Shown here piece by piece: positions 1 through 39,003 of a DNA stretch of 39,003 nt. Each line of letters starts with the position of its first letter. Within the stretch, counting starts at the first letter, position 1. A program made the position numbers and the translations under genes. The notes below the pieces were generated by a model. The model was not told the DNA's origin, searched no databases, and saw only the letters and a list, made by a program, of their open reading frames with translations. The DNA is from Deltaproteobacteria bacterium (GTDB lineage: Bacteria > Desulfobacterota > DSM-4660 > Desulfatiglandales > Desulfatiglandaceae). Where the stretch lies: NCBI GenBank assembly GCA_021163815.1, contig JAGGTJ010000158.1, forward strand, positions 1 through 39,003. Direction: 5' to 3'.

Positions 1-14
1 AAAAGGAATTTATG

Positions 15-245
15 GTTTTAATATCAACGAATTATAGAAATATTGTGCTTGTCACGCATCAATTTGATGCGGCCATAAAGGTTATGATTTTTGAAAATAG
101 TTTACCGCTTCCGGAGCGCCGATTTTACCGAATCTGCGGTGTTGGCAAGGACTTGAAGTATCGTAGTACGTCTGCGCCCTTGCCGCCTTGCACCTGCCTG
201 CAGCAGGCAGGTCTTCGGCAAACTCGACGCTTGCAGAATTTAGGT
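15..245 (+). repeat. Family B dispersed repeat, copy B1
   Basis: The first ~313 bases hold no credible gene. Positions 15-245 are a diverged copy of the sequence at 33391-33560: both begin ATATCAACGAATTATAGAAA and both later contain ATAAAGGTTA, GTTGGCAA, AAGTATCG and GCCTTTGCCGCCTTGCA-like blocks in the same order. A perfect hairpin at 192-212 (10-bp arms around a single A) belongs to repeat family D and is nested inside it. The short ORFs here lie within repeat sequence and are not believed. Confidence 0.6.
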
Positions 246-248
246 TGT

Positions 249-294
249 ATATGAAGATTTTTATCTATCCATCGTTTTTTTACGGGTTCATCAA
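249..294 (-). repeat. Family A MITE-like element, left half only (A5)
   Basis: On the minus strand this reads TTGATGAACCCGTAAAAA followed by a block ending AAATCTTCATAT, matching the left arm of the full-length family A copies at 12246, 29528 and 33237. The core and right arm are missing. It lies about 20 bases past the stop codon of the deacetylase gene. Confidence 0.6.
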
Positions 295-313
295 AGCTGC
301 ATTAAGTAGCTGC

Positions 314-1348
314 CTATTCCACCAAAAGACCAAACTTCCTGTGTGTCTCCATCACCCGATCTACAATCTTCAAGGGTTGCTCTGTCTTGGGTTCAGGCGT
401 ATCAAGGCAGGGGGTATCTTCAGTCAGGCTCCTGATAAGCGCCATCACCGAGCGGGCAAGGGCCCCTGGTTGATACCCTCCCTCAAGGGCAAAAAGAACT
501 GGAGGTTCTTTTATCTCTTTCCTTATACCTAATAAAAAACCGGCTAACCATGAAAATGCCTGCTCCGTCAGATTACACCTCCCTATGGGATCATCATGAT
601 GGGCATCAAAACCCGCTGCAACAAGGATCAACTGCGGCCTGTATCCCAATACAGCAGGGGTAAGTACCCGTTGATAGATATATACAAAATCCTCATCTTT
701 CATATCCCTGTAAATCGGTATATTTACGGTGTAGCCCTCCCCTTCTCCTGTCCCCACATCTTCAAAGTTTCCCGTGTAGGGATAAAGCAGGATATCATGA
801 GTAGACAAATAAAAAACATTAGAATCTTCATAGAAAAGATCATTAATACCGTTTCCATGATGCACATCCCAATCAACAATCATTACACGTTTCAGGCTGT
901 ACTGTTTTGATGCATAACGTGCTGCAACCCCCAGGTTATTGAAGATGCAAAATCCGCCGGCAGAGTTTTTCATTGCATGGTGACCAGGAGGTCGTACAAG
1001 AGCAACACAGACATCATATCGGCCGGCAAAAAAATCATCAATCGCCTTTATACACCCACCCACGGCAAGCCAGGAAGCAAGGTAGGTCATCGAACTTGCC
1101 GGCGTATCAATTGCCAGGCTGGTAAAATCATGTTCTGCGGTTTTCAGAACCTTGTCGATATAAAAGGGGGTATGAACCAGTTCAAGGGTTTCAAGCGTGG
1201 CAGGTTCCGGGATAACTGTAATCAGATTATCATTGTGATACCTGTCCAGTGCATCATATACGGCCTTAAGTCGTCTCGGATGTTCAGGGTGATTATAACC
1301 TGGCTTATGAACAAGATACCGGTCGTCCCGTACAATACCTGTTTTCAT
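314..1348 (-). CDS. AcuC-type class II histone deacetylase family protein
   Basis: This is a zinc-dependent deacetylase of the histone deacetylase/AcuC/acetylpolyamine amidohydrolase family, about 344 residues, the usual length. Counting from an upstream in-frame ATG at 1360, the family motifs are all present: RPPGHHA with the paired active-site histidines (127-128), DWDVHHGNG with the Asp and His metal ligands (163-171), AAGFDAHHDDP with the second Asp ligand (~252), and ALEGGY with the catalytic Tyr (296). I prefer the ATG at 1348 (MKTGIVRDD) because homologues start this way. It lies downstream of acetyl-CoA synthetase and a GNAT acetyltransferase on the same strand, so the likely substrate is acetyl-lysine on Acs, as for AcuC in Bacillus. 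Acetoin or polyamine-derivative substrates cannot be excluded. Repeats A and C fill the gap to the GNAT gene, so it may not share a transcript. Confidence 0.85.
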   Translation of the reverse strand: MKTGIVRDDRYLVHKPGYNHPEHPRRLKAVYDALDRYHNDNLITVIPEPATLETLELVHTPFYIDKVLKTAEHDFTSLAIDTPASSMTYLASWLAVGGCIKAIDDFFAGRYDVCVALVRPPGHHAMKNSAGGFCIFNNLGVAARYASKQYSLKRVMIVDWDVHHGNGINDLFYEDSNVFYLSTHDILLYPYTGNFEDVGTGEGEGYTVNIPIYRDMKDEDFVYIYQRVLTPAVLGYRPQLILVAAGFDAHHDDPIGRCNLTEQAFSWLAGFLLGIRKEIKEPPVLFALEGGYQPGALARSVMALIRSLTEDTPCLDTPEPKTEQPLKIVDRVMETHRKFGLLVE

Positions 1349-1410
1349 ACCTGTTCCCATTTCCCTGTAACCTAAAACCCCGGAGAAAGCAAGCTTGTAT
1401 CTATACCTCT

Positions 1411-1529
1411 AGACCTTTGCATAACATCCTCTTTTGCCATGAAAACACACAAAAACCATGTTAAAAAACCAGTCTGTATTTTCATATTCGTGGGTGGCCA
1501 GAATATTTTGGATCCGGCCGTGCCGGTTT
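1411..1529. repeat. Family E end plus family C copy (E1/C1)
   Basis: Positions 1411-1438 read AGACCTTTGCATAACATCC then CTCTTTTGCC, nearly identical to 38038-38067. The rest (1438-1529) is an inverted family C copy: CCATGAAAACACACAAAAACC, then CCAGTCTGTATTTTCATATT, then GGATCCGGCCGTGCCGGTTT. The same E and C families are adjacent at 37922-38067, so they tend to occur together. Confidence 0.6.
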
Positions 1530-1560
1530 GGAAACAGTCTGTACAGATTTCAGGCTGCAT

Positions 1561-1613
1561 TTTATGAAGATTTTTACTTAACCATGGGTTCTACTTTTTA
1601 CAGGCTCATCAAT
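1561..1613 (-). repeat. Family A left arm overlapping the GNAT stop codon (A6)
   Basis: On the minus strand this reads ATTGATGAGCCTGTAAAAAG, then TAGAACCCATGGTTAAGTAA, then AAATCTTCAT, the left arm of family A. The TAA at 1598-1600 in this arm is the stop codon of the acetyltransferase gene. Confidence 0.65.
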
Positions 1614-2089
1614 CTTAACACCATCAATCGTTCCGATCTGCTGTCAAAGGGCTGAAGGAAACAAAAACCATATTTTTTATAAAGACGAATCGCCCTAACA
1701 TTGTAAGCATCCACTGTCAACCATATAATCCTTATTCCGTTACATCTACACCATTTGATGGCCTGTTGTGTAAGTTCACTTCCAACCCCCTTTCCCCTGT
1801 ACGGCTGAACAACAAAAATCAGGTATTCTGCATCCAGTTTGTCAAAATCGGGCAAAAGGGCCACATGAGCAATAATCTTGTCCTCATCTTTCATATGTGC
1901 AACAAAGTTTTGACCACTCACGGTCACATGTCTGAGCCAGGTCGCACGCATGAGATTATCACACGGTGGCATGCCCTGAAACTTTCCCTTTGGCACAAAC
2001 ATGTCATACATATCCACAAGATACGGATAATCTTCCTGTGTATATTCTTTCACTTCAAATAAAAATGTTTCCTCACCACAACCGGCCAT
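1598..2089 (-). CDS. GNAT-family N-acetyltransferase
   Basis: This 163-residue protein has the Gcn5-related acetyltransferase fold: the acetyl-CoA pyrophosphate-binding loop appears as VQPYRGKGVGSELTQQAI (RxGxG/A, about residues 92-109), followed by the conserved late segment VDAYNVRAIRLYKKYGF. It starts 9 bases after the acs stop codon, which suggests translation from the same mRNA; no strong ribosome-binding site is visible. By analogy with AcuA/Pat systems it may acetylate the catalytic lysine of the neighbouring acetyl-CoA synthetase and so switch it off. Sequence alone cannot fix the substrate, and a RimI-like or small-molecule role is possible. The last four residues (LMSL) and stop codon coincide with a family A repeat arm, so the original C-terminus may have been slightly different. 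Confidence 0.8.
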   Translation of the reverse strand: MAGCGEETFLFEVKEYTQEDYPYLVDMYDMFVPKGKFQGMPPCDNLMRATWLRHVTVSGQNFVAHMKDEDKIIAHVALLPDFDKLDAEYLIFVVQPYRGKGVGSELTQQAIKWCRCNGIRIIWLTVDAYNVRAIRLYKKYGFCFLQPFDSRSERLMVLRLMSL

Positions 2090-2098
2090 GATTCAGAT

Positions 2099-4051
2099 CT
2101 ACGAAGAAGGTCTGTCTGCAATAAGCCTGTCAACAACTGTCGGATCAGCAATAGTGGAGAGATCTCCAAGATCATCGGTTCTGCCTGCCGCAATCTTTTG
2201 CAGAATACGCCTCATGATTTTCCCGCTTCTGGTTTTGGGAAGAACATCTGCCCACTGAATCACATCAGGAGTAGCTATAGGACCTATCTCATGACGGACA
2301 AGTTTTTTCAGCTCCTGTTTCAGCTCCTCAGATTTTTGGACACCGGAATCCAGGGTAACAAATGCATATATACCCTGTCCCTTGATATCGTGAGGGAACC
2401 CAACAACCGCAGCCTCAGCAACATCCTTGTGCAACACAAGGGCTGACTCAATCTCTGCTGTACCCAAACGATGCCCCGATACATTCAGGACATCATCAAT
2501 ACGACCAATGATCCAGTAATAGCCATCTTCATCCTTTTTTGCTCCATCACCGGAAAAATACATCCCGGGCACCTGACTGAAATAGGTCTCCTTAAACCTC
2601 TCGTGATCTCCAAAGACTGTACGAGCCATTCCAGGCCACGGTCTTCTGATACAAAGGGCACCCTCCTGTTCGGGAAACCTGGCCTCCTCCCCCGTATCAT
2701 CTACAACAACAGAGTCAACTCCAAAGAAGGGAAAGGAGCAGGAACCCGGTTTCAGGGGAGCAACACCCGGAAGGGGTGTAAGCATATGTCCACCGGTTTC
2801 TGTCTGCCACCATGTGTCTATGACAGGACACCGGTTTTGTCCCACATAACGATAATACCAGCGCCATGCCTCCGGATTAAGAGGCTCTCCTACTGATCCA
2901 AGAAGTTTTAAGGATGAAATATCATGTTTTTCAATATGTTCAATCCCTTCTTTTGAAAGAGAACGTATAACAGTGGGCGCCGTATAAAATTTGGTGACCT
3001 TGTACTTTTCCACGATGGCCCAGTATCTGTCAAAATCAGGATAGTTCGGAACACCTTCAAACAACATGTTCGTTACCCGATTAATCAATGGACCGTACAC
3101 CCCATAACTGTGACCGGTTATCCAACCTATATCTGCAGTACACCAAAAAAGATCATCATCCTTAAGGTCAAATACCAGCTTCGTCGTCATGGCTGCATAA
3201 AGCAGGTAACCTCCGTGTGTATGAACCATCCCTTTTGGAGCACCTGTACTTCCACTGGTATAGAGTATGAACAGGGGATCCTCCGCATCCATTGGCTCAG
3301 GATCCACAGTTTCAGGAAGGTCTGGATCAGCAATGGCATCGTGCCACCAGACCTCTGTCTTGCCGTTTAGACTGATCTCAGTCTCTCCCCTCTTAAAAAC
3401 AATGGTAAGTCTTATACCAGGACATGCCTCAAGGGCCTTGTCTACAGTATCTTTGAGAGGAATAATCTTTCCGCCTCTCATGGAGGAACTGGCTGTTATA
3501 ATAATATCAGCAGCACAGTTCTGGATCCTGTTTGCCAGCGCCTCTGCACTGAAACCAGCAAATACCACACTGTGCACTGCTCCAATCCTGGCACATGCAA
3601 GCATGGCTACAGGCAGTTCAATAATCATGGGCATATAAATAATCACACGATCGCCCTTCTTTACACCCCTTGACTTCAGAAAAGCCGCCATTTTATTAAC
3701 CTGATAATAGAGCTCTTTATAGGTTATCTTTTTGTATTCATCAGGATTGTTACCTTCCCAGTAATAGGCAATTCTGTCCCCATGCTCATTCAGATGACGG
3801 TCAAGACAGTTGTATGATGCATTCAACTTTCCACCCTTGAACCATTTTACAGATACCTCTTCCGGATCATACTCAAAAACCGTATCCCATGGTTTCATCC
3901 ATGACAGATATTCCTTTGCCTGTTCCCCCCAAAAGGCATCAACATCATTAATGGACCTGTGATAAAGTCTATCATACTGTTCCCTGCTGTTGATGTAGGC
4001 AACCTTTCCGTAATAGCCAAGATGAGCATCATATAACTCTTTTGTATCCAT
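2099..4051 (-). CDS. acsA: Acetyl-CoA synthetase (AMP-forming)
   Basis: This enzyme activates acetate to acetyl-CoA through acetyl-AMP. The protein of about 650 residues has the full family length. It carries the AMP-binding P-loop YTSGSTGAPKGMVHTHG, the signature WWQTETGGHMLTP that closes the acetyl-adenylate site, SGDGAKKDEDGYYWIIGRIDDVLNVSGHR-type hinge motifs, and the C-terminal PKTRSGKIMRR. The lysine in that motif is about residue 611, equivalent to the lysine whose acetylation inactivates Acs in other bacteria. Two upstream in-frame ATGs exist (4057, 4081). I chose 4051 because a GGGAGGGG Shine-Dalgarno sequence sits about 8 bases before it. The two downstream same-strand genes are an acetyltransferase and an AcuC-type deacetylase, which supports post-translational control. 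A related acyl substrate such as propionate is possible. Confidence 0.95.
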   Translation of the reverse strand: MDTKELYDAHLGYYGKVAYINSREQYDRLYHRSINDVDAFWGEQAKEYLSWMKPWDTVFEYDPEEVSVKWFKGGKLNASYNCLDRHLNEHGDRIAYYWEGNNPDEYKKITYKELYYQVNKMAAFLKSRGVKKGDRVIIYMPMIIELPVAMLACARIGAVHSVVFAGFSAEALANRIQNCAADIIITASSSMRGGKIIPLKDTVDKALEACPGIRLTIVFKRGETEISLNGKTEVWWHDAIADPDLPETVDPEPMDAEDPLFILYTSGSTGAPKGMVHTHGGYLLYAAMTTKLVFDLKDDDLFWCTADIGWITGHSYGVYGPLINRVTNMLFEGVPNYPDFDRYWAIVEKYKVTKFYTAPTVIRSLSKEGIEHIEKHDISSLKLLGSVGEPLNPEAWRWYYRYVGQNRCPVIDTWWQTETGGHMLTPLPGVAPLKPGSCSFPFFGVDSVVVDDTGEEARFPEQEGALCIRRPWPGMARTVFGDHERFKETYFSQVPGMYFSGDGAKKDEDGYYWIIGRIDDVLNVSGHRLGTAEIESALVLHKDVAEAAVVGFPHDIKGQGIYAFVTLDSGVQKSEELKQELKKLVRHEIGPIATPDVIQWADVLPKTRSGKIMRRILQKIAAGRTDDLGDLSTIADPTVVDRLIADRPSS

Positions 4052-4506
4052 TTTCATTCCCCTCCCTATTCTATCTTTCATTCATACCTAATAATAGCAC
4101 CCATACATAGTTGGGTACCAAGGAGTTTCTAATTGTTTACACCCGTTGTGCGCTCAATCCCACTACACAGAAGCAGATTTATGTTTTCATAAATGCAAAG
4201 TCTTGTGCAAGATCAAGAGATTATCCAAAGGCACACAGGGGCTTCATCTATCTGCATGCAATGCACGGCAACCACAGATATTGCAAAAAAACATCTGTGT
4301 ATGTGAACCATGTTGGCTTAAAACCGCAAACAAACACATTGTAGCTCAATATATAGAGGAGATAAAGGAATATAAAAAAAGATCGAACCAAAGATATTTT
4401 TTATTGACTCAAAAACAATTTTCGATTATGTAATTTTTACCATATTCCGATAGGAATTTTCAAAAAATTTGACTGTATCTTTATGGTCAAGGGTAAGCAA
4501 GACGCT

Positions 4507-4641
4507 GAGACCCTTGCAAAATGTTCAGTTTTGCTCAAGTTCAGAGAAGGCAAAAATTTTAACCTGAGGGATATCTTTTCAGGATCAAGATCGATGTTGA
4601 CACATAAATTGGGCAAAAATAGGACATTATGCAAAGACCTC
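4507..4641. repeat. Family E MITE-like element with terminal inverted repeats
   Basis: The left end GAGACCCTTGCAAAATG (4507-4523) and the reverse complement of the right end, GAGGTCTTTGCATAATG (4625-4641), match at 13 of 17 positions, bounding a 135-bp element. The right end continues inward as a TTTTTGCCC-type block shared with 1411-1438 and 38038-38067. There is no transposase inside, so it is a non-autonomous element or an IS remnant. Confidence 0.5.
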
Positions 4642-4678
4642 ACGCCTTAAATTTGGTCGCGGGTGTTATTATCGTTTG

Positions 4679-4737
4679 CCTTGTTGATCAAGAACAAGGA
4701 ACAAAATCATAAAAAAAACATAAAATCATAAAAAAAA
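4679..4737 (+). promoter_or_regulatory. Dyad and direct repeat upstream of rnfC
   Basis: CCTTGTT (4679-4685) and AACAAGG (4693-4699) form a perfect 7-bp dyad around a 7-base spacer, the form of a dimeric regulator site. Just downstream AAAATCATAAAAAAAA occurs twice (4703-4718 and 4722-4737), ending 6 bases before the rnfC start. The function is inferred only from position and symmetry. Confidence 0.3.
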
Positions 4738-4743
4738 GGTAAT

Positions 4744-6063
4744 ATGGCATCTATTTTAACATTCCCAAAAGGTGGCGTTCATCCGCCAGAGTCAAAGGAA
4801 TTGACGGAGCATTTGCAGATAGAAACTATGCCAATACCGTCAAAACTGGAAATCATACTTGGGCAACACATAGGGGCACCGTGTACACCAACCATTGAAA
4901 AACGTTCCAGCGTTGCTGAAGGAGATTTGATAGCCGATGTAACAAAAGGGCTGGGGGTTCCCCTGCATGCACCTGCCGCAGGCACAGTCAAGGCCTTTGA
5001 AAAATCGGCGCATCCTATCAGAGTAACTGCTCCATCAATCACGATTACAGTTGATCAAGAAGCAGCACCAAGGCAATGGGAGAGCTCTGAATGGCAAGAT
5101 CTTACATCAGAAGATCTGCTCAAAAAGGTTCACGACGCGGGTATTATTGGAATGGGTGGTGCAGGCTTCCCAACTCATGTCAAGTTGAATCCACCAAAGG
5201 ACAATCCTATTGACACATTACTTATTAACGGTGCAGAATGTGAACCTTATATAACAGCAGATCACAGATTGATGCTGGAATCAACAAAAGAGATTGTCGA
5301 AGGTGTCAAGATAATTTTAAAGATTCTTGGTATCAAAAACTGTTCGATAGGTATTGAAAAAAACAAGCCGGATGCAATAGAAGCCATGTCTGAGGTAACA
5401 AGGGCTGCTTCAAACAATGAATTCAACATCAAAGTTGCCCCTCTTGAAGTTAAATACCCCCAGGGCTCTGAAAAGCAACTTATTCAGACAATAACCGGAC
5501 GTAAGGTTCCCTCTATGGCATTGCCATCATCCGTTGGGGTTGTAGTGCAAAATGTGGCTACAACAAAGGCGATTTATGATGCGGTTGTTTTGGGAAAACC
5601 ACTGTATGAGAGAGTTCTGACTGTATCCGGCAGAGGAATTTCCAGACCAGCCAATCTGCTTGTTAAGGTTGGTACATCTGTCAGAGATATAGTGGATTTT
5701 TGTGGCGGCACCACCCCTGAACTTGCACGTATAGTGATGGGAGGGCCAATGATGGGTTTTGCAGTACCTACCATTGATATCCCTGTCACAAAAACAACAT
5801 CGTCGGTACTGTTTTTAACCGAAGAAGAGATTGATACCAGGCCACCCTCTCCCTGCATTCAATGTGGCTGGTGTCTTGAGGCATGTCCCATGGGGCTGGA
5901 ACCCAAAGAGATAGGGATCTATGTTGAAGGAGGTAAAGGCAACGACACTGAACAGTTTGGGGTCTTTGACTGTTTTGAATGCGGTAGTTGTGCCTATACA
6001 TGTCCTGCAAAACGTCCGTTGGTACAGTTTATACGGTTGGCAAAGATGCAGGCAAGACATTAA
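4744..6063 (+). CDS. rnfC: Rnf complex subunit RnfC
   Basis: RnfC is the peripheral subunit that exchanges electrons with NAD(H), using FMN and two [4Fe-4S] clusters. At 439 residues it matches the compact clostridial/archaeal-type RnfC and lacks the long alanine-rich tail of the proteobacterial form. It has the N-terminal RnfC barrel domain, the nucleotide/flavin-binding loops GMGGAGFPTHVKL (136-148) and NGAECEPYIT (162-171), and two ferredoxin motifs with cysteines 371/374/377/381 (CIQCGWCLEACP) and 410/413/416/420 (CFECGSCAYTCP). It opens an rnfCDGEAB-apbE cluster, the gene order typical of Clostridia and of several other anaerobes, rather than rnfABCDGE. A 235-base gap with a hairpin separates it from rnfD. 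Confidence 0.95.
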   Translation: MASILTFPKGGVHPPESKELTEHLQIETMPIPSKLEIILGQHIGAPCTPTIEKRSSVAEGDLIADVTKGLGVPLHAPAAGTVKAFEKSAHPIRVTAPSITITVDQEAAPRQWESSEWQDLTSEDLLKKVHDAGIIGMGGAGFPTHVKLNPPKDNPIDTLLINGAECEPYITADHRLMLESTKEIVEGVKIILKILGIKNCSIGIEKNKPDAIEAMSEVTRAASNNEFNIKVAPLEVKYPQGSEKQLIQTITGRKVPSMALPSSVGVVVQNVATTKAIYDAVVLGKPLYERVLTVSGRGISRPANLLVKVGTSVRDIVDFCGGTTPELARIVMGGPMMGFAVPTIDIPVTKTTSSVLFLTEEEIDTRPPSPCIQCGWCLEACPMGLEPKEIGIYVEGGKGNDTEQFGVFDCFECGSCAYTCPAKRPLVQFIRLAKMQARH

Positions 6064-6217
6064 AAAGGGAATTTCAGTTTTAAAACGTCAGATTACACCT
6101 AAAAAAATACCGGGCGCCTATTTTGAGGTTGTTAAGAGAAATAAACAATCCCTTAACATTGATGTCTTTAAACTGATATGGAGAAAAAACAAAAAAAGAC
6201 AAATAGTTAACTACTGA

Positions 6218-6269
6218 GCTGGTTTTCAATCCATTTCTCAGTTGTGTGTTTAATGCATTGAAAATCAGC
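6218..6269 (+). repeat. Inverted repeat in the rnfC-rnfD gap
   Basis: GCTGGTTTTCAAT (6218-6230) pairs with ATTGAAAATCAGC (6257-6269), giving a 13-bp stem with one G-U pair and a loop of about 26 bases. There is no U-tract after it, so it is not a typical terminator. It could be an RNA-processing or stability element between rnfC and rnfD. Confidence 0.45.
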
Positions 6270-6337
6270 CCAAATAAAGATTTACAAGGAGAGTCATCAT
6301 CGAAGCAAAAGTAACCAATAACCAGGCATCTAATCCT

Positions 6338-7351
6338 ATGAAGCTGTTGAGTGTATCTGTTTCTCCGCATGTCCGCAGTAAGGAATCGGTGGCAAAGATC
6401 ATGTGGACAGTTGTGGCCTGTTTAATGCCGCCTCTTGTCCTTTCGGTCTTTATCTTTGGTATACGGACATTGCTGATCACTGCAGTATCAGTGGCAAGTT
6501 GTATGGCAGTAGAGGCCATAAGTCAAAAATTATTGGGCAAACCAATAACCATCAAAGATGGAAGCGCTGCCCTGACTGGTGTTCTTCTTGCCTTTGTCAT
6601 CCCGCCGGGGGTATCGTTTTTTATACCTATACTTGGTGCTGTGATGGCTATATATATAGGAAAACAACTGTTGGGTGGGATAGGATACAATATATTTAAT
6701 CCGGCACTGCTTGGCAGGGCATTCCTTTTGGCAACATTCCCGGTGGCCATGACATCAGCATGGTTACCTCCTCTCCATAATGGAGCCATTTTTTCTTACA
6801 TGGGGAAGGGAATAGATGCCATTTCAACGGCGACCCCTCTGGCAATCATGAAAGAACATGGAATGGCAGCCTTCAATGCAGCATTTGGCCCTGCTTCCTC
6901 TGCGTATGGAAGTTTCTTTCTGGGGTGGAGACCAGGCTGTATAGGAGAAACTTCTGGTCTGTTGCTCGTATTAGGAGGCCTCTACTTGATGTATCGAGGT
7001 TATATTACGTGGCATATTCCGATTTCCATGCTTGGAACCATTGCCCTTTTGACATGGGTTTTTGGAGGAAAGACACTGTTTTCCGGAGATCCTCTGTTGG
7101 CAGTCCTGACAGGAGGCGCACTGTTGGGGGCATTTTTTATGGCAACGGATTATGTGACATCTCCAAGCAACAAAACAGCTCAGATTATCTTTGGTATTTG
7201 TATTGGTGCTCTAACTGTGTTGATCAGACTAAAAGGAGGATACCCTGAAGGTGTATGTTATGCTATTCTGTTAATGAATCCTATTAGCATAGCTCTTGAT
7301 GGATGGTTTAAACCAAAGCGTTTTGCTCCTCCGTTGGGAGGTGAAAAATGA
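6338..7351 (+). CDS. rnfD: Rnf complex subunit RnfD, flavinylated membrane subunit
   Basis: RnfD is an integral membrane subunit of the NqrB/RnfD family that carries covalent FMN. The 337 residues contain many hydrophobic helices. The N-terminal SVSPHVRS motif is typical of RnfD. The segment IDAISTATPLA contains the covalent FMN attachment site, most likely Thr166 in S163-T-A-T166-P. The coding frame remains open upstream of this ATG, and a strong AAGGAGAG (6286-6293) sits 5 bases before an in-frame ATC codon (6299) instead of near the ATG, so translation might begin 13 codons earlier. The first ATG has no good ribosome-binding site. Its end overlaps rnfG by ATGA, which indicates translational coupling. 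ApbE downstream is the expected flavinylating enzyme. Confidence 0.93.
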   Translation: MKLLSVSVSPHVRSKESVAKIMWTVVACLMPPLVLSVFIFGIRTLLITAVSVASCMAVEAISQKLLGKPITIKDGSAALTGVLLAFVIPPGVSFFIPILGAVMAIYIGKQLLGGIGYNIFNPALLGRAFLLATFPVAMTSAWLPPLHNGAIFSYMGKGIDAISTATPLAIMKEHGMAAFNAAFGPASSAYGSFFLGWRPGCIGETSGLLLVLGGLYLMYRGYITWHIPISMLGTIALLTWVFGGKTLFSGDPLLAVLTGGALLGAFFMATDYVTSPSNKTAQIIFGICIGALTVLIRLKGGYPEGVCYAILLMNPISIALDGWFKPKRFAPPLGGEK

Positions 7352-8244
7352 AAGATATAATTACCATAGTTGCACGTCTTACATTATCGTGTCTGATTGC
7401 TGCCCTGATTATGGGAACAACCTTTGTCTTTACAGAAAAGGCAAAAAAGGCAAATGAACTTGCACACGAAAAAAAGGTCATGCTTTCTCTGCTTGGCTTT
7501 TCAGAATCCAAACCTGTACCTGAAACCATATCATTTCATGATCTTTTCAGATATATTGTTACGATGAATGGGGACAGATTCATTGGATATCTGCTTCCAA
7601 CTACCGATAATAAAGGGAATTCTTTCTTATTTATTGTCATTGACAGTAATGGCAACCTTATTTTAAGGAAAAAGATTCCCCTTAGCGAAGAAGAAGTTAA
7701 CGATCCCAAAAAACGTGTCGAAATAATACAGACAACCATAGGAAATGACAAAGCAATAACTTTTGGGGATAAAATTACCGTAGTTACAGACAAGGGAAAA
7801 AGGAAAGCATATCTTTTGTCAGGCAAGTTTCCCGGTTACAAATCAAATATATCCGTTATGCTTGCCCTTGATCCAAAGATAGATATTATTGGCCTTGAAA
7901 TAATGGAGAATGAAGAAGATCCGGGTCTGGGTGCCGAGATATCCCAAAATTACTTTAAAAAACAGTTTATGTTCAAGCCTTTTAAGGCTATCAAAAAATT
8001 GGATGTTATTAAAGAACCTCTACCGGAAGATTATTTCAATGCATTGGAAGGCAAGCTTGATGAAGGACAGGCAGTTTCAATCATGAAAAAATATAAAAAC
8101 AGTAAGATATATGCACTTACAGGTGCAACTATTTCTTCACGTCGGGTTACCAACGGTATAAAGGCCATGACGGAGAAATTTGCCTATCGCATCAAGGTAT
8201 TGGATACCATATTGAAAAAAAATAATATATCTGTTCCTTTTTAG
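7348..8244 (+). CDS. rnfG: Rnf complex subunit RnfG, flavinylated
   Basis: RnfG is a membrane-anchored subunit with a covalently bound FMN on the outer face of the membrane. The 298-residue protein has one N-terminal membrane helix (about residues 8-28) and a soluble FMN-binding domain ending in LTGATISSRRVTNGI. Thr261 in T258-G-A-T261 is the expected phosphoester attachment site. The family motif EDPGLGAEI is also visible. The start overlaps the rnfD stop by four bases (ATGA). It is somewhat longer than the ~200-residue RnfG of E. coli because of a larger domain after the membrane helix. A 111-base gap without obvious signals follows before rnfE. Confidence 0.93.
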   Translation: MKDIITIVARLTLSCLIAALIMGTTFVFTEKAKKANELAHEKKVMLSLLGFSESKPVPETISFHDLFRYIVTMNGDRFIGYLLPTTDNKGNSFLFIVIDSNGNLILRKKIPLSEEEVNDPKKRVEIIQTTIGNDKAITFGDKITVVTDKGKRKAYLLSGKFPGYKSNISVMLALDPKIDIIGLEIMENEEDPGLGAEISQNYFKKQFMFKPFKAIKKLDVIKEPLPEDYFNALEGKLDEGQAVSIMKKYKNSKIYALTGATISSRRVTNGIKAMTEKFAYRIKVLDTILKKNNISVPF

Positions 8245-8355
8245 TAATCTGTGACTTATAAAACAAAGACCTTATAAAATTGAGGTTCATTGTGTGAATG
8301 AAAACAGGTTAATCCGATTGCCTTACCCTAAAATTATACGAAGAGGATAAAGAAC

Positions 8356-8970
8356 GTGGCAACTGACAAATCATATTTACAACTTGTTACAAATGGGATT
8401 TTTGAAGAGAATCCGATATTTCGGCTTGCACTGTCCATGTGTCCGGCAGTTGGTATTTCAACTACCGTTATGAATGGACTCATGTTGGGGATTGCGGTAC
8501 TGTTTGTTCAGGTATTTTCCAGCGTTACAGTTTCTTTGATCAAAAACTTTATTCATCCCCGTATCCGTATCCCAACCTATACCCTTATAATAGCAACCTG
8601 GGTTACGGTAATTGATTTGACTCTCTCAGCCTACTTTCCTCAGGCCTATGCCAAGATGGGCATATTCATAAAGCTTATTGTGGCATTTGCAATCATTACC
8701 ATGCGCCTTGAGGTTTTTGCCTGTAAAAAACCAGTAACAGCATCCTTTTGGGATGGAGTTGGAATGGGACTGGGTTTCATGTTTGGCATGGTAACACTTG
8801 GTTTTGTCAGAGAACTCTTAGGCTCAGGCAAGTTGTTGGGATACGATGTTCTTGGATTTAAACCTCTCCTGTTTTTTATTCTGCCCTGTGCCGGTTTTTT
8901 TGTAGTAGGATTGATGATGGGGTTTTTCAACTGGATCGAGGCAACGTATAAGAAATACATTACAAAATAA
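8356..8970 (+). CDS. rnfE: Rnf complex subunit RnfE
   Basis: RnfE is a six-helix membrane subunit of the RnfE/NqrD family which, together with RnfA, forms the intramembrane iron-sulfur site and ion path. It has 204 residues and a GTG start preceded by GAAGAGGA at suitable spacing. The first conserved cysteine is present (C29 in LALSMCPAVG). The second, in the family motif T-N-C-x4-R-x-E-x-F-A, is absent: the aligned segment here reads VAFAIITMRLEVFA, with Ala for Cys. A cysteine at position 123 (VFACKK) lies ten residues further on. Whether the metal site is altered or rescued by that residue is unknown. Fourteen bases separate it from rnfA. Confidence 0.92.
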   Translation: MATDKSYLQLVTNGIFEENPIFRLALSMCPAVGISTTVMNGLMLGIAVLFVQVFSSVTVSLIKNFIHPRIRIPTYTLIIATWVTVIDLTLSAYFPQAYAKMGIFIKLIVAFAIITMRLEVFACKKPVTASFWDGVGMGLGFMFGMVTLGFVRELLGSGKLLGYDVLGFKPLLFFILPCAGFFVVGLMMGFFNWIEATYKKYITK

Positions 8971-8984
8971 GAGGTTAATAAGAG

Positions 8985-9926
8985 ATGAAACTGATAAAAT
9001 ATTTTTTCATTCTGACTATAACCCTGTCTTTATGTGCCGTTAGTACTCTTTCAGAGGCAAAGGGATTGGTTTCAAATACCAGCTTTGCTGATCAGAACGG
9101 AATTGTAATTCATTTTTTCAAAAGTGTAGATTCTGCAACTGCATCTTCTTCTGAAAACTATTACGTGGTAGAAGAACAGGATCCTGATATTCGCATACCT
9201 GTTACAGACGTCAAACTGTCAAAAGATAATAAGAAGGTCGTTCTCAGGTTTGCTGAACCACTCAATACGGCAAAAAAATACAGAGTTACACTTTTAAATA
9301 TAGGTGGTGAAGAAAAAACAGTCTTTTCTGTAAGTAAGCCCTACGTTGGCTTTCTCTTTTCCATTCTGCTGGGAGCATTTTTAATACATAATTTTGTCTT
9401 TACCAAATACCTTGGTCTATGTGTTTTCTTTGGTACATCGAAAAAAAAGGCAACGGCAAAGGGTATGGGGGTAGTTTTTACAATTTGTATCGTGTTTGCA
9501 ACTTCCATAAGTTGGCTTCTGAATCAATATGTTTTAAAACCATATGACCTTACCTATCTCCAGATAATAGTATTTATCGGTTTGGTCTCCCTCACCGTAC
9601 AGGCAGTAGATACCATTTTACGAAAGATAAACCCTATTCTTTTTAAAGAGTTCGGTGTTTATTTGGTACTTGTTATTGCCAACTGCGTTATACTGGCAGT
9701 TCCCTTGATTATGGCAACAGAGGAATATAATTATTGGGAGACATTTATGTTGAGTCTTGGTGCTGGTCTTGGTTTTCTGCTTGCCCTCTATCTCATGGGA
9801 ATAGTAAGAGAACGTATGGAGCTGGCAGGAATACCTCCTACATTCAAGGGGTTACCTATTGCCTTTGTTCTTGCTGGACAGTTTGCTCTTGCCTTTCTTG
9901 GATTTTCAGGATTAAAGATATTTTAA
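8985..9926 (+). CDS. rnfA: RnfA with an N-terminal signal peptide and Ig-like domain
   Basis: The last 193 residues (about 121-313) are a complete RnfA, the six-helix partner of RnfE, with the conserved cysteines C146 (KYLGLC) and C234 (VIANC) that correspond to the NqrE/RnfA iron ligands. Before it is an extra ~120 residues: a signal-peptide-like segment (1-25, KLIKYFFILTITLSLCAVS) and a beta-rich domain (about 30-118). That domain contains KLSKDNKKVVLRFAEPL and YRVTLLNI, reminiscent of SbsA/SwmB-type Ig-like domains. The start has no alternative near residue 120 with a ribosome-binding site, and the frame is continuous. RnfA is known to have its N-terminus outside the cytoplasm, so an exported N-terminal domain is topologically sensible. 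Its role might be docking of an extracytoplasmic partner. Confidence 0.92.
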   Translation: MKLIKYFFILTITLSLCAVSTLSEAKGLVSNTSFADQNGIVIHFFKSVDSATASSSENYYVVEEQDPDIRIPVTDVKLSKDNKKVVLRFAEPLNTAKKYRVTLLNIGGEEKTVFSVSKPYVGFLFSILLGAFLIHNFVFTKYLGLCVFFGTSKKKATAKGMGVVFTICIVFATSISWLLNQYVLKPYDLTYLQIIVFIGLVSLTVQAVDTILRKINPILFKEFGVYLVLVIANCVILAVPLIMATEEYNYWETFMLSLGAGLGFLLALYLMGIVRERMELAGIPPTFKGLPIAFVLAGQFALAFLGFSGLKIF

Positions 9927-10031
9927 TAGTTTTATAAAAAATTTCAGTTGTACCCTGAATTTTGGGCGGATACAGATTAACTAATTTTAAAAATCTTAAC
10001 ATAATGCTGTAACAGGAGTCATCAAACAATT

Positions 10032-10910
10032 ATGGATCCTACATTAGTAAAAATGGCAATCGGAGGTATTGCCCTTCTTGGTTGCATAGGACTGTTCTTT
10101 GGTATAGGTTTGGCGCTTGCTGCGCACAAGTTCGCTGTAGAAACCAACCCTCTCGTGGAAGAGGTGTTAGAGGTACTCCCTGGGGCAAACTGTGGTGGTT
10201 GTGGATACGGTGGGTGTGAAGGATATGCAATGGCCGTTGTGGAAGATCCGGAAGTACCGCCCAATCGCTGTGTGCCTGGAAGGGAGGCAGTTGCAAAAAA
10301 GGTTGCCGAAATCACAGGCAAAAAAATGAGTGCGGTGGAGGATGTAATAGCTGTTGTACGTTGTTCAAAAACAGAGGGACAAGTGTCCCAGAAATATCAA
10401 TACATCGGATACCAAACATGCACGGCTGCCAATCTGGCGAACGGTGGGCCATCTGCCTGTCAATACTCATGCATAGGCTTGGGAGACTGTGCAAGAGCAT
10501 GTCCTTTTAATGCAATTGAGATAAAAGGAGGTTTCCCAGATATAGACCCGGACATCTGTGTTGGTTGTGGAACCTGTGCAAAGACATGCCCCAAAGGCAT
10601 CATAGAGATTCAAACCAAAAAGGCCCGTGTCTGGTTGCCATGTTCCAGTAAAGACAAGGGAAAGGAAGTTAAGGATGTTTGCAAGGTAGGATGTATTTCA
10701 TGCAAGATGTGCGTAAAGACTTGCCCTGCAAAGGCCATTACATATAAAGACAATCAAATACATATAGATCATAAGGCGTGTATTGAGTATGGCTCTGAGT
10801 GTAATGAAATCTGCGTGGAGAAGTGTCCAAGACACATACTGAGGATCTATAATCCAGATGCACAGAGGGCCGTTAATGCAAATAATGAACGAAAAATGGC
10901 AACCGCCTAA
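10032..10910 (+). CDS. rnfB: Rnf complex subunit RnfB, polyferredoxin
   Basis: RnfB is the ferredoxin-facing subunit that feeds electrons into the Rnf complex. The 292 residues begin with a membrane helix (about 8-31), then the RnfB-specific cluster with cysteines C54, C57, C62 and C80 (NCGGCGYGGC...C). Several ferredoxin-type motifs follow, including CIGLGDCARACP, CVGCGTCAKTCP, CISCKMCVKTCP and CNEICVEKCP. A GGAG at 10015-10018 lies upstream of the ATG. It lies between rnfA and apbE on the same strand. Confidence 0.95.
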   Translation: MDPTLVKMAIGGIALLGCIGLFFGIGLALAAHKFAVETNPLVEEVLEVLPGANCGGCGYGGCEGYAMAVVEDPEVPPNRCVPGREAVAKKVAEITGKKMSAVEDVIAVVRCSKTEGQVSQKYQYIGYQTCTAANLANGGPSACQYSCIGLGDCARACPFNAIEIKGGFPDIDPDICVGCGTCAKTCPKGIIEIQTKKARVWLPCSSKDKGKEVKDVCKVGCISCKMCVKTCPAKAITYKDNQIHIDHKACIEYGSECNEICVEKCPRHILRIYNPDAQRAVNANNERKMATA

Positions 10911-10932
10911 TTTTTTATAAGGGACCAATCGA

Positions 10933-11970
10933 ATGAACAATATCAATGAAAACAAGAGGATAAACAGACGTTCTTTCTTAAAGCTTTCAGGTTTATTAGG
11001 TGTCTCTACAATGGCATCCACAATAATGCCGGTAAAACCTGCAGAGGCCTTTTTGTTTAACCGTAAAGAGTACAAGATAAGTGAAATGCGTCTTGCAATG
11101 GGAACATTTGTAAGCATTACGGCAATACACAAATCCCGAAGTCAGGCAGAAGATGCGTTTGCTCAGGCGTTTGAAGAAATTAACAGGTTAACCTCCATAC
11201 TTAGTCGTTTTCAGGAGGAATCTCCTGTCTATGAATTAAACTCTACAGGAAAAATCAAAGGGATACCAAAAGAATTAAAAGATGTTCTTATTGATGCCCA
11301 AGCCCTATATCGCAGGTCTTATGGGGCATTTGACATCACGGTTAAACCGATAATAGATCTGTACAAGGAATGTTCAGACAGGGGTTATGATCCGGACTCT
11401 AATCAAATTGCCAATGTGTTGCAGCGTGTTGGTGGTAGCTACCTTAAATTGGATGGAAATTCTCTCTACTTTACACGTAGCAACATGGGAATTACCCTTG
11501 ATGGAATTGCAAAAGGTTATATTGTAGATAAGGTTTCATATATCCTGAAAAAGAATGGTATCAAAAATCATCTGATTAATGCCGGTGGTGATATACGTAC
11601 CAGTGGAACCGCAGCAAATGGTAAAAAATGGACCATAGCAATTCAGGATCCCCATAAACAGAGAAGATATCCTGATCTTATTCACATGAACAATGGAGCT
11701 GTGGCCACATCAGGAAACTATGAGGTATATTACGACAAACAAAAGGTATTTCATCATATTACCAACCCTCGTACGGGTCTTTCTCCTCAACAGTCAGTAA
11801 GTGTATCGGTAATGGCACCAACGGTACAAAAGGCTGATGCGTTGTCTACTACTGTTTTTGTTTTAGAACCACAAAAGGGCATAAATTTTATAAACAGCCA
11901 GCCTGAGTGTGAATGTTTTATCATTGAACATAATGGAATTATAAAACGCTCATCAGGATGGATAGGATAA
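10933..11970 (+). CDS. apbE: FAD:protein FMN transferase ApbE, Tat-exported
   Basis: ApbE transfers FMN from FAD to a Thr in RnfD and RnfG-type subunits. The 345-residue protein has a twin-arginine signal (NRRSFLKLSG, arginines 12-13) followed by a hydrophobic stretch and an AEA cleavage-like site near residue 38, consistent with export to the side where RnfG receives its flavin. Family signatures are EMRLAMGTFVSITA, DGIAKGYIVD, NAGGDIRTSG, HITNPRTG and ADALSTTVFVL. It starts 22 bases after rnfB and closes the rnf cluster. The 417 bases after it are repeat-rich. Confidence 0.95.
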   Translation: MNNINENKRINRRSFLKLSGLLGVSTMASTIMPVKPAEAFLFNRKEYKISEMRLAMGTFVSITAIHKSRSQAEDAFAQAFEEINRLTSILSRFQEESPVYELNSTGKIKGIPKELKDVLIDAQALYRRSYGAFDITVKPIIDLYKECSDRGYDPDSNQIANVLQRVGGSYLKLDGNSLYFTRSNMGITLDGIAKGYIVDKVSYILKKNGIKNHLINAGGDIRTSGTAANGKKWTIAIQDPHKQRRYPDLIHMNNGAVATSGNYEVYYDKQKVFHHITNPRTGLSPQQSVSVSVMAPTVQKADALSTTVFVLEPQKGINFINSQPECECFIIEHNGIIKRSSGWIG

Positions 11971-12245
11971 AAAAACAATTTAGTGCCACCCATCCACAAA
12001 TCGATTTTGTGGTACTGCCAAGTTTCCAATCCAGAAAGAAAATCAAGGGATCACGCGGAGGTATACATCGGGGACGTCACATCTGTCTGCATGCCCCGCA
12101 CAGGCAGGCGAGTGATCCCGCAGATTGTCCTCGCTTCATTCGGACTCTCACCCTTCGGGCAGGCCCCCGGTTTCGGTAAAATTGGTACTGCCCTATTCAA
12201 ACCGGTGCGTGTCACACAGGCACAACATCTTTATAATTTGTTGAT
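11971..12245 (-). repeat. Repeat-filled gap after apbE with an inverted family B end (B3)
   Basis: No gene is visible. The stretch from about 12160 to 12250, read on the minus strand, matches the start of family B (ATATCAACAAATTATAAAG, then GTTGTGCCTG, then CACGCACCGGTTTGAAT). A family D hairpin with CTGTCTGC and GCACAGGCAG arms lies at 12083-12108. Family A follows directly at 12246. Confidence 0.5.
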
Positions 12246-12401
12246 ATTGATGAGCCCGTAAAAAGTAGAACCGATGGCTAAGTAAAAATCTTCATATACA
12301 AGGCGTAGTGTTTGGGTATACGTGAAGGCATACAGGTAGTATGTCGAACGTATAACCAAACACTATAACACAGTAGATGGAGACTTTTTACGACGCCATC
12401 A
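12246..12401 (+). repeat. Family A MITE-like element, full length (A1)
   Basis: The left end reads ATTGATGAGCCCGTAAAAAG. The reverse complement of the right end reads TGATGGCGTCGTAAAAAGTC. These are imperfect terminal inverted repeats. The core 12308-12363 is itself a hairpin bounded by GTGTTTGG and CCAAACAC. There is no coding capacity. The right end overlaps the 3' end of the neighbouring glycosyltransferase gene and supplies its stop codon. Confidence 0.75.
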
Positions 12402-14700
12402 CACCAAAGAGTAATTTGTTGTCTGCAACAAGGTTGTGCATTCCCATTATTTTGTACATCTTAATTAATGAAATAAGACAACTAAGCGTAGATTCAGCCC
12501 CCTGATTTTCATTTACCCCATTTGGCTGAAGGGCATCATAACATCCTCCGGTTCCAAAATCATAAAGAGGTATCCCTAAATCATTTTGCCCAAGGAACCA
12601 TCCCAAACAACGCTGGGCCTCCTGAAACCAGACTGTATCTGCTGTTGCAATATATACATCAATACACGCATCAATCAGATTCATCACCTCTATGGGTTGC
12701 TGATCAAATTTTGCCTTTTCCCCTCCCCTGCTATACCATCCTGAATTACCAATTATTGAAAGATGGCCATTTTCGGACGTCTGCTCCTTAAGGAGCCATC
12801 TAAGTGCCTGCAACCCGGTCATAAACATATCTTCATTAGGTATCCATTGCCCTGCAAGAATCAAGGCATGTGGCAACTTGGCATTTGCATAGGTTAATCT
12901 ATCCTCACACCAAGGCCAATCCTCTGTGGCATTTTTCTGAAAAAGCGCAAACAGCCTTTCTGCCAAGACTGTTCTCATTCTTCGAACTTGAGAATCCCCG
13001 CCATACTTGTTGAGATATGCATCAAGACCTACAACACTAAACGCCCATGCCCGGGGAGAAGACAGCTCCTCCAAGGCAGGAAGGCTTAAATGAAACAGCC
13101 GCATAGCCATATTTTGAATTCCCCTGTTCGGCGAATATCTGACAGCCGTCCCCAGGCCCCAGATTGCCCTTGCATGCGAATCTTCACTTCCAATCTCATC
13201 AAGCCACTGTCTGTCATAAGAAAGAAAGTTCCTGAATCTGTGTTTTTCATGGTTAAAGGCAAAATTTAAAAAGGCAAGATATCTTGTCAACATCGGCAAA
13301 ATTGTTTTATCTTTATTCAATGAATAATATGTACACAAGGCGATAATTGCCCTGGCATTATCATCTGTACAGTATCCATGAAGAACATTGGGTACACTAT
13401 ATACAGAATGCTGTATAATTCCTGTATCATCTGTTATGGCCTTCAGGTGTAAAAAGTTTATATCGGGAAATTCTGACAGAACTCTCTGTTCCTGAACCGC
13501 TGTGGCCAGATCTCTCGGTGCCTGTCTGCGCAATTCTATAACATCAGTCATAACAGAAAGATATTTCTGAGCCACCTTCGAATAAATCATAGACCTGCTG
13601 AACTGATATGCCTGTCTGCGCATATCTTCGCGCCTTTGATCATTATCCAGCAGATCTACTATAGCATTGGCCATCGCCCCAGAATCATTGAACGGAACAA
13701 GGCATCCCCGACCTTCTGCCAAAAGCTCCCGAGCATGCCAGAAAGGTGTTGAAACAATCGCAGCGCCTACCCCAAGGGCATAAGCCAACGTACCAGATGT
13801 GATCTGTTCTTCTTTTGGATATGATAACGCATATATCTTTGCACTTCTAAGACACTCTATTAAGGCCTCATCTGAAATAAACTTATTATAGAAAACTATG
13901 TTATCATAGACACCCATTTGCCTTGCCAGTTGATGCAGAGTGTTTCTATAGGCATCCCCTGACATCTCTTTTACATGCGGATGGGTTTCCCCCAAAATCA
14001 CATACACTGCCTCAGGATGTTTTTCAACAATAGCGGGCATCGCCTTTATCATAGTTTCTATACCCTTACCTGGCCCCAACAGGCCAAAGGTAAGGATCAT
14101 GTCCTTACCCTGTATCCCAAGACGATAATTGTACTTACCTGGTTCTCCAAAAGGTACATCAGGAATTCCATGAGGAACAAATGAAATCTTGTCTTCAGGG
14201 ATACTGTATATATCTAACAGGATCTCTATTGCCTTATGACTCATAACCAAAAGATGATCTGACAAACGGGCAATCTCCTGAATAACAAACTTCTGCCCTG
14301 GAGAAGGCTCTATAAGAACTGTGTGCAGATTGGTAATAACCGGCATGTGTAAGGCCTTTAACATATGCAGGATATATGATCCATCTGTCCCCCCAAATAT
14401 GCCAAACTCATGTTGAAGTAAGGTTACCTCATATTGGTTGGCATTGAGAAAGTCTGCTGCCCAATAATAATCTGTCTGCACATTTACCCGGATATTAAAT
14501 TTGACACGTGGGGGATAATCATATCCTTCAGGCTTGTCATTCATAGCCACTACAGAGATATCCGCCATAGAGGATTCAAGTTCTTTTGCAAGCACGTCAC
14601 ACAGGTTGGTTGTATATGTGGCAATGCCGCATTTACGTGGCAGATGGTTACCGATCACAGCTATTTTGGACAGATTAAACTTTTTTGTATCATTTACCAT
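12388..14700 (-). CDS. GT4-type glycosyltransferase with a C-terminal helical domain
   Basis: A protein of about 770 residues. The first ~400 form a GT-B glycosyltransferase: an N-terminal NHLPRKCGIATYTTNL motif typical of GT4 sucrose/trehalose-phosphate-like transferases, a donor-binding region FGLLGPGKGIETMIKAMPAI, and SGTLAYALGVGAAIVSTPFWHARELL. The remaining ~360 residues look like an alpha-helical toroid domain (HGYCTDDNARAIIAL, SEDSHARAIWGLG) as in glycoside-processing proteins. The start at 14700 is chosen because AAGGAG lies 9 bases upstream; an in-frame extension to 14772 would overlap the upstream gene. It follows two GH130-like genes and a second glycosyltransferase, so it probably makes or remodels a mannose- or glucose-containing glycan. 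Its last residues (MAS) and TAA stop fall inside repeat A1. Confidence 0.8.
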   Translation of the reverse strand: MVNDTKKFNLSKIAVIGNHLPRKCGIATYTTNLCDVLAKELESSMADISVVAMNDKPEGYDYPPRVKFNIRVNVQTDYYWAADFLNANQYEVTLLQHEFGIFGGTDGSYILHMLKALHMPVITNLHTVLIEPSPGQKFVIQEIARLSDHLLVMSHKAIEILLDIYSIPEDKISFVPHGIPDVPFGEPGKYNYRLGIQGKDMILTFGLLGPGKGIETMIKAMPAIVEKHPEAVYVILGETHPHVKEMSGDAYRNTLHQLARQMGVYDNIVFYNKFISDEALIECLRSAKIYALSYPKEEQITSGTLAYALGVGAAIVSTPFWHARELLAEGRGCLVPFNDSGAMANAIVDLLDNDQRREDMRRQAYQFSRSMIYSKVAQKYLSVMTDVIELRRQAPRDLATAVQEQRVLSEFPDINFLHLKAITDDTGIIQHSVYSVPNVLHGYCTDDNARAIIALCTYYSLNKDKTILPMLTRYLAFLNFAFNHEKHRFRNFLSYDRQWLDEIGSEDSHARAIWGLGTAVRYSPNRGIQNMAMRLFHLSLPALEELSSPRAWAFSVVGLDAYLNKYGGDSQVRRMRTVLAERLFALFQKNATEDWPWCEDRLTYANAKLPHALILAGQWIPNEDMFMTGLQALRWLLKEQTSENGHLSIIGNSGWYSRGGEKAKFDQQPIEVMNLIDACIDVYIATADTVWFQEAQRCLGWFLGQNDLGIPLYDFGTGGCYDALQPNGVNENQGAESTLSCLISLIKMYKIMGMHNLVADNKLLFGVMAS

Positions 14701-14722
14701 AAAGAGGTGCTCCTTTATCATA

Positions 14723-16183
14723 TCAAGGCGTTTGCATTGCATATAGTAACTTGTCAAGTGGTACAGAGGCAAAACCTGATCTTATATCAGACATACCATA
14801 CGGTATAATCAACTCTCCATTATGTATAATGGCTCCACATGAATAGACCACGTTAGGGACATAACCATCCCTTTCTTCTTCCGTTGGGGTAAGCAGAGGA
14901 TAAGGCAGCCGGCCAATGATTTTTGCAGGGTTATCCAAATCAAACAGTATGGCACTCATAGAGTACTGTCTCATTGGCCCCACACCGTGCGTAAGCAACA
15001 ACCACCCTCTTTTAGTCTCAAGAGGGGGACCACAGTTACCTATCTGAACCAATTCCCACGACTCGGAAGGTTCTTGTATAACCTTGGATTCCTGCCAAAA
15101 ATGCAAATTATCTGAAAACATAATATGATTATTGACTCCATCCTGCCTGGAAACCATAACAAACTTACCATTAATACGTCTCGGGAACAGGGCCATACCC
15201 TTATTCTGCACTGCCTTTCCATTTAATGTAAGGATCCTGAAGGTAACAAAATCCTTTGTCTCAATCATCTGAGGCAATACATCACGGCCGTTGTATGCAG
15301 TGTAAGTAGCATAATAGATTACTGTCCCGTCATCATCGATAAAACGGGTAAACCGGGCATCTTCAAGCCCCATACTCTCATTTTCCGATACAGGAAAAAT
15401 CACTCTCTCAGATATCCTGCGATCAGACCGAAATTTAATTTCATAATTTGATCTTGCGACCCACAAAATTCTTTCAACTGTCTTATGTAATAAATCCTGT
15501 GAGAACATATTTCTATTTAAAATCTTCTGAAGTTCTTTCTTACCCTGCTCATAGGTAAACTCCTCAGGCAATCTCTCAAACAGATAGGCAGTTATCTCAT
15601 TGCAGGCCCCCATTTCATTCAGTTTTAACTCAAACAGACGTTTAAGATAAACAGGATTTAACTGAACCTCAGGTGTATCAACAAATCTGCTCACCGGATC
15701 AAGCAAGATCTTGTTATCTTTGTCAATCTTCCCACTTCTAAACTCTATTGATGATATATGACCTTCACCTACAGCTCTGAAGCTCATAACAAACCTTATA
15801 GAACCCTCGGCAAGATGATCCTGATTTGGATGGAGCACAATCGATGGGTTAAAAAGGCCTGCTGATTCAATGGAGTATTCCATTGTAAAATATGCCCCTA
15901 TCAAGGCACGTTTTTGGTCACTTATCTTTACATCACCAGGCATAAAGGGTTTAGCCTTAAGAAAATTTTTTTCAAATGCATTAAAGATATCTCTATGCCG
16001 CTTTGAATAATGTTTAACAACATAATCCAGGACTTCAGAGACCTCCTCTTCTGACATGTTCAAAATTCGCTCAAGAAGCCTGTTCACACAATTATAATTA
16101 CCCGGCATGTACAAACGTGTTATTACACGTGCAGAATCCCTGATGTATATCCCCTTTTTTCTTCTTACCCCTAATTTTTTCAT
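14723..16183 (-). CDS. GH130-family glycoside phosphorylase or hydrolase, long form
   Basis: The 486-residue protein has the five-bladed beta-propeller signature of GH130 (beta-1,4-mannosyl phosphorylase-like, formerly DUF377). Visible segments are ESMGLEDARFTRFIDDDGTV (about 270-290), YYATYTAYNGRDVLPQMIE, FPRRINGKFVMVSRQDG, GPPLETKRGWLLLTHGVG and DGYVPNVVYSCGAIIHNGEL. An extra N-terminal ~190-residue region precedes the propeller. The GLEDAR segment contains the catalytic-site aspartate region in this family. Whether it phosphorolyses or hydrolyses, and on which mannoside, cannot be told. It ends 22 bases before the next glycosyltransferase start, so the two are probably co-transcribed. Confidence 0.75.
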   Translation of the reverse strand: MKKLGVRRKKGIYIRDSARVITRLYMPGNYNCVNRLLERILNMSEEEVSEVLDYVVKHYSKRHRDIFNAFEKNFLKAKPFMPGDVKISDQKRALIGAYFTMEYSIESAGLFNPSIVLHPNQDHLAEGSIRFVMSFRAVGEGHISSIEFRSGKIDKDNKILLDPVSRFVDTPEVQLNPVYLKRLFELKLNEMGACNEITAYLFERLPEEFTYEQGKKELQKILNRNMFSQDLLHKTVERILWVARSNYEIKFRSDRRISERVIFPVSENESMGLEDARFTRFIDDDGTVIYYATYTAYNGRDVLPQMIETKDFVTFRILTLNGKAVQNKGMALFPRRINGKFVMVSRQDGVNNHIMFSDNLHFWQESKVIQEPSESWELVQIGNCGPPLETKRGWLLLTHGVGPMRQYSMSAILFDLDNPAKIIGRLPYPLLTPTEEERDGYVPNVVYSCGAIIHNGELIIPYGMSDIRSGFASVPLDKLLYAMQTP

Positions 16184-16221
16184 ATACTTACACCCTACCG
16201 CCGAACGGGAAAGATAACACC

Positions 16222-16411
16222 TTAAACCGGCATGGCCATATTAAAACCTGGCCTGTACGTTACCATATCTGCCTGTGCGCCAACGCATCTGCCTGTGCGC
16301 CAACGCACGCAGATAGGCGCAGATAGGCGCAGACAGGATATCCTATCCACCCCACAGATATGAAAATACAGTCTGGTCTTTCAGTACAGTTTTCTGTGTT
16401 TTCACGGTAAA
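16222..16411 (+). repeat. Family C copy with nested family D tandem hairpins (C2/D3)
   Basis: The outer parts TAAACCGGCATGGCC (16222) and GAAAATACAGTCTGG then TGTGTTTTCACGGTAAA (to 16411) belong to family C. Between them 16267-16337 contains ATCTGCCTGTGCGCCAACGC twice in tandem, followed by two AGATAGGCGC units that can pair back to it. This is an expanded family D hairpin. The two GH130 genes are separated by this block. Confidence 0.6.
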
Positions 16412-16416
16412 TTTTT

Positions 16417-17358
16417 TTATACAGCCTGTCTTGATTTATTCAGACACAGATCCACAAGATCATCGATCCTGGCTGTTCCTGCACACATGACCGTATCCGC
16501 GGCACCCCAGTAGATTTTAACTGTCCCGTCCTCCTCTGGCACAGATCCACAGGTAAAAACCACATTGGGAACATAGCCTGTACGTTCCCACGGGTCCTCA
16601 GGTTGTAAAATCCACTGATCAGACACACCAATAACAAGAGAAGGATCACTTAAATCATGTAACGCTACCCCCAAACGGTAAATCGCACCAGCCATGGTAT
16701 TGAATACACCGTGGTAAATGTTGATCCATCCATGTGCAGTTTTAAATGGTGTTGAACCAGGACCTACCTTCATCTCATCCCAGTGGTACTGCAAAGGTTT
16801 TATAATAACCTTTGAATCACCCCAATGAATCAAATCGGGAGAGTATGAGACCCATATGGACCACGGGGATATTTCTGAATGAGGGCGATCAAGACGAACA
16901 TAACGGCCATTAAATTTCTCGGGAAATATAACAACATTTCTCATATCTGCCTGAGAAATAAAGGCGATACGCTCTACATATTCAAAATCTCTTGTACGCG
17001 CAATGGCAATCCGAACCCCATGACGTGAATATGCACTGTAAGTCAGAAGATAGTTAGGAGAATCCTCTTCGAGGGGACAAATACGTAGGTCCTCTACACC
17101 AAATTCCTCATATTCTGCAAAAATCCCATGCTGCGCAGGCACCAGAAAGGGTTTTGGTTCTACCTCAAAGGCAAAACCATCCTTACTTTTTGCCATGCCA
17201 ACAATGGAACGTCCATTATGTAAATGGGATCTGAAAAGCATTATGTAAATGCCGTTATGTCTAACAACACCTGCATTATGAACAGTGGCAACAGGATATG
17301 GGACATCATCTGGTGTCAACACAGGGTTTTTGACATATCTTTTCACAACAGATTCCAT
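16417..17358 (-). CDS. GH130-family glycoside phosphorylase or hydrolase, short form
   Basis: A second GH130-like protein of 313 residues, close to the usual length of the family. It shows NPVLTPDDVPYPVATVHNAG, EEFGVEDLRICPLEEDSPNY, LLTYSAYSRHGVRIAIARTR, GPGSTPFKTAHGWINIYHGV and TGYVPNVVFTCGSVPEEDGT, the blades of the five-bladed propeller. The ATG at 17358 is preferred over the upstream ATG at 17382 because AAGGTAAGG lies just upstream. It is not a recent duplicate of the 486-residue neighbour: the two differ widely and the longer one has an N-terminal addition. A beta-mannoside substrate is the usual expectation for the family. Confidence 0.78.
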   Translation of the reverse strand: MESVVKRYVKNPVLTPDDVPYPVATVHNAGVVRHNGIYIMLFRSHLHNGRSIVGMAKSKDGFAFEVEPKPFLVPAQHGIFAEYEEFGVEDLRICPLEEDSPNYLLTYSAYSRHGVRIAIARTRDFEYVERIAFISQADMRNVVIFPEKFNGRYVRLDRPHSEISPWSIWVSYSPDLIHWGDSKVIIKPLQYHWDEMKVGPGSTPFKTAHGWINIYHGVFNTMAGAIYRLGVALHDLSDPSLVIGVSDQWILQPEDPWERTGYVPNVVFTCGSVPEEDGTVKIYWGAADTVMCAGTARIDDLVDLCLNKSRQAV

Positions 17359-17405
17359 AATACACCTTACCTTTATCCACAAATCATTTTGGGGAAGTCA
17401 TAGAG

Positions 17406-17468
17406 TTTTACCGTAAAGACACACAAAACCAGGCTGAAAAACCAGGCTGTATATTCATATCCGTGTCG
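17406..17468 (-). repeat. Family C copy overlapping a glycosyltransferase stop codon (C3)
   Basis: On the minus strand the sequence reads CACGGATATGAATATACAGC, then CTGGTTTTTCAGCCTGG, then TTTTGTGTGTCTTTACGGTA, matching family C. The TGA of GATATGAATA is the stop codon of the gene at 17455-18480. Confidence 0.55.
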
Positions 17469-18480
17469 TGTTGACAATACGCGTGTAAACTTCTATATAG
17501 TCTCTAACCATACGGTCTGAGGTAAAACGTTCCTCTACCACCTTTCTGCATAGAGACCGGTCAATTTTCGGAACATCGAGTAATGCATTAACCGCCTCAT
17601 TCTCATCATTCACTAAAAAACCATTAACTCCAGGAGTTATCAGTTCAGGCATACTGCCTCTGTTAAAGGCTATTACAGGAGTACCACATGCCATTGCCTC
17701 AACAACCGAAAGCCCAAAAGGTTCATTAAAGTTTATGGGGTGTAACAGTGCATATGCATTACCGAGAAGTTTATCCCGTTTTTCCGGACCAACACTTCCT
17801 ACATAGATTACGTTTGTCCCATCTATAAACGGTTCAACCTCTTTTTCATAATATTGCCTGTCCTGTATGATCCCTGCCATAACAAGTTTCATACCGCTTG
17901 CACGGGCGATTCTGATGGCCTCTCTGGCACCCTTATCATTATGTATTCTGCCGAAGAACAGCAGGTATTCACCTGTACGAGGTTGAAAGGTAAATCGGGA
18001 TATATCAATTCCGTGATATACATTCGCTATATAATCCAATGAATCAAGCCGATCTGCCATGCTTATGGACACATAGAATACACGACCATTATACTTTTGA
18101 TATACCGGATATATCCTGGGAGAAGAAAAACCATGTATGGTAGTAACAACAGGGGTTGAAACAAGCGCAGAATATGTCAAAGGAAGAAAATCAAAGTTGT
18201 TATGGATTATATCAAACTCATCTGCATGTTCAAAGACCTCTGATATGTGCAGGCTCTCCCATACCTTGGGTTCAATAGAAGGGTCTTCTTCATATCCTCT
18301 TTTACATACCGCCCTGAGTTTGGCCTTTGTCTGTGAATCAGCAGTAGCAAACAGGGTAACATCAAGACCATAGTTTACCAATCCCTCTGTCAGAACAGAG
18401 ACAAAACTTTCCCATGGCCCATAGTGCCGTGGAGGAGTTCTCCATGCAATAGGTGATAACATTCCAATTTTTATATTCAT
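17455..18480 (-). CDS. GT4-family glycosyltransferase
   Basis: A 341-residue GT-B glycosyltransferase of family GT4. The N-terminal acceptor domain begins IGMLSPIAWRTPPRHYGPWE and has VVTTIHGFSSP; the donor domain has LLFFGRIHNDKGAREAIRIA and the EX7E motif NEPFGLSVVEAMACGTPVI with both acidic residues. No strong ribosome-binding site is seen; the ATG at 18480 is preferred over a GTG at 18495 by comparison with homologues. It is the first gene of a minus-strand cluster with two GH130-like enzymes and a GT4 fusion. The sugar donor is unknown. Its last residues TRI and stop codon lie in repeat C3. Confidence 0.82.
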   Translation of the reverse strand: MNIKIGMLSPIAWRTPPRHYGPWESFVSVLTEGLVNYGLDVTLFATADSQTKAKLRAVCKRGYEEDPSIEPKVWESLHISEVFEHADEFDIIHNNFDFLPLTYSALVSTPVVTTIHGFSSPRIYPVYQKYNGRVFYVSISMADRLDSLDYIANVYHGIDISRFTFQPRTGEYLLFFGRIHNDKGAREAIRIARASGMKLVMAGIIQDRQYYEKEVEPFIDGTNVIYVGSVGPEKRDKLLGNAYALLHPINFNEPFGLSVVEAMACGTPVIAFNRGSMPELITPGVNGFLVNDENEAVNALLDVPKIDRSLCRKVVEERFTSDRMVRDYIEVYTRIVNTTRI

Positions 18481-18619
18481 GGTACTATATCGCACGCTTG
18501 GGTTAATACAAAACCGGGATCTCTTTATTCTGTATCATCTGAAAAATAATATCAAGTGCTTGAATAAAATTCCTAAAACTCCGATATAAGGAATAAGGCG
18601 ATCATTCATTGGCCGTGAA

Positions 18620-18639
18620 GAAAATCACGTGCGATTTTC
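18620..18639. terminator. Small palindrome at the end of the orphan gene
   Basis: GAAAATC (18620-18626) and GATTTTC (18633-18639) form a 7-bp stem with a 6-base loop and overlap the stop codon of the minus-strand gene 18625-18927. There is no long U-tract, so a terminator role is weakly supported. Confidence 0.25.
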
Positions 18640-18927
18640 AGGTTTGTTAACCAGCAGTTCAGTGTATTTGGCGTAGACTTGATCGCGGGTGATGTTGAGT
18701 TCTTTTTCCGTGTCCCGCACCCAAACATTGGCGAACATGAAAATCTCATGTGAAGGGAAGATGCCGAAGTTGTCGTCTGCAAAGAGAATCAGTTTATTCC
18801 GATTGAGGGCATTGAGTTTTCGCCGACACATCTGCCAGGTGCTTGGTTTGCCGAGGGCCTCCAATTTCAGTTGATCTTGCTGCCATTTCAAAAATGCGGT
18901 GTCCGTTTTTACTTGACCATTACACAT
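18625..18927 (-). CDS. Small hypothetical protein, 100 residues
   Basis: An open frame of 100 codons that I do not recognise. It is rich in Lys, Asn and Trp, has no signal peptide or membrane helix, and looks soluble and mostly helical (for example KLEALGKPSTWQMCRRKLNA and ELNITRDQVYAKYTELL). It is divergent from the radical SAM gene with only 77 bases between the starts and overlaps no other plausible gene. Codon use is ordinary. It could be a small independent gene or a remnant of a mobile element; nothing in the sequence decides. Confidence 0.4.
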   Translation of the reverse strand: MCNGQVKTDTAFLKWQQDQLKLEALGKPSTWQMCRRKLNALNRNKLILFADDNFGIFPSHEIFMFANVWVRDTEKELNITRDQVYAKYTELLVNKPENRT

Positions 18928-19004
18928 AGAAAAAGAGGGCTTTCAGGGATTTAATATTTGTGGTAAAATGACAATCAATTTCCTAACAAAATAAATCGGA
19001 TACG

Positions 19005-19937
19005 ATGGAACCTTCTTATTTAGCGCTTTATGAAAAGGGCGAGCTGTCCAAAAGAGTAGAGACAGCCGTCAGAGTTTTGGAGGAATGCACCCTTTGCCCA
19101 AGGCAGTGCAGGGTAAACAGGACCGAGGGACAAGAGGGCGTATGCAGGACAGGCAGAAGGGCAATAGTGGCCAGTTATAATGCCCATTTTGGAGAGGAAT
19201 CTCCCCTGGTGGGGAAATACGGTTCAGGTACCATATTTATCAGCTCATGCAATTTACTCTGTTCTTTTTGCCAAAATTTTGAGATAAGTCACCTTCGAGA
19301 AGGTGTGGAGGTAGAGCCTGAGCAGATGGCAGGCATGATGCTGTCACTGGCTGAGAGGGGCTGCCACAATATAAACTTTGTAACCCCGACCCACGTGGTC
19401 CCTCAAATACTCGAGGCACTGTTAATTGCAGTGGAGGGCGGACTCAGGCTACCCCTTGTGTACAATAGCAGTGGCTATGATGAGGTTGACACTCTCAGGC
19501 TCCTTGATGGTATTTTTGACATCTATATGCCTGATTTCAAGTTCTGGGAGCCCCAGTGGGCGGAGAGATATTGTAATGCCGCTGATTATCCCGAAAAGGC
19601 CCGGCTTGCCATAAGGGAGATGCATAGGCAAGTTGGCGACCTGATTGTAAACCAGGATGGTATTGCCGAAAGGGGCCTGTTGGTGCGTCATCTTGTAATG
19701 CCGGGCGGTATAGCAGGGACAAAGGAAATAATGCAATTTATCGCTAATGAGATTTCCCCAAACACCTATGTTAATGTAATGGATCAATACAGACCCTGTG
19801 GAAAGGCCTTTGAGGATGAATTCATCAATCGCCAACTCAGTGCCCATGAATTTCGCTCTGCAAAAAAAGCTGCCCTGGACGCCGGCTTGAAGAGGCTGGA
19901 TCCAGGGGATCGGATAAGGCTTGTCTTTGGAATATGA
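19005..19937 (+). CDS. pflX: Radical SAM protein, PflX/pyruvate-formate-lyase-activase-like
   Basis: A 310-residue radical SAM enzyme. The cluster-binding CxxxCxxC is SCNLLCSFCQN with C82, C86 and C89. Upstream there is an additional cysteine motif, CTLCPRQCRVNR (about 28-39) followed by GVCRTG (46-50). This layout is typical of PflX-like uncharacterised activases and not of PflA itself. No glycyl-radical enzyme is encoded nearby, so the target is unknown. The later segment YMPDFKFWEP and the C-terminal LDAGLKRLDP are family features. Its stop codon overlaps the start of a 55-codon ORF (ATGA). Confidence 0.8.
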   Translation: MEPSYLALYEKGELSKRVETAVRVLEECTLCPRQCRVNRTEGQEGVCRTGRRAIVASYNAHFGEESPLVGKYGSGTIFISSCNLLCSFCQNFEISHLREGVEVEPEQMAGMMLSLAERGCHNINFVTPTHVVPQILEALLIAVEGGLRLPLVYNSSGYDEVDTLRLLDGIFDIYMPDFKFWEPQWAERYCNAADYPEKARLAIREMHRQVGDLIVNQDGIAERGLLVRHLVMPGGIAGTKEIMQFIANEISPNTYVNVMDQYRPCGKAFEDEFINRQLSAHEFRSAKKAALDAGLKRLDPGDRIRLVFGI

Positions 19938-20101
19938 GCAAGAATGGAATGACGAGGGGAGGCAATTTTAGATTATCATTACTATCAAAACCCGCTCAAA
20001 TTCCGGAAGAGATTGAAAAGAGGTTGTCAGATTTTGTCAGTTCTAACGGATTGATAGTGCAGGAGCGATTTGCGCTGTCTGCACTATCGGATATATCCTA
20101 A
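19934..20101 (+). CDS. Small ORF translationally coupled to pflX, 55 residues
   Basis: An ATG at 19934 overlaps the pflX stop in the ATGA arrangement usual for coupled genes. The product of 55 residues starts MSKNGMTRGGNFRLSLLSKP and continues with an acidic/basic stretch (IPEEIEKRLSDFVSS). I recognise no family, membrane helix or signal peptide. The position argues for translation, but so short a frame could be chance. Confidence 0.35.
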   Translation: MSKNGMTRGGNFRLSLLSKPAQIPEEIEKRLSDFVSSNGLIVQERFALSALSDIS

Positions 20102-20157
20102 AGCGGTATGGCCGATCCAAACCTGCCTGTGTGCCAACACATACAGACAGGATATCC
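20101..20157 (+). repeat. Partial family C copy with nested family D hairpin (C4/D4)
   Basis: AAGCGGTATGGCCGATCC resembles the family C start. CCTGCCTGTGTGCC and ACATACAGACAGG (20122-20151) form a D hairpin, followed by the GGATATCC that also follows D in copy C2. It lies between the convergent pflX and fdhB-like genes. Confidence 0.5.
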
Positions 20158-20185
20158 GAACATTCTTTTTTCATCGCCCCGAGGC

Positions 20186-22147
20186 CTATAATGCCACTAC
20201 CCCGATTCTGTAACACCTAAGGCATCGATCCGCCTCTATCATGGCCTCGCTAACCGAAAAACCTGATTCCACCTCGGCAAACGAGGATTTTCGTTCCTCT
20301 GGCGGCATCATTTTCAGGTGTTTTCTCTGACCTCCGCCAATGATTCCCAGATCTTCTGCGGGATCGTATACCCCTATTGCAGAGAAAAAATCCTCCATTA
20401 GCTCACCGTCGGATCTTTTTACCGGTTTGCCGCTGAGATATTCGTGCATTCTCAAGGCCGCGGTTCTTCCTCCCCCGGCTGCTGCAACCAAGGCCCCTGG
20501 CCCGGTTACACAATCTCCAGCGGAAAAAATGCCTTCCTCGCTGGTCATCATTGTTTCAGGATCAACAACGATCGTATTTCTGCGAGTCACCTCGAGTTGG
20601 GTATCGGCATCAAGGAAGGAGAGATCAATGGCCTGACCGATGGCTGGAACAAGGATATCCGTATCAATGATGAATTGTGATCCTTCTACAGGGACAGGGC
20701 GTCGCCGGCCACTCTCATCCGGTTCACCAAGCTCCATTCTGATTAATTCGACCCCAGTCACCTTACCATTTTCCGCAATAATTCTGGTAGGATTACAAAG
20801 GAAATGGAATTTCACTCCCTCTTCCTCTGCATCTTTTACCTCTATATCATCTGCCGGCATCTCTTTTCTGGTCCGCCTGTAAACGAGATTGACATCTTCC
20901 TTGCCAACCCTGAAAGAAGATCGGACACAGTCGATAGCCACATTACCACCTCCAACCACTACAACCTTTTTTCCTTCCGGATATGGATCCCGGCCCTGAT
21001 TGATATCCAGAAGGTATTTTACGCCGGGGATATACCCTTTATAGCCGGCATCTTCCCCCTCTATGCGCATGCTTGAGCTTCCCTGTGCACCAACGGCAAT
21101 AAAGACAGCATCAAACTCGTCTTTGATCTTCTTCATGGTGATATCCCGTCCCACCAGGGTGTTGTAACGGATTTCCACTCCGAGGGACTGTACAATTTCT
21201 ACTTCTCTTCTCAGCACGGAGCGGGGAAGACGATAATCAGGAATACCCATGGCTGACATTCCTCCCGGCTCGCCAAAACGTTCGAATACCGTCACCTGAT
21301 ATCCCTTTTTGGCAAGATAGTAGGCACAGGTTATACCTGCAGGACCAGCTCCAATGATACCCACCTTTTTATCTTTCCTGGATGTTGACCGAGGGATTTT
21401 GGGAGTAATATGCCTGTCAGATTCGAAATCCGCAACGAATCTTTTGAGGTGTTTTATGGCAATGGCTTCATCCGCGTTGGCACGACGACAGCTTAACTCA
21501 CACGGTCTTACGCACACTCGGCCTAACACACCCGGCAGGCACGTATTCTCACGGATGACCTGAAGGGAATCGAGAAACCTGCCATGTTTTATATCTTCCA
21601 CGTATTGAGGTATATTGAGATGAGAGGGACAGGCATTTATGCAGGGTGCGGTAACCTTTCCAATATACCGGGATGTGTCATCTTTGGTCAGACTGTTTTT
21701 ACTTGCTATAGCAGCTTCAAACTCCTCTCTTAAATATGTAATGGCATCGATAACAGGTGTGGGGGAAGTCTGGCCAATAGTACATTTAGAAGCTTTCCTG
21801 ACAAATTCACCTATAGAAATGATATCTGCCAAATCTTCTTCCCTGCCCCTGCCTTCAGCAATACCCCGCATAATTTCCAGCATAATTTTTGTGCCAATAC
21901 GACACGGGGTACACTGTCCACACGACTCCTGTTGGACCTTTTCAAGAAAAGCTACACAAAGATTTACGATGGATATTCCTGAATCTTTAATCACAAAGCC
22001 ACCCCATCCCATAAATGCCTTGATATCCTTTCCATTAAAGAAATTTGCTGGAAGGGATATATGAGCTGGCGATTCTAATGTATCTGCTTCCTTTGCCCGA
22101 TTGTCAACAACCTTTCCGTTCCAGCAGCTAAATAGCACTTCACTCAT
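20186..22147 (-). CDS. Formate dehydrogenase beta-like flavoprotein: NuoF C-terminus fused to GltD-type oxidoreductase
   Basis: A 653-residue electron-transfer flavoprotein. Residues ~30-145 match only the C-terminal part of NuoF, with the [4Fe-4S] ligands C76, C79, C82 (SCGQCTPCR) and C122 (KCTIGQ); the NuoF FMN/NADH domain is absent. Residues ~160-650 are a GltD/NfnB-type flavoprotein: [4Fe-4S] cysteines such as C169, C173, C212, C216 and C220, an FAD Rossmann motif VGIIGAGPAGITCAYYLAKK (262-281), a second NAD(P) motif VVVVGGGNVAIDC and an ISAG/FSAGD-type end motif. It directly follows the selenoprotein formate dehydrogenase gene, so it most likely passes electrons between formate and NAD(P)H. 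The ATG at 22147 is preceded by GGGGG. Repeat C5 sits in the 250-base gap to fdhA. Confidence 0.8.
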   Translation of the reverse strand: MSEVLFSCWNGKVVDNRAKEADTLESPAHISLPANFFNGKDIKAFMGWGGFVIKDSGISIVNLCVAFLEKVQQESCGQCTPCRIGTKIMLEIMRGIAEGRGREEDLADIISIGEFVRKASKCTIGQTSPTPVIDAITYLREEFEAAIASKNSLTKDDTSRYIGKVTAPCINACPSHLNIPQYVEDIKHGRFLDSLQVIRENTCLPGVLGRVCVRPCELSCRRANADEAIAIKHLKRFVADFESDRHITPKIPRSTSRKDKKVGIIGAGPAGITCAYYLAKKGYQVTVFERFGEPGGMSAMGIPDYRLPRSVLRREVEIVQSLGVEIRYNTLVGRDITMKKIKDEFDAVFIAVGAQGSSSMRIEGEDAGYKGYIPGVKYLLDINQGRDPYPEGKKVVVVGGGNVAIDCVRSSFRVGKEDVNLVYRRTRKEMPADDIEVKDAEEEGVKFHFLCNPTRIIAENGKVTGVELIRMELGEPDESGRRRPVPVEGSQFIIDTDILVPAIGQAIDLSFLDADTQLEVTRRNTIVVDPETMMTSEEGIFSAGDCVTGPGALVAAAGGGRTAALRMHEYLSGKPVKRSDGELMEDFFSAIGVYDPAEDLGIIGGGQRKHLKMMPPEERKSSFAEVESGFSVSEAMIEADRCLRCYRIGVVAL

Positions 22148-22211
22148 TCTGTTACCCCCGTTCGTGCGTCATAGGTTTGTTTGTCAATACTTCCTATCGC
22201 AAATTTTATCA

Positions 22212-22306
22212 CTTTCACCGGAAAAACACACAAGACCGGAAAAACCAGGCTGTATCTTCACATGCGTGGATAGCCAGGATATTTTGAATCCGGCCATGCC
22301 GGTTTA
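22212..22306 (-). repeat. Family C copy between the formate dehydrogenase genes (C5)
   Basis: On the minus strand it reads AAACCGGCATGGCCGGATTC, AAAATATCCTGGCTATCCAC, GCATGTGAAGATACAGCCTG, then the GTGTGTTTTTCCGGTG end. This is the most complete family C copy. It separates fdhA from its partner gene. Confidence 0.65.
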
Positions 22307-22398
22307 GATTATGATATTCATTTCTTAAAGCCGATTAATTCGGATTTTACCTACAGTCTGCCTCATCATCTTCCGTTGTACAGGCTGATCCATGCCAC

Positions 22399-25167
22399 CT
22401 ATATTTTTTCAATTCGTACCGCACACACCTTGTATTCAGGGATTTTTGCCACAGGATCCAATGCAGCATTGGTAAGCCTGTTGGCCGCTGCCTCAGCGTA
22501 ATGGAACGGAATGAAGATAGCACCTTTTTGTGCCTGGCTGGAGATCTTTGCCCTTGCCTTGATACTACCCCGTCTGGATGCAACATTAAGCATGTCATTG
22601 TCCTTAATCTTGTAATACAGGGCGTCTTCCTGCGATATTTCCACAAAACACTCGGGGGCAAGCGCATTCAGACCTTCAGATTTCATTGTCATTGTACCGG
22701 TATGATAGTGGTATAAGATCCTGCCGGTGGTAAGATACAATGGATATTCGCTGTCAGGCAATTCATCTGGCGGGATATACTCAACTGCATGAAACAGACC
22801 TAAACCCCTTGAAAACTGTTCTTCATGTAGACGCGGAGTTCCTGGATGGTCCATAGATAGACATGGCCAGTATATACCATCAACCTCAATCCGGTCATAT
22901 GTTATGCCATGATATGATGGAGTAACCTCGGCTATCTCCCGCATAATATCCCTTGCATTACCGTACCGCATAGGATATCCCATCTTATCAGCTAGATCAG
23001 AGATTATTTTCCAGTCCTCCCGTGCATCTCCAGGCGGTTTTACCGCCCTTCGTACACGTTGTACCTTTCTTTCAGTGTTTGTAAATGTCCCATCTTTTTC
23101 CGCAAATGCAGCGGAGGGCAATACCACATTAGCCATACGGGCCGTTTCGGTAAGGAAGATATCCTGGACAACCAAAAAATCAAGGTTTTTTATGGCATCT
23201 TCGGCATGATTCAGATCCGGATCCGACACCATTGGATTTTCACCTATTATATAAAGGGCCTTCAGATCACCACTGTGGGCCATTTGCATCATGCCGGTGA
23301 CGGTGGCACCAACTTTGTCAGGCAGCTTTTCCACACCCCAGGCCTTCTCCATGCGGTTACGGACCGAGGGGTCATCTATCTTTTGATATCCTGTGTATAC
23401 ATTGGGCAAACCACCCATGTCACACGCCCCCTGAACATTATTCTGTCCCCTAAGGGGATTTACTCCCCCACCTTCAATCCCTACATTGCCGCACAGCATA
23501 GCCAGGTTAGCGAGGGATTTGACATTGTCCGTGCCGGTAATATGTTGTGTTATACCCATGGCATAAAATATGGAGGCGGCATTGGCCTGCGCATAAAGAT
23601 GTGCAGCCTCCACCAATTGATCCTTCGGTATTCCCGTAATCTTCTCTACACGCTCTGGTGTGTACTGTTCAACCGTTGCTCGCAGTTCTTCAAAACCTTC
23701 GGTACGGAACTCCACATATTCTCTGTCATACAGTCCTTCCTTGATGATAATATGCATCATCCCATTTATCCATGCCACATCAGTGCCCAGGGTCTGACGC
23801 ATCCAGATAGTGGCAAAACGAGTAATGGGAATCCTACGAGGATCCACCACGATCAGCTTGGTATCCGTAAAGGAAGCAACACGTTTTATATAGGTGGATA
23901 AAACTGGATGATTTTCTGTTGTGTTTGATCCGGTTATCAATATCACATCGGATTTTTCTATGTCCGAAATAGGGTTTGTCATGGCACCGCTTCCGAATGC
24001 AGCGGCCAGACCGGCCACTGTTGAAGAGTGTCAAAGCCTTGCACAGTGATCTATATTGTTAGTGCCTATCACCGCCCTAATAAATTTTTGTGCAAGATAA
24101 TTCTCCTCATTGGTAATGCGTGCGCTCGTGAAAAGCCCGATGGAATCAGGACCAAAGTCCCGTTTTATATCGTTCATCCTCTTTGCCACCAAATCCAATG
24201 CCTCATCCCATGTGGCTTCGTGAAATTCTCCATCCTTTTTGATCAACGGGGTCGTCAAACGCTCAGGATGAGCTACAAAGTCATATCCAAACCGACCCTT
24301 TACACAAAGGCTCCCAAGGTTTGGAGAGGTGCCTTCCACACCGGTAACCCTCTCTATACGATTATCTTTTACATGGAGGTAAATCTGACAACCTACCCCA
24401 CAATATGAACAGGTCGTTCTGACCTTCTTCATTTCGTTGACAGGTGTCCTTAATGCCATATCCTGCTTAGGCATAAGGGCGCCCACAGGACATACCTGCA
24501 GACATTCACCACAAAATACGCAATCCGAATCCTTCAAGGCCCTGTCTCCCCGGGTAATGATTTTGGATGTAGCACCCCTGTAACCGAAACTGATAACCTT
24601 GTTTACCTGAATCTCATTGCATACCTGGACACACCTGCCACAGAGGATACAGCGGGAAAAGTCCCTCACAATAAAGGGATTGACATCTTCAACATCGTAT
24701 TTGGGATTGACAGGCACGACATGATCCGGTTTGACTCTATACAGAATGGCAAGATCCTGTAGTCGGCAATCTCCATAAGCAGGGCAAAGATCACGGTGTT
24801 CCTCTATATCCAAGGCGTCAAGCTGAAAATCTGTCCACAAGCCCGCATCCAAACTCCTGGCAAGGCAGTTATGATCCCCTGAAGCGAGAAGTAATTCAAT
24901 ATTCATACGCCGGGCATTGATCACGGCAGGTGTATCGGTTTTCACCACCATACCGGGTGTTGCCTGAGTTGAGCATGATGCCAAGAGGGTCTTGACGCCT
25001 TCCACTTCCACCAGACATATCCTGCAGACGCCCGTGGGAGACATCCCTTTAAGGTAACAGAGAGTTGGGATATAGATGTCATTGCGGGTTGCAACTTCCA
25101 GGATGGTTTCCCCTGGGGTAAAGGAATAGTCTATCCCGTTTATATTTATTATGTTTTGAGGTTCCAT
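22399..25167 (-). CDS. fdhA: Selenocysteine-containing formate dehydrogenase alpha subunit
   Basis: This is an NAD(P)-linked Mo/W formate dehydrogenase of 922 residues if the in-frame TGA at 24031-24033 is read as selenocysteine (residue 379). The N-terminal part resembles NuoG/HoxU: [2Fe-2S] cysteines C37, C48, C51 and C65; a Cys-rich segment ending CPAYGDCRLQDLA; ferredoxin motifs CILCGRCVQVC (173-183) and CVFCGECLQVC (216-226). The molybdopterin domain begins with CSYCGVGC (253-260) and continues after Sec379 with HSSTVAGLAAAFGSGAMTNP. The residues around the TGA, N-N-I-D-H-C-A-R-L-U-H, match the Sec motif of FdhF-type enzymes, and a SECIS hairpin follows. It starts at 25167 with AAGGAGGG three bases before the ATG. 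Without Sec decoding it would look like two genes, 24031-25167 and 22399-24018. Confidence 0.93.
24000..24020 (-). promoter_or_regulatory. Bacterial SECIS hairpin of fdhA
   Basis: Minus-strand CAGTGGCC (24020-24013) pairs with GGCCGCTG (24007-24000) over 8 base pairs (one G-U), leaving a GGTCT apical loop. The loop starts 18 bases after the TGA codon, the same distance and the same GGUCU loop as in E. coli fdhF. This is the element that SelB would bind to insert selenocysteine. Confidence 0.9.
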
Positions 25168-25670
25168 ATTCCCTCCTTAGGGCTTTGTAGAATTCAGATA
25201 AAAAAGAAAAAACCGCGGAAAAATACAGTCTGACTTTTCAGCACGGTTTTGTGTTTTTTTTACAGTGAAAATTATAACAAAAAAGAGAAATTTTTCAAGA
25301 AAAACAGGAATAACTTGTGTATTACAGAGCATATTAACAATCACTGATTTTGTTCTAATGGCACAAGGCAAAGACACATGAGTTTTGAGCAATTGACAAG
25401 CAGTCAAAGATCGAGCGTACATTGCGAGACATATGCCACATTTTTTGAGTTTGATAACACCAATGGCAGTCGAGTGCTGAGGCCTTCATAATTACCCTGC
25501 ACGTCTCGACTACAAGATCCCGCAGTCAGGTTCTTCTTCACTCACAAGACCAGGTCCCGTACAATCAAGGCCTAAACCGGCATGGCCAGACTCAACAGGC
25601 CACCCACAGAAAAATACAACCTGACCTTTCAGCACAGGTTTGTGTGTTTTCACGGTAAAGAACGAAGTCC
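25168..25670. other. Gap between the sigma-54 activator gene and fdhA, with C6 and C7
   Basis: Five hundred bases without a credible gene. Partial family C copies lie at 25211-25270 and 25572-25660. The middle holds a candidate sigma-54 promoter for fdhA (listed separately). The open frame on the minus strand at 25177-25422 has repeat sequence and no recognisable content. Confidence 0.5.
25423..25438 (-). promoter_or_regulatory. Candidate sigma-54 promoter upstream of fdhA
   Basis: On the minus strand, TGGCATATGTCTCGCA has the invariant GG-N10-GC spacing of sigma-54 promoters (consensus TGGCACG-N4-TTGCA), with three or four mismatches outside it. It lies about 255 bases upstream of the fdhA start. 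The gene upstream of the gap encodes an NtrC-type activator. This is motif resemblance only. Confidence 0.35.
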
Positions 25671-27056
25671 TTATCCCCCTTTTATTCCAAGTTTTTCCAT
25701 CCTGTATCTAAGAGATCTTGTGTTAATCCCCAATAACCTGGCGGCCTTTTGCCTGGAACCATTAGCAAGATCAAGCGCCTTAAAAATATACTCTTTCTCA
25801 ATGGCAGCCATTACCTTGTCAAGATCAATGCCATCCGGTCCTATATCAAACCTTCGCCTTCGTTTTTCAACCTCTCGTTCACGAAAATGTGACAAGGTAA
25901 GACTTTCAGGCAGAATAATATTAGAAGTTTCAAGGGCAACGCTCCGCTCTATAATATTTTCAAGCTCTCTGACATTGCCTGGAAACCTGTATTGATGTAA
26001 AATACCTAAGGCATAGGTTGACATCTTATGGATATTCTTTCCCTGTTCCTCAGAACATTTTTTTAAAAAATGTTCTACAAGTAAAGGTAGGTCCCCCTCT
26101 CTTCGACGTAATGGAGGTAATGGGATATGTATGACATTTAATCTGAAATATAAATCTTCTCTAAAGTTACCGTCTATCACCTCCTGCTCAAGATTTTTAT
26201 TGGTTGCAGATATAAATCTTACATCAACATGTTTTTCTTCCACACCTCCAACAGCAGTAAAGGTCTTCTCCTGAATAACTCTTAACAGTTTTACCTGAAT
26301 AGGTAAGGATAATTCACCAACTTCATCAAGGAATACCGTTCCACCATCGGCCACATCAAACAACCCCTCCTTATCCGTTACAGCCCCGGTAAAGGCACCC
26401 TTCTTGTAACCAAACAGTTCACTCTCTATAAGGTTTTCAGGTATTCCAGCACAACTGATAACGACAAAGGGCCTTTTACTCTTTGGACTCATTTCATGTA
26501 TGGCTCTTGAAACCAACTCCTTACCCGTCCCGCTTTCACCTGAAACCAGGATGTTAGACTTGGTCTTGGCAACACGTTTAATTAAATCATAGACCTTCCG
26601 CATTTCAGGGCTTTCACCAATCAAACGATTGAAATGATAAGGATTATCCCTGGAATCCTCCTCGATTACCTCCGCCTTGGATTTAGATTTGAGGGCATTT
26701 TTGACAAGGGCCTGAAAATCAGAAAGATCAAAGGGTTTGGGGACATAATCATATGCGCCCTCTTTCATTGCCTGCACCGCAGTATCAGCCGTTGCAAAAG
26801 CAGAGATAAGGATAACTATTGTTTCAGGATTGACCGACTTGGTTTTTTTTAACACATCAATTCCATCAATGTCCTTCATTCGTATATCTGTTATAACCAG
26901 ATCAAACCTTTTTTGATCAAGGATTGAAAATGCCTCTTCTCCACTGCTTGCAAGATCAACATCATAGCCCTCTTTTGAGAGCATAATATCCAGAAATTCA
27001 CACATGCTCTCTTCGTCATCAACCACAAGAATGCTATGTTTTTCTTTCAAAGACAA
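25671..27056 (-). CDS. NtrC-family sigma-54-dependent response regulator
   Basis: A 461-residue response regulator that activates sigma-54 promoters. Receiver domain 7-120 has D13, D14 and the phospho-acceptor D57 (VITDIRM) and K107. The AAA+ domain has Walker A GESGTGKE (173-180), the sigma-54-contact loop ESELFGYKKGAFTGA (211-225) and Walker B GTVFLDEVG (239-247). The C-terminal Fis-type helix-turn-helix is GSRQKAARLLGINTRSLRYR. The start is a TTG at 27056 because GGAGGT lies four bases upstream, within the end of pyrC, which it overlaps by 23 bases. No sensor kinase is in the window. It sits just upstream of the fdhA region, so it may control formate dehydrogenase. Confidence 0.9.
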   Translation of the reverse strand: MSLKEKHSILVVDDEESMCEFLDIMLSKEGYDVDLASSGEEAFSILDQKRFDLVITDIRMKDIDGIDVLKKTKSVNPETIVILISAFATADTAVQAMKEGAYDYVPKPFDLSDFQALVKNALKSKSKAEVIEEDSRDNPYHFNRLIGESPEMRKVYDLIKRVAKTKSNILVSGESGTGKELVSRAIHEMSPKSKRPFVVISCAGIPENLIESELFGYKKGAFTGAVTDKEGLFDVADGGTVFLDEVGELSLPIQVKLLRVIQEKTFTAVGGVEEKHVDVRFISATNKNLEQEVIDGNFREDLYFRLNVIHIPLPPLRRREGDLPLLVEHFLKKCSEEQGKNIHKMSTYALGILHQYRFPGNVRELENIIERSVALETSNIILPESLTLSHFREREVEKRRRRFDIGPDGIDLDKVMAAIEKEYIFKALDLANGSRQKAARLLGINTRSLRYRMEKLGIKGG

Positions 27057-28323
27057 TATTACCTCCAACCATTGTCAATTCATTCCTGCCTTTCAGGATC
27101 CTGCCAACAAACGGTGAATTTTTGCTCTTAGAGACGATATCCTCAGGCAAGAGCTTATAGACACAATCCGTATCAATAATTGCCAGATCAGCATCTGAGC
27201 CTTTCTGTAAACAACCACCGGATACATGGAGAATAGATGCAGGATTACAGGACAACTTTGCAATTGCATCAGGAAGATCTAAGATCCCCTCGCGAACCAG
27301 GTTCAAGGTCAGGGGCAATGCAGTTTCAAGACCTATCATTCCAAACTCAGCCTCATCAAAGGTAACATCCTTTTCCATAGGGCTGTGAGGAGCATGATCA
27401 GTCGCAATAACATCAATTACCCCCTCAGACAGGCCCTGTTTTACTGCAATGACATCCTCTTTTGTCCTGAGAGGTGGTTTAACCTTAAAAGATGTATCGT
27501 ATCCTGTCAGTGCAGAATGATCCAGGGTAAAGTAATGAGGAGCAGTTTCAGCGGTAACAGGAAGACCATCATCTTTTGCCCTTCGTATAAGCTCAACTGA
27601 TCCAGCGGTGCTCACATGTGCAATATGTACCGGACACCCTGTTAACCTCGACAAGGCTATTTCCCTGAAAACCATTATTTCTTCGCTGGCCGAAGGGATC
27701 CCCGGCAAGCCAATCCGAGTTGACACCTGGCCTTCATGGATTACTCCATTACTGCTCAAGGCCAAATCCTCAGAATGAGAAATTACTGCAAGCCCGTGGT
27801 AATTAGCATACTCCATGGCCCTTCTCATTATTTCACTGTTTGTCACAGGAAAGCCATCATCAGAAACACCTACTGCCCCAGCATTTTTAAGATCACCAAA
27901 CTCGGTAAGAGATTTCCCCTTCTGTCCTACAGTAATGGCTGCTATGGGATAAACACGGGCACGCCCTGCCCTTTCAGCCTGTCTTAAAATAAATTCGGTA
28001 ACAGCTCTGCAATCGTTTGGGGGCAAGGTGTTCGGCATACAGGCTACAGCAGAAAAACCACCAGCTACAGCAGCCATAGTACCACTGGCAACAGTTTCTT
28101 TATATTCATACCCTGGTTCTCTCAAATGCACATGCATGTCAATCAGACCAGGGATGACAAATTTACCGGAGGCATCTATAGTCTGATCACAGGATACGGC
28201 CTCTAAAGAGGCAAGTGAAGGTACGATATCAATAATCTTCCCATGTTCAATCAGCAAATCAAGATGTTCAAGAGATCGTCTTACCGGATCCACCAAGATG
28301 CCATTCTTAATGCATATTATCAC
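27034..28323 (-). CDS. pyrC: Dihydroorotase, type I
   Basis: PyrC closes carbamoyl-aspartate to dihydroorotate in pyrimidine synthesis. The 429-residue type I enzyme has the zinc ligands H64 and H66 in DMHVHLREPG, the substrate motif ACMPNTLPPND, the later GLPVTAETAPHYFTLDH with a zinc histidine, and VIATDHAPHSP with the catalytic aspartate. It uses a GTG start at 28323, supported by AGGAGGT seven bases upstream, and overlaps the end of pyrB by 17 bases, so the genes are translationally coupled. Its 3' end overlaps the start of the sigma-54 activator. Confidence 0.95.
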   Translation of the reverse strand: MIICIKNGILVDPVRRSLEHLDLLIEHGKIIDIVPSLASLEAVSCDQTIDASGKFVIPGLIDMHVHLREPGYEYKETVASGTMAAVAGGFSAVACMPNTLPPNDCRAVTEFILRQAERAGRARVYPIAAITVGQKGKSLTEFGDLKNAGAVGVSDDGFPVTNSEIMRRAMEYANYHGLAVISHSEDLALSSNGVIHEGQVSTRIGLPGIPSASEEIMVFREIALSRLTGCPVHIAHVSTAGSVELIRRAKDDGLPVTAETAPHYFTLDHSALTGYDTSFKVKPPLRTKEDVIAVKQGLSEGVIDVIATDHAPHSPMEKDVTFDEAEFGMIGLETALPLTLNLVREGILDLPDAIAKLSCNPASILHVSGGCLQKGSDADLAIIDTDCVYKLLPEDIVSKSKNSPFVGRILKGRNELTMVGGNIVFERKT

Positions 28324-29248
28324 TGGTTTGACCTCCTATCAAAAGATAAAGGACAGCCATTCGAATCGCAACGCCATTTGTTACCTGTTCAAGTATTACA
28401 GAGGATTCAGCATCAGCCAGACTATTATTTATTTCTACCCCCCGGTTAATTGGACCCGGATGCATAACAATGGCATCCTGCTTAGCATATTGAATTATTT
28501 CCTCCGTCATACCAAAGAAGGATGAATATTCCCTTAAAGTAGAAAGCAGAAATTTGTTTTGCCTTTCCAACTGAATACGCAAAAGCATTATCACATCCTT
28601 ATCTTTAACCGCTTTTCGAGGATCAAAAACAACCTTTACTCCTAAATCTTCAATTTTTACGGGGATCATAGTCGGTGGGCCAGAGACCGTAACGTCTGCA
28701 CCAAGTTTAGTAAGGCCAAATATATTTGACCTGGCCACCCTGCTATGGGCAATATCACCTACAATAACAATTTTCAATCCATTAATTCTGCCCTTTTTTT
28801 CCTTTATGGTCAGCATATCAAGCAACGCCTGTGTAGGATGCTCATTTATTCCGTCGCCGGCATTTACGATACCGGCACTAACCTGGCTTGCCAAAAGATG
28901 AGGAGTTCCAGTCGATGGATGCCGAATCACTATAATATCAGGGTGCATGGCCTGTATATTATGAATAGTATCCGTAAGGGTTTCCCCCTTTACTATACTG
29001 CTCGAAGAGGCAGTCAAATTAAAGGTATCCGCACTCAACCTCTTGGCAGCAATCTCAAATGACATGCGGGTTCTTGTACTAGGTTCATAAAAAAAATTAA
29101 CAACTGTCTTCCCCCTCAAGGTAGGAACCTTTTTTATGTCCCGTTCAGATATATCCTTTAAAGACTCAGCCGTATCAAGAATAAGCTGTATATCATCTAC
29201 AGATAATTGCGCCATGCTAATCAAATCTTTGCAGGCCAAATAACTCAT
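28307..29248 (-). CDS. pyrB: Aspartate carbamoyltransferase catalytic subunit
   Basis: PyrB makes carbamoyl aspartate from carbamoyl phosphate and aspartate. The 313-residue protein contains the carbamoyl-phosphate loop YEPSTRTRMSFEIAAKRL (S57-T-R-T-R61), NAGDGINEHPTQALLDML, and the aspartate-side motif MHPGPINRGVEI. The ATG at 29248 is chosen over an upstream TTG because GGGAGA precedes it. No pyrI is present, and the downstream gene is pyrC, so the enzyme is the unregulated or PyrC-associated type. A terminator-like hairpin 17 bases upstream suggests attenuation. Confidence 0.95.
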   Translation of the reverse strand: MSYLACKDLISMAQLSVDDIQLILDTAESLKDISERDIKKVPTLRGKTVVNFFYEPSTRTRMSFEIAAKRLSADTFNLTASSSSIVKGETLTDTIHNIQAMHPDIIVIRHPSTGTPHLLASQVSAGIVNAGDGINEHPTQALLDMLTIKEKKGRINGLKIVIVGDIAHSRVARSNIFGLTKLGADVTVSGPPTMIPVKIEDLGVKVVFDPRKAVKDKDVIMLLRIQLERQNKFLLSTLREYSSFFGMTEEIIQYAKQDAIVMHPGPINRGVEINNSLADAESSVILEQVTNGVAIRMAVLYLLIGGQTSDNMH

Positions 29249-29264
29249 GATACAATCTCCCTTC

Positions 29265-29300
29265 AAAAAAAAACCCCCTTACTGTTAACCAGCAAGGAGG
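29265..29300 (-). terminator. Attenuator-like intrinsic terminator before pyrB
   Basis: In the transcript CCUCCUUGCUG pairs with CAGUAAGGGGG (11 bp including G-U pairs) around a GUUAA loop, followed by nine U residues. It lies between a candidate promoter and the pyrB start, 17 bases before the ATG, and so would end transcription before the operon unless antiterminated. Confidence 0.7.
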
Positions 29301-29491
29301 CTATATCTTTGTTTATAGATAGATCCATAATTAATCACGTGTAAGGCAGATATCTAAAAAATTTTATTTTCAAGGACATACAAAAAATCGTTGGTTTTGC
29401 TACATCTCTACCACAGGGCAAAATTTTACTCCTGGAAATATATCTCTCCGGTTAAAAATTTCGTCTTCCTCGTACCTGAACAAAAATACAC

Positions 29492-29521
29492 ATTATGTAT
29501 AACAAGCCATAATTGTTACAA
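29492..29521 (-). promoter_or_regulatory. Candidate promoter for pyrBC
   Basis: Minus-strand TTGTAA (29521-29516) and CATAAT (29497-29492) are separated by 18 bases, a reasonable sigma-70-type match. A leader of about 230 bases would follow, ending in the attenuator hairpin. The sequence ACCGGAGAGA in that leader weakly resembles the PyrR-binding core CCNGNGAG. Confidence 0.3.
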
Positions 29522-29527
29522 TATAAC

Positions 29528-29685
29528 ATTGATGAACCCGTAAAAAGTAGAACCGATGGCTAAGTAAAAATCTCCATATACAAGGCATAGTGTTTGGTCA
29601 TACGTTCAACATACTACCTGTATGGCCTTCACGCATGACCAAACACTATAACACAGCAGATGGAGACTTTTTACGACGCCATCAA
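29528..29685 (+). repeat. Family A MITE-like element, full length, core inverted (A2)
   Basis: The outer arms match A1 and A3 in the same orientation (ATTGATGAACCCGTAAAAAG at the left, GGAGACTTTTTACGACGCCA at the right). The core between GTGTTTGG (29590) and CCAAACAC (29646) is the reverse complement of the core in A1 and A3. Confidence 0.75.
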
Positions 29686-29764
29686 CATTGCAATTTTTCA
29701 GGGACGATCCTTCCGAGTAATAAAGGTAGACATAAATGAAAAATTATACCGACACTCAAGCAGT

Positions 29765-30283
29765 TTATGTCGTTTCAGAGTCAGAAGATTCGGGATTATT
29801 TACATTCTCTATATCATCAGATGCCTTTTCTTCCGTCTCTGTAATATTGTCATCTTTTACAGTCAACTTGCTGTCTTTCGTTGATATTTTCTCGGGAACT
29901 GTTTTTTTCTTAGAAGAGGACAGATCATCACGAGGTATCAATTGAACTATAGAAACAGGAGCGGCATCACCTTTCCTGACACCCTTTTTAATTATTCGAA
30001 TATATCCCCCCTGTCTTTCAAGATAACGATCCTTTAATTCCCCGAAAAGCTTATAAGTCACGGGTTTTTCTCTAATGTAGGCCATAGCGAGCCGTCTCGA
30101 ATGCAAATCACCTCTCTTGGCCAAGGTGATCAATTTTTCAGCAATTGGCCTAATCGCCTTTGCCTTGACATCTGTAGTTTCAATTTTTTCAAATTTAAAC
30201 AATGAAGTCACCATATTTCTGAACATGGCCTTACGATGACTTGGATTTCGGCCAAACTTTTTCCCAGCTTTCTTATGCCTCAT
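29765..30283 (-). CDS. rplQ: 50S ribosomal protein L17 with an acidic C-terminal extension
   Basis: Residues 1-117 are a normal bL17 ([20 protein letters not shown], then [20 protein letters not shown]). A further ~55 residues form a low-complexity tail rich in Ser, Asp, Glu and Lys ([20 protein letters not shown], ending SSDSETT). Usual bL17 lengths are about 115-130. The start shares one base with the rpoA stop (TAATG), so it is translationally coupled to rpoA. Confidence 0.97.
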
Positions 30284-31347
30284 TAGCTTAAATCCTCTGT
30301 TTTTTTCTTTTCCTCTGTTTCTGCCTCTTCCTCTGTTTCTGCCTCTTCTGCCTCATTTGACGTGGCAGCCGGTGGAAAATTATCTAACTTCATTCCTAAA
30401 GATAAACCCATTTCAGCCAAGATCGTCTTTATTTCATTAAGGGACTTCCTGCCAAAATTTTGTGTTTTCAGCATTTCGCTTTCTGTCTTTTGTACCAGTT
30501 CTCCAATCAGTTTGATGTTTGTATTCTTTAAACAGTTGGCTGAACGAACAGACAATTCAAGCTCTGAAACGGGCCTAAAAAGATTCTCATTTAATTGTTC
30601 CTCTTCCTCTTCTTCCTCTTCCGGCTCAGGTTCTTCATCAAAATTAATAAAAGGATTCATCTGTTCCTTTAATATCTTTGCAGCATAGGCAACGGCATCT
30701 TCGGGAAGAACCCCTCCGTCTGTCCACACCTCAAGAGTCAACTTATCATAATCACTGATCTGACCAACCCTTGCGGTTACAACATTATAATTAACCTTGA
30801 TAATAGGAGAAAACAGTGCATCTATAAATATAACCCCAAGTTCATGCTTAGAGGGCTTGTTTCTCTCGGCAGGAACAAAGCCTTTCCCCAATCTGACAAC
30901 CATTTCCATATCCAAGGCACCATCACCAGTAATAGTAGCTATATGGTGATTCGGATCCAGGATATCAACCAGATCATGAGTATCAATATCAGCAGCCGTT
31001 ACCTCTCCCTCCTGATCTTTATGTATATGTATTACTGCCTCCTCCGAGGATTTTAATCTAAGCCTCAGGCTTTTAAGGTTTAATATGATATCAGTCACAT
31101 CCTCCAGCACACCTGGAATAGAAGTAAATTCATGTATAGCTTGATCAAATTTAACACTAACAACTGCACTGCCTTGAAGAGATGAAAGTAAAATTCTCCT
31201 TAATGAGTTTCCTATCGTTATACCAAAACCCTTTTCCAAGGGCTCACAAACAAATTTACAATAAGAATTCGAATGAGTACTCTCATCGAGTTCTATCCGT
31301 TTTGGTTTTATTAATTCTCTCCAATTCCTGCTTATTAAATCTGCCAA
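30283..31347 (-). CDS. rpoA: RNA polymerase alpha subunit
   Basis: RpoA of 354 residues has the assembly domain (residues 1-~233; [20 protein letters not shown]) and the DNA-binding C-terminal domain (~257-330) with the UP-element contact motif VRSANCLKN. Between them is an acidic linker with eight consecutive glutamates (243-250), and the protein ends in a Glu-rich tail (332-348) encoded by an imperfect 18-bp tandem repeat near 30310-30350. Usual length is about 310-340. It lies downstream of rpsD after a 214-base gap in which I see no clear signal. Confidence 0.97.
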
Positions 31348-31561
31348 AAATACTGCCTCCCATTATCCGGACAAAAACAAACCTGTGAAATATTCAATAT
31401 TTATCTTGGACATTTCTGCCAATTAAAACAGAACAAAAACCTGTTGGACCTGAAAAGCTGTCATTTATAACGTACTGATATTACAAAAATGTTTCTCACA
31501 GGCAAAACGCCACACCTCGATATCAGATAGTTACGCACCATATCCCACAGGCTTACAGACG

Positions 31562-32194
31562 CTATTTGGAATATAGTTCAACAATAAGCTGTTCATTAAT
31601 GGGCATGGTCAGGCCCTCACGATTCGGCAAACTCGTTACTGTTCCTCTGAACTTTTCCGGTTCAAGAGTTATCCAATCCGGAATTCCCCTCCTCATTACA
31701 GTTTCCATTGCTTCAAGGATCTTTGAATTCTTTTGACTGGCTTCCTTAACCTGTACAATATCTCCCTGCTTTACAAGATAAGACGGAATATTTACCTTTC
31801 TATCATTTACCCTGAAATGATTATGTCTTATCATCTGTCTGGCCTGATTTCTGGAAGAAGCAAAGCCCATCCGATACACAACATTATCAAGACGACGCTC
31901 AAGCATAATAAGCAGATTAGCACCTACAATCCCCTTTTGCCTTTCAGATCGATAATAATAATTTCTAAACTGTTTTTCAAGAAGGCCGTAAATACGTTTT
32001 ACTTTTTGTTTCTCCCTAAGCTGAACCCTGTAATCAGAATATTTTTCCCTACGTTGTCCCTGCCCATGTTGTCCCGGAGGATAGGCCCTTCTTTCAAAAG
32101 AACACTTATCTGTATAGCAACGGTCTCCTTTTAAAAAAAGCTTGAGATTCTCACGTCTGCACAATTTACATGACACACCGATATGTCTGGCCAA
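31562..32194 (-). CDS. rpsD: 30S ribosomal protein S4
   Basis: The 210-residue protein nucleates 30S assembly and in many bacteria represses the alpha operon. It has the zinc-type N-terminus with cysteines in [15 protein letters not shown] and CYTDKC, followed by [11 protein letters not shown] and the S4 RNA-binding domain ([20 protein letters not shown]). The ATG lies 37 bases after rpsK. Confidence 0.97.
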
Positions 32195-32231
32195 AGTTTA
32201 CACTCCTTATTCAGCTAATAAATATAAGATA

Positions 32232-32627
32232 TTATACCCTACGTCTCTTGGGAGGACGGCATCCATTGTGAGGAATCGGGGTTACATCTCTAATCACCGT
32301 AACAGTAAAACCATCTACCTGCAGAGCCCGTATAGCTGCCTCTCTCCCCGACCCAGGACCTTTAACACGAACCTCCGCAGTTCTCATACCATGTTCCATA
32401 GCCTGTTTAAGAGCACTTTGTCCTGCCAATTGAGCTGCAAAGGGAGTACTTTTACGAGACCCCTTGAATCCAACACGACCAGCACTCGACTGAGCTATCA
32501 CATGGCCAGCAGGATCTGTAATAGTAACTATGGTATTATTAAAAGTAGATTGAACATGAACAATACCTGTTGGAACATTTTTCTTTTCTTTTTTTTGCCT
32601 TCCTCTCTTTCGTGCCTTCTTTGCCAT
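32232..32627 (-). CDS. rpsK: 30S ribosomal protein S11
   Basis: The 131-residue uS11 of the 30S platform. Diagnostic segments are [38 protein letters not shown] and the C-terminal [18 protein letters not shown]. It lies between rpsM (24 bases upstream) and rpsD. Confidence 0.98.
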
Positions 32628-32651
32628 AATAAAATTTCCCTCTGTATATCT

Positions 32652-33020
32652 TTATTTTCTCTTTCCCCTCACTGCCCTGCGTGGACCCTTTCTTGTCCGT
32701 GCATTTGTACTTGTCCGTTGTCCTCTTACAGGAAGGCCCCTTCTATGTCTCAAGCCCCTATAGGTACCTAGATCCATTAGCCTTTTTATATTCATGGAGA
32801 CTTCACGTCTTAAATCACCCTCAACCTTATATTCCCTGTCAATCACATTGCGTATTTTTGTTATATCTTCTCCGGAGATCATATCTGACTTGATATTAGG
32901 GTCTACACCAGCTTCATCAAGTATCTTCCTGGCAGAAGTTCTCCCTATACCATATATATAGGTTAAAGCAATCTCCATTCTTTTCCCTCTTGGCAAATCA
33001 ACACCTGCAATTCTGGCCAA
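32652..33020 (-). CDS. rpsM: 30S ribosomal protein S13
   Basis: The 122-residue uS13 of the 30S head. It has [20 protein letters not shown] at the N-terminus, the helix-two-turn-helix [13 protein letters not shown], and the RNA-binding end [20 protein letters not shown]. It is first in the alpha-operon block here; the 556 bases upstream separate it from rpmJ. Confidence 0.98.
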
Positions 33021-33236
33021 TATCCAACTCCTTTATTAAAGTAAAAATCGGTTTCAAAATGTTCTACCCATGTTGAAATATATATTTCCCTATTTGTTTA
33101 GAGATCTGCCAATTTTCCACACATGGAAAAACTGAATGTTCACCTTTATCATAAGATATAAATAAGCAAAACCATATAAAGGCGAAGAATTAAAAACCTA
33201 CATAATTATTTTCAAAAAGAAAATTATAGTTTTAAT

Positions 33237-33394
33237 ATTGATAAACCTGTAAAAAGTAGAACCGATGGCTAAGTAAAAATCTTCATATACAAGGCGTAGT
33301 GTTTGGGCATGCGTGAAGGCATACAGGTAGTATGTCGAACGTATGACCAAACACTATAACACAGTAGATGGAGACTTTTTACGACGCCATCAAT
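33237..33394 (+). repeat. Family A MITE-like element, full length (A3)
   Basis: The left end reads ATTGATAAACCTGTAAAAAG and the right end CGACGCCATCAAT. The core hairpin 33299-33354 has the same orientation as in A1. Its flanks TTTTAATAT and ATATCAACGAATTATAG can be joined to the uninterrupted TTTTAATATCAACGAATTAT found at window positions 17-36. Confidence 0.75.
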
Positions 33395-33560
33395 ATCAAC
33401 GAATTATAGAAAGGTTGTGCCTGCATAATACACATTGATTTGAATGCAACCATAAAGGTTACACGATTTTACCAAATCTACAGCGTTGGCAAAGGGTTAA
33501 AGTATCGGAATACGTCTACGCCTTTGCCGCCTTGCATTTTCGGCAAACTTGACAGTTCTT
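33391..33560 (+). repeat. Family B dispersed repeat, copy B2
   Basis: It starts ATATCAACGAATTATAGAAA and shares several blocks in order with positions 15-245: ATAAAGGTTA, GATTTTACC, GCGTTGGCAAA, AAAGTATCG, TACGTCTACGCC and TTTCGGCAAACTTGAC. It directly abuts element A3. Confidence 0.6.
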
Positions 33561-33576
33561 ATAATCAGAAAATTTC

Positions 33577-33690
33577 TCAACCCTGTCTTTGTTTATGACG
33601 TGGATTCTCACATATAACACGAACCTTTCCTTTTCGCCTTATAATCTTACACTTATTACAAATTTTTTTTACAGAAGGTCTGACTTTCAT
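33577..33690 (-). CDS. rpmJ: 50S ribosomal protein L36
   Basis: The 37-residue bL36 begins at the ATG at 33690 ([20 protein letters not shown]) and ends RHKQRQG. It has the zinc site C-x2-C-x12-C-x4-H. A longer open frame to 33771 is not believed. It follows secY with a 114-base gap; infA, map and adk, often found here, are absent. Confidence 0.96.
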
Positions 33691-33804
33691 GGTTAAACCC
33701 CAATCCTGATTATAATAGTATAAAGCATGATCAGTGCTGGTATGTAAAGGTATCAATATTCTGATCCGCATCTATTCAGCACCCATCCATAAATGAAAAA
33801 AGAA

Positions 33805-35115
33805 CTATATCATAAGACCTTTCTTCATAAAACCATCATAGTGTCTTGTTAACAAATGAGCTTCTATCTGGGTCATGGTATCCATTGCCACACCAACAAC
33901 AATCAAAAGAGCTGTGCCCCCAAAATAGAAGGGAATATTAAATTTATATATCATTATCTGAGGAAGAATACAGACAGCCGAGACATAAATTGCCCCGGAA
34001 AAGGTCAACCTTGTCAAAACACGGTCAATAAACTCAGACGTGTTTTTTCCCGGACGAATCCCTGGGATATAACCTCCCTGCTTTTTCATATTATCAGCCA
34101 CATCAACAGGATTAAACTGAATAGATGTATAAAAAAAGCAGAAAAAGAAAATTAAACACACATACAAAAAACTATAAACAATATGGCCTGGGCTTAAAAA
34201 AGTAACTATGTACTGCAACCAGGGAATATCTTTTGTATTCATAAAATTGGCTATAGTCGCAGGAAACATCATAACAGACGAAGCAAAAATCGGAGGAATA
34301 ACCCCAGCAGAATTTACCTTAAGCGGTAAATGAGAACTCTGTCCCCCATACATCTTTCGGCCAACCATTCTTTTAGCATATTGAACAGGGATCCTCCTTT
34401 GCCCACTTTCAACAAAAACAATAAAGGCAACAACAACAACCATAAAAAAAAGAATAATAACCATAAAAAAAGGAGAAAGCTCACCTGTACTCATCAAACG
34501 AAAAGTATTGGCAACAGCAACAGGAAGTCTCGCAACAATACCTGCAAATATAATAAGAGAGATACCATTACCTATTCCACGTTCGGTAATTTGCTCACCA
34601 AGCCACATTAAAAAACACGTTCCTGCAGTCAAAGTTACTGTAGTTAAGAGCCTGAAATCCCAACCCCCTACAGGAACAATCATAACACCACCAGGACTGG
34701 ACATGTTTTCAAGTCCAAAGGCTATACCAAAACCCTGAATAAAACATAACAAAACAGTACCATAACGAGTATACTGAGTTATCTTTTTTCTTCCCTGTTC
34801 CCCTTCTTTTTTTAACTTATCGAGATGGGGAATAACCATAGTTAAAAGTTCCAAGATAATGGCGGCACTTATGTATGGCATTATCCCCAATGCCATTACA
34901 GACATTCTTTTTAAGGCACCACCAGTAAACATATCAAAGATGCCAAACAATGTTCCCTGCTTAGCCGAAAAAAAAGCAGATAATGCCGTACCATCAATCC
35001 CGGGAGTAGGAATATGACAACCCAAGCGATAAACAGCAAGCATAACAAGGGTAAACAGAATCCTTTTACGCAACTCCGGAAGCTTGGGAATATTTTGAAC
35101 GCCACGTATCACCAC
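33805..35115 (-). CDS. secY: Protein translocase subunit SecY
   Basis: The 436-residue channel subunit of the Sec translocon has ten predicted membrane helices. Conserved segments are ELRKRILFTLVMLAVYRLG, GGALKRMSVMALGIMPYISA, GIGNGISLIIFAGI, and the large cytoplasmic loop QRRIPVQYAKR, which contacts ribosome and SecA. It ends LTRHYDGFMKKGLMI. A family A remnant lies in the 189-base gap between rplO and secY. Confidence 0.98.
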   Translation of the reverse strand: MVIRGVQNIPKLPELRKRILFTLVMLAVYRLGCHIPTPGIDGTALSAFFSAKQGTLFGIFDMFTGGALKRMSVMALGIMPYISAAIILELLTMVIPHLDKLKKEGEQGRKKITQYTRYGTVLLCFIQGFGIAFGLENMSSPGGVMIVPVGGWDFRLLTTVTLTAGTCFLMWLGEQITERGIGNGISLIIFAGIVARLPVAVANTFRLMSTGELSPFFMVIILFFMVVVVAFIVFVESGQRRIPVQYAKRMVGRKMYGGQSSHLPLKVNSAGVIPPIFASSVMMFPATIANFMNTKDIPWLQYIVTFLSPGHIVYSFLYVCLIFFFCFFYTSIQFNPVDVADNMKKQGGYIPGIRPGKNTSEFIDRVLTRLTFSGAIYVSAVCILPQIMIYKFNIPFYFGGTALLIVVGVAMDTMTQIEAHLLTRHYDGFMKKGLMI

Positions 35116-35171
35116 ACATCCCTCTATAGCTTAGCCCGCTGATATAACCTAAAACCTGCATAAACCATTTT

Positions 35172-35270
35172 TGATGGATAAGTAAAAATCTTCATATACA
35201 AGGCAGACATATAAAGTGTCACACATATAGCCAACCACTCACAGTATATGGAGACTTTTTCACCATCAAT
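35172..35270 (+). repeat. Degenerate family A element between rplO and secY (A4)
   Basis: Left part TGATGGATAAGTAAAAATCT, then TCATATACAAGGCA; right part TATATGGAGACTTTTTCACC, then ATCAAT. The core palindrome is shortened and diverged relative to A1-A3. Confidence 0.55.
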
Positions 35271-35304
35271 AACGACAAAACGGCCAGTTATAGTTAAGTA
35301 ACGG

Positions 35305-35745
35305 CTAAACCAATTCAACCTTACCTCCCGCCCGCTCGATCTTCTCTCGTGCCATTGCACTCACCTTATGAACCTTAACAGTAAGAGGAAAGGTAATATC
35401 ACCAGTAGCAAGAAGTTTAACTACAGAGTCTCTTTTTTTAACAAGGCCTGAGTCGATCAAATCGTGCAAATCCACAGTATTCCCTGATGAAAACCTGTCC
35501 AAATCTCTCAGGTTTACAATTTCAACAGGTTTTTTAAATATATTAGTAAAACCTCGTTTAGGTAAACGCCTATGTAAAGGCATTTGCCCTCCCTCAAAAC
35601 CAGGCCTTATCTTACCTCCCGATCTCGACTTTTGCCCTTTATGACCTCTGGCCGCTGTCTTACCATGCCCTGATCCGGGTCCTCTACCTACCCTTTTTCT
35701 GTGTTTCCTTGCCCCTTTTGCAGGGGATAAGTCATTTATCTTCAT
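35305..35745 (-). CDS. rplO: 50S ribosomal protein L15
   Basis: The uL15 of about 146 residues starts at the ATG at 35745 ([20 protein letters not shown]), the usual form; an in-frame upstream extension overlaps rpmD and is rejected. It has [20 protein letters not shown] and [20 protein letters not shown]. The start lies 10 bases past the rpmD stop. Confidence 0.97.
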
Positions 35746-35755
35746 AGGTATTGCC

Positions 35756-35938
35756 TTATTCTTCCTCAATTCTGACAAGAAATAAAACCTTGTTGATCAT
35801 TCCTCGAACAGGTGCCGAATTATTCAAGACTACCGTTTTATTAAGCTTTGTAAGCCCTAACCCTTTTAAGGTATCCTTTATCCTTTTACTTTTACCAATA
35901 CCACTTTTCACAAGAGTAACTTTTATCGAATTAGCCAT
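35756..35938 (-). CDS. rpmD: 50S ribosomal protein L30
   Basis: The 60-residue uL30 has [33 protein letters not shown], then [12 protein letters not shown], typical of the bacterial protein. It is tightly packed between rpsE (11 bases) and rplO (10 bases). Confidence 0.96.
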
Positions 35939-35949
35939 AACTAACTCTC

Positions 35950-36432
35950 CTAAGAGTTCTGTCTTTTTCGCTTTCCTAATTCTTCCGGTAAACGAAGTGA
36001 GCGCAAACCTGCCACTGTAGCTCTAACAATATTATGTGGGTTATGTGAACCAAGGCACTTAGTAAGTATATTTTGAACTCCAACTGCCTCGAGAACTCCC
36101 CTTACAGCCCCACCTGCTATTAATCCTGTTCCTGGTCCCGCGGGTTTTAAAAGGACACGGCCTGCCCCGGCACGTCCTATTACCTCATATGGCACTGTAG
36201 TTTCATAAAGAGAGACCTTTTGCATATCCTTTCTCGCTTTTTCAATCCCCTTTCTAATAGCTTCAGGGACCTCTTTTGCCTTTCCAAGTCCAAAGCCAAC
36301 CATACCCTGGCCATCTCCAACAACAACTATAGCACTAAAACTAAATCGCCTTCCACCTTTTACAACCTTGGCTACACGATTTATATGCACGACCCTCTCA
36401 ATTAACTGTATATCTTCTTCAGGCTTGACCAA
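35950..36432 (-). CDS. rpsE: 30S ribosomal protein S5
   Basis: The 160-residue uS5 has the double-stranded RNA-binding start [20 protein letters not shown] and the loop [20 protein letters not shown], which is tied to decoding fidelity. It uses a TTG start at 36432, supported by GGAGAA eight bases upstream. The 292 bases before it, up to rplR, contain no gene; part (36660-36720) shares TTCAAATCGGTGCGTGTCAC with repeat family B. Confidence 0.97.
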
Positions 36433-36724
36433 GAGCTTCTTCTCCTCTCTTATCTATTTTTATCCATAACAGATCTTCTTATGCAATACCCAGATCTAAT
36501 CTCCATCAAACAAAACAGACCAATTTAACGGATCAGTTGCGCAGTATATACACATCATACTTAATATTGCACAAAAAATTTTCCTCTATGAACTACAAAT
36601 TCTACACTATCCAAAAATTAATTTAGGGGTAACCTATTTTCAAAAACCGCAGCCTTTATGACCGCATTCAAATCGGTGCGTGTCACGGCAAACACAAATG
36701 CAGATTTCAGGTTACATAATTTTA

Positions 36725-37093
36725 TTAAAACTGCAACCCATTCTTTCTGGCAGATTCCGACAATGCCTTTACACGACCATGATATAAAAATCCATTTCTG
36801 TCAAAGACAACGGATTTAATCCCTTTATTAAGAGCTGCTTTAGCAATTGCAGCACCAACGATTTCAGATCCAATTTTATTACCAGAATTATTTCCTATAT
36901 CCGATACAAGATCTTTGGACATAGATGATACAGAAACCAAGGTGTTCCCTGTGGAATCATCTATAATCTGAGCATAGATATGTCTTGCACTCCTAAAAAC
37001 GCATAAACGAGGCCTTTCCCGGGTCCCAACAATTTTTTTACGCACTCTTTTTTTTCTTCTTAATCTTGAGACCTTTGAATTGAATTTTCCCAT
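36725..37093 (-). CDS. rplR: 50S ribosomal protein L18
   Basis: The 122-residue uL18 binds 5S rRNA. It has [40 protein letters not shown] and [21 protein letters not shown] 183-base gap without a named element separates it from rplF. Confidence 0.97.
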
Positions 37094-37276
37094 CAGCTAA
37101 CCATCCTAAGTATATCTCACAAATTTTTTACATCAAGTTTGATTCAAAAAGTACACGAAACAAAAGCCAGAAAAACAAACACATCTTCAAATGCAAAGTT
37201 TTTTGTAAAAAAAATAAAATATTCGGATTTATATTGAAAAGTTCATCATAGACTATAATCCAGTTACATGCATACA

Positions 37277-37816
37277 CTATTTAGCAGCACCGGCCTTACC
37301 TGCCTTTCTCCGTATTATCTCATCCGCATATTTAATCCCCTTACCTTTGAAAGGTTCAGGCCTTCTAAAACTTCGTATTTTAGCAGCTACTCTGCCTAAG
37401 AGTTCCTTATCAGATGAAACCAGCCTGATTTTTGTCTTATCAACATTAATATCTACACCTTCAGGCAATTCATAGTTAACTGGATGTGAGTAACCAAGGT
37501 TAAAAACAGCAACCCGACCCTGCACTTCAACCCTATAGCCGACACCTACTATTTCGAGATTTTTTTCAAAACCCTTCGTTACACCTGTAACCATATTATA
37601 GATTAATGCATTAAAAAGGCCGTGAAGAGCCCTTACTTCCCTGGATTTTTCTCTTACAGATACGATTATTTGATCATCCTTAACAGCAACAAAAATCTTA
37701 GGATGAATTTTCCTTTTAAGAGTTCCCTTTGGACCTTTAACAGTCAACTCATTATCTGTTAGTATGACCTCTACACCCTTGGGAATTGATATTAGTCTTT
37801 TACCTATTCGTGACAT
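37277..37816 (-). CDS. rplF: 50S ribosomal protein L6
   Basis: The 179-residue uL6 starts MSRIGKRLISIPKGVEVILT and ends with the conserved RRPEPFKGKGIKYADEIIRR. Length is normal. Upstream, 264 bases with repeats C8 and E separate it from rpsH. Confidence 0.98.
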   Translation of the reverse strand: MSRIGKRLISIPKGVEVILTDNELTVKGPKGTLKRKIHPKIFVAVKDDQIIVSVREKSREVRALHGLFNALIYNMVTGVTKGFEKNLEIVGVGYRVEVQGRVAVFNLGYSHPVNYELPEGVDINVDKTKIRLVSSDKELLGRVAAKIRSFRRPEPFKGKGIKYADEIIRRKAGKAGAAK

Positions 37817-37921
37817 TTAGAGACTCCAGATATAAATACGTCTGACAAGTAAACGCAACACATGTAATCATAATAAAGAAAAAGCCCACCTTAAAAACAT
37901 CACTTTTATGAACAAGGTGAA

Positions 37922-38067
37922 CCTAAACCGGCATGGCCGGGTTCAAAACATCCTGGCTATTCACGGACATAAAAATACAGACTGTTTTTTCAGCACAGTG
38001 TTGTGTGTTTCTACAGTAAAAATAAACCCCGGCAAAGAGATCTTTGCATAACGTCCTCTTTTGCCCA
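37922..38067 (+). repeat. Family C copy followed by a family E end (C8/E3)
   Basis: CCTAAACCGGCATGGCCGGG, TTCAAAACATCCTGGCTATT, then AATACAGACTGTTTTTTCAG (37922-38022) form a complete family C copy. GAGATCTTTGCATAACGTCC then TCTTTTGCCC (38038-38067) is the family E end. The block separates rpsH from rplF. Confidence 0.65.
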
Positions 38068-38080
38068 GTTTGAGAACTAT

Positions 38081-38479
38081 TTACCATACCGAACAGAGAA
38101 TCTCACCACCAACCTGCAGATCTATAGCCTGCTTATCTGTCATCACACCTTTAGAAGTTGAAAGTATATTGATACCATAGCCATTCAACACCTTTGGAAT
38201 ATCCTTGCATTTAGTATATACACGACAACTTGATTTACTTACCCTTTTAAGTCCATATATGACTGGATCACCATGTTTATCATACTTCAAAAATATCTTT
38301 ATGTTTTTATGTTGGCCGTCTGAAAGGATTCTAAAGGTTTTTATATAGCCCTCTGCTTTCAAGACTTCAGCTATTTTCAATTTAAGCTTCGAGTGTGGAA
38401 TAATCAAAGAATCATGAAAAGCCATCTGGGCATTCCTGATTCTTGTTAACATATCTGCAATGGGATCAGTCATTGTCAT
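38081..38479 (-). CDS. rpsH: 30S ribosomal protein S8
   Basis: The 132-residue uS8 starts at the ATG at 38479 (MTMTDPIADMLTRIRNAQMA), with AAGGAG eight bases upstream. It ends with the conserved GILSTSKGVMTDKQA-like segment (here NILSTSKGVMTDKQA) and GGEILCSVW. In many bacteria S8 represses the spc operon. Confidence 0.97.
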   Translation of the reverse strand: MTMTDPIADMLTRIRNAQMAFHDSLIIPHSKLKLKIAEVLKAEGYIKTFRILSDGQHKNIKIFLKYDKHGDPVIYGLKRVSKSSCRVYTKCKDIPKVLNGYGINILSTSKGVMTDKQAIDLQVGGEILCSVW

Positions 38480-38718
38480 ATACAATACTCCTTAAACGCT
38501 TCAATATTCTCCCCGCATAAAACCAGTTTTAAACAGCAGTACAGAAACCTAATCAAAGTTCCAAAGGTCTTAATTTTATAAAACAGCAATCAATGAGCTG
38601 AGGTCATACTACTTACAAAACAGCCTGCTCATTCAATCGTCGTATTCTTGCCCATCTAACCTTATAAAAATGAGATTTGAAGATCAACTCAAAGTACTTG
38701 TCCTTAGTTATTAAGAAA

Positions 38719-38904
38719 TCACCAACTCGATTTAACCACCCCAGGAATTTCTCCGTTCAATCCCATACGTCTAAAACAGATACGGCATATACCAAACTTC
38801 CTCATAAAAGCTCTACTTCTGCCACAAATAGGGCATCTGTTATATTTACGAGTTGAGAACTTAGGTTTTCTTTGTGCCTTGATAATAAGCGCTTTCCTTG
38901 CCAA
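38719..38904 (-). CDS. rpsN: 30S ribosomal protein S14, zinc-binding type
   Basis: The 61-residue type Z uS14 has the zinc ribbon CPICGRS and CRICFRRM. The TTG at 38904 gives [16 protein letters not shown], the canonical start and length, with AGGGAG seven bases upstream; a GTG at 38910 would add two residues. The 239-base gap to rpsH shows nothing I can name. Confidence 0.95.
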
Positions 38905-38906
38905 AA

Positions 38907-39003
38907 TCACACTCCCTTAACACGAAAAGGCATTCCCATATGTTTAAGTAGAGAAAAACCTTCTGCATCATTTTTAGCAGATGTAACAATAGAAATATTA
39001 AGG
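38907..39003 (-). CDS. rplE: 50S ribosomal protein L5, C-terminal part only
   Basis: The 31 terminal residues ([20 protein letters not shown] then [11 protein letters not shown]) match the end of uL5, whose family ends with I-T-I-V-T-(S/T)-A-x(6-8)-L-L-x4-G-M-P-F. The stop TGA lies within the ribosome-binding region of rpsN. The rest of the gene is outside the window. Confidence 0.93.

Follow-up and report, generated by a model that had tools for sequence, protein, structure and literature searches.

The rnfA gene at positions 8985..9926 of the forward strand of the window, as the analysed stretch of 39,003 nucleotides is called here, encodes a protein of 313 amino acids in which a complete RnfA follows an export signal and an immunoglobulin (Ig)-like domain in one uninterrupted frame, a layout that is shared by approximately 100 loci. 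By its sequence this extension marks a distinct Rnf subtype in Thermodesulfobacteriota. The preferred reading, which is given a probability of roughly 50 %, is that in this subtype the exported Ig domain and a lengthened RnfG act as an outer module of a complex that would still work as a redox-driven ion pump. The earlier note on this DNA had recognized the Ig-fused RnfA, which stands, and had missed two changes linked to it, the long RnfG and, as the most striking of all, the loss of a [2Fe-2S] cysteine from RnfE.

The six Rnf subunits are encoded together in the window (4744-10910), in the order rnfCDGEAB-apbE, and rnfA starts 14 bases 3' of rnfE. All genes of the operon are on the forward strand: rnfC (4744..6063, 439 aa), rnfD (6338..7351, 337 aa), rnfG (7348..8244, 298 aa), rnfE (8356..8970, 204 aa), rnfA, rnfB (10032..10910, 292 aa) and apbE (10933..11970), coding for the flavin transferase that loads FMN onto RnfD and RnfG (PMC12174285). 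The RnfC protein scores above the TIGR01945 cut-off and has the NADH/FMN domain and two [4Fe-4S] motifs. The operon does not encode a Na+-NQR, since RnfB and RnfC are present in place of NqrF (FAD/[2Fe-2S]) and NqrA. Directly upstream of rnfC, one other locus of the subtype harbours a FAD synthetase/riboflavin kinase gene (L065, 3813-4745) and two Desulfobulbales loci harbour a dihydroorotate dehydrogenase-like gene (L033, 3912-4892; L052, 3830-4918); neither gene is found directly upstream of rnfC in the window.

The membrane core of the window RnfA (residues 121-313, 9345..9923) is readily recognized. From residue ~121/124 to the end it matches PF02508 (E=2.6e-45), residues 124-312 align with RnfA of Acetobacterium woodii (9eri_A, E=2.7e-45), and a structural alignment of these two proteins gave 43 % identity. 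The usual RnfA is a membrane protein of ~190 residues without a soluble domain; the window protein departs from this by its length, signal and Ig domain, and its core remains below the NCBIfam rnfA cut-off (186 vs 229 bits). Nothing was found in favour of a translation start near residue 120 or of an assembly error. From approximately codon 61 to codon 161 ATG, GTG and TTG are all absent, and initiation at the RnfA core would depend on a rare start codon; moreover, the same fusion occurs in ~100 loci with the extension conserved as protein. This explanation was rejected, its probability being practically nil: the fusion is real and is due neither to chance nor to misassembly.

The layout with extended RnfA, about the spread of which the earlier note had asked, is shared by 24 genomes from the same family and order, by ~80 named records and by 6 genomes of the phylum that are more distant. 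Searching the complete genomes of relatives yielded full-length orthologues in these 24, plus one fragment, with 52-65 % identity in the extension as well as in the core. About 80 named loci with extended RnfA were obtained as the best 80 of 139 matches in a scan of GTDB contigs, the carriers including Desulfofustis glycolicus DSM 9705, Desulfopila aestuarii DSM 18488 and Desulfobulbus elongatus DSM 2908, besides uncultured relatives. Among 395 evenly sampled genomes of the phylum, 13 from five families, the window's own included, harbour extended RnfA; two further matches (L122, L123) are ordinary short RnfA proteins and were not counted. These genome searches covered the window's phylum, Thermodesulfobacteriota. 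Many genomes carrying extended RnfA also encode a second, ordinary RnfA without extension (~35-40 % identity). The matches listed in a search of plasmids were ordinary RnfA, one long match representing the adjacent NqrD-NqrE of Paracoccus.

The first ~25 residues of the window RnfA (residues 1-25, 8985..9059) contain two Lys, a hydrophobic stretch and an SPase I-like site, SEA/K, and read by eye as an export signal. Such SPase I-like sites are also found in Desulfobulbales members. Within the window's own family, a lipobox is found instead in most members (e.g. LIGGC, LLSGC); a strict pattern, which misses some, detected it in 37 of 102 relatives. With SEA/K and no lipobox, the window RnfA itself is not a lipoprotein by this measure, while the lipobox of the relatives predicts a lipid-bearing mature N-terminus and thus an Ig domain tethered at both ends. 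In the window RnfA and in its relatives the cleavage site always lies N-terminal to the Ig domain. Signal-peptidase cleavage had been expected to decide whether the domain is retained, but it has no such bearing: the site precedes the domain, which runs straight into helix 1, so that a cleaved signal leaves the domain on RnfA. An N-terminus outside the membrane is the established topology of RnfA. The added domain, as was proposed before, is expected to face outward, in agreement with the inverted topology of RnfA and RnfE (PMC12174285) and with a signal peptide that fits an N-out helix.

The exported beta-rich domain noticed earlier was found again, with its mature part now delimited to about residues 28-116 (89 aa, 9066..9332). 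An AlphaFold model of RnfA, based on an alignment of 47 sequences and of moderate confidence overall (mean pLDDT 72.7), shows a beta-sandwich at residues 29-116 (pLDDT ~80) and RnfA helices starting at residue 120, with ~4 residues between the domain and the first helix. In Foldseek searches the N-terminal half of the model matched S-layer Ig domains of SbsC (4uj6, 2ra1) and Sap (8rx2), with E values of 6e-06 to 3e-04, which identifies an Ig-like fold, and the C-terminal half matched RnfA/NqrE (9eri_A, TM-score 0.77 by target length). The S-layer domains (Big_5) superimpose with an rmsd of ~2-3 Å over 88-98 columns; unlike these, the window domain is a single domain on a membrane subunit and not part of a surface array. 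It also stays below the gathering score of Pfam Big_5 (19.3 vs 23.6 bits), and only 6 of 47 family members have a Big_5 match at E<=0.01. Mean pairwise identity is 42 % in the Ig domain compared to 78 % in the RnfA core, but the PDI loop (residues 67-69) is nearly invariant and Phe34 is kept as well.

A domain that evolves so much faster than the core, and of which the anchor differs between SPase I-like and lipoprotein signals, might serve as an aid in assembly, driving N-out insertion of RnfA or anchoring it by lipid without a catalytic role. This is unlikely, as classical RnfA inserts without an Ig domain, and as the domain is present in every member of the subtype seen and tracks exactly with the changes in RnfE and RnfG.

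The change in RnfE concerns C108 of the A. woodii protein, assigned as a [2Fe-2S] ligand (PMC11889175), which in a residue-level alignment to 9eri_E corresponds to Ala112 (codon 8689-8691) of the window RnfE. In the RnfE proteins of the subtype, the window included, this position is Ala (92/94) or Ser (2/94), compared to Cys in 11/11 classical RnfE; a separate count gave Ala or Ser in 90/90 subtype sequences versus Cys in 15/15 classical ones including NqrD. Beside the lost ligand, the N107 equivalent is always Phe in the subtype, the helix proline P102 is replaced by Lys in 91/94, and RnfE V106 and RnfA T110, T111 and P107 are changed as well. The first RnfE ligand (C29 in the window) is kept, the C25 equivalent being retained in 94/94, and so are both RnfA ligands (C146, codon 9420-9422, and C234, codon 9684-9686), with Cys at the positions equivalent to C25 and C113 in 103/103. 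Two RnfA cysteines and one RnfE cysteine remain of the four that make up the RnfA/RnfE [2Fe-2S] site, and the centre is on this evidence altered, with only three of its canonical Cys ligands; the complex is accordingly classed as an Rnf variant rather than as a canonical Rnf. According to PMC9588780 the four-cysteine region is strictly conserved in Nqr and Rnf, and A. woodii mutants of these cysteines showed no growth and no activity and had lost two irons (PMC11889175). Given these mutants, a centre with three Cys may differ greatly from the known one, or may not exist at all.

Other cysteines were considered as substitutes and rejected. RnfE C123 is Cys in 72/90 sequences and Ser or Ala in the rest, and thus not obligatory. 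The helix cysteines RnfB C18 (44/~51) and RnfG C15 are near-conserved but not universal, and the latter also occurs in some classical RnfG proteins.

RnfG is likewise changed. Where an extended operon has a complete rnfG, the protein is about 285-332 aa long, versus 190-212 aa in classical operons; in the window the extra beta region covers ~residues 50-135. The AlphaFold model of RnfG (pLDDT 90.5) resembles NqrC in overall layout, with 8evu_C and 7xk3_C as best structural matches. A long G subunit is therefore not unique to the subtype, NqrC being similar in length as well. Further likeness to Na+-NQR lies in the homology of NqrE and NqrD to RnfA and RnfE. However, NqrD keeps both cysteines, NqrE has no Ig domain, and Na+-NQR works with NqrF and NqrA.

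The remaining functional residues tested are retained. The covalent-FMN Thr is present in RnfG (T185, 63/63; T258-G-A-T261 in the window) and in RnfD (T156, 71/71), as are RnfG Y113 and the riboflavin-site residues of RnfD (the conserved N, and D249 in 70/71); the flavin residues of the window RnfD are kept. The Fe-S cysteines are kept in RnfC, and nearly all in RnfB. The ion pair R67-E115-E88 persists as R-E-D, with R67 and E115 of RnfE unchanged and RnfA E88 replaced by Asp in 103/103. The change is thus confined to the RnfA/E centre and the residues around it. Compared to the Rnf complexes of A. woodii and Clostridium tetanomorphum (9eri, 7zc6), the window complex shares the RnfA/RnfE fold, the cofactor motifs of RnfC, RnfD, RnfG and RnfB, and three of the four intramembrane cysteines; it differs in the signal and Ig domain of RnfA, in an RnfG that is ~100 aa longer, and in an RnfE without the C108 ligand and N107.

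The changes in RnfA and RnfE are strictly linked. The variant RnfE motif was searched for as a DNA pattern in the same 395 genomes. All true RnfE matches came from genomes that have extended RnfA, and the other matches were not RnfE; one genome with extended RnfA (G202) escaped the pattern only since its motif reads RME (L119). The RnfA cores of the extended type form one clade (SH-aLRT 97) with a long stem. Two genomes, G047 (94 % complete) and G040 (90 %), have no Rnf or Nqr besides the operon with extended RnfA and variant RnfE. The subtype is therefore probably functional and independent of the RnfE of a second operon; borrowing of RnfE from a classical operon is excluded in both, as far as these genomes are complete.

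The loss of C108 throughout, together with the six altered neighbours in RnfE and RnfA, could also be taken to mean that the iron centre in the membrane has been lost, the complex being a paralogue that has decayed or been repurposed and does not pump by the Rnf cycle. Decay is hard to reconcile, however, with three invariant cysteines, a preserved ion pair, retention of the flavin and [4Fe-4S] residues tested, and two genomes in which this is the sole Rnf/Nqr, and it is considered quite improbable.

The rnf operon of the window (4744-11970) has possibly been acquired by horizontal transfer. The rpoA gene (30283-31347) is 69-73 % identical to those of the relatives' lineage and 53-58 % to those of Desulfobulbales. 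The window RnfA, a long branch in the tree, groups, unlike rpoA, with the Desulfobulbales branch (SH-aLRT 96), and it shares with that branch a signal of the SPase I type and a somewhat shorter domain.

For the preferred reading, of a working ion pump with an enlarged outer module, the following mechanism can be envisaged. The cleaved export signal would place the S-layer-type Ig domain outside the inner membrane, where the linker of ~4 residues would keep it attached to RnfA helix 1 at the outer end of this helix. The complex is predicted to be most likely a redox-driven pump that couples ferredoxin:NAD+ electron transfer to ion transport, with electrons presumably passing from ferredoxin via RnfB, the RnfA/E centre, the RnfG flavin at the outer face, RnfD and RnfC to NAD+. 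To take up the electron, RnfG docks in the RnfA/E cavity that opens outward (PMC11889175), and the N-terminal helix of RnfA is near RnfG (PMC9588780; docking and helix anatomy also in PMC12174285). From this anatomy and the short linker we infer that the Ig domain would lie at the entrance to the cavity, which is where the flavin domain of RnfG docks. Together with the longer RnfG it would then most likely build up an enlarged outer module, by which RnfG is positioned or restricted. In a coevolution test based on only 44-58 sequences, pairs between the Ig domain and RnfG showed no enrichment (0.14-1.14 times expectation); in the same test the control pairs RnfA-RnfE (2.7-4.9 times) and RnfA-RnfG helix (1.8-3.5 times) were enriched.

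The earlier note had suggested that the domain might dock a partner or a structure of the cell envelope; coevolution with RnfG was not detected, and multihaem cytochrome genes are rare near these operons. Rnf complexes with a cytochrome provide a precedent for electron exit at the outer face. In a more specific form, the Ig domain would dock a separate periplasmic partner, such as a c-type cytochrome or an envelope protein, with electrons leaving at the outer face. Ig-like domains are common binding modules, and a variable domain around a nearly invariant PDI loop would suit such a role. However, an ORF with at least three haem motifs lies near only 2 of the 80 named loci (best 80 of 139), which led to rejection of a cytochrome partner; no conserved partner gene adjoins the operon, the dihydroorotate dehydrogenase-like and FAD synthetase genes being only sporadic; and RnfC retains its NADH/FMN domain. 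Docking of a partner is therefore regarded as doubtful, and the pump with an outer module is maintained.

Most relatives belonging to the family and order of the window carry a TGA within the rnfB frame, exactly where the ferredoxin-like cluster motif, GAQ-U-GGCG[FY], has its first Cys (L108, L069, L090, L105 and ~30 others); the window equivalent is a Cys (C54, codon 10191-10193). At this site TGA was counted in 39 matches and a Cys codon in the others; TAA and TAG did not occur. The RnfB of these relatives looks like a selenocysteine protein in which Sec replaces an Fe-S ligand. The selB gene was present in 20/20 genomes tested, including those of the Cys type, and is thus non-discriminating; a SECIS test on rnfB showed a hairpin 3' of the TGA that is largely invariant, without covariation, and no Rfam match. 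The main-text table of PMC5029168 lists RnfC among selenoprotein families, and RnfB is not seen in that table. Elsewhere in the window, a formate dehydrogenase-like gene (22399-25167, reverse strand) is interrupted by a TGA, which was read as Sec (HCARLUHS, U379); the window's organism thus probably uses selenocysteine, with a Cys in its rnfB. Tentatively, and at somewhat less than an even chance, the whole may be read as a widespread Rnf subtype with a non-canonical three-Cys iron centre, a dedicated outer module and, in one set of relatives, a selenocysteine at the RnfB cluster from which this centre is fed. The fourth ligand would then be a residue other than Cys, or absent, and the transmembrane electron step would be unlike that described for Rnf and Nqr.

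Two Rnf types, split by RnfB size, have been reported in Desulfococcus multivorans and Desulfobacterium autotrophicum; all six Rnf1 subunits were detected as proteins, and both Rnf types of D. multivorans were detected (PMC5109826). For Rnf1 its passages on Rnf describe the size of RnfB, and neither an RnfA extension nor loss of an RnfE cysteine. The Rnf1 with small RnfB in that study may be the same as the subtype with extended RnfA. Classical rnf operons with a very large RnfB (685-719 aa), of the sulfate-reducer type in that study, were observed in related genomes (L124-L128). A literature search that reached a minority of the subscription journals gave no description of RnfA with an Ig domain or another N-terminal extension, of a cysteine-less RnfE or of a three-Cys Rnf; the only Ig-like match, PMC12718326, concerns a toxin. 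As far as searched, the branch of Rnf with extended RnfA is apparently unnamed.

The [2Fe-2S] site that four cysteines form between RnfA and RnfE is considered central to Rnf and Nqr and strictly conserved in them; here one ligand is missing from 94 sequences, also in genomes without another Rnf. A natural subtype that always lacks this ligand allows it to be asked directly which parts of the model for electron and ion transfer are obligatory. The Ig domain and the long RnfG would offer a handle on how docking of RnfG is controlled at the outer face, and for annotators the extension provides a marker that separates two kinds of Rnf in bacteria of the sulfate-reducer type.
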